Source of the DNA: a virus
Length of the DNA stretch: 39,216 nucleotides
Direction: 5' to 3' (one strand)
Virus record (IMG/VR): IMGVR_UViG_3300036832_001431
Location: 1-39,216 of that record
This document shows positions 1 through 39,216 of this stretch, piece by piece (the first letter of the stretch is position 1; the number at the start of each line of letters is the position of its first letter). Made by a program: the position numbers and the translations under genes. The notes below the pieces were generated by a model. It had not been told where the DNA came from, searched no databases, and worked only from the letters and a program-made list of their open reading frames with translations.

Positions 1-128
1 TCCTTGTGCGCGCGACGGCTATTTGATGTAGGGCCTATATTGGGGCCTCTGGCCGGCCTCCCTAGGGCCTCGGCTGGTGGGCCCTGGTCTGGAGGCCTCC
101 GGACCTGGCCGGCACCCTGGAGGGGCTC
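1..128. promoter_or_regulatory. Left-end non-coding region with phased GGCCT array
   Basis: No convincing reading frame. The pentamer GGCCT occurs at 32-36, 44-48, 55-59, 66-70 and 94-98, so the first four copies are 11-12 bp apart, about one helical turn. A CCTAGG hexamer sits at 61-66. The region lies at the window end, just upstream of the terminase cluster and next (if circularised) to the terminal HNH gene. Small terminase proteins commonly bind repeated sites beside the packaging origin, so a packaging or cos-flanking role is a reasonable inference, not shown. Confidence 0.45.
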
Positions 129-1148
129 GTGCGGGTAACTGACCTCAAGGCCGACCCGGAGAACCGACGCCGGCACGGCGAGCGGAATCTCGGCATGCTC
201 GAGGCCTCCCTGCGGGCCGTCGGGGCCGCCCGGTCGATTGTCATCGATGAAGATGATCTGATTCTCGCCGGCAACGGGGTCCGGGCCGCAGCCGAGGCCG
301 CCGGCATCACGAAGCTGAAAATCATCGAGACCGACGGCGACGAAATCATTGCGGTCCGTCGCCGAGGCCTGACGGCCGAGCAGAAGCGGGCCCTCGCGAT
401 TTTCGACAATCGGACGGCCGAGCTCGCCGAATGGAACTGGGAACAGCTCGCCAAGGACCGCGAGGCCGGCCTCGCCCTCGAGCCGTTCTGGACGACCGAC
501 GAACAAGCGGCGTGGTCCGTCTCGACCTCTCCGAAGACGGACCCGGATGCGATGCCGGCGTTGCGGCCGACCGACATCGTGGCCGGCCAGGTCTTCACGC
601 TCGGCCGGCATCGACTCGCGTGCGGCTCGGTTGAGGACCCGGCCATCATCGCGGCCCTGGTCGAGGGTGACGGGGCGCCCCTCGATTTGATCGTGACCTC
701 GCCGCCGTACGCCGAGCAGCGGAAACAGATGTACGGCGGGATTCCCGAGGCGCAGTACGTCGCGTGGTTTCTCCGGGTGCAGGCCGCGCTCCGTCCGTTC
801 CTCTCGAGCGTCGGACACTTCGTGCTGAACATCAAGCCGCACGCCCGCGACATCGAGCGCAGTCTCTACGTCCTCGACCTGGTCCGTGCGATGGTCCGTG
901 ACGCGAAATGGGTATTCGTCGATGAATTCGTGTGGCTCCGCACCGGCATTCCGCAGCAGGTCGTCCATCGATTTAAAAACGCGTTCGAGCCCTGTTACTG
1001 GTTTGCGAATGCGACGGAGTACGCCTGGTTTCCCGAGGCCGTCCGGCATGCCTCCTCGAGCGTGCCGATTGCGATGGGCCCCGGCGCGGGCGACACGAAC
1101 GCCGCACGCCCGGCGCGACGAACACGGGGCGGCCGTCGTGCGCGTTGA
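129..1148 (+). CDS. ParB-domain / DNA methyltransferase fusion, C-terminally truncated
   Basis: Residues 1-95 resemble the ParB/Srx N-terminal domain often fused to phage methyltransferases ('RVTDLKADPENRR' start, 'LTAEQKRALAIFDNR' near 81-95). Residues 150-310 are a beta-class (N4-cytosine or N6-adenine) DNA methyltransferase: the lead-in 'TLGRHRLACGS' (158-167), catalytic motif IV 'TSPPY' (190-194) and 'FEPCYWFA' (286-293). In this class the SAM-binding motif (DPFxGSGT-like) comes after motif IV. Here the protein ends in Arg-rich sequence soon after 'AVRHASSSVPIAMGPG' and I find no such motif, so it may be inactive or frameshifted. The start is GTG at 129; no ATG is nearby. It would act on phage or host DNA in the cytoplasm, protecting it from restriction if active. 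Confidence 0.8.
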   Translation: MRVTDLKADPENRRRHGERNLGMLEASLRAVGAARSIVIDEDDLILAGNGVRAAAEAAGITKLKIIETDGDEIIAVRRRGLTAEQKRALAIFDNRTAELAEWNWEQLAKDREAGLALEPFWTTDEQAAWSVSTSPKTDPDAMPALRPTDIVAGQVFTLGRHRLACGSVEDPAIIAALVEGDGAPLDLIVTSPPYAEQRKQMYGGIPEAQYVAWFLRVQAALRPFLSSVGHFVLNIKPHARDIERSLYVLDLVRAMVRDAKWVFVDEFVWLRTGIPQQVVHRFKNAFEPCYWFANATEYAWFPEAVRHASSSVPIAMGPGAGDTNAARPARRTRGGRRAR

Positions 1149-1398
1149 CGGCGACCTCCTGCTCCTCGAGCCGTCGCTGCAGGTCTGGAATCATTCGCCG
1201 GCCGGGTTCAACTGGGGATACGGCGGCAGCGGGCCGGCGCAGCTCGCGATTGCGATTCTCCTGGCCGCGGGCCTCGAGCCCGAACGCGCGTCGGCGTTGC
1301 ATCAATCGTTCAAGTGGCAGCATCTCGCGCATCTGCCCGCGGAAGGATTTACGCTCGAGATGGACGTGCGGGCGTGGGCCGAAAGGACGGGACCGTGA
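1048..1398 (+). CDS. DUF6166 family protein
   Basis: The C-terminal 90 residues match the DUF6166 pattern: 'RRDEHGAAVVRVDG', then 'NHSPAGFNWGYGGSGPAQLA', then 'LHQSFKWQHLAHLPAEGF'. The function of the family is unknown. The start is unclear: ATG 1048 keeps the conserved 'ARRDEHG' strand but adds an unlikely Arg/Pro-rich leader, while GTG 1138 would cut that strand off. The gene overlaps the methyltransferase C-terminus in another frame, and the ATG that would suit the domain best (near 1074) is in the methyltransferase frame. This suggests an indel at the junction. The stop overlaps the next start as GTGA. Confidence 0.6.
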   Translation: MPPRACRLRWAPARATRTPHARRDEHGAAVVRVDGDLLLLEPSLQVWNHSPAGFNWGYGGSGPAQLAIAILLAAGLEPERASALHQSFKWQHLAHLPAEGFTLEMDVRAWAERTGP

Positions 1399-1856
1399 TC
1401 ACGATTGCCGAGCTCTTCGAGTCGTATCGAAAAAAGGCCATCCACGCCGGGGCAAGTGAGACGCAAATCCTCGAAACCCGGCGCGCGTTTTTCGCCGGCT
1501 CGTACATCATGCTCGAGCTCCTCCTCGATAATGTCGGCAGCGACACCGTCTCCGAGGACCAAGGCGTCGAACGACTCGAGACACTCCGGCGCGAGTGCGA
1601 GGCCTTCGTGGCGGTCGGCGGGACCGTGACGCCGTCGCCGCCCGATGTCCAGTACACGGTTCCCGACCCGCTCGAGATTCAAGGGATGCTCCGAGAACTC
1701 GCCGAACGGATTTCGTCGGGCCTGCCGGTCGGCTGGGGCTTCATGCTGATGCTCTTCAAGTACGGCGAGGGCGGCGACCTGTTCTACATCTCGAGCGCCG
1801 ACCGGGCAGACGTGCTCGGTGTCTTGCGCGAATTCATCAAACGTCAGACGCAATAA
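1395..1856 (+). CDS. Conserved phage protein of unknown function
   Basis: 153 aa from GTG 1395 (GTGA overlap with the previous stop); an upstream ATG at 1314 would extend it through sequence that is a shadow of DUF6166. Two parts are visible. Residues about 1-75 are helical with 'ETRRAFFAGSYIMLELLL', a pattern seen in small phage proteins beside packaging genes. Residues about 85-153 are alpha/beta, with 'GWGFMLMLFKYGEGGDLFYI' followed by a terminal helix. I do not recognise a function. The stop abuts the small-terminase start, so co-expression with packaging genes is likely. Confidence 0.6.
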   Translation: MITIAELFESYRKKAIHAGASETQILETRRAFFAGSYIMLELLLDNVGSDTVSEDQGVERLETLRRECEAFVAVGGTVTPSPPDVQYTVPDPLEIQGMLRELAERISSGLPVGWGFMLMLFKYGEGGDLFYISSADRADVLGVLREFIKRQTQ

Positions 1857-2342
1857 ATGCCAGGCCGCAAGCGGACGCCGACGGCGTTGCGACTCCTCCG
1901 GGGGAATCCGAGCGGCCGCCCGATCAATCGAGACGAACCGCAACCGGACGCGCTCGAGACGGCGTGCCCGGTGGAACTCACCGATGATGCCGCGCGCGCC
2001 GAATGGATTCGCGCGATCGTCCCGGCCATTCGCATCGGGCAAATTACCTCGAGCGACAAACCCCTGGCGGTCGCGCATTGTGAACTCTGGGCAACCTGGC
2101 AGTCGCAGCTCGCCGAGGCCGTCAAGCATCCGCACGTCATCGCGGCCGGCAAACACAAGTACCCGATGCCGAACCCGGCGCGCGTGATGGCAAACAAGAC
2201 CCTGCACCTACTCGGGCAGGTCGATGAAAAACTCGGGTTCACGCCGACATCACGCAGCAAGGTCCAGGTCAAAGGCCCCGGCAGCGTCCAGACGACCCTC
2301 GATAAGCGCCGCGCCAAATTCTTCGCGCTCTCTCGGGGCTGA
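1857..2342 (+). CDS. terS: Terminase small subunit, P27 family
   Basis: 161 aa. The N-terminus 'PGRKRTPTALRLLRGNPSGR' followed by 'PINRDEPQP' is the signature of P27-type small terminases. These bind the packaging site on phage DNA and recruit the large subunit. A helical core follows and a basic C-terminus (121-161) ends 'LDKRRAKFFALSRG'. ATG directly follows the previous TAA, and the large subunit starts five bases after the stop. The GGCCT repeats at the left end are candidate binding sites. Confidence 0.88.
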   Translation: MPGRKRTPTALRLLRGNPSGRPINRDEPQPDALETACPVELTDDAARAEWIRAIVPAIRIGQITSSDKPLAVAHCELWATWQSQLAEAVKHPHVIAAGKHKYPMPNPARVMANKTLHLLGQVDEKLGFTPTSRSKVQVKGPGSVQTTLDKRRAKFFALSRG

Positions 2343-2347
2343 CCTCG

Positions 2348-4132
2348 ATGCACGTACGCCGTCCGCCCGTCGCGCCGTGGTGGGGCCGAGGCCGCTCACC
2401 GGCCGAACGCTGGCCGGGTGTCTCGCTCGACTTCGAGGCGACCTGGTCCACGCTGCGGCGTCGGTGGGAAACCCACGAGGGCCGGTACTACTTCGATGCC
2501 GCGAAGGCCGCACGCGCGGAATCGTTCTTCCCGTTGTTTCTCCAGCATCACATCGGCGCGTTTGCCGGCCAGGCCTTCGAGCTTCGCGACGACCAGCGGC
2601 TGCTGATGATCCGGCCGATGTTCGGCTGGCGTCGGGCCGTCGACGGCCTCCGACGCATCCGGAAGCTGTTCGCGTTCTGCCCGAAGGGATACGGCAAGAG
2701 TCCGCTCGGGGCCGGCCTCGGGCTCTACCTCGCGCGCTTCGACGGCGAGCCGGCCTCCGAGGTCTATGCGGTCGCGGCCGACCGGAACCAGGCCCGCACC
2801 GTCCACGACAACGCGAAAGTCATGGTCGAGAATTCGCCCGACCTGATGGACGGCTGCGCGATTGTGAAAAATGCGATTACCTGGCCGGACCTCTACTCGC
2901 GGTACATCGTCCTCTCGAGTGACGCCGCCACGAAGCACGGGTTTCGGCCGCACGGCATCATCTTCGATGAACTGCACGCGCAGAAAAATCGGGACCTCTT
3001 CGAGGCCCTCCGTAAATCGATGGACAAGCGGGACCAACCGCTGCTGATCATCATCACGCACGCCGGCGACGACGACGAAGGCATCTGCTACGAAGAGTAC
3101 GACCTCGCGAAGCGCGTGCTGAGTGGCAACGCGTCGGAGCTCGAGACGACCCTGCCGGTCATCTTCGAGGCGCAGAAGGGCGAGCCGTGGAATAATCCGG
3201 CGCTCTGGCGCCGCGTGAATCCCGGGCACGGGACGACCATCAAACACGACGGCGTGGCCGAGGAAGCGCGCGAGGCCGCGGCCGAACCCCGCAAACGAAA
3301 CGACTTCGAGCGGTATCACCTGAATCGCTGGACGAACCAGGCGACGGCCTGGATTCCGCTCGATTGGTGGGATGCGTGCGCCGGTCCGCTCGAGGACCCG
3401 GTCCTCCTCGAGCTCGAATGCGCGGCCGGTCTCGACCTGGCGCAGAAGTGGGACCTCGCCGCCTTCGTCGTCGTCTTCCGTCGATTCCTCGAAGTCGAGA
3501 CGGCCATCGACATCATGGAGAAAAACGACGACACCGGCGAACACACGAAGCGCCGCGTCACCTTGAACTATGAACTGTTCGTGCGGCCGCACTTCTGGAT
3601 TCCCGAGAACACGATGCAGCTGCACGAACGCGTGGACGGCGTGCCGTACGGCCTTTGGCGGGACCTCGGCCTGGTCACGGCGACCGAGGGCGACGTCATC
3701 GACTATGACCGGATCTTCGAGGACATCACGACCCGGATCGTGCCCCGGTATCCGCGATTGAAGCAGGGCGGCATCGGGTATGACCCGGCGTTCGCCACGG
3801 ACCTCGCGAGTCGGTTGCGCGACCTGGCCGGCCTCTCGGTTGTGGAAGTGTTACAGAACTATAAGATGCTCAGCGAGCCGGCGCAGATTGTCGAGGCCCT
3901 GATCAAAGGCCGACGCGTCCGGCACGACGGCCATCGCGTGCTCCGATGGAATTTCGAGAACGTCGCCGTCAAGACCGATGACGCTGGGCGGATTCGGCCG
4001 GTGAAGCCGAAGAATGCCGCCAAGCGCATCGATGGCGTAGTCGGGACGATCATGGGCACCAAGGCACTCGAGATGCCGAAGGTTCGGGCCCCGGAATATC
4101 AAATCGTCGTAGTCGGGGGAGGCACCAAATGA
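2348..4132 (+). CDS. terL: Terminase large subunit (packaging ATPase-nuclease)
   Basis: 594 aa, normal length for HK97-type large terminases. The ATPase half carries a Walker A-like 'CPKGYGKS' (111-118) and Walker B 'IIFDE' (204-208), followed by a probable coupling segment 'LLIIITHAGDDDEG' (232-245). The RNase H-like nuclease half carries Asp in 'AGLDLAQKWDLAAF' (D363), 'GGIGYDPAF' (D479) and 'KRIDGVVG' (D562). The protein pumps DNA into the procapsid through the portal and cuts it at the genome ends. ATG 2348 lies just after terS; the stop overlaps the next start as ATGA. Confidence 0.95.
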   Translation: MHVRRPPVAPWWGRGRSPAERWPGVSLDFEATWSTLRRRWETHEGRYYFDAAKAARAESFFPLFLQHHIGAFAGQAFELRDDQRLLMIRPMFGWRRAVDGLRRIRKLFAFCPKGYGKSPLGAGLGLYLARFDGEPASEVYAVAADRNQARTVHDNAKVMVENSPDLMDGCAIVKNAITWPDLYSRYIVLSSDAATKHGFRPHGIIFDELHAQKNRDLFEALRKSMDKRDQPLLIIITHAGDDDEGICYEEYDLAKRVLSGNASELETTLPVIFEAQKGEPWNNPALWRRVNPGHGTTIKHDGVAEEAREAAAEPRKRNDFERYHLNRWTNQATAWIPLDWWDACAGPLEDPVLLELECAAGLDLAQKWDLAAFVVVFRRFLEVETAIDIMEKNDDTGEHTKRRVTLNYELFVRPHFWIPENTMQLHERVDGVPYGLWRDLGLVTATEGDVIDYDRIFEDITTRIVPRYPRLKQGGIGYDPAFATDLASRLRDLAGLSVVEVLQNYKMLSEPAQIVEALIKGRRVRHDGHRVLRWNFENVAVKTDDAGRIRPVKPKNAAKRIDGVVGTIMGTKALEMPKVRAPEYQIVVVGGGTK

Positions 4133-4356
4133 GCGACAAACGCACGGGAGGCCGGCCGCCGTTGTATGAGACGGCCGCCTCGCAGCGCATTGTGGTTCGG
4201 GTCACGCCGGCCCAACGGTTGGAACTCCGACGGGTCGCCGACCAGCAGGGGACAGGGATGGCCGGCGTGATTCGAGAATTGATCGATGAACGGGTCGAGG
4301 ACCGGCGCCCGTTTCCCGGGCACCGGCACGACGAAGAGGAGGAAGAGGACGATTAG
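4129..4356 (+). CDS. Ribbon-helix-helix DNA-binding protein
   Basis: 75 aa. A beta strand 'SQRIVVRVTP' and two helices ('AQRLELRRVADQQGTGMAGV', then 'IRELIDERV') give the Arc/CopG ribbon-helix-helix pattern, with a Gly-containing turn between the helices. The C-terminal 15 residues are strongly acidic (six Glu and three Asp). It is translationally coupled to terL (ATGA) and ends in TAG, overlapping tail-to-tail by 4 bp the last gene of the reverse operon. It probably acts as a dimeric repressor; the CCTAGG palindromes are candidate sites, but nothing in the sequence links them directly. Confidence 0.7.
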   Translation: MSDKRTGGRPPLYETAASQRIVVRVTPAQRLELRRVADQQGTGMAGVIRELIDERVEDRRPFPGHRHDEEEEEDD

Positions 4357-4586
4357 GAACGGTCGGTGCGCGAGAGGCCGGACCAGGTCGCGATGGCCGA
4401 GGGGCCCGGGATATGCGCCAGGTGCGGGCCGGCGTGCCCCTCGGGCCGCGTGCAGATGTAGACCCGGCCGTCGTGCGTCCTCGAGCCGCTCTGGCATTGC
4501 GGCCCCTCGGCCGGCGGATACTCGGCCGCGAGGGCCTGCCCCTCTCGGATGGACAATTCGCGGAACAGTTCGCGGATAGATTTCAT
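4353..4586 (-). CDS. Small Cys/His protein
   Basis: 77 aa, last gene of the seven-gene reverse operon, start coupled by ATGA to the gene before it. The middle holds 'CQSGSRTHDG...C' followed by 'CTRPEGHAGPHLAHIPG'. The 'C-x3-GH-x-GPH' pattern is widespread in small phage proteins, where it probably binds zinc. No function is known. The stop (TAA on this strand) overlaps the RHH gene on the other strand, leaving no room for a terminator between the convergent operons. Confidence 0.55.
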   Translation of the reverse strand: MKSIRELFRELSIREGQALAAEYPPAEGPQCQSGSRTHDGRVYICTRPEGHAGPHLAHIPGPSAIATWSGLSRTDRS

Positions 4587-4792
4587 CGGACCTCCTCACC
4601 GGGCACGGCCTCGGTCTGTAACCAAATCGTCAGCAATCGAAGAATCAACGCACGAATCGACGTGCCATCTCGGCGGGCCTTCGCGCGCACGTCGCGCCAG
4701 AACGTTGCCGGGATTTGATCCAGCATGTAGCGTTTGCCGGTGTCGGCGTAACTCGGGAACTGTCGCGAATAACCCCGTTTGCGGGCAGGCAT
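4583..4792 (-). CDS. Small CopG/RHH-like protein
   Basis: 69 aa. A basic N-terminus ('PARKRGYSRQ') is followed by 'GKRYMLDQIPATFWRDVRAK' and 'RRDGTSIRALILRLLTIWLQ', which looks like a strand plus two helices of a ribbon-helix-helix dimer. If so, it may autoregulate this operon through the palindrome at 5990-6001. It is preceded by the 66 aa gene one base upstream and coupled to the next gene by ATGA. A non-DNA-binding helical protein cannot be excluded. Confidence 0.55.
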   Translation of the reverse strand: MPARKRGYSRQFPSYADTGKRYMLDQIPATFWRDVRAKARRDGTSIRALILRLLTIWLQTEAVPGEEVR

Positions 4793-4793
4793 C

Positions 4794-4994
4794 TTAGCTC
4801 TCCTCCTGAACCCAGTACTGAAAAAACGCCGTCGAGCGCATGTGATTCATCTCGCGATTCAGGCGTCGGGCCTCGGCCTCGGCGGCGTCCCGGGTCTCGA
4901 AGTACTGAATCTCGCCAAGGCGTTTCAGTGTTGCCTCGCGCGTGCCGGTGACGCCGCCCGAGACCCGACACCCGACCGTGAACCGGCCGGTCAT
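4794..4994 (-). CDS. Small protein of unknown function
   Basis: 66 aa from ATG 4994 (ATGA overlap with the upstream gene's stop); the longer open frame to 5342 would run through the two upstream genes and is rejected. 'MTGRFTVGCRVSG' then 'LGEIQYFETRDAAEAEARRL' and 'NREMNHMRSTAFFQYWVQEE' suggest a strand-helix-strand fold resembling the small SPOR-like or viral accessory folds that track residue pairs ('F.TRDAAEAEARRLN'). No function is assigned. Confidence 0.5.
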   Translation of the reverse strand: MTGRFTVGCRVSGGVTGTREATLKRLGEIQYFETRDAAEAEARRLNREMNHMRSTAFFQYWVQEES

Positions 4995-5212
4995 CGGGAC
5001 ACCCGGCGGCCGCCGAGGCGGCGCGGCATCGGTTGACCGAGAAACAGCGAGACCGTTTGCTGGAGACCGGCGGCCCGGGCGGCGTCCCAAATGCGCAGAT
5101 TCTCGGTCGTGTATCCGGCATACTCGATCGTGCCGGCGTGATAGGCCTCGGCGTTGGCGCGGAGTTCGGCCGCCCATTGTCGGGCGCGGGCCTCCTCTGG
5201 AATTTCCTTCAT
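4991..5212 (-). CDS. Small helical protein of unknown function
   Basis: 73 aa. It is helical with an acidic start ('MKEIPEEARARQWAAELRAN') and the central 'GTIEYAGYTTENLRIWDAA', ending in a basic 'RRLGGRRVSR'. The start overlaps the upstream stop (ATGA) and its own stop overlaps the next start. No membrane segment, signal peptide or metal motif. I do not recognise it. Confidence 0.5.
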   Translation of the reverse strand: MKEIPEEARARQWAAELRANAEAYHAGTIEYAGYTTENLRIWDAARAAGLQQTVSLFLGQPMPRRLGGRRVSR

Positions 5213-5457
5213 CGGTTCCCCCAGACCCGGCCATCGAAGGACGTAACGCCATTATTGAAGGCGCACACGAGGGCATCGGCGGCGGCGTACCCGAGTTTCG
5301 AGATGACCACGGGCGCGACTTCGGCCCCGTCAATCGGTTCAATGGTCACCGGGTACTCCCGGCGGCCGCGGGTCGCGAAGGGGCGCGAGGCCCGATAGCA
5401 CACCCCTTCCACGAGTGTCAGACGATGACCGGCAATCGATTTGGTCAGCATGATCAC
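5209..5457 (-). CDS. Small protein of unknown function
   Basis: 82 aa from GTG 5457, which overlaps the upstream stop (GTGA); an in-frame ATG two codons later (5451) is the alternative. Mostly beta: 'IAGHRLTLVEGVCYRA', 'REYPVTIEPIDG', then a helix 'SKLGYAAADALVCAFNNG' and 'VTSFDGRVWGNR'. Not recognised. Coupling on both sides argues that it is translated. Confidence 0.5.
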   Translation of the reverse strand: MIMLTKSIAGHRLTLVEGVCYRASRPFATRGRREYPVTIEPIDGAEVAPVVISKLGYAAADALVCAFNNGVTSFDGRVWGNR

Positions 5458-5675
5458 TTGACCTCGACATCATTGGCATCGAGGATGGACTCGAGGCCTT
5501 CACTGATGCAGGCCAGGGTGCCCACCGTCGCGCCGGTGAATTCGCCGGCGGCGAGGAGGTCAACCAGACCGGCCAGGTCGGCCATCTGCTGACGGACGAC
5601 CGCGAGATTTTTTCTGACCGCGGCCTCGGTGCGGGCCGCCTGGATGCCTTCGGCGCCAGGATTGTATGAGGTCAT
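5454..5675 (-). CDS. Small helical protein of unknown function
   Basis: 73 aa from ATG 5675; the longer frame to 5966 would cross the upstream gene and is rejected. 'MTSYNPGAEGIQAARTEAAV', 'RQQMADLAGLVDLLAAGEFT' and 'GTLACISEGLESILDANDVE' make an amphipathic, mostly helical protein. It starts within the upstream stop (TAATG) and its stop overlaps the next start. No function is known. Confidence 0.5.
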   Translation of the reverse strand: MTSYNPGAEGIQAARTEAAVRKNLAVVRQQMADLAGLVDLLAAGEFTGATVGTLACISEGLESILDANDVEVK

Positions 5676-5920
5676 TACTGCACGTCCTTTGCTGTCGAGA
5701 CGAACACGAACACGTACCCGGTTTTCACGGCGCCGCCGGCCAGGGGCCCCGACCAGTGCATCTTCTGGCAGAGGGCCTCGGCCGCCTTCCGGTGCACGGC
5801 CTCGCCACTCAATTCGTGCGGGTAGGAAATCGTGACCCGGTTGCCGTCGGAATCCGAGGCCGAAATCCTCGAGCCGCGGGTATTGGTCGCGCCGAGGAAT
5901 TTGGTTGTGATGGCCTTCAT
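5675..5920 (-). CDS. Conserved small phage protein
   Basis: 81 aa, first gene of the reverse operon. 'MKAITTKFLGATNTRGSRI', 'DGNRVTISYPHELSGEAVHR', 'AAEALCQKMHW' and 'GYVFVFV' follow a pattern I recognise from many uncultured phages and GC-rich prophages, where it is an uncharacterised small protein. It appears to be a mixed beta/alpha single domain. The leader between its promoter (5978-6006) and the ATG is about 50 nt and can form a GGGGC/GCCCC hairpin (5949-5964). No strong ribosome site is visible. Confidence 0.65.
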   Translation of the reverse strand: MKAITTKFLGATNTRGSRISASDSDGNRVTISYPHELSGEAVHRKAAEALCQKMHWSGPLAGGAVKTGYVFVFVSTAKDVQ

Positions 5921-5977
5921 AAAGTGTCTTGAACCCTTCGATTAGCAGGGGGCCTAATTGCCCCAACCGATAGACCT

Positions 5978-6006
5978 ATTCTCCCGCTAAATCCTAGGAT
6001 TGTCAA
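5978..6006 (-). promoter_or_regulatory. Sigma70-type promoter of the reverse operon
   Basis: On the reverse strand, TTGACA (6006-6001) matches the -35 consensus exactly. A 17 bp spacer follows, then GAGAAT (5983-5978), which matches four of six -10 bases. Transcription would start near 5971 and read the seven small genes. A palindrome fills part of the spacer, so a bound repressor would block RNA polymerase. Confidence 0.65.
5990..6001. promoter_or_regulatory. Palindromic operator candidate AATCCTAGGATT
   Basis: A perfect 12 bp palindrome inside the spacer of the reverse promoter and touching its -35 box. AATCCTAGG recurs at 6026-6034, and TTCCTAGGAT occurs upstream of the recombinase operon at 27303-27312. 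CTAG is usually rare in GC-rich genomes, which makes the repeated use notable. The binding protein is unknown; an RHH or HTH protein encoded in this window is the likely candidate. Confidence 0.6.
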
Positions 6007-6099
6007 ACGACCCGAAACGGGCCGGAATCCTAGGGTTTTCGGCCAGGTTTCAGCAGCCAAAACCCGAGGGCCTCCCGCACACTCTCAGGCCTCGACCAT

Positions 6100-7998
6100 A
6101 TGAACCGGGCGTATAGCGTCTTGCACGTCAAGGCCGCCAATCCTGACCTCCGGGTGATTACCGGCGTGGCCTCGACACCGACACCCGACCGACTCGGAGA
6201 CATTGTCGAGCCCCTCGGGATGTCGTTTAAGAATCCGGTCCCGCTCCTCCTGTACCACGACACGAAGAAGCCGGTCGGCACGGTCAAATTTTTTCCGCCG
6301 ACGAAGGACGGTCTCGAGTTCGAGGCCTCGCTGCCGACGATTGACGAACCCGGCACCCTGCACGACCGAGTCGAGGAGGCCTGGCAATCGATCAAGGCCG
6401 GCCTCCTCGCCGCCGTGTCGATTGGATTCCGGGCCATCGAGGAAGCCTGGATGAACGACGCCGCGGCGTATCGATTCATCAAGACGGAAGTCCTCGAGCT
6501 CTCCCTCGTGACGATTCCCGCGAACCAGGATGCGACCATCGAAACGATCAAACGTCTCGACCAGGTCCATCTGCCGCCGGGCGCTACCGGCACCGTTCAC
6601 CGACCCGGCGCTTCGGGTACTCCCGTCGTACGCGTCCAGCGAGGCGCGACCGCTATGACCATTCCAGACCAGATCAAAAGTTACGAAGCCACGCGCGCCG
6701 CCGATGTCGCACGCCAGGCCGCGCTGATGCAGACGGCCGCCGACGCCGGCACGACCCTCGATGCCGCGCAGGGCGAGGAGTACGACACCCTCGGTGCGAA
6801 GGTGAAAGCCGTCGATGCGCATCTCGTGCGCCTGCACGAGCAAGAGCAGCTGAACATCGCGAGGGCCGTCGCCGTCACCGGGCCGGCCGACCCGAATGCC
6901 GCGGCCGCCGAACGGCGCGGCGTCGTCATTCAACTCGCGCCGAATCTCCCGAAGGCGACCGGCTTCACCCGGTACGCGCGCGCGCTGATCATGTCGCGCG
7001 GCAATCTGATGCAGGCCGCCGAGATTGCCAAGCAGTGGCGCGATTCGACGCCCGAGGTTGAACTCGCGCTGAAGGCCGCGGTCGCCGTCGGCACGACGAC
7101 CGATGCCGTGTGGGCCGGTCCCCTGGCGCCGATGAAACCGTTGCTCACGGAATTCCTCGAGCTCCTGCGGAACGCGTCGATTGTGGACCGCGTGCCCGGG
7201 ATGCGTCACGTCCCGTTCAACGTCTCGGTCGCCGGGCAGACCGGCGGCGGCACGTACGGATGGGTCGGGCAGAACGCGCCGAAACCCGTGAGCGCGCTCG
7301 CCTTCAATGCGCAGACCCTCGGCATCGCGAAGTGCTCGGGCATCATCGTCATCTCGGAGGAACTCGCGCGGGTCTCGACGCCGAGCGCCGAAGACATCAT
7401 CCGGCGCGACATGATTGCCGGCATCGCGGCCTTCCTCGCCACGCAGTTCACCGACCCGACGCTCGCGCCGGTCGCAAACGTGTCGCCGGGTTCGATTACC
7501 AACGGCGTCGCCCTCACGGCCAGTGCCGGCGCGACGCCGGCCAATGCGCGGACGGACATCCTGACGCTCGCGGGCAAGTTGGTCGCCGCGAATCTGACGA
7601 CGGCCGGGGCGGTCCTCCTGATGTCGGAGACGAATGCGCTCGCGCTCGCCGGCGCACTGAATCCGCTCGGGCAACCGTTGTACCCGGGCCTGAACGCGCA
7701 AGGCGGCACGGTCCTCGGGTTCCAGGTCATCACGAGTCAAGCGCTCGGCGTGAACGTCATCCTGGTCCAGGGCAACGGCATCCTGATCGCGGACGATGGC
7801 GGCGTCGAAATCGATGTCTCGCGCGAGGCCTCGGTGCAGATGGATTCGGCCCCGGACAATCCGATGCTCGCGACGACCGTCATGCAGTCGCTCTGGCAGA
7901 ACAACCTGGTCGGCCTCCGCGCGGACCGCTTCATCAACTGGAAGCGCGCGCGCCTGGCGTCGGTCCAGTACACACAGCAAACGTACTTGGCCGCGTAA
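6100..7998 (+). CDS. HK97-type prohead protease / major capsid protein fusion
   Basis: 632 aa. Residues 1-155 are an HK97 (U35-like) prohead protease, with catalytic His in 'LLYHDTKKPVGTV' (H53) and Ser in 'AAVSIGF' (S107), followed by 'ELSLVTIPANQDA'. Residues about 186-245 look like the scaffolding delta region of a capsid precursor ('QIKSYEATRAADVARQAALM', then a helix ending near 'HLVRLHEQEQ'). Residues about 260-632 are the HK97-fold capsid ('GQTGGGTYGWVGQNAPKPVS', 'VISEELARVSTPSAEDIIRR', 'QSLWQNNLVGLRADRFINWK'). An in-frame ATG at 6655 could start a separate capsid protein. The protein builds the procapsid shell and then cleaves itself during maturation. Confidence 0.92.
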   Translation: MNRAYSVLHVKAANPDLRVITGVASTPTPDRLGDIVEPLGMSFKNPVPLLLYHDTKKPVGTVKFFPPTKDGLEFEASLPTIDEPGTLHDRVEEAWQSIKAGLLAAVSIGFRAIEEAWMNDAAAYRFIKTEVLELSLVTIPANQDATIETIKRLDQVHLPPGATGTVHRPGASGTPVVRVQRGATAMTIPDQIKSYEATRAADVARQAALMQTAADAGTTLDAAQGEEYDTLGAKVKAVDAHLVRLHEQEQLNIARAVAVTGPADPNAAAAERRGVVIQLAPNLPKATGFTRYARALIMSRGNLMQAAEIAKQWRDSTPEVELALKAAVAVGTTTDAVWAGPLAPMKPLLTEFLELLRNASIVDRVPGMRHVPFNVSVAGQTGGGTYGWVGQNAPKPVSALAFNAQTLGIAKCSGIIVISEELARVSTPSAEDIIRRDMIAGIAAFLATQFTDPTLAPVANVSPGSITNGVALTASAGATPANARTDILTLAGKLVAANLTTAGAVLLMSETNALALAGALNPLGQPLYPGLNAQGGTVLGFQVITSQALGVNVILVQGNGILIADDGGVEIDVSREASVQMDSAPDNPMLATTVMQSLWQNNLVGLRADRFINWKRARLASVQYTQQTYLAA

Positions 7999-8085
7999 GC
8001 AGGCGCGGCCCCTCGGAGGCGCCGTCGGTCGCCTGAACCCCGACCGGCGGCGCGCGTGCTCGGGTTCATCGAGGAGTAAACACCC

Positions 8086-8367
8086 GTGACGGACCAGACA
8101 GCGGACTCCCCTGAGCAGACCGTCTCGGTCGAGGTCCTCGCCGATATCCCGTGGTACGGCGAGACGCATCTGCAAGGCTCCCGGGTCGAGCTCACGATCA
8201 AGGACGCCGCCGAACGCAACGCGCTCGAGTGGCTCGTGGCGTCTAATCGGGTGCGCATCGTCACCGAGGACGCGCCGAAACCGAAACACCGGAACCCGCC
8301 GCCCCTCGAGCCGCATCACAACGCGCAGCCGAAGTCGCACGGGAAGAAGTCGTCGTCAGGCGACTAA
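8086..8367 (+). CDS. Small head-region protein
   Basis: 93 aa from GTG 8086. The N-terminal half is a compact beta domain ('VSVEVLADIPWYGETHLQGS', 'RVELTIKDAAERNALEWLVA', 'RVRIV'). The C-terminal 30 residues are a Pro/Lys/His-rich, probably unfolded tail. Small proteins with this layout ('V..L.DI.WYG..H..G') often lie between capsid and portal genes in high-GC phages; their role is unknown, possibly head completion. The gene is separated from the capsid stop by 87 bp of non-coding sequence and from the portal by 5 bp. Confidence 0.6.
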   Translation: MTDQTADSPEQTVSVEVLADIPWYGETHLQGSRVELTIKDAAERNALEWLVASNRVRIVTEDAPKPKHRNPPPLEPHHNAQPKSHGKKSSSGD

Positions 8368-8372
8368 CGACC

Positions 8373-9809
8373 GTGAACGTCCTCGGTCTCTCGATTACCC
8401 GCACGAAGGCCTCGCCCGGGAATTCATCTGCCCCTCCGGGGAATCAGTCGGCGCTGATGCCGGTCGGGCGTAGCGGCCTCGGCTGGCCGGGGGCGTGGTG
8501 GCCGTACATCCGCGAATCCTTCACCGGCGCCTGGCAGCAAAACGTCTACCTCCGGGCCGACCAGGTCCTCGCGTACTTCGCGGTCTTCGCGTGCGTGACG
8601 TTGATTGCCGGCGACATCGGCAAACTGAATCTGCGACTGGTCGAGCAGACCGATGATGACGTGTGGGAGGAGACCGCGAATCCGGCGTTCTCGCCGGTCC
8701 TCCGGAAACCGAATCACTATCAGACGATCGTCAAATTCCTCGAGCAGTGGCTGATCTCTAAATTGATCTGGGGCAACGCGTACATCCTCAAGCAGCGCGA
8801 CAACCGCGGCGTCGTGAATCAGCTGTACGTTTTGAACTCGGCCCTGGTCCGGCCGCTGGTCGCACCCGACGGGTCGGTGTACTACCAGCTCTCGGCCGAT
8901 TACCTCTCCGAGCTGCCCGACGCCATCACGGTGCCGGCCAGCGAAATCATCCACGACACGATGGTTGCGCTGTTCCATCCACTGGTCGGGGTGTCGCCGA
9001 TTTTCGCGTGCGGCCTGGCGGCGTCCCAAGGCCTCGCGATGCAGAACAATTCGACGCAGTTCTTCACCAACGGCTCGACACCGGGCGGCATGCTCCTCGC
9101 GCCTGGCGCGATTTCCGACACCACGGCGCAGACGCTCAGCAAGTACTGGCAAGACAATTTCTCGGGCGCGAATGTCGGCAAGGTCGCGGTCCTCGGGGAC
9201 GGGCTGAAGTACGAACCGATGACGATGTCGGCCGTCGATGCGCAGATGATCGAGCAACTGAAGTGGACGGCCGAGAACGTCTGCGCGTGTTATCACGTCG
9301 CGCCGTACATGATCGGCATCGGGCCGCCGCCGCCGTACGCGAACGTCGAGCCCCTGGTCCAGCTCTATTACTCGCAGTGTCTGCAAACGCTGATGACCTC
9401 ACTCGAGAAGGCCCTCGATGACGGGCTCGGCCTCCTGAATCCGATCAACGGCACGCAGTACGGCACCGAGTTCGACATCGATGATCTGATCTGGATGGAC
9501 ACGAAGACCCGGTCAGAGGCGGCCGCGAAAGCCGCGGGCGTGCTCTCGCCGAACGAAACCCGCCAGAAGTATTACGGCATCGGGAAGGCCGACGGCGGCG
9601 ACTCCCCGATGGTCCAGCAGCAGTACTATTCGCTCGAGGCCCTCGCCCAACGGGACGCCGCGGACCCGTTCACGAAACCGACGCCGGCCACGCCGCCGCC
9701 GACCGGGACCTCGAGCACGCCGCCGACGCCGCCGCCGCCCTCGACCGAGGCCGGCCTGGCCGAGGCCCTCCGACGGAAGGGGCGCGAGCGCTACCGTGCT
9801 GCCGCCTGA
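8373..9809 (+). CDS. Portal protein, HK97 family
   Basis: 478 aa from GTG 8373. Typical portal features are 'VFACVTLIAGDIGKLNLRL', 'LIWGNAYILKQRDNRGV', 'ASEIIHDTMVALFHPLVGVS', 'FFTNGSTPGGMLLAPG', and 'WTAENVCACYHVAPYMIGIG' in the wing/stem region. The C-terminus (about 430-478) is a Pro/Thr-rich extension. Twelve copies form the ring at one capsid vertex through which terminase packs DNA. Portal downstream of capsid is the reverse of the common HK97 order. The stop overlaps the next gene by 14 bases. Confidence 0.93.
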   Translation: MNVLGLSITRTKASPGNSSAPPGNQSALMPVGRSGLGWPGAWWPYIRESFTGAWQQNVYLRADQVLAYFAVFACVTLIAGDIGKLNLRLVEQTDDDVWEETANPAFSPVLRKPNHYQTIVKFLEQWLISKLIWGNAYILKQRDNRGVVNQLYVLNSALVRPLVAPDGSVYYQLSADYLSELPDAITVPASEIIHDTMVALFHPLVGVSPIFACGLAASQGLAMQNNSTQFFTNGSTPGGMLLAPGAISDTTAQTLSKYWQDNFSGANVGKVAVLGDGLKYEPMTMSAVDAQMIEQLKWTAENVCACYHVAPYMIGIGPPPPYANVEPLVQLYYSQCLQTLMTSLEKALDDGLGLLNPINGTQYGTEFDIDDLIWMDTKTRSEAAAKAAGVLSPNETRQKYYGIGKADGGDSPMVQQQYYSLEALAQRDAADPFTKPTPATPPPTGTSSTPPTPPPPSTEAGLAEALRRKGRERYRAAA

Positions 9810-10536
9810 CCTCGACCCGGTTGCCGACGCGCTCCTCGATGTCCTCGACCGGGCCCTCGAGCCGGTGCGGGTCGCGATGGCCGGCCTCCAGGCCCGACTC
9901 GAGGCCGCCGAGGCCCGCGGGCGCGACCAGGCGGCCGCCCTGGCCGAGACGCAGTCCGGCCTCGCACGGGCCGCCACGGGGCCGGCAGGCCTGGCCGAGA
10001 CCCTCGAGCGTGGCCTCGCGGCCTACGGCGAACGGGTCGCCGTCACCGAGGCCCGAGTCGTCGCCCTCGACCGGATGGCCGAGACCCTGACGGTCCTGCG
10101 CGAACGGGTCGCCGGACTCGAGGCCCGTCCGCCCGTGCCGGGTCCGGCCGGGACTCCTGGGAAGGACGGCGCGGACGGCCTCGGGTTCGATGACCTCGGC
10201 GCAGACCTCGACACCGAGACCCGGACGCTGACCTTGCGCATGATGGCCGGCGACCGCAGCAAGACCTGGCGCTTCGTCGTGCCCTTCCTGCAGTACGCCG
10301 GCGTCTTCAAGGACGGCACGACCTACGCCGCGGGCGAGTGCGTGACGTGGGGCGGCTCGGTCTGGACCTGCCGAGAAACGACCTCGAGCAAACCCGGCAC
10401 GCCAGGCGCGAAGGGCTGGACCCTGGCCGTCAAGTGCGGCCGCGATGGGAAGGACGGCAAGGACGGCCCGACCGGGCCGGCCGGCCCACGGGGCCGCGGC
10501 TTCGAGGAAACCGTCGATGCACTGAGGGCCCGGTAA
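9796..10536 (+). CDS. Coiled-coil, carbohydrate-binding and collagen-like accessory protein
   Basis: 246 aa from GTG 9796. Residues 1-115 are a long Ala/Leu/Glu coiled coil. 'PGPAGTPGKDGADG' (about 115-128) is a short collagen-like run. Then comes a beta domain with 'YAGVFKDGTTYAAGECVTWG' and 'GSVWTCRETTSSKPG', the usual pattern of a CBM5/12-like carbohydrate-binding module. A second Gly-X-Y run ('GRDGKDGKDGPTGPAGPRG') follows. Such proteins beside portal genes in proteobacterial and actinobacterial prophages are thought to be trimeric surface fibres. The position suggests attachment to the head or neck, which is inference. Confidence 0.75.
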   Translation: MLPPDLDPVADALLDVLDRALEPVRVAMAGLQARLEAAEARGRDQAAALAETQSGLARAATGPAGLAETLERGLAAYGERVAVTEARVVALDRMAETLTVLRERVAGLEARPPVPGPAGTPGKDGADGLGFDDLGADLDTETRTLTLRMMAGDRSKTWRFVVPFLQYAGVFKDGTTYAAGECVTWGGSVWTCRETTSSKPGTPGAKGWTLAVKCGRDGKDGKDGPTGPAGPRGRGFEETVDALRAR

Positions 10537-10946
10537 TGGCGCTCGTCACCCTCCAGCAGGCCGTCGATCATCTGCTCTTGCCGATACAGCTCGACACGAC
10601 GCCGCCCGACCCACGCCAGAACGACCTCGCGCTGAAACTCGCTGCGGCCGAGGCCATCATCCTCGGGTATCTGAAAACATATCCGGTCGAATGGGTCGAT
10701 GAAACGACGACGCCGGCCGATGTCCAGGCGTGCATCCTCCTGCAGTTGACCGAGCTCTATCGATTCCGCGGCGACGACCCGCAGGACCAAGGCGCCGCGC
10801 AGCATCATTCCGCGGCCGACCCGGGCCAGATGTCGCAGCTCTCGCCGCACATCACGAATATCCTTCGACGCCGGCGCGACCCGGCGCTCGCCGGCGGCGG
10901 GCCGCCGAACACGCCCGCGCCTGTCCCGCTGCCCTCGAAGGCCTAA
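10536..10946 (+). CDS. Head-tail connector (gp6-like)
   Basis: 136 aa from ATG 10536 (TAATG overlap). 'MALVTLQQAVDHLL', 'NDLALKLAAAEAIILGYLKT', 'TPADVQACILLQLTELYRFR' is the all-helical pattern of HK97 gp6/SPP1 gp15-type adaptors that dock beneath the portal. The Arg/Pro-rich C-terminus is probably flexible. A longer frame starting at 10338 is a shadow of the collagen-like gene. Confidence 0.85.
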   Translation: MALVTLQQAVDHLLLPIQLDTTPPDPRQNDLALKLAAAEAIILGYLKTYPVEWVDETTTPADVQACILLQLTELYRFRGDDPQDQGAAQHHSAADPGQMSQLSPHITNILRRRRDPALAGGGPPNTPAPVPLPSKA

Positions 10947-10949
10947 CCG

Positions 10950-11327
10950 ATGCCAGGGTCGCCGATTCCCACCGGGCGCCGCGCGTTTCATCTCGTGCGG
11001 GTGCAGAATCCGACGCCGACGCCGGCCGGCGGCGATTATCAGGAGACCTTCGCGGACGCCGTGCCGGTGTATTGGTTCGTTGCCATCGACGAACTCGCGG
11101 GCGGCGGCCAGGAGCAAATCAAATCGCTCGAGGGTGTCGTCCTGACGCAACCGAGTCTCACCATCACCGGCGCCTATCGGGCCGACATCACGACGGCCTC
11201 GCGCATCCTCGATGACCAGGGCCGCGTGCTGCACGTCATCTCGGTCGCGTCACCCGAGGCGCGGCAGCGCGAGCTGGTCTGCACCTGTAGCGTCATCACG
11301 ACCGAGACGGCCGGAGCGACTCGATGA
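10950..11327 (+). CDS. Head-tail adaptor / head closure protein
   Basis: 125 aa, beta-rich: 'YWFVAIDELAGGGQEQ', 'GVVLTQPSLTITGAYRADIT', 'RILDDQGRVLHVISVA', 'ELVCTCSVI'. This matches the SPP1 gp16 / phage head-tail joining pattern, with the conserved 'I.v.yr.dit...ri...gr.f.I..v' layout and position after the connector. It forms the ring that seals the portal channel and presents the docking surface for the tail. Its stop overlaps the next start (ATGA). Confidence 0.75.
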   Translation: MPGSPIPTGRRAFHLVRVQNPTPTPAGGDYQETFADAVPVYWFVAIDELAGGGQEQIKSLEGVVLTQPSLTITGAYRADITTASRILDDQGRVLHVISVASPEARQRELVCTCSVITTETAGATR

Positions 11328-12625
11328 CGGTGCACGCCGCCGATTCCTCGGCCATCGATAACGCGTTGATTGCGAAACTCGGCGCCGATGCCGCGCTCCT
11401 GGCGCTGATGCCGAACGGCGTGTATTACGGGCTCGGGCCTCCGGGCGCGACTCGGTACGTGACGGTCACCATCGACCAGCAGACCGACGTGCCGGCGTTC
11501 GGGGGCCGAGTGCAGGAGGATACGCAGTACCGCATCGTGGCCTCGGGCCTCTCGACCGCGAATCCCGATTGCCAGGGCGCGGCGTTGCGCATCGATGAAC
11601 TGCTCGAGGACCAACCGTTCGCGGTGGACCAGTTCACCTTCGCGACGATGTACCGAGTGCGGCGCATTCGGGAGACCCGGCCGGACCTGACGAATCCGTC
11701 GGTCCGCTGGCATCTCCGGGGCGGCGTGTATCGCGTGGTGTTCGCGGTCGGCGTGCCGGCGCCGTCGGCCCTGGTCTGGACGGAAGCCGCCGATGCCTTG
11801 CCGGCGCCGAATGTCGGCGGCGCGGCCGTCGTGGTCGGTGGGCGCATGGTCGTGATTGGCGGCGCGGATACGCCGTCGGTTGTGACCTCGAGCGGCGGCC
11901 CGTGGAGCTCGCTCGGCGTGACCGGATTACCGGCACTCCGCTACGGCGCGGCCGTCGTGAACGGGGCGACCGTGTTCTATTGCGGCGGTGACGACCCGGA
12001 CGGCATACCCGGCCGCAAGGTGTTTCAGTCGCTCGACCTCTCGACCTGGACGGAAGTCGGGACCGACGCGCTCCCGTTCGCGCTGGACGAACATGCGGCC
12101 GTGCCGTTTCACGGGGCGCTCGCGATTATCGGCGGGTACAACGAAACGACGGGCGCCGCGTCGGCCTCGGTCCTGACGTCTCCGGATGGCGCCGTCTGGA
12201 CGGAGCGCGCGAACGCGTTGCCCCTCGGCCTCTACGGTCACGCGGCCGTCGTGCTCGATGACCAAATCCTGATCATCGGCGGCGCGAATGACGACGGCGG
12301 CCCCGAGGTGTACCAGCAGACGATTTATGCGTCGATGGACGGCGGCACCTGGAGCCGTATCGGCTCGCTCCCGATTGCCCTGGCGTGGCACTCGGCCGCG
12401 GTCCTGGCCGGCGTGATCTACCTCTTCGGCGGGTTCAATGCCACCGACTACAACGGGACGGTCTACGCCTCGAGCGACGGCGGCGTGAGCTGGGGCAGTG
12501 TGGGCCCGTATCCGGTCGCCTCGGACGATGGCGCCGGCGTCGGGTATCAGGGCGCGCTCTGGCAAATCGGCGGAAACATCGACGGCACGCCGAGCGCGAC
12601 CGTCTTCGTCTCGGCGGTCGCATGA
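11324..12625 (+). CDS. Tail-terminator-like domain fused to a six-blade Kelch propeller
   Basis: 433 aa. Residues 8-142 resemble the DUF3168/tail terminator fold ('IDNALIAKLGADAALLALMP', 'VPAFGGRVQEDTQYRIVASG', 'SVRWHLRGGVYRVVFAV') and are clearly related to the gene at 13059. Residues about 150-433 are six Kelch repeats, each with a small-residue strand then 'xxIGG' (for example 'GGAAVVVGGRMVVIGG', 'GHAAVVLDDQILIIGG', 'WHSAAVLAGVIYLFGG'). Tail terminators cap the tail tube at the head junction as hexamers; Kelch propellers usually bind proteins or sugars. The fusion would hang a propeller around the neck. I know of no standard family with this architecture. ATGA overlaps occur at both ends. 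Confidence 0.82.
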   Translation: MTVHAADSSAIDNALIAKLGADAALLALMPNGVYYGLGPPGATRYVTVTIDQQTDVPAFGGRVQEDTQYRIVASGLSTANPDCQGAALRIDELLEDQPFAVDQFTFATMYRVRRIRETRPDLTNPSVRWHLRGGVYRVVFAVGVPAPSALVWTEAADALPAPNVGGAAVVVGGRMVVIGGADTPSVVTSSGGPWSSLGVTGLPALRYGAAVVNGATVFYCGGDDPDGIPGRKVFQSLDLSTWTEVGTDALPFALDEHAAVPFHGALAIIGGYNETTGAASASVLTSPDGAVWTERANALPLGLYGHAAVVLDDQILIIGGANDDGGPEVYQQTIYASMDGGTWSRIGSLPIALAWHSAAVLAGVIYLFGGFNATDYNGTVYASSDGGVSWGSVGPYPVASDDGAGVGYQGALWQIGGNIDGTPSATVFVSAVA

Positions 12626-13062
12626 GCGAGAACAAACTGGTCTTCACCGGGCTCGAGGCCTTCAAGGCCGACCTGCGGAATCTCCCGAGAGACCTCACCG
12701 GCGAGGCCGCGCACATCGTCATCGCGCACGCCAATCGGGCCGCGCTCGCCGTGCGGCAGCAGTACCACATCGGCAAGACCGGCGACCTGGTCGAGCATGT
12801 CGTCGTCAATCCACTCGAGGCCTCCGAGTTTGCCGCGGTCGCGAAGGTCGTGAGTAATTCCAATCTGGCGTTCATCTACGAGGAAGGCACCGTCCGTCGG
12901 GATGCCGTCAAACGACACGGCAAGCCGATGAAGAAAAAAGCGAATCGCGGGAGCTCACCGAAGCATCCGATTTTCATTGCCGAGATGATGCGCGAACGCG
13001 CGGCGATGGAGGACGACCTCGCCGACATGATGCGCCAGCACGGCCTCACGGTGCATCGATGA
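12622..13062 (+). CDS. HK97 gp10-like neck/tail completion protein
   Basis: 146 aa from ATG 12622 (ATGA overlap). 'LVFTGLEAFKADLRNLPRDL', 'RAALAVRQQYHIGKTGDLVE', 'FIYEEGTVRR', and the late 'KHPIFIAEMMRERAAMEDDL' are typical of HK97 gp10-like proteins, with a Pro/Phe motif near the C-terminus and basic loops between. They act at the head-tail interface. It sits between the two related tail-terminator genes. Confidence 0.8.
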   Translation: MSENKLVFTGLEAFKADLRNLPRDLTGEAAHIVIAHANRAALAVRQQYHIGKTGDLVEHVVVNPLEASEFAAVAKVVSNSNLAFIYEEGTVRRDAVKRHGKPMKKKANRGSSPKHPIFIAEMMRERAAMEDDLADMMRQHGLTVHR

Positions 13063-13535
13063 TCGGTGTCCTGACTCGGCCGGCCGCACCGACGACCCTC
13101 ATCGATAGCGGGACCATCGAGGCCGCGCTCGTGGCGTTGCTGAACGCCGACCCGGTCCTCGTGACGCTGCTGCCGGATGGCGTGTACGAAGATTGGGCCG
13201 CCGACAACGGGGACGCCTTCGCGGTCGTGCGGCTGCTGACCGAGCGCGACCTGGCCGCCTTCGGCCGACGCGTCGGCGAGGATTACCGCTTCCTCGTGTT
13301 GGTCTCGACACTCGAGGCCGACATTGCTGACGCCGCGGCCAGGCGTATCGAGGCCCTCCTCGATGACGGGACGCTCGAGGTCCCCGGGTGCACGGTGCAG
13401 GCGATGTACACCGAGGCCCGGGTCAGCGACGACGAACCGGACGGCGTCACGCCAGGCCTGACCTGGCAGCATCGCGGCGGGCAGTATCGCGTGCAGGTTG
13501 CGCTGCACGCCGGGGACCGAACTCAAACGGGGTAA
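13059..13535 (+). CDS. Tail terminator / tail completion protein (DUF3168-like)
   Basis: 158 aa. 'IEAALVALLNADPVLVTLLP', 'DLAAFGRRVGEDYRFLVLVS', 'AARRIEALLDDGTLEVPG' and 'LTWQHRGGQYRVQVAL' match the tail-terminator fold, with the canonical 'WxHRGGxYRV' end. It lies directly before the major tail protein, the normal place. It is a paralogue of the N-terminal domain of the Kelch-fused protein at 11324. It probably forms the hexameric ring ending tail-tube growth. The ATGA overlap couples it to the gp10-like gene. Confidence 0.8.
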   Translation: MIGVLTRPAAPTTLIDSGTIEAALVALLNADPVLVTLLPDGVYEDWAADNGDAFAVVRLLTERDLAAFGRRVGEDYRFLVLVSTLEADIADAAARRIEALLDDGTLEVPGCTVQAMYTEARVSDDEPDGVTPGLTWQHRGGQYRVQVALHAGDRTQTG

Positions 13536-13536
13536 C

Positions 13537-13543
13537 GAAGGAG
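13537..13543 (+). promoter_or_regulatory. Strong ribosome binding site for the major tail protein
   Basis: GAAGGAG lies seven bases before ATG 13551, close to the ideal anti-16S match. Most genes here rely on stop-start overlap with weak ribosome sites, so this one fits the need for hundreds of tail-tube subunits. Confidence 0.7.
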
Positions 13544-13550
13544 ACCGACC

Positions 13551-13973
13551 ATGATTCTCACCGGACGGTACGGACAAGTGAAGTACGACGACACCGGCGG
13601 CTCGACGACCGTCGCGATTGCCTCCCTGAAAAGTTGGAAGATGTCGCAGAAGACGAACAAGATTGACGTGACGTGCTTCAACGACCCGAACAAAAAGTAC
13701 GTCATGGGTCTGAAGGACATCAGCGGGTCCGTCGCCGGATTCTGGGACTCGAGCGAGCTCACGCTCTTCAAGGCCGTCGACGCCTCGACACCGGGGACGC
13801 TCGAGCTCGTACCCAACGAGCAGGAAACCGTCGGGACCGCGCCCGGAAAAATTCCGTCATGGACGGGCCTCGCGTACCTCGATGTCGATATCGACACGAC
13901 CGTGGACGGCGCACCGGCCGTCGCGGGTGACTTCGTCGCGGCCGGTCCCTGGGCGATGAACCTGATTCCGTGA
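13551..13973 (+). CDS. Major tail (tube) protein
   Basis: 140 aa. 'MILTGRYGQVKYDDTGG', 'IASLKSWKMSQKTNKIDVTC', 'KDISGSVAGFWDSSELTLF', 'VAGDFVAAGPWAMNLIP' form the compact beta-sandwich pattern of short tail-tube proteins (the 'G..G.v.f...' start, 'v..w.....~dvTcF' and 'F.G..dis' elements). Subunits stack as hexameric rings to make the tail tube. Position between tail terminator and chaperone genes supports this. The stop overlaps the next gene as GTGA. Confidence 0.85.
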   Translation: MILTGRYGQVKYDDTGGSTTVAIASLKSWKMSQKTNKIDVTCFNDPNKKYVMGLKDISGSVAGFWDSSELTLFKAVDASTPGTLELVPNEQETVGTAPGKIPSWTGLAYLDVDIDTTVDGAPAVAGDFVAAGPWAMNLIP

Positions 13974-14305
13974 TCGAGCAGCTGCGCCTACACGGGCGCG
14001 GCGGCGACATTCGATGGGGGTATCGACCCGTCGCTGACTTGGGCGGCTGGATCATCGTGCGAGCGATGCAACCGGCCGCACGCCGCGACCCGAGTGAAAA
14101 ACTGAAACCCGACGCGAGGGGCTGGCAACTCCAGGCGCAGCTCCTCCTGTACGACGCCTTTGCGCTCCGACGCCCGAAGGAGTTGTATTTCACGGCGCCG
14201 CGGCTGGGCGATAAGGCCGGCGGCTTCTGGAATTTTCCGCTGCTCGCGCCGCCCGAGATTGGCGGCGGCATTCTGCGTGCGTTCCTGCACGCACCCGAAA
14301 GGTAA
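13970..14305 (+). CDS. Tail-region protein of unknown function
   Basis: 111 aa from GTG 13970. It alternates strands and loops: 'LRLHGRGGDIRWGYRPVADL', 'GWIIVRAMQPAARRD', 'GWQLQAQLLLYDAFALRRPK', 'FTAPRLGDKAGGFWNFPLLA'. Genes of this size often lie between the tube protein and the chaperones in GC-rich phages; I do not recognise a characterised relative. Confidence 0.55.
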   Translation: MIEQLRLHGRGGDIRWGYRPVADLGGWIIVRAMQPAARRDPSEKLKPDARGWQLQAQLLLYDAFALRRPKELYFTAPRLGDKAGGFWNFPLLAPPEIGGGILRAFLHAPER

Positions 14306-14310
14306 CGACG

Positions 14311-14745
14311 ATGATGGTCGTGCGGCCGGAAATTACCACGCTGACACTCTCGACCGGGGAAACCTTGATCGTGAAGAAGCGCCTGAACGCCGGCGAACGG
14401 CGGGCCATGCTCGCCGCGATGCGCTTGCCGAACGGGCAGATGGATGGCCTGCTCCACGGCCAGGCGACCATCCTGGCGTACCTGGTCGATTGGACCGTGA
14501 AGGACCAGTTGAGTAACGAACCGTTGATCATCGCGGGGCAACCGCGGGAGGCCATCTCGCGCACGCTCGATTCCCTCGACACCGAGGACTTCCGCGAAAT
14601 TCAGGACCTCATCGAGGCGCACGAAGATCGGATGCGCACCGAGCGACAGGAGGAAAAAAAACGGCAGATTGGGAGCTCGAGGTCCGCGCCCGACTCGCCG
14701 TCTGTACCCGATTTGGTTTCCGCTATGCCGATGTCGATGACCTAG
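14311..14745 (+). CDS. Tail assembly chaperone, short (gpG-like) form
   Basis: 144 aa. 'EITTLTLSTGETLIVKKRLN', 'AGERRAMLAAMRLP', 'ILAYLVDWTVKDQ' and 'LDTEDFREIQDLIEAHEDRM' fit gpG-type chaperones that coat the tape measure before tube assembly. After the slippery run the zero frame continues for only 27 low-complexity residues to TAG at 14743-14745, as expected for the short product of a frameshifted pair. It is followed by the -1 frame extension and the tape measure. Confidence 0.8.
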   Translation: MMVVRPEITTLTLSTGETLIVKKRLNAGERRAMLAAMRLPNGQMDGLLHGQATILAYLVDWTVKDQLSNEPLIIAGQPREAISRTLDSLDTEDFREIQDLIEAHEDRMRTERQEEKKRQIGSSRSAPDSPSVPDLVSAMPMSMT

Positions 14746-14819
14746 ACGAAGACGTGTACCTGGTCTGCCTGAAAATTCTGCGGGACGATGCCAGGCCGCC
14801 CGGGACCTTACCCGAGTAA
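14311..14819 (+). CDS. Tail assembly chaperone, long (gpGT-like) -1 frameshift product
   Basis: Slippage by -1 on A AAA AAA (14655-14661) joins residues 1-117 of the short form to a 52-residue extension, giving 169 aa and ending at TAA 14817-14819, seven bases before the tape measure. The extension is protein-like: 'TADWELEVRARLAVCTRFGF', 'DVDDLDEDVYLVCLKILRDD'. It has no start codon or ribosome site of its own. In lambda-type tails the long form links chaperone and tape measure; I infer the same role here. The joint entry spans both frames. Confidence 0.78.
14655..14661 (+). other. Programmed -1 ribosomal frameshift site (A AAA AAA)
   Basis: An eight-base A run (14654-14661) in a GC-rich gene, in the right phase for tandem Lys codons to slip back one base (gaA AAA AAA). 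An AGGAGG at 14648-14653 lies immediately upstream, too close to be an ideal stimulator (usually about 10 bases) but possibly helpful. Downstream sequence is GC-rich and could fold, though I do not see a decisive hairpin. Confidence 0.75.
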
Positions 14820-14825
14820 ACGCCG

Positions 14826-17189
14826 ATGCCCGGACAACTGACCGGAACCTTCAACGCCGACTTCACGGCCTTCTACGCCGCGGTCGATAAGGCGACCTCG
14901 AAGATGGCCGACTTCGGGGCCGGCGCGGACAAAGTGGGCCCGCGCCTGAACCGGATGATTGACGAATTCCAGGGCCGCAAGTTGGTGCAGGAGGCGACCC
15001 TGGCGGCCGAGGCCATCGAGCGCATCGGCGGCGTCTCCATGCTGACCTCCGAGGAGCTGCAACGGGTCGCCGCGCAGGCCTCGGTCGCCGTCACCAAAAT
15101 GAAAAACCTCGGCATCGAGGTGCCGGCGGGCGTCCAGAAAATCGCGAACGAACTGAAGCCGGTCGAGAAGGACCTGCTGAGTATCAACGGCCTGGCCGAA
15201 GAACTCGGCGGGACGTTCGCGGCCGCGCTGAGTGTCGAGGCCGTCGTGAATTTCGCCGAGAACATCGGCAAGAGCGAGCAGGCCCTCGTCCGACTCAGTA
15301 AAGAAACGCAGATTAGTATCGGGGACCTGCAAGACATCACGGCGGCGACCGCGGAGTACGGCCTCTCGAATGACGACCTCGCCAAAGCCATCAATCACGT
15401 CGCGGCCGGCCTGACCGGCGACGAATCCATCGCGCGCGGCATCCACGCCATCGGCCTCAGTGTCGAGGACCTGAAAGGGATGGACGCGAAGACGATGTTT
15501 CTGACGATCGAGCAAGGTCTCTCGAAATTATCGGGCAACGCCCGCGAGCTCGCCGCACAGGAAATTTTCAAAAAGCTCGGGCGCGAGATGGCCGGCTTCG
15601 CGGACGATGCCGAGGGCGCGATGAAGCGCGTGGCGAATCTGCCGAAGCTCACCGACAAAGAAGCCAAGGACCTCGCGGCATACGCCGACGCCTGGGAGCG
15701 ATTCAAGAAAGCCGTCGGGACCGAACAGGACTCGTACCTCGGCAAGCTCGTGGCCGGGTTTCAGGATGTCGGCAACGCGATGAACAACGGCGTCGGGTTC
15801 TGGAGGACCACGATTGCCCTCGCGAATGATTTCTCCGACACGATTGCGACCGGCGGCTGGTTCAAGTTGTCGCACGTCATCGAGGCGGCGAACGAAGCGC
15901 AGCAACGTTTCAAGATGAACACGGCCGACGCGAAGGATGTCAACCTCGGGCTCGAGGCCGCGCTCGACGACGAAGCCGCGGCCGCGCAGTTCCTCGACAA
16001 AGTCCGGACGGACAGTGCGAAGGCCCTCGAGCCGTGGCAGAAGGCCGACCTCGATGCGCTGCGCGAGATGGGGCAACTGAATCAGCAGAACGCGGATCAC
16101 ATCAAAGTCAGCGCCGACCAGTTCAAGCAGTACACCGAGAACATCCGCGAGGCCGAGGAAGCGACGAAGACCCTGAACGAGCTCACGGTGAAATTGAACG
16201 CCGACACCGACAAACTCAATCGCGATACGGGGAAGACCATCGCGGGCCGCACGCAGACGAAAAACGAACAGGAGATTCAGGGCATCAACGACAAACGGGA
16301 CGCCGAGATTGAAAAAATTAAAGCCGAGGGCGAGGCGGCGAAGGAGCAACTGCGGCAGACGCACTCGGAGAGCGACCAGTTGATTGCCGACATCGATAGC
16401 AAGACGGCCGCGGCGATTGCCAACGCGACGACGCAGTTCGGGAAACTGGCCGACGGCGTCGGCGTCGATTTCAAGGAAATCAATGACCACACGTTCCGGC
16501 AGGTCGTAGAGCTCGCCGACAACGCGCGCGACACGTACATTCAGGCGTTGATCACGCCAGGCGTCGGCCGCGATGAACTCGAGAAACTGAAACAGAAGTA
16601 CCGGGACGCCGAGGACGCGATTCGCGACTTCGGCCACGCGACCGACGACGCGAAGAAAAAACAGGAGGCGATGAAGGGCGCGACCGAGGACCTGAGTAAG
16701 GCGCTGATGGACCAGGCGAAGGCCGCGATGACGGCCTCGCACTACTCGTCGGGGCCGGCGTTCACGTATGACCTCTCGACCGCGGCCGGCCTCTCGCAGT
16801 TTCTTACGATGAATCCTGACGCCCGGGTCAGCGCCCCGGCCGGGTACTTCAAGACGCACAACCTCGCCGACGCCGTCCTGGCCGGGTACATCACCGGCGG
16901 CGGATTCTCGCAGTATCAGGCGCAGATGGGCGGCGCGACCGGCCTCACGGCGGCCCCAACCTCGGCACCGGCCGCGGCGCCAGGCCCCTCGAGCAGCCCG
17001 ATGATGCCGCCGACGCCGACGGCCCCGATGCCGCCCGCGCCAGGCGCGGCCGCCGGCAAGCCGGCGACGGTGAATGTGAACGTCTCGGGTGTCTTCGATC
17101 CGAGTTCGGCGCAGAAGCTCGGCACGACCGTCAGCGGCGCGATTGCGACGACCTTGACCGGGTCGCGTCTCCTCGCCGGCTGGAGCTGA
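14826..17189 (+). CDS. Tape measure protein
   Basis: 787 aa. Residues 1-40 start 'TGTFNADFTAFYAAVDKATS', as in many tape measures. Helical and coiled-coil segments dominate to about 640 (for example 'KAEGEAAKEQLRQTHSESDQ' and 'LKQKYRDAEDAIRDFGHATD'), with a small hydrophobic stretch near 115-145 ('LAEELGGTFAAALSVEAVV'). Residues 700-740 are Pro/Ala-rich, then 'PATVNVNVSGVFDP' closes the protein. Length suggests a tail near 0.12 micrometres using the usual 0.15 nm per residue rule. It fixes tail length and may help DNA entry. Confidence 0.92.
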   Translation: MPGQLTGTFNADFTAFYAAVDKATSKMADFGAGADKVGPRLNRMIDEFQGRKLVQEATLAAEAIERIGGVSMLTSEELQRVAAQASVAVTKMKNLGIEVPAGVQKIANELKPVEKDLLSINGLAEELGGTFAAALSVEAVVNFAENIGKSEQALVRLSKETQISIGDLQDITAATAEYGLSNDDLAKAINHVAAGLTGDESIARGIHAIGLSVEDLKGMDAKTMFLTIEQGLSKLSGNARELAAQEIFKKLGREMAGFADDAEGAMKRVANLPKLTDKEAKDLAAYADAWERFKKAVGTEQDSYLGKLVAGFQDVGNAMNNGVGFWRTTIALANDFSDTIATGGWFKLSHVIEAANEAQQRFKMNTADAKDVNLGLEAALDDEAAAAQFLDKVRTDSAKALEPWQKADLDALREMGQLNQQNADHIKVSADQFKQYTENIREAEEATKTLNELTVKLNADTDKLNRDTGKTIAGRTQTKNEQEIQGINDKRDAEIEKIKAEGEAAKEQLRQTHSESDQLIADIDSKTAAAIANATTQFGKLADGVGVDFKEINDHTFRQVVELADNARDTYIQALITPGVGRDELEKLKQKYRDAEDAIRDFGHATDDAKKKQEAMKGATEDLSKALMDQAKAAMTASHYSSGPAFTYDLSTAAGLSQFLTMNPDARVSAPAGYFKTHNLADAVLAGYITGGGFSQYQAQMGGATGLTAAPTSAPAAAPGPSSSPMMPPTPTAPMPPAPGAAAGKPATVNVNVSGVFDPSSAQKLGTTVSGAIATTLTGSRLLAGWS

Positions 17190-17191
17190 GG

Positions 17192-18112
17192 GTGCGCACG
17201 ATCAATCCTCGGCGCATCGCGAAGTCCGGCACCTTCGTGCTCGCCGGCCGAGGCCTGTTCGGGAACCCCACGCCGCCGTGGGCTTATACGACATCGACGC
17301 CCGGGTACTGGGAATACACGACGGGCGCGGCCTCCTCGCCGGTGCCGGCGTCCGACCTACAGCTCGACTTCGACGGCGCCGCGAAGTTGACGGTCGATGG
17401 CGTGACGTACACCGCGGACGGCGCGCCGGCGGGCTTCACGCCGACGACGAATCTGAAGGGCCATATCGACTTCGGGCACATCATTTTCTCGGGGACGACG
17501 TGGGGCATCGAATGGACGGTCAAAATCTGCAACGTCACGCAGGGCCCGAGTTTCATTAACACGACGACGGGCGCGCTGACGCCGGTGCCGTTGCCGGACG
17601 ATACCTCCTGGTTTGACATGCATACGCTGCAGGGCAACCTGCACGGGAATACCGGGACCTTCTATTCCGGCAGCCCGACGACGTTCCGCCTGACCGACTA
17701 CGCCACGAACATCTACATCGACGGCAATTACGTCATCGAAATGTTTTGGTGGGTCCTCCCCGACACGACGGCGTGCGGCGAGCAGAACACGACGACGCCG
17801 CAGGACAGTACCTCGCACCTGGTCCTCGCCGCCGAGGCCCCTGCGGGATATCAGGCGTTTAATCCGAGCGACCCGAGTGACGCGCCGACGCCCGTCATCA
17901 CGTCCATCGAGCCGAACCACGGGTACGCCGGCACGACCGTTAAAATTTGGGGCACCGGATTCGGGGACGGCGCGACCGTCACCTTCGACGGCGCCGCGGC
18001 GACGGCCATCACGGTCGTCTCGAAATATCAGATTACCTGCACGGCCCCGACGCACGCGCTCGGGGGCGCGGTCGTCGTCGTCACGAATCCCGACGGCGTC
18101 TCGAGTACGTAG
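17192..18112 (+). CDS. Tail protein with incomplete C-terminal IPT/TIG domain
   Basis: 306 aa from GTG 17192. Residues 1-220 are beta-rich and Thr/Gly/Asn-rich, without a family I recognise; position after the tape measure suggests a distal tail protein. Residues about 228-306 are an IPT/TIG immunoglobulin-like domain ('PVITSIEPNHGYAGTTVKIW', 'GTGFGDGATVTFDG', 'GAVVVVTNPDGVSST'). The domain stops one strand early at TAG 18110-18112. The next gene is in the same frame and begins with the missing 'TYTY' strand. The two may therefore be one protein made by readthrough. Confidence 0.78.
   Translation: MRTINPRRIAKSGTFVLAGRGLFGNPTPPWAYTTSTPGYWEYTTGAASSPVPASDLQLDFDGAAKLTVDGVTYTADGAPAGFTPTTNLKGHIDFGHIIFSGTTWGIEWTVKICNVTQGPSFINTTTGALTPVPLPDDTSWFDMHTLQGNLHGNTGTFYSGSPTTFRLTDYATNIYIDGNYVIEMFWWVLPDTTACGEQNTTTPQDSTSHLVLAAEAPAGYQAFNPSDPSDAPTPVITSIEPNHGYAGTTVKIWGTGFGDGATVTFDGAAATAITVVSKYQITCTAPTHALGGAVVVVTNPDGVSST
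18110..18112 (+). other. In-frame amber codon inside an IPT/TIG domain
   Basis: TAG followed by GCG then ATG (18116), all in one frame. Removing the stop joins 'VTNPDGVSST' to 'AMNPTYTYDDH', which matches the end of an IPT domain. No clear ribosome site precedes ATG 18116. Either leaky termination, reinitiation, a nonsense mutation or a base-call error would explain it. Confidence 0.7.
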
Positions 18113-18115
18113 GCG

Positions 18116-20701
18116 ATGAATCCGACTTACACGTACGACGACCACGTTCTCGACATCTCGAGCGTGACGCCGAACACCGGGCCGACGGCCGGCGGCACGC
18201 CGGTGCAGATTGTCGGCCGCGGCTTCCTCGACCCGGCCGGCGGCACGACGGCCCCGACCCCGACCGTGACCATCGGCGGCGCCGCGGTCTCGGTCTCGAG
18301 TGCGGGCGACACCTTCGCGCAGTTCGTCACGCCGGCGCACGCCGCGGGCGCGGTCGATATCGTCGTCACGGCGTCCGATGGCGTGGCCGTCACCCTGACC
18401 AATGGCTTCACGTACGCCGACGCCGCGCCGCCGCACGACCTCCGCTTCCGCTCACCCTCGGGCGGCGCGAATTCCCTGGCGCGCACCGAGAACACGCCGC
18501 CGCAAATCACGCAGAGTCTCGGCCAACACGACACGGCCGGATTCTCGACGCCGCAGCAGCCCGTCGGCCTCGAAGGCGTGACCTGGTCGGCGTTCGGGCA
18601 GGTCCTCTTCGAGGGGCCGATTACCAAGACGACGGCGCGCACCGACGGCCGCGAGAAGCTCGAGGTTTGGGATGTCGAGGCCCTCGGGCAATCGTTCCTC
18701 CTCTCGAAGCGCAACGCGACCGGGTCCTGGCACTCGGTCTCGGCCACGACGATTCTGACCACGCTCCTCGCGCAGTACGCCCCGGGATTTCAGTCCTCCA
18801 TCGAGGGCGGCCTGCCGCTGATCACGCTCGAGGCCGACGGGTCGCAAGATTTATGGTCGGTCCTCATCAACGCGTGCGAGCTCGCCGGGGCGCACGTCTT
18901 CGTGGCCGGCACGACCGTGCACGCGTTCTCGCTCGATTCCCACTACGACCCACCGGGCGCCGTCACCGACGGGAATCCGGATCTGCTCTGGCCGGAAATC
19001 GGCCAGGCCGTCACCTATCAGCTCGAGTACTCGCAACTGATCAACTCGGTCACCGTCCGCGGCGCCGAGGGCATCGTGGCGACGGTCGAGGATGCCGCCT
19101 CGATTGGGCAGTACGGCCGGCTCGGTGGGCCGTTGATTGACGACAACACGCTGACGACCCTGGACGAATGCACGCGCCGCGGGCAGACGATTCTCAAGCA
19201 GCACGCGCAGCCGGTCCCAACCGCGCACTACGCCACGCGGGACCTGAAGACCCGGGCCGGCAAGACGGTCAGTATTTCCACGTCGGTCCCGCACATCTCG
19301 GCGTCCTATCTGATCTCGAACGTCCAGATTGACCAGCTCGAGAACCTGGCCGTCGGGCAGCGCCCGCGGTTCATCGTGACGGCCGTGCCGGCGTGGGCCC
19401 CGGCCATGATGCTCAGTGCCCCGACGACGCGCGTGCTCGAGGCCGCGGTCGATGTGATTGCCGAGAAGAATCAGCAGCCGAGACTCGCCGGCGATGTCAC
19501 GAGTGACGCCGGCGGCCGCACGACGATTCCGCCCGCGTCGATTCCGGCCTCGAAGCTGGCCGGGTGCATCGACTCGACCAAGTTGACGCCGACGCCCGTC
19601 GTGCCCGGGTCGTACGGCGGCGCCTTCAGTCGCGAGCTCGAGCCGGCCGCGCAGACCTTCACGCCGAATCATAAAATCGTCGCGTTCTCGGTCGATGCCG
19701 CCGGCCGGATTACCGCGGCCGCGGAGGACCCGGTGCCGGCCATCAAGGCCGACGGCGCCGAACCCTTCACTGCGAATCAGTCACTCGGCGGCCACGCCCT
19801 CACGAACGCGGCCGACCCGACCAACGCGCAAGATGTCGCGACGAAGGCGTACGTCGATGCGCATGCCGGCAGCGGCGGCGGCGCGGGCGGCGATATCCGG
19901 TCGGATGGCACCGTCCCCTTCGCGGCCAATGAATCGATGGGCGGCCATGCCCTCGTGAACGTCGCCACGCCGGTGAATCCCACCGACGCGGCGACGAAGG
20001 CGTACGTCGATGCGCGCACGCCGCAGAACGCCAGTGTCAAGGCGTACCGGGGCACGGTCCAGACGCTGACCTCCGGCACCGAGACGCCGATTGCGATGAC
20101 GGCGACCAGTTACGACTCGGCCGGGTTCTGGTCCTCGAGCCAACCGACGCGGCTGACGGTGCCGGCCGGATTCGCGGGTCGCTATCAGGTCCTCGGGCAG
20201 ATTGGCCTCGCGCCGTTTACCGCAACCGGCACCGTCGTCATCCGCATCAAGGTCAATGGCGTCCTGGCCGCGACCCACGGCTTCAACGCGACGGCGCTCG
20301 CGGATGCCGTGCAGGTCGATGCGCAGCTGAATCTCGCCGTCAACGATTACGTCGAACTGACGACCGTCGTCACCGACAGTGCCGGATCGACGCACGACAC
20401 GGTCGGCGGCGCGACCGAGACGTACGTGAGCATGATCCTGAGCGTCGGCGGCGTCGGCGGCACCGGCGGCGGGACCGGCGGCGGCAGCGGCACGCGGTAC
20501 GCCGGCGAAATTCCGACGGGCACGATCGACGGGACGAATCGCACGTACACGGCCGCGCACGCGTACCTCGACCTGGAGGTCTACGTGAACGGCCTGGCGC
20601 AAACCCCGGGCATCGATTACGACCCGATGACGCCGACGACGTTTGCGTTCAACCTGCCGCCGCTGCCCGGGGATACCGTGATGATTTCCTACGGCGTCTG
20701 A
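18116..20701 (+). CDS. Tail tip/hub protein with IPT domain and fibre modules
   Basis: 861 aa. Residues 1-105 hold the end of one IPT domain and a complete one ('DISSVTPNTGPTAGGTPVQI', ending 'LTNGFTYAD'). Residues about 106-470 resemble hub/tip proteins ('FGQVLFEGPITKTTARTDGR', 'LWSVLINACELAGAHVFVAG', 'HYATRDLKTRAGKTVSIS'). Two fibre repeats follow at about 553-582 and 604-630 ('LGGHALTNAADPTNAQDVAT', 'KAYVDA'). Residues 640-775 look like a C1q/TNF-type jelly roll, and about 795-861 a small beta domain ('LEVYVNGLAQTPGIDYDP', 'GDTVMISYG'). It is probably the central tip plus an anchored fibre. Confidence 0.78.
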   Translation: MNPTYTYDDHVLDISSVTPNTGPTAGGTPVQIVGRGFLDPAGGTTAPTPTVTIGGAAVSVSSAGDTFAQFVTPAHAAGAVDIVVTASDGVAVTLTNGFTYADAAPPHDLRFRSPSGGANSLARTENTPPQITQSLGQHDTAGFSTPQQPVGLEGVTWSAFGQVLFEGPITKTTARTDGREKLEVWDVEALGQSFLLSKRNATGSWHSVSATTILTTLLAQYAPGFQSSIEGGLPLITLEADGSQDLWSVLINACELAGAHVFVAGTTVHAFSLDSHYDPPGAVTDGNPDLLWPEIGQAVTYQLEYSQLINSVTVRGAEGIVATVEDAASIGQYGRLGGPLIDDNTLTTLDECTRRGQTILKQHAQPVPTAHYATRDLKTRAGKTVSISTSVPHISASYLISNVQIDQLENLAVGQRPRFIVTAVPAWAPAMMLSAPTTRVLEAAVDVIAEKNQQPRLAGDVTSDAGGRTTIPPASIPASKLAGCIDSTKLTPTPVVPGSYGGAFSRELEPAAQTFTPNHKIVAFSVDAAGRITAAAEDPVPAIKADGAEPFTANQSLGGHALTNAADPTNAQDVATKAYVDAHAGSGGGAGGDIRSDGTVPFAANESMGGHALVNVATPVNPTDAATKAYVDARTPQNASVKAYRGTVQTLTSGTETPIAMTATSYDSAGFWSSSQPTRLTVPAGFAGRYQVLGQIGLAPFTATGTVVIRIKVNGVLAATHGFNATALADAVQVDAQLNLAVNDYVELTTVVTDSAGSTHDTVGGATETYVSMILSVGGVGGTGGGTGGGSGTRYAGEIPTGTIDGTNRTYTAAHAYLDLEVYVNGLAQTPGIDYDPMTPTTFAFNLPPLPGDTVMISYGV

Positions 20702-20702
20702 T

Positions 20703-23252
20703 ATGGAACGCAATCTCACCGGCTGGGAACTCGGCGACATCGGCGAGCAGCGCGCGTCGGCGTCGACGAACATCACGGCCGGCGTCACCGTCCCGAACAC
20801 GACGGCCCGCAGTGGACAGTTCCGGCTGCAGATTGCCGTGCAGGGCAGTGCCTCGAACCTGCTCGCGTTTCCTGGCGCCTCGGTCACCGGCACGGCCGTC
20901 AGTCCCACGCTGCCGGCCGGCACACATAAGCGCTTTCGCGGCCGGTTCTACCTCCGGGTCGAGAGCACGTACATGCCGTTCGGGAATAGTCAGATTCGCC
21001 TCTGCGGCCTCGGCGGCGAATTCGACACGAACAGCATCAACGTCTGGATGGATGCCACGCGCGCGCTGACCGTGAAAGTCGGGCCCGGTCTGCCGGCCAT
21101 CGGCGGCGGCGGGTACACGACGCAACCGCATACGCCGCCGATGGCCGTCGGCACCTGGTATCGGTTGCTGCTCGATGTCGATTACGCGATTACCTCCGCG
21201 GTCGCCGTCGCCGTCTCGCTGCAGGTCACGACCGACGCCTCGACCCCGGCCCTCGATGCGACCGTGACGGATGCGGGCAGTTTCAGCACGTCCGATGCGA
21301 TGGGCGCGGTCACGCTCCTGAGCGAACGCGTCCGCAACACGAACGACGCCGCCGGGACGTATTCCTTCGATGACCTCGTGTGGCTCGCCGCGGCCGGGGC
21401 CGAAGGCGCGAATCCGCTGACGTTGCCGGACGCGACCAACGTCCTCGGGCTCGCGCCGACATCGATGATCACGGCGCAGTGGGAGACCGGGACGGTCACC
21501 AATGTGGACGAGTACCCGCTCGATACCAGCGGGACCGGGGGCGCCGGCGACACCTTGAGCTCGGTCCTCGGCGACGGCACGACGGTCGTCTTCGGCCATG
21601 CGAGCTCGGCGGCCCTCGGCATCATCGGGGCGGCCGCGGTCAAGGTGTCCGGCAATGCGCGCATCACCGGGAGTGGCACCGGCGCCGTGGATTTCCTCCT
21701 GACCGGGACGCCCACCTCGCGCGTGCTGCAGACGCAATACCCGGCCGTCGCGAGCGGCGTCACGCCGGTCGGCGGCCAGGATTGGAGCGGCCTGCGCGCG
21801 AATCACTTCGACTCGATGACCTTCGGCGTGACCAAACGGAACGGCACGCAGCAGACCTCCCTCGGAAACATCATTGTGGAATATCTGCCGGCGACGGCCA
21901 CGACGTTTGCCGGCGCCGCGCAGATTCGCGGGACGACGCAGATCAAACCCGGCACGATTACCGACCCGCAAATCAGCGCGACGGCCGGCATCAAACTCTC
22001 GAAACTCGAGAAGGCCGTCGTTGCCGCGGATGGTTCGGTGCCTCTGACGGCCGACCTGCCCCTCGGGGGACACAAGCTGACCGGCGTGGCCGACCCGGGC
22101 GCCGCGCAGGATGCCGCGACGAAGGCCTACGTCGATGCGCACGCCCCGACCGGCGTCATCCTCGCAAATGGGTCGGTCCCGTTCGCCGCCGACGAATCGA
22201 TGGCCGGTCACAAGCTGACGAACGTCACCGACCCGGTCAATCCGCAGGACGCGGCGACGAAGGCGTACGTCGATGGGCACGCCGCCGGCGGCGCGCCTGG
22301 GACCTTCAACGAGACGCCAGGCGGCGCCGTCAACGGCGCCAATACGGCCTTCACGACGGCGGTTGCATACGCGTCGGGCACGCTACGCGTCTATGTGAAT
22401 GGCGTACGCCTCGCGCCGGCCGACTACACCGAAACGGGCGCGGCGGCCTTCACGCTCGGTACCGCGCCGGCGACTGGCGACCTCCTGCGCGTCGACTACA
22501 ACTTCGTGACCGGCGTCGTCGGTACCGCGCTTACGGGTACGTTCGCGGCGCGGCCGGCGGCCGCGACAAGCGGCCGTCTCTATCTGCCAACGGACGGTTT
22601 CTCGATCGACCGCGACAACGGCGCGTCGTGGGATGCGTGGGGTCCGCTCGCGCCGCTGATCGAACCGAGCGATACCGGGTTCAGTTGGATCAACCAAGGC
22701 GCGTCGACGATCGCGATCGATCGCGGCCGGCTGACGTTGCGCGGCGCCGGCACGAGCGGCGGTACGAACTGGGCCCTGCGCGTGAAGACGTTGCCGGCGG
22801 CGCCGTACACGGTGACGTACCGCTTCCTGCCGCCGGTCTTTTGCAAGTTGTTTCTCGGGTACGGCCTGGTCGTGCGCCAGGTCGGCGCCGGCACGGGACA
22901 AAACCGCTTCGTCGCGTTGTGGTGGAGTCTCGGCAACTTCGCCGGCGCCGACGCCGGCGGCATCATCCGCTGCGAGAAGTGGACGAGCCCGACAGTCGTC
23001 AGCGCGAGTTACATCGAACAGCGCGCGATTACGCCGCCGCAATGGTTCCGCGTCCAGGACGACGGCACGAATCTGATCTTGTCAGTCAGCGGCGACGGCG
23101 CGACGTGGGTCACGCTGCTGACCGTCGCGCGTCTGGATTTCATGCTCCAGGGCGCCGACCAGTTCGGGTTCGGCGTGTTCACGATGAACAACGCGGCGCC
23201 GAATCTCGACGTGCCGATTACGCTCGTCTCGCTCGCCGTGACGACGCCGTAG
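20703..23252 (+). CDS. Tail fibre / receptor-binding protein with lectin-like domains
   Basis: 849 aa. Residues 1-230 look like a LamG/concanavalin jelly roll ('RFRGRFYLRVESTYMPFGNS', 'YSFDDLVWLAAAG'). Two fibre repeats at about 450-525 ('LGGHKLTGVADPGAAQDAAT', 'AGHKLTNVTDPVNPQDAATK') repeat the modules of the previous gene, as does the small beta domain at about 532-601 ('LRVYVNGVRLAPADYTETGA'). Residues 620-849 are a second lectin-like domain ending 'LVSLAVTTP'. It probably recognises the host surface. CTCGAG almost vanishes in this gene, consistent with recombination. It ends in TAG, with the ribosome site overlapping the stop. Confidence 0.75.
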   Translation: MERNLTGWELGDIGEQRASASTNITAGVTVPNTTARSGQFRLQIAVQGSASNLLAFPGASVTGTAVSPTLPAGTHKRFRGRFYLRVESTYMPFGNSQIRLCGLGGEFDTNSINVWMDATRALTVKVGPGLPAIGGGGYTTQPHTPPMAVGTWYRLLLDVDYAITSAVAVAVSLQVTTDASTPALDATVTDAGSFSTSDAMGAVTLLSERVRNTNDAAGTYSFDDLVWLAAAGAEGANPLTLPDATNVLGLAPTSMITAQWETGTVTNVDEYPLDTSGTGGAGDTLSSVLGDGTTVVFGHASSAALGIIGAAAVKVSGNARITGSGTGAVDFLLTGTPTSRVLQTQYPAVASGVTPVGGQDWSGLRANHFDSMTFGVTKRNGTQQTSLGNIIVEYLPATATTFAGAAQIRGTTQIKPGTITDPQISATAGIKLSKLEKAVVAADGSVPLTADLPLGGHKLTGVADPGAAQDAATKAYVDAHAPTGVILANGSVPFAADESMAGHKLTNVTDPVNPQDAATKAYVDGHAAGGAPGTFNETPGGAVNGANTAFTTAVAYASGTLRVYVNGVRLAPADYTETGAAAFTLGTAPATGDLLRVDYNFVTGVVGTALTGTFAARPAAATSGRLYLPTDGFSIDRDNGASWDAWGPLAPLIEPSDTGFSWINQGASTIAIDRGRLTLRGAGTSGGTNWALRVKTLPAAPYTVTYRFLPPVFCKLFLGYGLVVRQVGAGTGQNRFVALWWSLGNFAGADAGGIIRCEKWTSPTVVSASYIEQRAITPPQWFRVQDDGTNLILSVSGDGATWVTLLTVARLDFMLQGADQFGFGVFTMNNAAPNLDVPITLVSLAVTTP

Positions 23253-23265
23253 GAGAGAGCCGACG

Positions 23266-24369
23266 ATGTTCAATACTCAAGTCAGTCTCGCTACGCAGGT
23301 CAAAGGTCCCGGCACGGGCGGCGCCGCGCAGTATGTCCGGCAGTCGACGCTCGGCGGGCCGTTCACCGTCGGTACGATTCCCGTCGGCGACGTCGTCGGG
23401 TCTGTCGGCGGCAGCGGTACCGTCGGGACGCTGACGAAATGGGCGACCGCGAACACGCTGACGAATTCGCTCGTCAGCGAGGCGGGCGGAGTCATCGCGG
23501 TCGGCGGTGGGATGCAGTTCCAGACGGCGGCCGTCTATCCGGGTCCAGGTTCGGTTTATCGGAGCGCGAGCCTTGGGCTCGCGGCGATCGGCGTTGCGGG
23601 CTCATCGTATGACTTTGCGGTACTTGATCCGACTGGCAACTTTATTATTCTCTCCGTCCCGACGGGGACGAAAAACGTGGCGTTTAGCGGGAACGTGGCG
23701 GTCAGCGGCACACTGAGCGTGCCCGGCAATTCCGCGACGTTTGGCAGCAATGTAACCATCGCCGGGACGCTGAATGTGACCGGCAAAACAAGTCTGACCG
23801 GGCTGCAGTTGCTGACGGCGCCCTTTGCGGGGTCAGGTTCAGTCTATAGGGACACTAGCCTTGGGCTCGTGGCGATCAGCGCGACGGGCTCATCGTATGA
23901 CTTTACGGTAATGAATCCGGCCGGCGGCGCATTCGTTCTCACCGTCCCGACGGGGACGACAAACGTGGCGTTTGGCGGGAACGTGACGGTCAGCGGAATA
24001 CTGAGTCCGGCGTTGACACAGGCGATGTCGTGGGCGACACGCGCATCGGGCACGGTCTATCAGGCGGCCTCGGACGGCTTCTTCATGGGCTACGTGCTGA
24101 TCGGCGGGACCGCGAGCAGTTCGGCGCCGTCCTTTTTGGGGGAGGTTGATATTAAAACAGACGCGGCGAATCCGCCGACGACGATTCGGCAAAGTTGCTC
24201 GTTCAACGTCAGTCTCGGGAGTCCCGGCACGCTGTCGATGTCGTCGAATTACTACATTCCATTTTGTTGTCCAGTCAAGAAAGGCGAGTTCTATCTCGCG
24301 ACGCCGAGCGGCGGCGCGTCGACCTTGCAGTTTACCGGCTTCTGGGTACCGCTCGGGACCGCAGGATAA
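23266..24369 (+). CDS. Repetitive tail fibre / receptor-binding protein
   Basis: 367 aa. 'GSGTVGTLTKWATANTLTNS' near 50-70 is the 'G.....L.KW.....L.NS' fibre motif also seen ahead of S74-peptidase fibres. Two 57-residue repeats (about residues 95-151 and 191-247) share 'SLGL.AI...GSSYDF', 'VPTGT.NVAF.GNV.VSG', the pattern of beta-strand stacks in trimeric fibres. The C-terminus (about 255-367) is a separate beta domain with Cys-rich 'IPFCCPVKKGEFYLA', probably the tip. Base use is more AT-rich than in neighbours. Preceded by AGGAGAG. Confidence 0.65.
   Translation: MFNTQVSLATQVKGPGTGGAAQYVRQSTLGGPFTVGTIPVGDVVGSVGGSGTVGTLTKWATANTLTNSLVSEAGGVIAVGGGMQFQTAAVYPGPGSVYRSASLGLAAIGVAGSSYDFAVLDPTGNFIILSVPTGTKNVAFSGNVAVSGTLSVPGNSATFGSNVTIAGTLNVTGKTSLTGLQLLTAPFAGSGSVYRDTSLGLVAISATGSSYDFTVMNPAGGAFVLTVPTGTTNVAFGGNVTVSGILSPALTQAMSWATRASGTVYQAASDGFFMGYVLIGGTASSSAPSFLGEVDIKTDAANPPTTIRQSCSFNVSLGSPGTLSMSSNYYIPFCCPVKKGEFYLATPSGGASTLQFTGFWVPLGTAG
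23548..23718 (+). repeat. Direct repeat unit A in fibre gene
   Basis: 171 bp unit repeated with no indels 288 bp (96 codons) downstream. Long identical runs include CTTGGGCTCG, GGGCTCATCGTATGACTTT and CCGTCCCGACGGGGACGA. Similarity at the DNA level points to a recent internal duplication in the fibre shaft. Confidence 0.8.
23836..24006 (+). repeat. Direct repeat unit B in fibre gene
   Basis: Second copy of the unit at 23548-23718, in the same reading frame. Differences cluster in the middle ('LDPTGNFIIL' versus 'MNPAGGAFVL') while flanks are near identical. Confidence 0.8.
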
Positions 24370-24370
24370 A

Positions 24371-24376
24371 AAGGAG
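24371..24376 (+). promoter_or_regulatory. Ribosome binding site
   Basis: AAGGAG eight bases before ATG 24385 in a purine-rich leader between the fibre stop and the 110 aa gene. It fixes the start of that gene. Confidence 0.6.
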
Positions 24377-24384
24377 AAAGAGAC

Positions 24385-24717
24385 ATGCCCAACGATGCTC
24401 ACACGCAGCAACGCCTCGCGACCGACCAAACCTTCCAAGGCCGCGTGCGCGCCGCGATTGCGACCGTCGCGTTTCAGGTGCTCGAGGAGGACCCCGGCAC
24501 GCCGGCACATTCGCAGCGCGTTGGGTATGCACGCGGTGTCATCGGTAATCTTACGGGCGCCGCGCAGTCCGCGGCGTCCTGGCTCGTGGAGCGTCCAAAC
24601 CTGGTCGGCGCGACCACGTCGTATGACTTTCCCTCGGGCGCCGTCATCACGGCTGCGACGGATGCCGACCTTGAAAGCCAGATAATGACGGACTGGAACA
24701 TCCTGGCGGGCGTCTGA
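24385..24717 (+). CDS. Conserved small protein after the tail fibre
   Basis: 110 aa, helical. 'RLATDQTFQGRVRAAIATVA', 'GTPAHSQRVGYARGVIGNLT', then 'ITAATDADLESQIMTDWNIL' and 'AGV'. Proteins with this 'L..D..F..RV..A.....A' start and 'W..LAGV' end are common at the end of structural modules in many phages; no function is established. A fibre chaperone or tip component is possible. Confidence 0.6.
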   Translation: MPNDAHTQQRLATDQTFQGRVRAAIATVAFQVLEEDPGTPAHSQRVGYARGVIGNLTGAAQSAASWLVERPNLVGATTSYDFPSGAVITAATDADLESQIMTDWNILAGV

Positions 24718-24719
24718 CG

Positions 24720-25094
24720 ATGCGCCGCCTGCTGACGTTCACGCGTGACGACGACAAGAAATTCGATCTGCTGTACACCGGATTCCTGCTCGGCGGGAAT
24801 ACCGTCAATCAATCGAGCCGGCCGCCGCACGAACGAAAAAAGGAAGCCAAGATCCAGCGCGCGCTGAAGGCGGTATCCGAACCGATGCCCCCGACGGACG
24901 GGCAACCGGCCGACGACAACCGGCGACGCCTGCGGACCAGCGACGTCGGCGGCATCGAGGTCGCGCTCGAGCAGGACCAGCACGATCTGCTGCTCAAGTA
25001 CGTCGAGGCCTGCCCGTTCCTGACGCACGTCAGCGACCAGGTCGACGAACTACTCGACTGGCTCCACGCCGCGCCGCGTGACGAGGGTTCGTGA
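24720..25094 (+). CDS. Protein of unknown function
   Basis: 124 aa, two bases after the previous stop. Two parts are visible: a charged N-terminal half ('RRLLTFTRDDDKKFDLLYTG', then 'ERKKEAKIQRALKAVSEPMP') and a C-terminal helical part ('IEVALEQDQHDLLLKYVEAC', 'DQVDELLDWLHAAP'). Small helical proteins in this position are often of unknown function; I do not recognise this one. Confidence 0.5.
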   Translation: MRRLLTFTRDDDKKFDLLYTGFLLGGNTVNQSSRPPHERKKEAKIQRALKAVSEPMPPTDGQPADDNRRRLRTSDVGGIEVALEQDQHDLLLKYVEACPFLTHVSDQVDELLDWLHAAPRDEGS

Positions 25095-25097
25095 GCC

Positions 25098-25232
25098 GTG
25101 GCGATTGTCACCGGCGCGCACCTGGTCGAGTTCCTGGCGAGCGTGGCCTCGGCGTTGATTGCGCGAGGCCTTCGGGGCTGGTGGGTCAGGAGACAGGCTC
25201 GAGGCGACCGGACGCCGCCTCGAGCCGATTAG
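25098..25232 (+). CDS. Small, possibly membrane-associated protein
   Basis: 44 aa from GTG 25098, three bases after the previous stop, ending TAG 25230-25232 only ten bases before the convergent recombinase stop. Residues 2-23 ('AIVTGAHLVEFLASVASALI') are moderately hydrophobic and could be one membrane helix, followed by Arg/Trp-rich 'RGLRGWWVRRQARG'. This position at the end of the tail genes is where a lysis gene might lie, but the evidence is thin. Confidence 0.35.
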   Translation: MAIVTGAHLVEFLASVASALIARGLRGWWVRRQARGDRTPPRAD

Positions 25233-25242
25233 GTGGGACGAA

Positions 25243-26976
25243 TCAGGCCGCGAGGCCGGCGAACGGCACATCCCACAGTTCGCCGCATCCCGTGGAGGAT
25301 GCACCGACCTGCGGTATGGTTCCGCCGAAAATTGGCAGCAATTTCAATTTGCCGGCAAAGTGGAAGGCCCGGGTATCGCGCCGGGGAATCTTCGACCAGC
25401 GCCGATCACGGGGGCGCAGTGCCTCGACCGGGGCCGCCGGCGTAAACACAATCTTCCCCTCGAGCAGGCGCCGGAATAGGTCCCGGGTCGCCGCGACCGG
25501 GCCCTCGAGTTCGGCCGTGAAGGTCTCGAGCCGCTGCCGGATCAACCGCTGCAGGGTCGCACGATTCGGCAACGGGGCCAGGGGCGCCGCCCCGTCGGCC
25601 GCGGCCAGGTCGGCCCGGAGCTGGGCAACCGTGGCCTCGCTGTCCCGATAGGCCTGATGAATCTTCGGCAGGTTCCCGAGGTCAAGGATGGCCTGCGCGG
25701 CCCGGTCTCGCACCCGTTCGGCCCGCTCGAGGTCTGCCCGCAGACCCTTCGCGCCGGGGCCCTGGCGTCGGGTGTCGTACAGGGCGACCAACTTTTTCAG
25801 AATCCGGTCGGCATCGGGTGTCGCCTCGGCCAGGATGGCGCGCAGGATGGCCTGGTCCACAATCGGCACTTCGACGCGCGTGCCGTTGGTGCAGGCCGCC
25901 GGCCCTTTCCGATTGTAGGTGTCGCAGATGTACGTCATGCCCTGGTCTTTGCGAATGCCGGCCCGGGCCGCCATCGTGCCTCCGCAGACGCCGCACTGCC
26001 CGAAGTGGGTCAGGCGATAATTCGAGTTGCCATCGAGCAGCCGGCCGCCCTTCGGGCCTCCCATGCGGTCGGTGCGTCCCTGTCGATGGGCCGCGGCCGC
26101 TTTCCAGACTTCGACCGAGACGATGGCCGGCGTGTTGGACGGCGCGACAATCCACTCGCGCTCGGGGCGTCGGGTGAATTTGTAATCGCCGTCGGCATCT
26201 TTTTTCGTGGTGCGGCCGTAGACGACCGGGCCGCCGTAGTAGATCGGCCGTCGCAGCATGCTGACAACCGCGCCACGGGTCCAGGGGCCCTGCCGCACGG
26301 TGCGGAGGCCCTCGGCGTTCAATTCGTTCACGATGCGCGTGCCGCCGGCCCCGGCGGCCGCTCGAGCAAAGATGCGACGAACAATCGCGGCCTGGTCTTC
26401 GTTGATTTCCCGCACGACGAACGACGATTCCCCGACCATCTTCCGAACGTTGTCGTACCCGAAAATCGACCGGCCGACGACGTGCCCGGATTTGATTTTC
26501 TTCACGAGGGCCGTCCGGGTCCAGGTCGCAATCTGCCGGACGTACTCCCGATTCTTCGCGCCGTCGATGAACCCGACGACATCATCGCTGAACGTCCCGT
26601 GCTTGAACTGCCGGCCGTCCTGGTAGTACCAGATTTCCACGCCGGCCTGCGCCAGGCGCTTCAACTCTCCGAAGGAATGGTCCCCATCGCGCCGACTGAA
26701 TCGGGACGAATCCCGCATCGCGAGAATCCGGCGCGGCGTTCGGTCGGCCAGAATCCTCTCGATCAACCGCTGCCGATTCTTCAACCGGCTGGTCATCGTG
26801 CCGCTCACGGCATCGTCGGCAAACATTTGATCGGCCGCGGGTGCCGGCCAGTGTTTCTCTCGGATGAACCCGACGGCGTTCTCGGTCTGGAGGGCGACCG
26901 ATTTTTCATCTTCGGTCACGTTCCGCTGCAGGGTCGATTTGCGGGCGTAGGTGTAGGTCGTCGTGCCGGCCCTCAT
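25243..26976 (-). CDS. Large serine recombinase (integrase)
   Basis: 577 aa from ATG 26976, which overlaps the upstream stop (ATGA); a start at 27003 is possible but less coupled. The resolvase domain has catalytic Ser in 'YARKSTLQRN' (S14), 'DDAVSGTM' and 'RDSSRFSRRDGDHS' (88-101). A recombinase domain follows ('RIVNELNAEGLRT', 'MLRRPIYYGGPVVYGRT'), then a zinc ribbon (Cys 328, 331, 351, 362) and a coiled coil. The C-terminus closes with 'FAGLAA'. It cuts and joins attP and attB, integrating the phage. The gene is convergent with the tail operon. Confidence 0.93.
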   Translation of the reverse strand: MRAGTTTYTYARKSTLQRNVTEDEKSVALQTENAVGFIREKHWPAPAADQMFADDAVSGTMTSRLKNRQRLIERILADRTPRRILAMRDSSRFSRRDGDHSFGELKRLAQAGVEIWYYQDGRQFKHGTFSDDVVGFIDGAKNREYVRQIATWTRTALVKKIKSGHVVGRSIFGYDNVRKMVGESSFVVREINEDQAAIVRRIFARAAAGAGGTRIVNELNAEGLRTVRQGPWTRGAVVSMLRRPIYYGGPVVYGRTTKKDADGDYKFTRRPEREWIVAPSNTPAIVSVEVWKAAAAHRQGRTDRMGGPKGGRLLDGNSNYRLTHFGQCGVCGGTMAARAGIRKDQGMTYICDTYNRKGPAACTNGTRVEVPIVDQAILRAILAEATPDADRILKKLVALYDTRRQGPGAKGLRADLERAERVRDRAAQAILDLGNLPKIHQAYRDSEATVAQLRADLAAADGAAPLAPLPNRATLQRLIRQRLETFTAELEGPVAATRDLFRRLLEGKIVFTPAAPVEALRPRDRRWSKIPRRDTRAFHFAGKLKLLPIFGGTIPQVGASSTGCGELWDVPFAGLAA

Positions 26977-27242
26977 TTGCTGCCGTCCTTCACCCTCGCC
27001 CATCGGGCCCGAGCGGCTCGAGACATCTTCGCGCGGACGGCCTTCGAGATGGGGGCCCGCGGCGGCCGCGGCCGGGCGACCCGTTCGACGGCGAGAGGTT
27101 GCTGCAGTTCGCGCGCGAGCCGTTCGGGTGTCAGGGGCCCGAGATGCAACTCGGCCAGGATATCGGGGAAGGTCGCCACGGCCCGCCGGACCTCGGCGGC
27201 CGCGCCGGCGCGTGCATAGCGCCGAAATTCAGAGTCAGTCAT
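26973..27242 (-). CDS. Small basic protein upstream of the recombinase
   Basis: 89 aa. N-terminal helices ('DSEFRRYARAGAAAEVRRAV', 'ILAELHLGPLTPERLARELQ') lead to a basic C-terminus ('ISKAVRAKMSRAARARWARV') of the 'KMS.AARARWA' type found in small phage regulators. It is coupled by ATGA to the recombinase. A DNA-binding partner such as a directionality factor is possible, but nothing proves it. Confidence 0.55.
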   Translation of the reverse strand: MTDSEFRRYARAGAAAEVRRAVATFPDILAELHLGPLTPERLARELQQPLAVERVARPRPPRAPISKAVRAKMSRAARARWARVKDGSK

Positions 27243-27362
27243 ACCAGGATGGTCCTTTACACAGAGGCCGCCGTAAGCAGGCCCGGGCGGCGTAGGGGCC
27301 GATTCCTAGGATACCGCGGACGGTGTATTACTCGGGGTATTACTCCCGACTTACCGGAGCGG
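27243..27362. promoter_or_regulatory. Recombinase upstream region: CCTAGG palindrome, direct repeats, possible att site
   Basis: 120 bp without a gene. It contains ATTCCTAGGAT (27302-27312), like the operator at 5990-6001, and two GTATTACTC repeats (27325-27333 and 27337-27345). A GCCGCC...GGCGGC hairpin can form near 27268-27293. On the reverse strand TATCCT overlaps the palindrome as a possible -10, but no good -35 is at 17 bp. Serine integrase attP sites often flank the gene; no integration boundary is visible here. Confidence 0.45.
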
Positions 27363-27650
27363 TCAGATTGTGAGACGGAACACGCGCCGCCGAGAAGGTC
27401 TGCGCGAGGCGGCTGCCGGCATCTTAAGCATCCGGCCCGGTGTGCGCGCCGAGGCGAGAGCATACTGGAGGAGCGCGTCCCCCGAGAGGTCAAGGGGCAG
27501 ACCGTCCGCGATGGCCGCGAGGATGTCGCGCACGGCCGACGCGACAATCGGCTCCGCGAGTTCGATGCGACTGAAGGCCTCGGTAACATCGAGCGACATC
27601 TTCGACGGTGACGGACGCCTGACGATAGAGAAACGAGCGACGGCACTCAT
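27363..27650 (-). CDS. Protein of unknown function between repressor and recombinase
   Basis: 95 aa from ATG 27650; on this strand GGGAGGA lies about 11 bases upstream, and a longer frame to 27689 is less likely. 'MSLDVTEAFSRIELAEPIVA', 'SAVRDILAAIADGLPLDLSG' form helices; the C-terminus is basic ('ASRRPSRRRVFRLTI'). Nothing recognisable. It could be a small regulator. About 140 bp of non-coding sequence separates it from the repressor stop (27651-27790), in which I see no clear promoter or terminator. Confidence 0.5.
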   Translation of the reverse strand: MSAVARFSIVRRPSPSKMSLDVTEAFSRIELAEPIVASAVRDILAAIADGLPLDLSGDALLQYALASARTPGRMLKMPAAASRRPSRRRVFRLTI

Positions 27651-27790
27651 AGGATTGTCGGTCCTCCCTTCCTCCGAGCGGCGCGGCATTCATCTCGCTG
27701 TCACCTTAGCAGAGTAAACAGACGGATGGATCTGTAAATTTGGGCAGGCGGAAATACCCAACCGGGGGGCCTGTCAGTTTTGCGAGGCCG

Positions 27791-28336
27791 TCATCGTGTG
27801 CGGCGACGACGCACGGGCAGCTCGACCGGGGCCGCGGGTGCGGGTGTCGAGGGAAGGACCTTCCCAACCGTCGCCGCCGTGGTCGCCCGCATCACGACCA
27901 GGAGGGCCATCTCGAGCAAGGTGTCGTCGTGCATCGTCGCGAGGCCGTGCATGATTTGTCCAATCGTGCGGCGCGTCGATTCACGCAGCGGTGTCGAGAG
28001 GAGGGTGCGCACGGCCAGCTTCACATCGAGGACGGCGTGATGAAACTGCTGTGCGAATTCCAGGTCTTCGGCGTTGAGGTACGCGGTCCGTTCCTCGAGT
28101 GTGGCCTGGCGCAATTCCTCGAGCGTCTTGCCGAGCGCGCGCGCGACTTTCTCGATGTTCTCGGGCCGCACGTCTCGACCGTCCCCGAGTTCAATCAATC
28201 GAACGGTCCCGAGAGCCACGCCGGCCCGTTTGGCCACGGCGCGCTGTTTCAGGTGCTGCTCGAGTCGGAGGAGGCGAAGTCGGTGCCCGACTCGCTGCCG
28301 TTCTGCATCGGATAATTTTTTCGGTTGCGTGACCAA
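27791..28336 (-). CDS. CI/Cro-type HTH repressor
   Basis: 181 aa. Residues about 17-75 are an XRE HTH ('GHRLRLLRLEQHLKQRAVAK', 'RAGVALGTVRLIELGDG', 'ENIEKVARALGKTLEEL'). The rest is helical ('DLEFAQQFHHAVLDVKLAVR', 'IGQIMHGLATMHDD') with a Pro/Arg tail. No LexA-type peptidase Ser/Lys is seen, so induction would not be by self-cleavage. The start is TTG 28336, with an in-frame TAG upstream and no ATG nearby, which implies low output. It diverges from the early operon across the operators at 28391-28460, as a lysogeny repressor would. Confidence 0.78.
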   Translation of the reverse strand: MVTQPKKLSDAERQRVGHRLRLLRLEQHLKQRAVAKRAGVALGTVRLIELGDGRDVRPENIEKVARALGKTLEELRQATLEERTAYLNAEDLEFAQQFHHAVLDVKLAVRTLLSTPLRESTRRTIGQIMHGLATMHDDTLLEMALLVVMRATTAATVGKVLPSTPAPAAPVELPVRRRRTR

Positions 28337-28376
28337 GGCCCCTCTAGAGAAACGGGTTACGGCCTAAACCCGATTG

Positions 28377-28382
28377 AGTCAA
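28377..28382 (-). promoter_or_regulatory. Possible -35 box of the repressor promoter
   Basis: TTGACT on the reverse strand, 41 bases before the repressor start. A 17 bp spacer leads to TAACCC (28359-28354), a poor -10. If real, it is a weak promoter, consistent with the TTG start. It lies just beyond the operator at 28391. Confidence 0.3.
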
Positions 28383-28390
28383 ATACATAT

Positions 28391-28410
28391 GTTTTGCGTC
28401 TATGCAAAAC
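28391..28410. promoter_or_regulatory. Operator O1: GTTTTGC-N6-GCAAAAC inverted repeat
   Basis: Perfect seven-base arms around a six-base spacer (GTCTAT), in the 147 bp gap between divergent HTH genes. HTH dimers of the CI/Cro type bind such sites. The site lies between the two start sites and could control both directions. Confidence 0.7.
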
Positions 28411-28438
28411 GGGTCCGCGGGAAATTTACACCGACCCC

Positions 28439-28466
28439 TTGCACTTTGCAAATAGATGCGTATGAT
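28439..28466 (+). promoter_or_regulatory. Early promoter with overlapping operator O2
   Basis: TTGCAC (28439-28444), 16 bp, then TATGAT (28461-28466), which matches five of six -10 bases. The spacer holds TTTGCAAA (28445-28452) and ATAGATGCG. The latter resembles the reverse strand of O1 (ATAGACGC), so the same regulator probably binds both. The start codon at 28484 would lie close to the transcription start, giving a very short leader. Confidence 0.55.
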
Positions 28467-28483
28467 CCGCGAGTTGGTCCTGA

Positions 28484-28765
28484 ATGGCACGTCCCACTGG
28501 CTTTCTGAGGCAACGGTTGAATCGGAGGCGCAAGAGCGCGCTCCGCACCCGGCGCACGGCCGAGAAGCGCACCCTCGAGCAGGTTGCGGTCGAGGCCGGC
28601 GTCGATATCGCGACGATTGATCGGCTCGAGCTCGACCCGGTCAAGTACCTGAACTCGAATTACGCCACGGTCGTCAGCGTGGCGCGGGCGATGGGCTGCT
28701 CCAATCCTCTCGACCTGTTCCCGGTGCCCGAAGTGAAACGGACATCAACCGAACCACGCGTCTGA
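28484..28765 (+). CDS. Cro-like HTH protein, first early gene
   Basis: 93 aa. A basic N-terminus ('GFLRQRLNRRRKSALRTRR') leads to an XRE-like HTH ('TLEQVAVEAGVDIATIDRLE', 'NYATVVSVARAMGCSNPLDL'). It diverges from the repressor and heads the early operon, so a Cro-type role is likely. No strong ribosome site is visible; the transcript may be nearly leaderless. A zinc-ribbon gene follows after 19 bp. Confidence 0.72.
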   Translation: MARPTGFLRQRLNRRRKSALRTRRTAEKRTLEQVAVEAGVDIATIDRLELDPVKYLNSNYATVVSVARAMGCSNPLDLFPVPEVKRTSTEPRV

Positions 28766-28784
28766 AATTCTTCGAGGTCATCCC

Positions 28785-29144
28785 ATGCCTGCTCCCTGGT
28801 CTGACCAACGCCGCGCATTGCGGGAATCGGCGTTCCGACACGGCCTCCGGGTCCGCGTGCAGGGCCGGCGCGGCATCCTCCTGCACTGCCAGAAGCGCGA
28901 CGGGTCGATGTACTGGCGCATTCATCTGGTCGGCACGACCGAGTGGGTGTGGCCGGATCACTTCGTGGTCGATGGCGACGGCGACGAAGTCGGGAAGGCG
29001 TGCGGCCGGTGTGACCTGCCGTTCCTTCGGCGGGCCGGCAGCGGCGAGCTCCTCTGCCAGGCCTGCGACTTTGAACAGTTCGGTCCGCGTACCGGGCGCG
29101 ATGTCCCGAATCGGCCGAGCACCTATCACCAACGTCGGAGGTAA
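28785..29144 (+). CDS. Zinc-ribbon protein
   Basis: 119 aa. A basic N-terminal part ('RRALRESAFRHGLRVRVQG') leads to a beta stretch ('YWRIHLVGTTEWVWPDHFVV') and a C4 zinc ribbon ('CGRCDLPF...LLCQACDFEQ'). It may bind nucleic acid. GAGGT precedes ATG 28785. No named family. Possible early regulator or recombination accessory protein. Confidence 0.55.
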   Translation: MPAPWSDQRRALRESAFRHGLRVRVQGRRGILLHCQKRDGSMYWRIHLVGTTEWVWPDHFVVDGDGDEVGKACGRCDLPFLRRAGSGELLCQACDFEQFGPRTGRDVPNRPSTYHQRRR

Positions 29145-29152
29145 ATCCTGCT

Positions 29153-30079
29153 ATGCCCACCGAACACGCCGACCAGCTGCGACCCGACGACGACGACGAC
29201 GACACGATCGACGTGCCCTCCTCCTCGAGTGATGCGCGCCTGATCCGGATTCACGAACCGAGCGACCTGGTCCAACTCTCGGCGCATAAAGGGGAGGCCG
29301 AGGAATTCATCAAGGCGCGCGTGCTGATTCTCCAGACGCTCCGACGGGCGTCGATTCGGGCGACGAACCCGGAGAACTGGCTACTGTTCCGCACGCGCGA
29401 GGGCCTCGAGTACGCGTACCTGCAGGACGCCGGGGCCGACATCGTCCGGCCCCTCTGGGGCATTCGGATTTACAACCTCAGCCCGATGCAGAAAGTCGTC
29501 GGCGAAGACCCGCGCGATTTCATGTACCTGATCACCGGCGACGGCGAGTGCACGCTGACCCACGAAATCGTGGAACAGATGGAAGGCGGCCGGTCGAGTG
29601 GCGAGGACTTCTGCAAGGACAAGCACGGCGCGGCGCTCGAGATGGCCGTGCGGAAGGCGGCCCGCGCGAATCTCGATGGCGGCATCACGCGTGAGCTCGC
29701 GGCCCTGAAAAATGTCCCGAAGCAGGAACTCGAGGAGGCCTGGACCGGGACCTCGAAGACAACCGACCGCTGCCCGAGGGGCCGCGGGTACGGGTCGCAG
29801 ACCGAACGCCTGACCGGGCGCCAGGAGAAGGCCCCGACGGTGACGCCGCCGCTCTGCCCGCACTGTCAAACGCCAGGCGTCTATCGCGGCCCGAAGGACG
29901 GCAAGGGCGGCCTGTACTACTGCCCGAAGTTCAAAGCCCACGAAGATAAAAAGTGGTTTGTCGATGCGACGGAGTGGGAGAAGGCGCAGACCACGAAGGC
30001 CGCCGCGATGTCGCCGGGGACGACGAAGACCGCGAAGACCGAGCAGCAGCCGCCGCCCGTGGGCGAGGTCTTCAAGTGA
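29153..30079 (+). CDS. Possible single-strand annealing or recombination protein
   Basis: 308 aa with GGAGGT ten bases before ATG 29153. An acidic start (six Asp in a row) leads to 'LILQTLRRASIRATNPENWL' and 'EYAYLQDAGADIVRPLWGIR', then 'MAVRKAARANLDGGITREL' and 'CPRGRGYGSQTERL'. The C-terminus has a zinc-ribbon-like 'CPHCQTPGVYRG...GLYYC' followed by a Lys/Glu-rich tail. I recognise this as a conserved phage protein usually found beside a RecB-like nuclease. Pairing with the nuclease at 30759 suggests an annealing role, which is inference. Confidence 0.5.
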   Translation: MPTEHADQLRPDDDDDDTIDVPSSSSDARLIRIHEPSDLVQLSAHKGEAEEFIKARVLILQTLRRASIRATNPENWLLFRTREGLEYAYLQDAGADIVRPLWGIRIYNLSPMQKVVGEDPRDFMYLITGDGECTLTHEIVEQMEGGRSSGEDFCKDKHGAALEMAVRKAARANLDGGITRELAALKNVPKQELEEAWTGTSKTTDRCPRGRGYGSQTERLTGRQEKAPTVTPPLCPHCQTPGVYRGPKDGKGGLYYCPKFKAHEDKKWFVDATEWEKAQTTKAAAMSPGTTKTAKTEQQPPPVGEVFK

Positions 30080-30762
30080 ATCTCGCGCGCGGCGTCACCC
30101 TGTTCGACGACACCGACCGCGCCCCTGATCTCTCTTTGACCGGCAGCGCGACCTTGCCCGGAGGCGCGCGGCTGACGTTCCGTGAGTATCTGCCGGCCCG
30201 TACCTGTCCGCAGTGCCGGCGCGTGCGGCCCGCGGCCGAGTACGTGAAGACCTGGGTGCCGGTGTCCGGTAAACGCGTGCTGCTCTTCGGCCTGACGTGC
30301 GTCCGGTGTGACCCGCCCACGAAGCCGTTTCGAGAATTCCAGGGCATGCGCGTCCGGACCTCGTACGTCGATGACACCGGGCATCTCGTCGGCTGGCATC
30401 AACGGGACGCCCGCGGCCGGTTCGGAAAAGTCCAACCGCTCGAGACGATGACCTTCCGGTGCGACCGCGGCCTCTGGTCGCCGCAGCCGAAGATTGATCG
30501 GCACGCGAATCCGCATCGGCCGCGCTTCGAGAAACCCCACGCCGGCGACATTCGCGACCCGCGGCGCACGTTCACGATGGTCGAGACCGGGGCCGCGCTC
30601 GACCGTCAGCACCGTCGGTGCGCGTACTGTGACCTCGAGTTTCTCGGCGGCGACTCCATCGAAGGCGACCATCGCATTGCGTGGGCCCGGGGCGGCCCGA
30701 CGAACAGCGAGAACTGCCAGGCCGTACACGCCCGGTGCAATGCGGAGAAGGGGCACCGATGA
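30076..30762 (+). CDS. HNH endonuclease
   Basis: 228 aa from GTG 30076 (GTGA overlap). The N-terminal half has two CxxC pairs ('CPQCRRVRPA', 'LTCVRCDPP'), a zinc module. The C-terminal HNH core is 'CAYCDLEFLGGDS', 'IEGDHRIAWARGGPTNSENC' and 'AVHARCNAEKG', with the DH-N-(C/H) residues in place. It may be a homing-type or debranching nuclease. It sits between the putative annealing protein and the nuclease and is coupled to both, so it is not a free-standing insertion. Confidence 0.85.
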   Translation: MNLARGVTLFDDTDRAPDLSLTGSATLPGGARLTFREYLPARTCPQCRRVRPAAEYVKTWVPVSGKRVLLFGLTCVRCDPPTKPFREFQGMRVRTSYVDDTGHLVGWHQRDARGRFGKVQPLETMTFRCDRGLWSPQPKIDRHANPHRPRFEKPHAGDIRDPRRTFTMVETGAALDRQHRRCAYCDLEFLGGDSIEGDHRIAWARGGPTNSENCQAVHARCNAEKGHR

Positions 30763-31769
30763 TCGATGTCCTGGCGTTCGCCGAGACCATCACCGAGGGC
30801 TTCGGGCGCGAGCTCGAGCGCGAGGCGCGGCCCTCGGTCCCGCACCCGTACATGTACGCCAGTGCTTTTCGCGTGTGCGACCGACGCGCGGCGTACGAAC
30901 TCACGCAGCCCGAGAAGCTGCCGCCGTTTCCGCCCGAGGTCCTCGCCCGATTCCGGCGCGGCAATGATCGCGAGCGGGACCTCCTGACCGACCTGGCGCG
31001 CGTCGGTCGCAATACAACGCCGGCGTTCACGGTCATCGGTCAGCAGGAACGATTTGTCCTGAAGGACCATAAGGGCCGGGTCGCGATTTCCGGCAAAGTC
31101 GATGCGCGCCTGGACCTCGGGCCGACCGGGCGGCCGCCACTCGAGGTCAAGGCCTGGTCGCCGCGCATCGTGGACGACATCGAGCGCTTCGAGGACGTGC
31201 TCGAGAACACCTGGACGCAGTCCGGTGCCTATCAGTTACTGACCTACTTATTCGCGGCCGGTGAACCCTATGGTTTCCTGTTACTCGATAGGTCAGGCCT
31301 ACCGAAAGTCATTCCGGTCACGCTCGATAATCATCTCGACCTGGTCGAGGCCTTCCTCGCCAAGGCCGAGCGCGTCCTCGATGCCGTGATTGCCGGCACG
31401 CTGCCGCCGTTTCTCCCCGATGATCCGAGTGAGTGCCGTCGGTGTCCGTGGTACGGCGCGGTCTGCAATCCTCCACTCGAGGGCGGCGAGGCCTATCGCG
31501 TGCTGACCGACCCGACACTCGAGGCCCTCCTCGAGCGCCGTGAAGCCGTGAAGGCCGCCGGCAAGGAATTCCTCGACCTGGACAAAGAAGCCAAGCAGCA
31601 TCTGCGCGGCGTCACGGCCGGCGTCATCGGCCCGTTCGCGATTACCGGCAAGTGGGGCAAGCAGTCACGGCTCGACCTGCCGGCCGACCTAGAGACGCAA
31701 CTCAAAAAGCAGTACACGCGCGTGGACCCGAAAGGCCGATTCACGCTCGACATCACGAGACTCGGGTGA
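30759..31769 (+). CDS. PD-(D/E)XK (RecB/Cas4-like) nuclease with probable Fe-S cluster
   Basis: 336 aa from ATG 30759 (ATGA overlap). Catalytic motifs are Asp in 'ISGKVDARLDL' (D115), 'EVK' (E129, K131) and the Gln motif 'GAYQLLTYLF' (Q159). Four Cys, one early ('AFRVCDRRAA', C40) and three late ('CRRCPWYGAVC', C226, C229, C236), match the Cas4/AddB 4Fe-4S arrangement. It probably resects DNA ends for recombination or replication. The end overlaps the replication gene as GTGA. Confidence 0.85.
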   Translation: MIDVLAFAETITEGFGRELEREARPSVPHPYMYASAFRVCDRRAAYELTQPEKLPPFPPEVLARFRRGNDRERDLLTDLARVGRNTTPAFTVIGQQERFVLKDHKGRVAISGKVDARLDLGPTGRPPLEVKAWSPRIVDDIERFEDVLENTWTQSGAYQLLTYLFAAGEPYGFLLLDRSGLPKVIPVTLDNHLDLVEAFLAKAERVLDAVIAGTLPPFLPDDPSECRRCPWYGAVCNPPLEGGEAYRVLTDPTLEALLERREAVKAAGKEFLDLDKEAKQHLRGVTAGVIGPFAITGKWGKQSRLDLPADLETQLKKQYTRVDPKGRFTLDITRLG

Positions 31770-32566
31770 CCAGGGCCATGCTCTACGTCGATGACCGACT
31801 GCCGTCGCATCCGAAAATTCTGAAGGCCGGCGAACGACTCGGCGGCCGCGAGAAGGACGGCGGCGCCCGGTCCGTCGCACTCTTCCTCGAAGGTCTCAGC
31901 TACGCGAGTGGCAACCTGACCGACGGCTTCATCCCGACCGATATCGTCGTCGCCTCGCGCCTGGTCTCGCGCAGTTTGACAGTCGCCGAGGCACTTGTCC
32001 GCGCCGGACTCTGGCGCAGACTCCGCGCCGGATTTCAGATTCATGACTTCGAGGATTGGAACAAAACGTCCGCGGACATCAAGGAAAAACGACGCAAATG
32101 GCGAGAGGAAAAATCAAAACAGCGACATCGAGATGGAGGCCGGTTTACCGGGGCCGAGTCAAATGTCCGGAAGGACATCGGCCGGACATCCGGCGCGGAC
32201 TCCGACCAGGACTCGCGCGCGCGCGGTACCACGAGCCATGTACGTACGTACGTACTAGTACCAAAGAAGGCACGACCGCACCTTCCGGGTTCTAGTACCG
32301 ACAGTGGTATAACCGCACGCTTCGCGCGCGGTCTGCGGAAAACGAAAAAAAACGAAAAGAAAAAAAATCCGACGCACCGGGTCCTCTGCGCCATGCTCCG
32401 CGACGAACAGCAGACCGACCCGACCGGCGGCACGAGCAACTGGCTCGAAGGCGTGAAGGTCCGGCTCGCGCGCCAGGGCTTTGCGTATCCCGACGGCCAG
32501 GCCCTCGCCTGCGCACTCGAGGCCCTCGACCACGCCGACCGTCGACGGCACCGGAGGCCGGCGTGA
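31766..32566 (+). CDS. Replication initiator (phage O-like, Lin1244/Lin1753 N-terminal type)
   Basis: 266 aa from GTG 31766 (GTGA overlap); ATG 31778 is the alternative. The N-terminal domain has 'YVDDRLPSHPKILKAG', 'NLTDGFIPTDIV', 'LVRAGLWRRLRAGFQIHDFE', typical of phage replisome organisers. A Lys/Arg-rich linker, low-complexity middle and helical C-terminus ('NWLEGVKVRLARQGF') follow. The gene contains palindromic and A-rich DNA (32225-32370) that could be the origin, as in lambda O. It would recruit the host helicase. Confidence 0.72.
   Translation: MTRAMLYVDDRLPSHPKILKAGERLGGREKDGGARSVALFLEGLSYASGNLTDGFIPTDIVVASRLVSRSLTVAEALVRAGLWRRLRAGFQIHDFEDWNKTSADIKEKRRKWREEKSKQRHRDGGRFTGAESNVRKDIGRTSGADSDQDSRARGTTSHVRTYVLVPKKARPHLPGSSTDSGITARFARGLRKTKKNEKKKNPTHRVLCAMLRDEQQTDPTGGTSNWLEGVKVRLARQGFAYPDGQALACALEALDHADRRRHRRPA
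32225..32370. other. Candidate replication origin inside the initiator gene
   Basis: GGTACC (32225-32230), the 16 bp palindrome (GTAC)4 at 32240-32255, two CTAGTACC repeats (32255-32262, 32292-32299), and an A-rich tract at 32338-32368 with about 25 A in 31 bases. This is the strongest AT-rich stretch in an otherwise GC-rich window. Repeats plus an unwinding tract within the initiator gene is the lambda-type layout. Inferred, not demonstrated. Confidence 0.5.
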
Positions 32567-33057
32567 CGCGGCCGCTTCGTCGCGTTGAATTCGAGGTCAA
32601 AGGCATCGCACGGCCGAAGGGCAGCATGCAGGCCTTCGTGCCGAAATCGTGGGCCGATCAAGCGCACGCCGCCGGCCGCGCGCCGCGGGCCATCGTCACC
32701 GGGAACAATCCACGCGCCGACGAATGGCAAGGCCTGGTCGCTTCGTGTGCGCAGGTCGCAGCGACCGGCGGCCCCTTCCTCGGGCCCGTCGTCCTCACGG
32801 TGGACTTCGCGCTCGCGCGGCCGGTCTCGGTGAAGACGGCGCATCACGTCACGAAGCCCGACATCGACAAATTACTTCGCGCGATTCTCGATGCCCTGAC
32901 CGGCGTTCTCTACCTCGATGACAAGCAAGTCGTCACCCTCCTAGCGCGGAAGCAGTACGCGATTTATCCGGCCGGCCCGAAGGTACGCATCACGCTCGAG
33001 GACGCCGCGCTGCCGGACCCGGAACAGACCGAGCTGACGCTCGAGGCCTTCGTATGA
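32563..33057 (+). CDS. rusA: RusA-type Holliday junction resolvase
   Basis: 164 aa from GTG 32563 (GTGA overlap). The N-terminus ('VKGIARPKGSMQAF') and 'TKPDIDKLLRAILDALTG' (97-114) with 'DDKQVV' (119-124) are diagnostic: Asp100, Asp102 and Asp119/120 bind the catalytic metal. It resolves four-way DNA junctions in phage recombination and packaging. Located after the replication initiator, as usual. Confidence 0.92.
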   Translation: MTRPLRRVEFEVKGIARPKGSMQAFVPKSWADQAHAAGRAPRAIVTGNNPRADEWQGLVASCAQVAATGGPFLGPVVLTVDFALARPVSVKTAHHVTKPDIDKLLRAILDALTGVLYLDDKQVVTLLARKQYAIYPAGPKVRITLEDAALPDPEQTELTLEAFV

Positions 33058-33467
33058 CACCCGACGGCCGACCGGAATCTCCGGCCGACGTTCGCGCGCA
33101 AGTTACCGAGTGGCTCGAGGAGCAGATTGCGCAGTCGATTCTCGATGACTTTTTGCGAGGACACCATGAGCAAACGGAAACCCCTGACGGCCGTGCCGTC
33201 GAATCCTCCGAGTCCGCGCTCGATGCCGTTGCCGGAACTCGAGCACCGGGCGATTCCCGAACTCGAGGACGCGGCGCACGCGTATGCCGATTTGCGCGAC
33301 CAACGGATGGAGCTCACGCAACGGGAGCACGCGCTGAAAGTCCAGACGACCTCGCTGATGAAGAAGCACGGCAAAACCGTGTACCGCCACGATGGCATCG
33401 AGATTCTCCTCGAGCAGCCCGAGGAGACCGTGAAGGTCCGCGTCACGCGCGAGCCGGCCGTCGCTGA
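33054..33467 (+). CDS. Overlapping reading frame, doubtful
   Basis: 137 aa open frame coupled by ATGA to rusA. The first 38 residues ('SPADVRAQVTEWLEEQIAQS') look like a real helix. From 33166 on it runs out of frame with the better-supported 130 aa gene and becomes Arg/Gly/Asp-rich, like a shadow. Either a small protein with a long meaningless tail, or a frameshifted remnant. Reported because of the start coupling. Confidence 0.3.
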   Translation: MTPDGRPESPADVRAQVTEWLEEQIAQSILDDFLRGHHEQTETPDGRAVESSESALDAVAGTRAPGDSRTRGRGARVCRFARPTDGAHATGARAESPDDLADEEARQNRVPPRWHRDSPRAARGDREGPRHARAGRR

Positions 33468-33558
33468 CACCGACGCCGGCGGCGAGGACGAACCCTTCGA
33501 TGCCCGACGCGCGGCCGCGAATGATCGAGACGACGACGATGAACCGGAGGTCCACTGA
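33166..33558 (+). CDS. Conserved small phage protein
   Basis: 130 aa from ATG 33166 with GAGG six bases upstream. 'AAHAYADLRDQRMELTQREH', 'LMKKHGKTVYRHDGIEILLE', 'EETVKVRV' form the coiled-coil-then-beta layout of a conserved uncharacterised phage protein. The C-terminus is strongly acidic ('DRDDDDEPEVH'). Its stop shares a base with the next ATG (TGATG). Possibly DNA-metabolism related, from its neighbours only. Confidence 0.6.
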   Translation: MSKRKPLTAVPSNPPSPRSMPLPELEHRAIPELEDAAHAYADLRDQRMELTQREHALKVQTTSLMKKHGKTVYRHDGIEILLEQPEETVKVRVTREPAVADTDAGGEDEPFDARRAAANDRDDDDEPEVH

Positions 33559-33698
33559 TGACGCTGTCCATTCGATTGCTGCTCTTCACCCTGGCGTTTG
33601 TCCTGTTCGCGGTGTCGGCGTATCTCTCCGAGAAACTTCCGGAGAAACTCACGCGCGCAGCGTTCGCGATTGTCGTCCTCGCCTGGCTCCTGGTATGA
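33558..33698 (+). CDS. Small two-helix membrane protein
   Basis: 46 aa. Two hydrophobic segments ('LSIRLLLFTLAFVLFAVSAY' at about 3-22 and 'AAFAIVVLAWLLV' at 34-46) are joined by a short charged loop ('SEKLPEKLTR'). The size and topology fit a small holin-like or accessory membrane protein, but there is no adjacent endolysin. Coupled by TGATG to the gene before and by an ATGA overlap to the gene after. Confidence 0.5.
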   Translation: MTLSIRLLLFTLAFVLFAVSAYLSEKLPEKLTRAAFAIVVLAWLLV

Positions 33699-33976
33699 GA
33701 CTCCGCAGCCGGTCCTTACCGAAGGCCGACGGCCGCCTGACGCCGACTGTCCGGCGCGCGTTGCAGATTTACGCGCGGCTCGAGGTCAACGACCCGGGCA
33801 GTACGGCCGATGTCCTCGCGATGTCGGCCGCGGTCCTCAAGGCCAGGCGTCGGCTGATCGGCCTCCTCCACGTCGAGCTTGAGACGATGACCCGGCGCGA
33901 GCTCGCGAACTATTACGCCGGCGTGACCGAGTTACGCCGCACCGAGACTGCCGACGGCTCGAGGAGGGCCCGCTAA
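33695..33976 (+). CDS. Protein of unknown function
   Basis: 93 aa from ATG 33695, overlapping the membrane-protein stop. Helical and basic: 'LTPTVRRALQIYARLEVNDP', 'ADVLAMSAAVLKARRRLIGL', 'RRELANYYAGVTELRRTETA'. Not recognised. The next gene's ATG abuts its TAA. Confidence 0.5.
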   Translation: MRLRSRSLPKADGRLTPTVRRALQIYARLEVNDPGSTADVLAMSAAVLKARRRLIGLLHVELETMTRRELANYYAGVTELRRTETADGSRRAR

Positions 33977-35806
33977 ATGCCGAGACTGAATGCGAACGGC
34001 GATGTTCTGGCCGGCGTGGCCGGCGTGCAAGGGTCCTTCAACCGCACGCCGTACCCGTTTCAGACCTTCGGCGGCGGCGCTCCGCTCGACGCGTCTACGG
34101 TCCTCCTGTCGATTCCGGCCCCGGCCCCGATGGAGGCCGAGCTCGCGACCTGGCATCCGGGCGACGTGTCGCCGCTGGTCATCGACATCGGGCCGAACGA
34201 TTTCGCCGCCGACGGCGGCCGCTGGATTGCCTGGCGGGCCGGCACCGGCGCCTACGGGTCACTCGGGGCCCTGCCGGATGCCGGCGTGCCAGGGCCGCAT
34301 GCGGTCGGCCCCGATGGCGCGATTGCCTACGTCCCGAACCGGGCCATCGGGTACGGCCTCGTGTTGGTAGATCCGAACGGCGTGACGCACGACATCCCGG
34401 GCATCGTGCCGTACGGCGTGCAGGTCCTCGGGGCCGGTCAGTTGATCTACCAGGGCGGCGCGTATGGGCGCCTGATTCCGGTGCCGGCGGCCGCGAATGC
34501 GCAAGGCGTTCTCCTCGCGACGATGGATGACGGGGACTGGCTCGCGTACTGGGCGGATGGTCTCGGGTTCGTCGTGCAACTCGATGGCGCGATTGACGGG
34601 TACATCCTCGGGACCACGCCGACGTTTTTCAATCACGACATTCGGAACGTCCACGGGTCGCTGATCGTCGCCTGGTCACTCACGCAGGGTGAAGGCCCGA
34701 GTGACGTGCAGACGTTGACGATTGATCGGTCGGTTCCGCGCGTCCCGCTCGTGCCGTCGGTCCTGATTCCGACGTTCACCTTCACGCATCCCGTCGTCGT
34801 CGCGCCGTTCAAGGACCCGGACGGCGCCTCGACCGCGCCGATGGAAATCGTCGTGAATCAGACCGGGCAGCTGCTCGACCGGCCGTGCTTCGTCGCCGAG
34901 GATTCCCTGCAGTGGCGCGGCGAGCTCGAGGGGATTTACACCGAGGCCCTCGACCCGACGGCGGCCCTCGCCCTCGCGCTCGAGTACGAGACCCGGCTCG
35001 TGCTTGCGCATGATTCGACGGACGACTGGACGCTGCCGGCCGGCCTGCGCGAGTACGACCTGCCGACGCTCGAGTTGTATCTGAGTGAGGCCGAGACCCT
35101 GGCGCAATCGGTCACCCGCTGGCAGCGCCAGGTCGAGGCCCTCCTCGGGGCCTGGTCCGGGTCCATCGGTGTCATCCCGATGTTCTACTGCATGGGCGGC
35201 GCTCCACCGGATGAACTCTTCACGGTGGACCAGGTCCTCGCCGGCCTCGGGTATTTGTCAGACATTGTCAACCTCTCGGCGCGCATCGTCGTCATCGCGC
35301 CGTTTTCATATCTACGCGCGAACGGTATAACCGGGCACGTCGAGCTCGAGCAGGCGTACGCGAATCTCCTGGCCGAGCAGGTCCGCGTCGGCCTCGGCGA
35401 GTTGCCGGCCGTCGCGCCGCCCGAGCCCGAACCAGGACCCGAACCGCCCGAGCCCGAGCCGCAACCGCCCGAGCCGGAGCCCGAACCACCGAAAGGACCT
35501 GAGATGGTATTCATCGAAACGAAGTACGAGAAAACGAACCCGAATTTCGCCGTGATGAAATTCAACGTCATCACGAACGCCGACGGGACCGAGAGCTACA
35601 GCTCGGTCGCGCGCCTGGCGAGTGCGGATGCCGACGAACGCGCGAATCCTATCTACTGCGTGACCGACCAGGGCAAGGACGAATGGCGCGCATCACCTGG
35701 CGGCTCGTTCGAGAGTTTCCGGCGCGTCGGGCAGACGCTCGTCGCCGACCGCCCCTGGAACGGCGTCGAGAATTCGTACGTGCGGTTTTGTGTCGAGGTG
35801 TCGTGA
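33977..35806 (+). CDS. Large multidomain protein: beta-propeller-like, barrel-like and C-terminal domains
   Basis: 609 aa. Residues about 1-270 carry repeated short strands with Gly-Gly and Trp ('DFAADGGRWIAWRAGTGAYG', 'QGVLLATMDDGDWLAYWADG') resembling a beta-propeller. Residues about 280-470 look like an alpha/beta barrel ('YDLPTLELYLSEAETLAQSV', 'GSIGVIPMFYCMGG', 'SARIVVIAPFSYLRAN'). A Pro-Glu repeat linker spans 478-508, then a beta-rich domain (510-609). An in-frame ATG at 35504 with a good ribosome site could make the last domain alone. A surface, sugar-processing or lysis role is possible. Coupled by TGATG to the next gene. Confidence 0.55.
   Translation: MPRLNANGDVLAGVAGVQGSFNRTPYPFQTFGGGAPLDASTVLLSIPAPAPMEAELATWHPGDVSPLVIDIGPNDFAADGGRWIAWRAGTGAYGSLGALPDAGVPGPHAVGPDGAIAYVPNRAIGYGLVLVDPNGVTHDIPGIVPYGVQVLGAGQLIYQGGAYGRLIPVPAAANAQGVLLATMDDGDWLAYWADGLGFVVQLDGAIDGYILGTTPTFFNHDIRNVHGSLIVAWSLTQGEGPSDVQTLTIDRSVPRVPLVPSVLIPTFTFTHPVVVAPFKDPDGASTAPMEIVVNQTGQLLDRPCFVAEDSLQWRGELEGIYTEALDPTAALALALEYETRLVLAHDSTDDWTLPAGLREYDLPTLELYLSEAETLAQSVTRWQRQVEALLGAWSGSIGVIPMFYCMGGAPPDELFTVDQVLAGLGYLSDIVNLSARIVVIAPFSYLRANGITGHVELEQAYANLLAEQVRVGLGELPAVAPPEPEPGPEPPEPEPQPPEPEPEPPKGPEMVFIETKYEKTNPNFAVMKFNVITNADGTESYSSVARLASADADERANPIYCVTDQGKDEWRASPGGSFESFRRVGQTLVADRPWNGVENSYVRFCVEVS
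35491..35506 (+). promoter_or_regulatory. Internal ribosome site and in-frame start
   Basis: GAAAGGA (35491-35497) lies six bases before an in-frame ATG (35504) right after the Pro-Glu linker. Translation from here would give a 100 aa copy of the C-terminal domain alongside the full 609 aa protein. Confidence 0.45.
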
Positions 35807-36861
35807 TGGACCGCCGCCTGCTGATGATGATGACGGCGGGCAGCCGTTCGGCGCGGCCGGCACCGGAGAATCGCGCACCGTTGCCGCCCCTGCCGACCGG
35901 CATCACGGTGTACTCGACCCTGCCCTGGACGCCGCCGCACGAGCGCGATTACCTCCGGGCCGATTGCTGGGGCATTACGCTCGAGGGCCTGCCCTTCGTG
36001 CCTGGCGGCTCGAGCAATTACCCGGCGCAGAATCGTTTCCTCTCGTGGTTTTTTGATCGGTACCCGCTCGACTGGCAAGAGCGATGGATTGACCAGAATT
36101 TTCGGAACGGGTACACGCACGTCTTCCTCTCGCCGCCCGATGAAATGGGCCCGGTAGACCCGAATACACCCGGACCCGGCATGCGGCCGCGGCCGCCCGG
36201 GTCGGGACATTCACTGCAGCAAGTCGTGGACAATCACGGCCGCCTGCACGCGACCGGCCTGTACGTCTGCTCGTTCCTCGCCTCGAAATATTTTCAGGCG
36301 AAGGACATGACCGTGCAGCAGTACCAGGATTATGCCTTCCCGATTCTCGATGCCCTGACGAACGCCGGTGTCGTGGATGAAATCATCCCGGCCTGGGAAA
36401 TGGATTTGTTCAACACGCCCGGCGACATCACGAAGGGCATCTGCAAATCAGTCGGGCAACGCGCGCACGCCGCCGTCTGCTCGTGCTGGCTCCACTTCAG
36501 TCCACACGTCACGAGTTGGTTTGCCGACGGCGACCCGCGCGGACGCTACGGGTTTTGGGATGACCTCGGCGGCGACGTGAACGGCATCAATTACCAGGGT
36601 GCCCCGGAGTGGCTCGCGGACGAATGGCAAGCGCGCATCGTGGACACCTTGCACCAATTTGGCGAGCGCGGCAATCTGCACAAGCTCCGCGCCTTCGAGC
36701 GATGCGCGTACCTGATGTTTGATCATCCGACGCCGACCGAGGACGACGCGAATCTCGACGGCTTCCTCGGCTGCTGCGCGTTCGACGATGTCAAGCACAC
36801 CGATGCGAAAGTCTGGGGCTCCGGGGAAGGCCTGCGGAATCTCGACGGGAGTCCGGTGTGA
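35806..36861 (+). CDS. Possible TIM-barrel glycosidase-like protein
   Basis: 351 aa. No signal peptide; a short basic start with a Met run leads to 'ITVYSTLPWTPPHERDYLRA'. Alternating strand-helix units follow: 'WIDQNFRNGYTHVFLSPPDE', 'NAGVVDEIIPAWEMDLFN', 'GQRAHAAVCSCWLHFSPHVT', 'GDVNGINYQ', with several Trp and acidic residues at strand ends ('AWEMD' is a plausible acid/base site). This resembles glycoside hydrolase clan A barrels seen in phage virions, but I cannot name a family. Coupled by TGATG to the 609 aa gene, so the two probably act together, perhaps on host surface glycans. Confidence 0.45.
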   Translation: MDRRLLMMMTAGSRSARPAPENRAPLPPLPTGITVYSTLPWTPPHERDYLRADCWGITLEGLPFVPGGSSNYPAQNRFLSWFFDRYPLDWQERWIDQNFRNGYTHVFLSPPDEMGPVDPNTPGPGMRPRPPGSGHSLQQVVDNHGRLHATGLYVCSFLASKYFQAKDMTVQQYQDYAFPILDALTNAGVVDEIIPAWEMDLFNTPGDITKGICKSVGQRAHAAVCSCWLHFSPHVTSWFADGDPRGRYGFWDDLGGDVNGINYQGAPEWLADEWQARIVDTLHQFGERGNLHKLRAFERCAYLMFDHPTPTEDDANLDGFLGCCAFDDVKHTDAKVWGSGEGLRNLDGSPV

Positions 36862-37331
36862 CCGAGCCCGAGCTCGTCGTCGTGCCGGTGACCTTCAAGG
36901 CGGCCTGCGCGTTCGTCGCGCAGTATCACCGGCATCATCGCGAACCCCGCGGCTGTAAGTTTGCCCTTGGTGTCGAGCTCGAGGGCCGCCTGGTCGGCGT
37001 GGCGATGGTCGGCCGTCCCATCTCTCGGTACTTCGATGACGGCCGCACGGCGGAAATTACGCGGACCTGCACTGACGGCACCCGGAATGCGAATTCCAAA
37101 TTGTACGGCGCCTGTCGGGCCGCGGCGCGTGCGATGGGATACACGCGCATCGTGACGTACACCGAGACCGGGGAATCCGGCGCGAGTCTCCGGGCCGCCG
37201 GATTCGTGCAGGTCCGCACGCTCGCCCCGAGGCGCAACTGGGCCGAGAGTTCCGTCAAACTCCGCGCGATTCGGAATCCGGCCGCGCGCGGCGGCATTGT
37301 TCGCGGCCTCTGGGAGTGGCCGACCGCATGA
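36858..37331 (+). CDS. XF1762 family protein (GNAT-like)
   Basis: 157 aa from GTG 36858 (GTGA overlap). 'VTFKAACAFVAQYHRHHREP', 'FALGVELEGRLVGVAMVGRP', 'EITRTCTDGTRNANSKLYGA', 'TYTETGESGASLRAAGF' match the XF1762 family, which resembles GNAT acetyltransferases and is common in phages and prophages. Substrate is unknown. Coupled to the next gene by ATGA. Confidence 0.85.
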   Translation: MTEPELVVVPVTFKAACAFVAQYHRHHREPRGCKFALGVELEGRLVGVAMVGRPISRYFDDGRTAEITRTCTDGTRNANSKLYGACRAAARAMGYTRIVTYTETGESGASLRAAGFVQVRTLAPRRNWAESSVKLRAIRNPAARGGIVRGLWEWPTA

Positions 37332-37606
37332 GTCTGCGCATCACGGTCGATGGCGTCGGGCAACCGTTCGGCCCGAAGAACGGCGTGCGCTACACGCTCG
37401 AGGAACTCCAGGCCGCGGTCGGCGGCTGCATCGAGGTCCTGCGGTTGAATTCCGGCGAGCTGATGGTCCTGAACGAATTCGGGAAACAGCACCACTTGAA
37501 GGTGAACCAGGAGGCCACGCGCCTGGCGCGCGTCCTCGATGCCATCGCGCCGTGGGATTACATCGTCGGGGACGTACTCGTCATCGGGTCTCGGCAGATG
37601 GATTGA
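37328..37606 (+). CDS. DUF3846 family protein
   Basis: 92 aa. 'YTLEELQAAVGGCIEVLRLN', 'GELMVLNEFGK', 'NQEATRLA', 'IVGDVLVIGSRQM' match DUF3846, a small phage and plasmid family of unknown function. ATG 37328 overlaps the previous stop. A 52 aa basic gene follows two bases after the stop. Confidence 0.85.
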   Translation: MSLRITVDGVGQPFGPKNGVRYTLEELQAAVGGCIEVLRLNSGELMVLNEFGKQHHLKVNQEATRLARVLDAIAPWDYIVGDVLVIGSRQMD

Positions 37607-37608
37607 CG

Positions 37609-37767
37609 ATGCGAGAACGGCAAATGTTGCGGCGCATCAAACGATACGAGGACGAAGCGCACGCGACGATCATCCGGGCGCTGACGAAGGTTATTCAGCG
37701 GCTGCATCGGGAGCGAGATGCGTACGACATTCATCGGCGACGACGACAAAAAGTGCAATGGCCTTGA
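37609..37767 (+). CDS. Small basic helical protein
   Basis: 52 aa, two bases after the previous stop. 'RRIKRYEDEAHATIIRALTK' then 'VIQRLHRERDAYDIHRRRRQ': one long charged helix. Could bind nucleic acid or another protein. Not recognised. Overlaps the next start by ten bases. Confidence 0.45.
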   Translation: MRERQMLRRIKRYEDEAHATIIRALTKVIQRLHRERDAYDIHRRRRQKVQWP

Positions 37768-38021
37768 TTCGTCTCCTGGTCGGCTCGAGAAAATCTGGCG
37801 TCTGCAGTGCCTCGAGCTGTCGCGCCCCGATCAACTGGTACCGCACGCTCGAGGAGAAGTCGATGCCGATGAACATCGGAGCCCGACCCGTGCGGCTCGA
37901 GGAAGACCCGGCCACGCATAAGGTCATCGGGTACTTCGAGAGCAGCGATACTCACTGGGCAACCTGTCCGGCGCGCGACCGTTTCGGCCGTCGACGCCCG
38001 AAGGGAGGCACGCGTGCGTGA
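37758..38021 (+). CDS. Small zinc-binding-like protein
   Basis: 87 aa from ATG 37758. 'CSASSCRAPINWYRTLEEK', 'MPMNIGARPVRLEED', 'SDTHWATCPARDRFGRR' follow the pattern 'C..C.A.I.W....GK.MP...' and 'SH.ATCP' seen in small actinophage and proteobacterial phage proteins that probably bind zinc. No function established. A start further upstream (37539) would run through other genes and is rejected. Confidence 0.6.
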   Translation: MALIRLLVGSRKSGVCSASSCRAPINWYRTLEEKSMPMNIGARPVRLEEDPATHKVIGYFESSDTHWATCPARDRFGRRRPKGGTRA

Positions 38022-38478
38022 TGCGAGATACGCCGCCGAAACCGTCGTCCCCGTCGAACGATCGAAGGCGGAAATCGAGCGCCTGCTGACGAAGTACGGC
38101 GCCGATGGTTATATGGCCGGTTGGGACGGCCAGGCCTCGACCGCGATGATTGCCTTCCGGTTCAAGGACCGCAACATTCGCATGAGTCTGCCAATGCCGA
38201 AGACCGACGATTACAAGCGGCGCGTCGGCCAGGGGCGCATCGACCAGGACACCCGACAGCGCTGGCGCGCGCTGCTCCTCGTGGTCAAGGCCAAACTCGA
38301 GGCCGTGCAAAGTCACGTCGCGACCTTCGAGCAGGAATTCTTGCCGTACATCCAGATGCCCGACGGCCGCACCGTCGGGGAAACCGTGCTGCCGCAAATC
38401 GCGGCGCTCTACAAAGACGGCACCGGCAGTCTTCGATTACTGCCAGGCGACACGGCGCCGCCGAAGGACCGCCGATGA
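38014..38478 (+). CDS. Conserved phage protein of unknown function
   Basis: 154 aa from GTG 38014, overlapping the previous gene by eight bases. 'ARYAAETVVPVERSKAEIER', 'LLTKYGADGYMAGWD', 'TRQRWRALLLVVKAKLEAVQ', 'VATFEQEFLPYIQMPDGRTV' are features of a conserved, uncharacterised phage family that I recognise from many GC-rich prophages. Its C-terminus is Pro/Lys-rich. Coupled by ATGA to a membrane protein. Confidence 0.7.
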   Translation: MRDARYAAETVVPVERSKAEIERLLTKYGADGYMAGWDGQASTAMIAFRFKDRNIRMSLPMPKTDDYKRRVGQGRIDQDTRQRWRALLLVVKAKLEAVQSHVATFEQEFLPYIQMPDGRTVGETVLPQIAALYKDGTGSLRLLPGDTAPPKDRR

Positions 38479-38717
38479 TCGTCCTTCTGCATCTCTTGCG
38501 ATTGTTCGGCACCGTCGTCTTGATCGTCGCCGTCTATCGTGGGTCGCAGCTGGCGCTCGTGTGTGTCCTCGTGCTGCTGCTCCTCGCGCAGGAAGCGCAG
38601 GCCCTCTTGTTGTATCGAGGCCGGCACGCCGCGCGGGATTTGTTTCGGCTGCTCCAGCGGCAGCAGCAATACCCGGGCGGCCGTGCGGGCGGCCCCGTCT
38701 CGGATGGTCCGCAGTGA
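38475..38717 (+). CDS. Membrane protein, possible holin
   Basis: 80 aa. A long hydrophobic region at residues 2-45 ('MIVLLHLLRLFGTVVLIVAV', 'LALVCVLVLLLLAQEAQALL') fits two membrane helices, followed by a basic, polar C-terminus ('RHAARDLFRLLQRQQQ'). This layout is compatible with a class II holin, but it has no neighbouring endolysin. Coupled by ATGA to the gene before. Confidence 0.55.
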   Translation: MIVLLHLLRLFGTVVLIVAVYRGSQLALVCVLVLLLLAQEAQALLLYRGRHAARDLFRLLQRQQQYPGGRAGGPVSDGPQ

Positions 38718-38801
38718 ATGTCTCGACAGTTCCAGGCCGGCCGGCGCTGGGGGCCGATACAACCGGCACCCGGTCCAGGCCAGGCCGCACGACGGGTCTA
38801 G
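38718..38801 (+). CDS. Very small open frame, doubtful
   Basis: 27 aa directly after the membrane-protein TGA, ending TAG 38799-38801. 'MSRQFQAGRRWGPIQPAPG' is basic and Pro-rich. The adjacent stop-start favours translation, but length and composition do not. Otherwise this is an 88 bp gap before the HNH gene. Confidence 0.2.
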   Translation: MSRQFQAGRRWGPIQPAPGPGQAARRV

Positions 38802-38805
38802 TCGC

Positions 38806-39150
38806 ATGCCTCGCGCACCGTCCCGCCTCTGTTCGCGTGGTCATCTGTTCTCAGGTCGTCAGCGATGTCCAACCTGCCAGGCGGCGCACTGGGCCAGGCG
38901 TGCACCGGCCGACGCTCGAGGGTATGACCAGGCGTGGGTCGTCCTTCGTGCACGTCACGCCGCTGAGCATCCGCTGTGCGAGGACTGTCGTCGTCGTGGA
39001 CGGGTGCGGACGATGGACGAAGTGGATCACATCATTCCGTTCGATGGTCCGGGCGACCCGAGGCGGCTGGACCCGGGAAACCTTCAATCACTCTGCCGGC
39101 CCTGCCACCAACGGAAGACGACGGCCGACCGTCGACGGCGCCGCGGCTGA
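38806..39150 (+). CDS. HNH endonuclease, packaging-associated
   Basis: 114 aa from ATG 38806; a longer frame upstream is a shadow of the membrane gene. Cys pairs ('CSRGHLFSGRQRCPTC', 'LCEDCRRRGRV') flank the HNH core 'DEVDHIIPFDGPGD', 'NLQSLCRPCHQRKT'. HNH proteins next to cos and terminase genes support DNA cleavage during packaging in many HK97-like phages. It is the last gene before the window end and would be next to the left-end repeats if the genome circularises. Confidence 0.9.
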   Translation: MPRAPSRLCSRGHLFSGRQRCPTCQAAHWARRAPADARGYDQAWVVLRARHAAEHPLCEDCRRRGRVRTMDEVDHIIPFDGPGDPRRLDPGNLQSLCRPCHQRKTTADRRRRRG

Positions 39151-39216
39151 GTCCATCTCGACCGGCCGGGGGGGTAGCGGAATGTTTGACCGACCAGGTC
39201 ACCAAACCACCCGGGT
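39151..39216. other. Right-end non-coding region
   Basis: 66 bp after the HNH gene, with a G run (GGCCGGGGGGG near 39165-39175) and no reading frame, hairpin or T-run terminator that I can support. No sequence is shared with the first bases of the window, so there is no direct terminal repeat. Confidence 0.4.

Follow-up and report, generated by a model that had tools for sequence, protein, structure and literature searches.

The closest described systems to the locus reported here are the pid gene of Salmonella phage P22 and the acr-aca operons. The pid locus is one small orphan gene (86 aa) that is inserted in the late region antisense to its neighbors and is under its own control (PMC3573128). 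In acr-aca operons, an inverted repeat lies in the core promoter, sometimes with a second copy, and the repressor gene follows the small genes (PMC9410906); the described Aca families are HTH proteins, not RHH proteins (PMC9765179). The cassette of seven small genes examined here (g1 to g7) was found to resemble both. Like pid, it is a reverse-strand insert in the late region with its own control, at a site where relatives have either nothing or another insert; unlike pid, a single gene that has an intrinsic terminator on its 3′ side, it comprises seven coupled genes, no intrinsic terminator was found on the minus strand near its end at 4353, and it includes a palindrome pair and an RHH-like gene. 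Like the acr-aca operons, it has short same-strand genes, a consensus-like promoter, an inverted repeat in the core promoter with a second copy, and a candidate DNA-binding gene (g6) after small genes; it differs in that (i) g6 is RHH-like rather than HTH, (ii) g7 follows g6, and (iii) no anti-CRISPR gene was identified. Since the known Aca proteins are of the HTH type and no Acr homologue was identified, the cassette is not filed here as an acr-aca operon, only as a locus that would work like one. Overall, it is of a known kind, a moron, in which the number of coupled genes is unusual and an RHH autorepressor is plausible.

The window analyzed was a whole IMG/VR virus record of 39,216 bases. 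The source virus is probably a temperate phage, as judged from the serine recombinase gene (25243-27003) and the HTH regulators present in the window; the recombinase is of the large type and is distantly similar to the cassette chromosome recombinase CcrB (E 3e-11). At 11324-12625 and 13059-13535 lie genes for two small tail-type proteins that resemble each other; the first carries a long extension at its C terminus that looks like kelch repeats. Neither Rfam families nor tRNAs were found in the window. The host was sought with the capsid query in 396 genomes from the phylum of the Bryobacteraceae MAG matched by g6, with no hit at E 1e-60, and the g5 profile likewise had no match in genomes of that phylum. 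Within the late region, the terminase gene (2348-4132) is followed by a small forward RHH-like gene (4129-4356), and the gene of a protease-capsid fusion protein lies at 6100-7998.

Seven minus-strand open reading frames of 66-82 aa each fill 4353-5920 between the forward RHH and capsid genes: g1 (81 aa, 5675..5920), g2 (73 aa, 5454..5675), g3 (5209..5457), g4 (73 aa, 4991..5212), g5 (66 aa, 4794..4994), g6 (69 aa, 4583..4792), and g7 (77 aa, 4353..4586). The g3 product is 82 aa from GTG 5457 or 80 aa from ATG 5451, and the latter may be the start. Successive genes are coupled by TAATG (g1/g2, 5677-5673), GTGA (g2/g3, 5457-5454), or ATGA (g3/g4, 5212-5209; g4/g5, 4994-4991; g6/g7, 4586-4583), the one other junction being a single-base gap at 4793 between g5 and g6; g4 and g5 are without a Shine-Dalgarno sequence of their own. 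When open reading frames of at least 60 aa were considered, the longest coupled chain had 7 members, compared with 3 in 300 Markov shuffles of the region and 2 at most on the antisense strands of the long late genes. A gene caller based on codon usage and trained on the long genes of the window picked exactly the seven cassette frames and no forward frame in this stretch. The codon scores of g1, g2, g3, and g4 exceeded those of all similar-sized spurious frames in the window (maximum 17.3), that of g5 (16.9) was slightly below this maximum, and those of g6 (7.6) and g7 (9.5), the weakest two, were positive and inside the spurious range (90th percentile 11.7). The status of g6 and g7 as genes rests on position and coupling and, for g6, also on fold. 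Thus, the seven tiny coupled reverse-strand genes of the preliminary description were borne out by the sequence, the gene caller, and the shuffles. The last stop codon of the cassette and that of the forward RHH gene share 4 bp, so the cassette is convergent with the terminase unit.

Comparison with relatives was based on 80 loci found via the capsid protein, in 25 of which the RHH gene could be detected. In 24 of these 25 loci, some of them near-duplicates, the RHH and capsid genes are separated by 31-115 bp with nothing between; in the remaining one (L077) the RHH gene lies 480 bp ahead of the capsid gene. None of the relatives examined was found to have cassette-type reverse genes between terminase and capsid, and the nearest (L053; terminase 80%, capsid 70%) is without the cassette. 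By local alignment, DNA identity with the three nearest relatives (L051, L052, and L053) ends at 4319 and is regained at 6104-6106. This closed junction in the relatives, together with the break in identity, indicates that the cassette is an insertion in the present phage and, by the same criterion as P22 pid, a moron. Judged from these comparisons, which establish the insertion itself, it is an acquired moron of about 1.75 kb in the RHH-capsid junction (4320..6090, ends approximate). Of the features that go with morons, extra DNA was found to separate genes that lie next to each other in relatives, and an own promoter is present at sequence level as one predicted sigma70-like site; an own terminator, which is common in morons and not always reported, was not seen, and membership is kept on the insertion criterion. 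The GC content of the insert (about 0.62-0.67) is the same as that of its neighbors, a compositional break being a frequent moron trait and not a defining one. No direct repeats of at least 8 bases were found flanking the insert ends, and a search of 25 longer records of relatives for g1 and g5 returned neither.

Other genes were seen at or near this junction in related phages. Two forward genes (261 and 155 aa), with no significant Pfam family, fill the RHH-capsid junction at L093:626-1875 and L126:1457-2706, and reverse-strand HicA and HicB genes lie ahead of the terminase gene in the late region of another relative (L065:2379-2786). Foreign-gene insertion here therefore has precedent. The HicAB pair resembles the cassette in being a set of small reverse-strand genes inserted among the late genes of a related phage; it differs as a recognized toxin-antitoxin system positioned ahead of the terminase, with no genes in common with the cassette.

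The control region of the cassette was examined with a promoter scan of 4100-6200, which found one site in 2.1 kb where 0.2 were expected. This predicted sigma70-like promoter, TTGACA-17-GAGAAT, occupies 5978..6006 on the minus strand, with TTGACA at 6006-6001. A perfect palindrome, AATCCTAGGATT (5990..6001), lies inside the core promoter as candidate operator 1; it starts at the last base of the -35 element and occupies most of the spacer. A near-copy, AATCCTAGGGTT (6026..6037), is positioned 24 nt upstream of AATCCTAGGATT, upstream of the promoter, as candidate operator 2. Palindrome sites with up to 2 mismatches number 4 in the window compared with 0.38 expected, a count reached in 0 of 100 shuffles. 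The TTGACA promoter overlapping a palindrome, as previously proposed, is thus present in both its parts, the promoter as a single predicted site, and this site over the palindrome, together with the absence of the cassette from the relatives' junction, upholds the description of the cassette as an independent unit that has a control region of its own. The other two of the four palindrome-like sites lie in the lysogeny module, ATTCCTAGGATA at 27302-27313 and ACTCATAGGATT at 27645-27656, the latter overlapping the start of a small minus-strand open reading frame. An exact 19-base match to the promoter-palindrome stretch (window 5988-6006) was noted at L143:7557-7575; this contig is of 32% GC, belongs to an unrelated phage with no shared proteins, and the match was set aside as probably due to chance for a collection of this size.

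A promoter-like -10 element of the capsid gene, CACACT (6078..6083, plus strand), is conserved in relatives and is kept downstream of the insert. Of 63 distinct relatives, 38 have the pattern [CT]ANVCT at 5-19 bases ahead of the capsid start, compared with 7.2 expected, which suggests a near-leaderless capsid promoter in relatives; the pattern was seen upstream of the capsid gene in L051-L130. With promoters of their own, the cassette and the capsid gene would form a divergent pair, and an insert that is divergent from the capsid gene and convergent with the terminase unit could then be tolerated in the reversed orientation.

The g6 product was found to have the look of an RHH (Arc/CopG/VapB) protein. 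It matched the Arc-like phrog_6506 weakly (E 0.0035), and over a stretch of 35 aa it was 51% identical to a VapB-like protein. That protein passes the Pfam RHH_1 profile; g6 itself had no RHH match in Pfam. Its model has helices at residues 29-42 and 46-60 at a pLDDT of about 87 and an N-terminal ribbon that is not confident, and its fold matches had mostly RHH proteins on top (Arc, CopG, PutA, MatP, MazE, and VapB), with low scores (Z up to 4.5). Profile comparison of g6 with the family of the forward RHH gene revealed no significant similarity, and no HTH profile matched any of g1-g7. These results suggest that g6 is an RHH-like DNA-binding protein that may act as an autorepressor. More broadly, Pfam, NCBIfam, and PADLOC gave no usable match for g1-g7 (PADLOC nothing at all), and sequence searches of the PDB with g1 and g6 returned no relatives. 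The view that none of the seven has a known function holds, with g6 as the exception in its RHH DNA-binding appearance.

Of the seven, g1 could be placed most firmly in a family. It matched the phrog_3199 profile with an E of 5.8e-17 over residues 1-65 and had 49 viral relatives, with 29 named phage records; none were detected in plasmids. T7-like and Cobavirinae phages carry this family in blocks of small early genes: the relatives of g1 lie (i) in a small-gene block upstream of the RNA polymerase gene in PPpW-4, phiPsa17, and IME-DE1; (ii) upstream of primase and polymerase genes in CRP-5; and (iii) among consecutive small hypothetical genes in RHph_I20, JenP1, Strzyga, and PS. The block before the RNA polymerase gene is the place of early host-directed genes in T7-like phages. 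While g1 shares the phrog_3199 profile family with the PPpW-4 and phiPsa17 proteins, those are encoded in a forward early block, whereas g1 lies among the late genes of a temperate phage and has other partners. The g1 model (pLDDT 79) has five strands and one helix in a predicted beta3-alpha-beta2 fold, for which all good matches were uncharacterized phage proteins (Foldseek probability 1.0). A fold search of the PDB with g1 gave scattered weak matches, among them several double-stranded-RNA-binding domains (Z about 3-3.5) and T7 gp1.2 (Z 2.5); these were rejected, as they were not above background.

The g5 product belongs to an unnamed phage family with seven relatives and the invariant motif CRVSGGVTGTRE; several of these relatives are encoded in small-gene arrays in the non-structural part of other phages. 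The positions of the g1 family, and of g5 by context, thus favor host takeover or counter-defence over a role in virion structure. By contrast, g3, g4, and g7 were orphans in the collections searched, as was g2 in one collection (named phages); for g7 a weak match was seen around a GHxGPH motif in Gordonia phages, and a pattern scan of viral contigs, a method that reaches close relatives only, found nothing for g3, g4, g6, and g7. A tie of g2, g3, g4, and g7 to host takeover is by company alone. The host-takeover role that the preliminary description proposed gained support for g1, whose relatives in T7-like and other phages are positioned in blocks of small early genes, and for that gene only. 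A lack of conserved frames in relatives had been named as evidence against the cassette; the relatives of this phage lack the whole insert, yet the g1 and g5 frames encode proteins conserved elsewhere, and the absence is not damaging. The comparison with relatives and the g1 family make an independent, host-directed cassette more likely.

Our preferred reading, to which we give about an even chance, is that the locus is a moron expressed on entry and/or in the lysogen, limited by g6, and yielding host-takeover or counter-defence factors. Upon entry of the phage, host RNA polymerase would transcribe the cassette leftward from its own promoter, and a low level of leakage in the lysogen would be expected outside the late program. 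One message would give seven proteins through coupled (stop-start) translation. Encoded near the end, g6 would bind both AATCCTAGG palindromes and turn the promoter off, such that a pulse of product results, while the remaining proteins would target the host, with g1 (and g5 by context) from families that other phages encode in small-gene arrays of early or non-structural type. Rightward read-through from the terminase would oppose the cassette late in infection, by collision or antisense, and the capsid gene, on its own promoter, would tolerate the reverse insert. Of this scheme, the timing, g6 as the binder, and the host-directed action are what we infer.

A possible though less favored explanation is a moron for lysogenic conversion or superinfection exclusion, expressed steadily from the prophage under a lysogeny regulator with further sites of action at 27302 and 27645, with g6 as just one effector and with the lysogen protected or altered by the cassette. 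High expression in lysogens is common for moron loci, which are characteristically placed antisense to lytic genes (PMC7067206). The present phage has a serine recombinase and an HTH repressor (27791-28336), and the palindrome-like sites recur in the lysogeny module with exact matches of 9-10 bases; the binder of the palindromes may accordingly be a phage regulator rather than g6. However, these additional sites have 2 mismatches each, one of them lies over a start codon, and no copy of the palindrome was found between the two HTH genes (28337-28483). Moreover, the g1 relatives occur in T7-like phages, which are mostly lytic and in which their role is not to benefit a lysogen.

In our judgment unlikely is an anti-defence operon autorepressed by an RHH protein instead of an HTH Aca, in which g1 would be joined by several counter-defence families not seen before. 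We also consider it improbable that the cassette is a toxin-antitoxin addiction module with g6 as an RHH (VapB-like) antitoxin, g7 or g5 as the toxin, and the rest hitch-hiking: the single match of g6 in genomes is to a VapB-like antitoxin with a PIN-like toxin after it, and one relative has a reversed HicAB in its late region, but g1-g7 have no PIN, MazF, RelE, or other toxin domain and the relatives of g5 are without an adjacent antitoxin partner. Just as improbable is neutral or decaying cargo, early genes lately captured from another phage with no present use. The lack of relatives of g2, g3, g4, and g7 in the collections searched would fit such cargo, as would a cassette seen once and with no terminator found; nonetheless, the seven frames are intact, tightly coupled, and phage-like in codon usage, and the promoter-like site and palindromes are intact as well. 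Spurious frames on the antisense strand are scarcely credible, for although long antisense frames are expected in GC-rich DNA and the codon scores of g6 and g7 fall inside the spurious range, there is no forward gene for the cassette to be antisense to, shuffles gave chains of 3 at most against 7, and the relatives of g1 and g5 already contradict it.

If the preferred reading is true, g1 and g5, of unnamed but widespread families, would be tied to an operon that is compact, regulates itself, and encodes products open to testing one at a time. An RHH gene combined with a core-promoter palindrome would then provide a rule for finding counter-defence operons that are missed by HTH-based Aca searches. 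Should the RHH-autorepressed anti-defence reading be true, the phrog_3199 and CRVSGGVTGTRE families would be widespread counter-defence or host-takeover proteins.

Follow-up and report, generated by a model that had tools for sequence, protein, structure and literature searches.

The window, i.e., the whole stretch of DNA that was analysed, comprises 39,216 bases of a virus record and derives from a GC-rich tailed phage with genes for TerS, TerL, a fused prohead protease/capsid protein, a portal protein, a large recombinase and a divergent HTH pair. When bases 1-25000 were compared with the phage collection, similar DNA was not found. The gene at 129-1148 combines a ParB-like N-terminus with a methyltransferase domain, and the same phage carries a Mom-like DNA modification gene (36858-37331).

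CCTAGG sites in the window

CCTAGG occurs four times in the window, at 61-66, 5993-5998, 6029-6034 and 27305-27310; these are the places named in an earlier, sequence-only reading, with the last copy shifted by one base. That reading had found no copy inside a gene by eye, had assigned all copies to control regions and had proposed a shared operator of one regulator controlling several operons. The called genes were indeed free of CCTAGG, all four sites being non-coding. The absence from genes is in itself uninformative, because few genic copies are expected: synonymous-codon shuffles gave a mean of 0.52 genic copies and none at all in 61% of the runs. The whole-window count is ordinary (4 vs. 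2.38 expected, with at least 4 reached in 26 of 100 shuffles), and the shuffled control is negative in this form; counting over the whole window was discarded as a test, as it masks the signal where genic copies are scarcely expected. The placement, on the other hand, is unusual. Non-coding DNA amounts to 1,216-1,381 bases by two definitions (3-4% of the window), and the four copies observed there compare with 0.34 expected (P for at least four, 0.0005) or, by another estimate, with 0.47 expected (P 0.005), which makes chance an unlikely source of them.

Two copies no more than 60 bp apart in non-coding DNA had a probability of 0.002-0.0075 in simulations, and TCCTAGGA occurs twice in the window. 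The extended palindrome AATCCTAGGATT is perfect at 5990-6001, has one mismatch at 6026-6037 and two mismatches at 27302-27313. The copy at the left end (61-66) lacks AT flanks, being bordered by CTC and GCC; it does not match the extended motif and is probably unrelated to the other CCTAGG sites.

The site at 27302-27313 (ATTCCTAGGATA, no strand assigned) is located about 60 bp upstream of a gene pair ending with the recombinase gene and keeps four of the six flanking bases; the probability that the other non-coding stretches contain a CCTAGG whose flanks deviate at no more than two positions was 0.003. It is single, without a partner, no promoter match was found near it, and it may be considered a weaker candidate, for a second target. 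Relatives of the recombinase and of the protein encoded at 26976-27242 were not found in viral contigs. Just upstream of the same gene pair, tandem 12-mers (CGGTGTATTACT/CGGGGTATTACT) at 27321-27344 raise the question of whether they belong to an attachment site or serve in control.

Regarding the proposal that one regulator acts via all CCTAGG sites on several operons of the window, the non-coding position of all four and the flanking bases retained at 27302 are in its favor, and the unmatched site 61 and the single, weak site at 27302 count against it; it is considered unlikely, and it is for the pair at 5990/6026 that an operator is well supported. Two RHH and two HTH proteins had been put forward as regulators. 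The former gained support with respect to the 5990/6026 pair. The HTH pair is a poor candidate: its divergence (CI-like/Cro-like, 28337-28483) contains a different inverted repeat of its own, GTTTTGCATAGACGCAAAAC at 28391-28410, which is likely the operator of the HTH pair and makes this pair an unlikely owner of CCTAGG.

The accessory cassette and its promoter

The cassette consists of seven small genes read leftward (minus strand) from 5920 to 4353. The first encodes a protein of 81 aa (5675-5920, phrog_3199) and is followed by two genes for which relatives were not found (73 aa, 5454-5675, and 80 aa, 5209-5451), by genes of 73 aa (4991-5212) and 66 aa (4794-4994), by the sixth gene, which encodes the Arc-like protein RHH-B (69 aa, 4583-4792), and by a last ORF of 77 aa (4353-4586). 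On the plus strand, the gene of a second RHH protein, RHH-A (75 aa), is located at 4129-4356. Among the capsid relatives (the best 80 of the 136 found), the RHH-A gene is present in 25, and there the distance from its aligned end to the capsid gene is 31-112 bases in 24 cases and 480 in one, as compared with 1,747 in the window. The cassette is an insertion between the RHH-A and capsid genes, which abut in the relatives, and RHH-A marks the insertion point. The capsid start was available for 79 of these relatives, and in a single one (L058) the 300 bp preceding the capsid gene contained CCTAGG, at the end of the terL coding sequence; the conservation of the palindromes in close relatives that the sequence-only reading called for was not borne out here. 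Since the cassette is inserted, and since the relatives are devoid of both the palindromes and the cassette, the comparison suggests that the palindromes came along with the cassette and belong to it rather than to the capsid operon.

Except for the first, the cassette proteins had no tblastn relatives among the fetched relative loci, and the first was matched only in the 48 loci fetched as its own relatives. These loci have other promoter layouts, and CCTAGG occurs within 110 bp upstream in 8 of the 48, without a AATCCTAGGATT pair. Relatives of the first gene are present in 29 phage records and are located within the first 2.5 kb in 7 of the 15 listed, as is often the case for early genes; where a record starts is a matter of convention, however, and one genome accounts for two of the seven. 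No toxin family was recognised in the cassette by family-library scans, and no known acr family in scans of Pfam, PHROGs and NCBIfam; an anti-defence function of the cassette is a guess.

The two sites at the head of the cassette are O1, the perfect palindrome AATCCTAGGATT at 5990-6001, and O2, AATCCTAGGGTT at 6026-6037, 36 bp from O1 (no strand assigned to either). The sole sigma70-type promoter match in 4100-6200 is TTGACA-17-GAGAAT on the minus strand (5978-6006); its 17-bp spacer contains O1, O2 is located upstream of its -35, and it reads into the seven small leftward genes with the Arc-like RHH gene among them. By itself this match is weak evidence, because 0.2 matches are expected by shuffling, as compared with the one found. 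O1 appears to constitute a palindromic operator-type site inside the promoter of the operon, the arrangement of an RHH-autoregulated operon of the Arc/CopG type. The 17-mer CCTAGGATTGTCAAACG occurs in two stretches of the viral contigs, both representing one unrelated phage gene.

CCTAGG pairs at RHH loci elsewhere

A gene-blind scan of viral contigs for AATCCTAGG occurring twice, 12-40 bases apart, yielded 36 stretches (22 distinct ones without copies), many of them genic or repeats. The 36-bp spacing of the window was found at two distinct places, inside a gene (L165) and between genes (L153/L167). L153 and L167 represent one phage with a GC of 0.61 that is unrelated to the window phage; L195 is the same phage as L167. 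The intergenic locus reads TTGACTTAATCCTAGGAT, then AATCCTAGGAAAAAGATG, and the ATG in the latter is the start codon of an RHH gene; the first site is placed behind TTGACT, the second directly before the RHH gene. The RHH protein passes the Pfam RHH_1 cut-off, and its gene is followed by a RelE-family gene and an HTH gene.

A tblastn search with this protein yielded 19 plasmid records and one more viral locus (L196), which together with L195 form a set of 21 RHH loci. CCTAGG within 120 bp upstream of the RHH gene was found at two of the 21, L195 and the locus of Devosia sp. SL43 (L197; NZ_CP063402.1), in both as a pair, spaced 36 and 35 bp, respectively, with the first copy behind TTGACT. The other 19 loci had no CCTAGG within these 120 bp (0/19), and in several of them TGATACCATTATATCA-like repeats take its place. 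The strand E-Q-[VL]-N-[FL]-R was present only in L195 and L197 among the 21 loci; three others have the strand A-I-N-L-R, with CCTAGG absent. Arc contacts DNA via Q9, N11 and R13.

The Devosia protein is the nearest homologue of the L167 RHH protein. The record is phage-like (terminase, portal, capsid, tape measure and integrase), with the RHH gene between tail genes; it contains four CCTAGG copies, with the AAT flank in the pair only, and the pair carries no operator annotation. The RHH loci of L167 and Devosia have the pair in common, as a conserved feature. The two Devosia sites differ, one being CCTAGGGT and the other CCTAGGAA, and the pair is still located on the RHH gene promoter, which argues against an RNA hairpin or terminator, i.e., against the palindromes of the window being two arms of one stem that shields the capsid operon from rightward transcripts. 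Such a stem is consistent with the predicted fold (-25.1 kcal/mol on the plus strand, -24.5 kcal/mol on the minus strand, z about -3.4 to -3.5) and with a short T run after O2 on the plus strand; the fold energy does not decide, however, because any palindrome that is present twice can form a stem of this kind, and the stem was not listed by the terminator scan, whose loop limit would exclude it. The hairpin is regarded as quite unlikely.

As a control, the neighborhoods of 38 distinct pair loci from the viral and genome scans (21 of 59 loci were dropped as copies) were examined, with a total of 121 ORFs of 40-150 aa. RHH_1 was matched by one of the 121 (L167) and DUF6364 by one, and RHH neighbors are therefore not a general feature of such pairs. 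The genome-contig scan with AATCCTAGGAT plus AATCCTAGG gave 23 stretches (16 distinct) and no 36-bp pair. The L167 case was picked after the pair scan; what gives it weight is that spacing, -35 position and RHH gene coincide, together with the Devosia homologue, to which a protein search and not a DNA search had led.

A host transcription factor, or chance, behind the sites of the window is an improbable explanation. The ordinary whole-window count is in line with it, as are the 38 distinct pair loci, most of which are genic or repeats, and the AATCCTAGGATT arrays in intergenic DNA of Eggerthellaceae, where other factors may use the word; the non-coding placement, the 36-bp pair and the link to RHH genes in L167 and L197 are opposed to it. 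The arrays just mentioned are short intergenic ones with three AATCCTAGGATT-like sites in two Eggerthellaceae contigs (L188:6067-6124 and L177:3483-3541). The sites in L188 are near a pair of genes resembling an RHH-type antitoxin and a PIN toxin; they were rejected as support, as this gene pair has its own palindrome at its start. A literature search found no published link between CCTAGG and an RHH protein and no report of CCTAGG as a palindromic phage repressor operator or binding site; the word turned up only in a primer.

A scan matrix built from the four sites of L195 and L197, i.e., from outside the window, gave O1 the top rank on either strand of the window (16.1 and 15.7 bits); among 30 random control windows, the highest score was 15.8 bits. 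O2 ranked sixth and 27302 tenth. The matrix is weakly specific: among its best hits in the relatives, words without CCTAGG received up to 18.9 bits.

The candidate binder and comparison with known systems

What the analysis established is the presence of the two sites, a matching promoter, the inserted state of the cassette and the reappearance of the pair before RHH genes elsewhere, and the 5990/6026 pair is a well supported candidate for an operator of RHH type; this support does not extend to the identity of the binder. Most likely, the CCTAGG pair would serve such a gene set as a switch for restricting its own expression. In the proposed mechanism, O1 between the -35 and -10 of the leftward cassette promoter and O2 36 bp off, upstream of the -35, would both be bound by an RHH protein, with RHH-B of the cassette as the most likely one; the bound protein would exclude RNA polymerase, whereby the cassette would restrain its own expression. 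That a protein binds there and represses, that the two sites cooperate and which protein is involved are what we infer here. Taken together, a two-site RHH operator through which the cassette limits its own expression, with RHH-B as the most likely binder, is considered fairly probable. Against the operator reading stand the position of O2 (upstream of the promoter in the window, downstream in L167 and Devosia), the strand Q-x-N-x-R missing from both RHH proteins of the window, the relatives of the window without the pair, the sixth rank of O2 by the matrix and the higher scores of words without CCTAGG in the relatives.

RHH-B matched phrog_6506 ('Arc-like repressor') with an E-value of 0.0035 and had no match in Pfam or NCBIfam; relatives were not found in viral contigs, phages or plasmids. 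In a single-sequence model of RHH-B (mean pLDDT 74.5), two helices coincide with the expected positions of helices A and B of RHH proteins, whereas the expected RHH strand came out as a helix. The top fold matches were mostly Arc, CopG, AmrZ, MatP and other RHH proteins, at E-values of 0.79 or worse; the Arc-operator structure 1par was among the matches. In the called genes scanned (all except 18116-20701 and 20703-23252), no further RHH family was found. RHH-B is the favored candidate for the binder of O1 and O2 because it is encoded by the cassette that would be controlled. A profile of the L167-family RHH proteins, run against all frames of the window, reached an E-value of 4.8 with RHH-B, and the strand Q-x-N-x-R is absent from RHH-A and RHH-B in the register chosen here. 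Judged by these comparisons, the L167 RHH protein has no close homologue in RHH-A or RHH-B, and since their strands differ from Q-x-N-x-R, they are not counted as members of the CCTAGG-linked L167/Devosia subfamily.

RHH-A, encoded just left of the cassette, is an RHH-like protein adjoining it and might bind the same operator. Its occurrence in 25 of 80 relatives, of which only L058 has CCTAGG in the 300 bp before the capsid gene, and there inside terL, makes this quite unlikely. RHH-A has retained its place between TerL and capsid in the window and the 25 relatives, but one strand position that should be turned toward the DNA is highly variable (V, Q, H, S, Y, W, E and others), as though the target of the protein were changing fast. 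In L007, a relative with 70% identity, an 18-bp perfect palindrome (CCGTTTCACGTGAAACGG, about 2900-2975) between the RHH-A and capsid genes is a possible operator of the local RHH-A. A TGACCTnnnCTGTCACAC-like inverted repeat recurs just upstream of the capsid start in L030, L032, L033 and L038-L042 and is a candidate for a lineage-specific operator or promoter.

The preferred reading, a self-limiting cassette with an RHH operator, can be compared with several systems. The loci of L153/L167 and Devosia share with the window the AATCCTAGG pair 35-36 bp apart, the first copy between a TTGAC box and the -10 region, and the vicinity of an RHH gene in a phage-like element; unlike in the window, the RHH gene comes first, directly after the second site, the second site is downstream, and the protein has the strand Q-x-N-x-R. 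RHH repressors are common in phages and plasmids, and to our knowledge few of their operators are known. Among the 21 loci, the CCTAGG pair accompanies Q-x-N-x-R in two of two cases and is found in none of the 19 without it, which ties an operator to an RHH subfamily by sequence alone and provides a directly testable DNA recognition rule. The CCTAGG pair could also mark self-regulated accessory cassettes in phage genomes. In Arc/ant of phage P22, the operator of an RHH repressor is located within the promoter of its own operon; the operator word differs from that of the window, and RHH-B is weakly similar to Arc.

Regarding RelBE-type systems, the antitoxin is described in PMC2812701 as an RHH repressor of its own operon; the L167 RHH gene with the RelE-family gene behind it resembles this, the window cassette being without a recognised toxin family. 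RHH domains are mentioned among the predicted anti-defence proteins of archaeal viruses in PMC11065993. The acr-aca operons, as described in PMC9410906, comprise small genes followed by a repressor gene and have one or two inverted repeats, one of them in the core promoter; the Aca proteins described there are HTH proteins. The window has the same layout, with a regulator gene behind small genes and with inverted repeats, O1 being the one in the core promoter; it differs in that the regulator is RHH-like rather than HTH and in that no known acr gene was recognised in the cassette. It is possible, though doubtful, that the cassette is an RHH-regulated counterpart of acr-aca operons, i.e., a movable set of small, fast-changing and perhaps anti-defence genes under its own RHH repressor acting via the CCTAGG pair. 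The pair layout (two AATCCTAGG copies at a distance of 35-36 bp, one of them within the spacer of the promoter) is seen again in unrelated phages whose RHH proteins differ, and on this reading pair scans could find self-regulated accessory cassettes that have no aca gene.

Follow-up and report, generated by a model that had tools for sequence, protein, structure and literature searches.

Tail terminators are treated as one-copy proteins that form the sealing ring of the tail. RcGTA has a stack of stopper, terminator and tube rings with <19% identity to one another (PMC7296036). Larger terminators with additional domains have been described (PMC11784142, PMC12886913), and carbohydrate-binding modules are known at the neck of 936 phages (PMC6669499). 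Paralogous terminators within one siphophage were not found in the papers searched. The neck described here comes from an uncultured phage and encodes two terminators, one of which runs on into a Kelch propeller.

The window comprises a whole IMG/VR virus record of 39,216 bases, the neck run of which starts at the portal gene (Table 1). Following the naming in the T5 paper (PMC11784142), "terminator" denotes here the family of TC1 and TC2, and "tail completion" the gp10 family. The gp10-like gene is flanked by the fused gene on its 5' side and by the TC2 gene on its 3' side. Every gene junction from HCP to TC2 is an ATGA overlap, and in both G+C and GC3 the Kelch part resembles the neighbouring genes. 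The gene after the portal (9796-10536) encodes collagen-like repeats together with a CBM5/12-like match just below the cut-off. Upstream, the 632-residue major head protein (6100-7998) has further matches, in its N-terminal part, to families of head maturation proteases (phrog_80), which suggests a protease-capsid fusion. Downstream, two adjacent tail genes (17192-20701) encode IPT/TIG domains, the second of which continues into fibre-like sequence. Devosia and Sphingopyxis genomes contain relatives of the window's portal (51-54%), a loose pointer only to Alphaproteobacteria as the host group.

Table 1. Genes and domains in the neck region of the window
Feature	Position	Strand	Remarks
Portal	8373-9809		start of neck run
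Adaptor-like gene	about 10530-10946		
HCP, head completion (stopper-type) protein	10950..11327	+	Pfam Phage_HCP 1.2e-5; phrog_25 head closure Hc1 3.3e-5
Fused gene, TC1 + Kelch	11324-12625	+	433 aa
TC1, first terminator domain	11324..11758	+	residues 1-145 of fused protein; 36% identical to TC2
Kelch six-bladed propeller	11759..12625	+	C-terminal part of fused protein; PF24681 1.7e-23
gp10-like tail completion (Neck1) protein	12622..13062	+	phrog_5 E=3e-6
TC2, plain terminator	13059..13535	+	158 aa; PF11367 2.5e-5; pLDDT 92; RcGTA terminator 2.3e-6
Tail tube (major tail) protein	13551..13973	+	phrog_10528 4.1e-9; 73% identical in L251, 62-64% in L107

The TC1 domain (residues 7-142 of the fused protein) shares 36% identity with TC2 over 136 residues (71.6 bits, E=1e-19), well above what chance would give. 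A first-pass annotation had claimed a common terminator domain for the two genes beside the gp10-like gene, and both its gene coordinates and the motifs it quoted were found as described. TC2 scores just over the curated cut-off of PF11367 (Tail_completion_gp17; 2.5e-5), and the fused protein falls under it (E=1e-3). A profile built from 54 members of the family, searched against all solved chains, gave the RcGTA terminator Rcc01690 (6tba_4A) as its top match (E=5e-4). The AlphaFold2 model of TC2 has a mean pLDDT of 92; among its Foldseek matches, chain 6tba_4A of the RcGTA particle ranks first (E=2.3e-6), and the list also includes the monocin cap, T5 p142, lambda gpU, T4 gp15, the pyocin collar and other neck proteins. 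Residues 9-142 of the fused protein are mostly modelled at pLDDT >90, with helices and strands in the same order as in TC2. The predicted structures show a tail-terminator fold in both TC1 and TC2, and most of the residues conserved in the family are kept in each. Both genes are located between those of HCP and the tail tube, as expected of terminators: the place of TC1 matches the related contigs L251 and L107, and the place of TC2 matches most relatives.

In the C-terminal part of the fused protein, PF24681 scores 83.5 bits against a cut-off of 50 (E=1.7e-23), several more Kelch motifs are matched, and six blades were counted, which agrees with the six Kelch repeats of the first-pass annotation. 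Its model has structural matches to six-bladed Kelch propellers (E about 1e-10) and aligns with closed six-bladed propellers across residues 148-433 (Z about 22). Structure prediction, which the annotation had put forward as a check, therefore gave a terminator fold in the N-terminal domain and a closed propeller at the C-terminal end. The propeller is modelled at a pLDDT of only about 50-75, a moderate confidence that arises because one sequence alone supports it; the Kelch protein of L250 aligned to the wrong domain and was left out. The linker between the last terminator strand and the propeller is only about six residues long, and the N-terminal part of the fused protein consists of the terminator domain and this short linker, with no BppU-like N-terminal domain or coiled coil. 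Among the matches of the propeller model, sialidases reach the same Z as Kelch folds. The Kelch domain has Asp-box-like motifs at four blade joints and five Arg, and the Pfam matches of the fused protein include no sialidase family. No close homologue of the propeller was found in searches, nor was a close relative of the whole fused protein in viral contigs; cultured phages gave only weak Kelch matches. No relative of TC2 was matched in cultured phages, and no bacterial genome carrying a relative of TC1 was found. In phiERICV, a Kelch domain is present in a structural protein at the fibre position.

Relatives were collected by scans with TC2, the portal, a motif pattern, the TC1 pair and the tail tube pair as queries, and neck genes were called in about 300 loci by a script with family profiles. 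Exactly one terminator was called in about 196 distinct loci; two were present only in the window and in L107 (2 of about 198), the latter being the same contig as L214 and L253 and counted once. In L107, the copy that directly follows HCP shares 65% identity with TC1, is unfused and is followed by two accessory genes (169 and 495 aa). The second L107 copy precedes the tail tube gene; it shares 41% identity with TC2, along with a longer N-terminus and a two-residue gap. The two terminators thus occupy the same places in both contigs, after HCP and before the tail tube gene. Given this pair in L107, whose first copy is unfused, the doubling is real rather than an assembly error, and it is older than the Kelch fusion. 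The portals of L107 and L251 are only 24-25% identical to that of the window; the pair of terminators therefore follows the tail module and is found with at least two head types. Codon-position identities between TC1 and its L107 partner (0.76, 0.79 and 0.52) look like those expected under purifying selection. Decay of one terminator copy is not supported, since conserved residues are mostly kept in both copies and the codon pattern of TC1 appears selected. The gp10-like gene of L107 (9932-10351, minus strand) is relocated between the tail tube region and a tail assembly gene.

In L251, the contig with the closest tail tube gene (73%), the genes run HCP, terminator, gp10 and tail tube, with the single terminator in the place of TC1. 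In the trees, TC1 groups with the first L107 copy (support 100/99), and the two fall inside a clade with L017, L019, L020, L021, L215, L216 and L217 (100/96 and 100/91 in two trees); the portals of these phages, where available, are 67-73% identical to that of the window, and the phages of the clade are its closest relatives by portal and capsid. TC2, which sits on a long branch, groups together with the second L107 copy and L078 (99/90 and 97/83). The gene order of L251 and the terminator trees suggest that the Kelch-bearing TC1 is the resident terminator and TC2 the gained extra, the reverse of the first-pass annotation, which had taken the propeller-bearing copy as the added one. Duplication within the lineage followed by fast change of TC2 is a possible alternative origin: uniting the four copies of the window and L107 in one clade costs 24 log-likelihood units and is not rejected (AU p=0.15), nor is a clade of TC1 and TC2 alone (AU p=0.245). 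The gp10 tree is weak and does not separate out a cassette origin of gp10 plus TC2. The head and tail modules of the window have different nearest relatives.

The scans for the same fusion in other phages returned no second terminator-Kelch protein, so that the fusion is known from one contig, and showed relatives with other modules at the neck. C-terminal additions of >100 residues occur in five distinct terminators (window, L135, L053, L181 and L231), the next longest addition being 32 residues. In three contigs, HCP is C-terminally fused to a LamG/concanavalin-type domain (L041:6581-7585, L042:3331-4332 and L044:6957-7961), which matches PF13385 with an E-value of 3.8e-23 in L041. Glycosyltransferase-like genes lie between the terminator and tail tube genes of L004, L008, L013 and L084 (PF13524, E=4.6e-16 in L084). 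The terminator additions, the LamG-bearing HCPs, the CBM5/12-like gene of the window and these glycosyltransferase-like genes suggest that phages of this group use the neck to mount surface modules that can be exchanged. The 936 phages do likewise, through different docking parts. Elsewhere in the neck region, the adaptor genes of L051, L067, L072 and L084 have an internal insert, and the tail tube proteins of L039, L041, L042, L044 and L078 have a C-terminal addition of about 70 residues.

We propose, at a probability of roughly 0.48, that the fused gene encodes a neck collar protein, in which a TC1-Kelch ring lies by the stopper with its propellers pointing outwards, TC2 caps the tube and the ligand is likely a host glycan. 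By analogy with solved family members, the TC1 domains would assemble into a hexameric ring at the head-tail joint, adjoining HCP. The Kelch domains would then occupy the exterior of the ring, displaying up to six propellers that may bind a component of the host surface, most likely a glycan. TC2, which is encoded beside the tail tube gene, would cap the tube; with two terminators, one could keep the sealing function and the other would be freed as a display platform. In L107, the position following the first terminator is occupied by separate accessory genes, and in the window by the in-frame Kelch domain. As the RcGTA rings stack at <19% identity, separate rings of TC1 and TC2 could do so as well, an arrangement that we would favour over a mixed ring. 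The fuller scheme, two stacked and non-equivalent terminator rings of which the resident became a propeller-bearing collar adhesin and the second took over tube capping, is tentative, with the odds against it. Of the arrangements raised in the first-pass annotation, a neck collar appears the most plausible form of display.

The other arrangement it raised was a mixed ring, in which the fused and the plain terminator enter a single hexamer and propellers are present at some positions only. Gene doubling would here play the part that frameshifting plays for the decorated tube proteins of other phages, and ring proteins with decorated and undecorated versions are indeed known (PMC6669499). The common fold of TC1 and TC2 and their retention of most family-conserved residues would allow such co-assembly. 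The copies are, however, just 36% identical, each is nearer to the terminators of other phages (53-65% for TC1), and they stand at different operon places in both the window and L107. Mixed rings could thus form, but are disfavoured and in our view unlikely. Alternatively, the Kelch domain might contact the capsid or tail and stiffen the joint, with no part in host binding. Such a role is proposed for the neck decoration proteins of phage 812, which span ring junctions; necks that have lost them are often deformed or broken (PMC12886913). The added module is, however, not conserved: Kelch is present in the window only, L107 has none, and the neck proteins of relatives carry LamG or other domains. 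An exchangeable ligand binder therefore suits the pattern better, and we regard the brace as rather improbable.

Two further explanations concern the origin of the locus. An exchange in the neck region may have left two terminators, one of which is now dispensable for assembly; the nearest relatives do differ between TC1 and TC2, as they do between the head and tail modules. Such a relic is given little probability, since L107 has retained both terminators alongside a different head (portal 25%), both copies mostly keep their conserved residues and TC1 looks selected. The fused gene might also be a chimera produced by assembly, given that the fusion is seen in one contig and the scans gave no second copy. 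This is very improbable: the independent contig L107 has both terminators in the same places, the composition stays uniform and the genes join by clean ATGA overlaps. The first-pass annotation had listed a chimera among the outcomes that would speak against it; none of those outcomes came up, with the Kelch fusion itself represented by the one contig.

If the neck collar reading is correct, two terminators are kept and one of them serves as a display platform, so that a core part of assembly was freed for a new role. No neck fibres are known in this phage group, and its neck would then offer a second point of contact with the host, and an exchangeable one. Relatives provide intermediate states (single terminator; doubled terminators with accessory genes; doubled terminators with fusion), which makes the idea testable.

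Compared with known systems, the terminator family of the window shares its fold and neck-operon place with the siphophage and GTA terminators (RcGTA Rcc01690, lambda gpU, SPP1 gp17 and T5 p142), and with Rcc01690 also a sequence profile. Those terminators are normally present in one copy and the siphophage members are single-domain; none in the papers searched bears a Kelch domain (the one mention of "Kelch" that was checked proved to be an author's name), in keeping with the annotation, which knew of no standard neck family with a terminator-Kelch fusion. The larger terminators of contractile systems (phage 812 gp99 and PVC16) likewise have a terminator core with an additional domain; however, that domain is sheath-related or a repeat of the terminator fold, whereas the window has a Kelch propeller and its relatives look like non-contractile GTA/siphophage types. 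The neck passage structure of lactococcal 936/P335 phages carries exchangeable binding modules at the neck, matching the role proposed here, but docks via a BppU-like N-terminus and a coiled coil, whereas the fused protein would dock via its terminator domain. The nozzle and muzzle rings of T7-like and crass phages (PMC10172136) are hexameric tail rings with propeller-bearing subunits, like the ring proposed for the window; their propeller helps to form the channel at the end of the tail, whereas the Kelch domain of the window is fused to a putative head-proximal ring protein of a long-tailed phage.

Follow-up and report, generated by a model that had tools for sequence, protein, structure and literature searches.

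The HDII-insertion domain is carried by one chain in T5 pb3 and is divided over two tail-tip proteins in lambda and in RcGTA (PMC10721106). Chaperone-usher pili contain Ig-like subunits without the seventh (G) strand, each of which is completed by the N-terminal extension of the next subunit (PMC4654587). Ig-like extensions are also found on phage coat and tail proteins, to which they are added by frameshifting from the upstream gene (Fraser et al. 2006, reviewed in PMC5009743). At the level of translation, termination-reinitiation works well only when stop and start lie very close together, and gene pairs for subunits of one complex are enriched for it (PMC10666635). The literature searched gave no report of a TIG domain or a donor strand in a phage tail. 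We describe here two adjacent genes of an uncultured virus of bacteria or archaea that probably code for separate, translationally coupled tail proteins sharing one IPT/TIG domain, whose strand G would be provided in trans.

The window, that is the whole stretch of DNA that was analysed, is a virus record of 39,216 bases with a G+C content of 66%. Its terminase, head and portal genes are followed by a tail operon, and the pair described here, named gene 1 and gene 2, is surrounded by genes for head and tail (Table 1). Gaps of 2 nt (17189/17192) and 1 nt (20701/20703) separate the pair from its neighbours. The probable tape measure protein encoded upstream has no family match in profile searches. 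L035 (contig IMGVR_UViG_3300047160_036169), the only close relative found, has the three genes in the same order, with the tape measure homologue directly 5' of the pair. Gene 2 codes for a probable baseplate hub or tail-tip protein, as suggested by a set of sequence matches. Its residues 301-407 hit weakly the 'baseplate hub' of haloarchaeal virus HVTV-2 (27% over 107 residues, tblastn 7e-4), the protein matches phrog_21793, and a Pfam match to YQBQ lies below the cut-off. The homologue in L035 gives a weak match to the Gp44-like hub domain, and the C-terminal half of the gene 2 protein matches tail fibre families.

Table 1. Features of the gene 1/gene 2 locus (positions in the window).
Feature	Position	Strand	Basis or remark
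Upstream gene, probable tape measure protein, 787 aa	14826..17189	+	Position and length; 41% identical homologue in L035
Gene 1, tail protein, 306 aa, GTG start, TAG end	17192..18112	+	C-terminal IPT/TIG minus last strand; L035 homologue
IPT/TIG domain 1, gene 1 residues 234-302, strands A-F only	17891..18097	+	PF01833 E 5.7e-13, profile 1-74/84
Amber stop of gene 1	18110..18112	+	Homologous position in L035 is TGA in ATGA overlap
3-nt spacer GCG, stop to start	18113..18115	+	Spacing suits termination-reinitiation
Gene 2, probable baseplate hub/tail-tip protein, 861 aa, ATG start	18116..20701	+	Weak hub matches
Predicted G strand completing IPT domain 1, gene 2 residues 1-10 (MNPTYTYDDH)	18116..18145	+	Joined model; MSHSFTYESL in L035
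IPT/TIG domain 2, gene 2 residues 14-100, complete	18155..18415	+	PF01833 E 4.5e-13, profile 3-84/84
Tail fibre-like gene, 849 aa, TAG end	20703..23252	+	phrog_19068, phrog_1640; 1-nt gap after gene 2

The sequence confirms that genes 1 and 2 share one frame and are set apart only by TAG GCG ATG (window 18107-18118, ACG TAG GCG ATG), as had been read from the letters. Joined, they would code for 1169 aa. A shared frame is by itself not unusual in this stretch, where it occurs at 3 of 11 neighbouring junctions. What singles out the junction is the position of the gene boundary relative to a folded domain. The IPT domains at the end of gene 1 and at the beginning of gene 2 score 49.1 and 49.4 bits with PF01833, above the Pfam gathering score of 20.9 bits for this family. 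The gene 1 polypeptide does not carry a complete IPT/TIG domain: its profile match breaks off at position 74 of 84 and the remainder is found on gene 2. If TAG is read as Q, this first TIG match grows to 84/84 and gains about 3 bits; overall, the score rises by only 1-3 bits when the strand is added. Ahead of gene 2's own IPT domain, which starts at residue 14, stands the sequence MNPTYTYDDHVLD; the gene 2 YTY aligns with the FTY that closes each IPT in bacterial and archaeal tandem IPT arrays. The proteins in these alignment rows, which are also the tandem-IPT controls, are cellular ones from genome contigs, matching by IPT alone. In c-Met, aligned by sequence, one of its own IPT boundaries falls at the same place.

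The joined segment was modelled with AlphaFold2 as an artificial single chain, the stop being replaced by Q, and the model has a mean pLDDT of 91. IPT domain 1 corresponds to model residues 7-94, with 1qho_A as the best solved TIG (Z 14.1, 1.5 Å over 83 residues), and comparison with solved structures places IPT domain 2 at model residues 94-187. Since model residue 83 is the stop and residue 85 is Met1 of gene 2, residues 1-10 of gene 2 lie inside the domain of gene 1. In this single-chain model, the stretch that follows the stop is thus predicted to be strand G of IPT domain 1. Profile and model agree with the original prediction that gene 1 ends one strand short of an IPT domain and that gene 2 opens with the missing 'TYTY' strand, followed by a complete IPT domain. 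Compared with the one joined chain, gene 1 codes for an Ig-like subunit without strand G. A model of gene 1 alone, based on two sequences, is poor (pLDDT 38).

Comparison with L035 shows which traits of the junction are kept. Gene 1 of L035 (12342-13316) has 43% identity to gene 1 of the window, and the genes 2 have 63% identity over their first 470 columns. Gene 1 ends at the same column in both viruses (DGVSST in the window, DGVSSAP in L035) and gene 2 starts at a homologous Met (MNPTYTY and MSHSFTY, respectively), with the [FY]TY strand kept. In L035, however, gene 1 ends at a TGA within an ATGA overlap that puts gene 2 in a different frame, so no simple readthrough could fuse the two genes; nor does the gene 1/gene 2 overlap of L035 contain a -1 slippery site or slippery heptamer. 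What the two viruses have in common is therefore the split, not the in-frame amber. The distance from a shared TCGAG to the ATG is 10 nt in the window and 6 nt in L035, and on this sequence comparison the shared frame of the window is a coincidence arising from the 4-nt length difference at the junction. As a relative bearing on the original prediction, against which two well separated genes with intact domains would speak, L035 is intermediate: the frames are separate, but the domain is still split.

A C-terminal IPT domain truncated in this way is unusual, given that 30 distinct viral-contig ORFs with a C-terminal IPT have a complete last strand (28 of these strands end at most 1 residue from the stop). 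Incomplete C-terminal IPTs in viral-contig ORFs are those of the window, L035, L103, L105 and, marginally, L113, which appears complete by eye. No further convincing split was found among 437 IPT domains in the retrieved loci with stops read through. One candidate, L104, with an in-frame TAG|ATG and the sequence MPVFYTY, was dropped: its last IPT seems to own its final strand and the next gene has no IPT. In L105 (3911-6003) an ATGA overlap interrupts an IPT array behind strand B; this locus was left out of the count, as it may represent a genuine split or an indel.

L103 (IMGVR_UViG_3300048672_001072; G+C of the locus 43%) has no detectable homology to gene 1 outside the IPT. At positions 2711-5841 it has three consecutive tail genes, A to C, with both boundaries inside IPT domains, between strands A/B and F/G. 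At the F/G split gene B stops after strand F (VTVVNTA, TAA) and gene C opens with MPIFTYDPP, in a different frame from gene B and with a TAA of its own frame just ahead of the ATG. A further IPT is shared out over genes A and B, whose in-frame junction TAA|ATG lies between its strands A and B. In L108, a relative of L103, the A/B split recurs but the junction is an ATGA overlap (MITIHGSGFGDGA), and this second virus pair likewise keeps the split while the frame differs. The A/B case is less exact than that of the window and L035, as the A proteins have 26% identity and differ in length at the C-terminus. In L108 (3240-4300), gene B, after the A/B split, ends inside a second, truncated IPT.

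We favour the following sequence of events for the window. Ribosomes would terminate at the amber codon and most likely re-initiate 3 nt further on, at the ATG of gene 2. The gene 1 product would carry strands A-F of its last IPT domain, to which the N-terminus of the gene 2 product, the probable hub, most likely adds strand G in trans. The two proteins would then be held together non-covalently, in the manner of pilin N-terminal extensions. The strand to be supplied is present and conserved at the N-terminus of gene 2, its fit being that of the joined-chain model. Re-initiation is consistent with the stop-start distance, -4 to +5 nt across all split cases seen, and with the Shine-Dalgarno of gene 2, weak in the window and L035 alike. 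Coupling by re-initiation, complementation in trans and location at the tail tip are thus what we infer for the pair.

The main rival to strand donation is a neutral origin, with the split left over from a fused protein of an ancestor. The IPT domain of gene 1 would then fold, or be tolerated, without strand G, and the strand on gene 2 would be a leftover of a tandem IPT without a binding role. Longer IPT arrays do have continuous tandem domains, making the split of a once-fused gene plausible, and boundaries of domain and gene are mismatched at other viral loci (L105). A relic should erode, however, and the [FY]TY strand is kept although the genes 1 are only 43% identical; a comparable split is also kept in L103 and L108. 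We regard the relic as rather unlikely, though it is a more serious contender than any explanation in which the stop is crossed or spurious.

The original prediction was that the amber is leaky and yields a minority fused tail protein of about 1169 residues. There is no other stop before gene 2, the fusion would form a normal tandem IPT, and Ig-like extensions produced by recoding, which is indifferent to frame, are known in phages (PMC5009743). The comparison gives no support to this part of the prediction. The genes of L035 are in another frame without a slippery motif, the L103/L108 pair differs in frame too, and gene 2 has its own ATG at 18116, conserved in L035, where a recoded extension would have no start of its own. 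No RNA stimulator was found 3' of the amber, the 100 nt there folding no better than shuffles (z 0.87); neither a recoding signal in the window nor a frame allowing fusion in L035 was seen. A sense codon in place of the stop, which had been suggested as something to look for in relatives, is not what L035 has at this position, where TGA stands instead. Conservation of the split without the in-frame amber makes programmed readthrough improbable and is a strong argument against a sequencing error or fresh nonsense mutation in a normally single long gene. For the latter, the frame is open on either side of the stop and one base change would suffice in principle, but L035 also stops gene 1 there and restarts at the homologous ATG, so that we give an error or mutation very little credit. 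Reassignment of TAG to a sense codon in this virus is the least credible reading of all. The open frame across the stop is all that speaks for it, and TAG closes two other genes, of 144 aa at 14745 and of 849 aa at 23252, with the next genes starting within 80 and 13 nt, respectively; no tRNA gene, suppressor tRNA included, was found within the window. Because the split persists in L035 while the shared frame does not, the amber looks like an ordinary gene end and not a leaky stop, at which low basal readthrough may occur.

With strand donation as the preferred reading, the locus resembles several known systems, each in part. The likeness to lambda gpL/gpJ and RcGTA gp13/gp15 lies in a domain divided between the C-terminus of the upstream protein and the N-terminus of the one encoded downstream (PMC10721106). 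The halves in lambda and RcGTA meet in the virion, whereas the window pair is known from sequence and a single-chain model. They also form an HDII-insertion domain with a [4Fe-4S] site, with other genes between the two partners, whereas in the window an IPT/TIG domain is nicked between strands F and G of adjacent genes. Gene 1 lacks the four conserved Fe-S cysteines of the gpL type at its C-terminus, only C195 and C283 being invariant between the window and L035. Chaperone-usher pili share with the window an Ig-like fold minus its G strand and the presence of that strand at the N-terminus of the next protein (PMC4654587). In the window, however, nothing implies a chaperone or usher, the strand would occupy its native place, and donor and acceptor would be unlike tail proteins whose genes are coupled. 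As in recoded Ig-like extensions, an Ig-like domain lies at the boundary of virion-protein genes and the frame varies among relatives, but what follows the boundary here is a large tail gene that starts at a conserved ATG of its own. Coupled gene pairs of the ATGA/TAATG type (PMC10666635) have the same very short stop-start spacing; their boundary lies between complete proteins and not, as here, within a folded domain. Divided tail-tip domains being already known, what appears new is a domain common to adjacent tail proteins that is nicked at a coupled stop-start junction.

It is possible, though we put it forward tentatively, that phage tails repeatedly use such 'nicked' Ig-like domains as joints: the stop-start junctions of coupled tail genes would lie inside IPT domains, and strand donation at differing points of the fold would hold successive tail proteins together. 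The candidate set, held just as tentatively, would comprise F/G nicks in the window, L035 and L103, and A/B nicks in L103 and L108. If strand donation is true, the joint would depend on both products being made together, and joints of this kind could be recognised from sequence in other tails; the split Ig-like domains would then be a natural counterpart to engineered strand-complementation pairs. The locus also carries a warning: a stop codon that interrupts a domain in frame is no sure sign of readthrough or error, and relatives reveal whether the frame is kept.

Gene 1 and the IPT of the hub look like a gain specific to this lineage. Searches for distant DNA matches and tblastn with gene 1 in the phage collection found none, and viral scans with gene 1, gene 2, tape measure and hub alignments gave L035 as the sole match for gene 1 and the hub region. 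Neither gene 1 nor an IPT-hub is present in the records with related terminases among L005-L034 that are long enough to search. In L086, L090 and L091, which have related terminases, a probable tape measure is directly followed by a probable hub without IPT, an arrangement that points to the gain.

Downstream, the fibre-like gene at window 23266-24369 has a sub-threshold Pfam match to a hemicentin domain and no clear family. Modules of the form GGHxLTN..DPxxxQDxATKAYVDxH are repeated at window 19784-20024 and 22062-22285, in gene 2 and in the next fibre gene. They occur also in L004, which has only these fibre repeats in common with the window, and the copies of gene 2 and of the fibre gene are 71% identical in DNA sequence.
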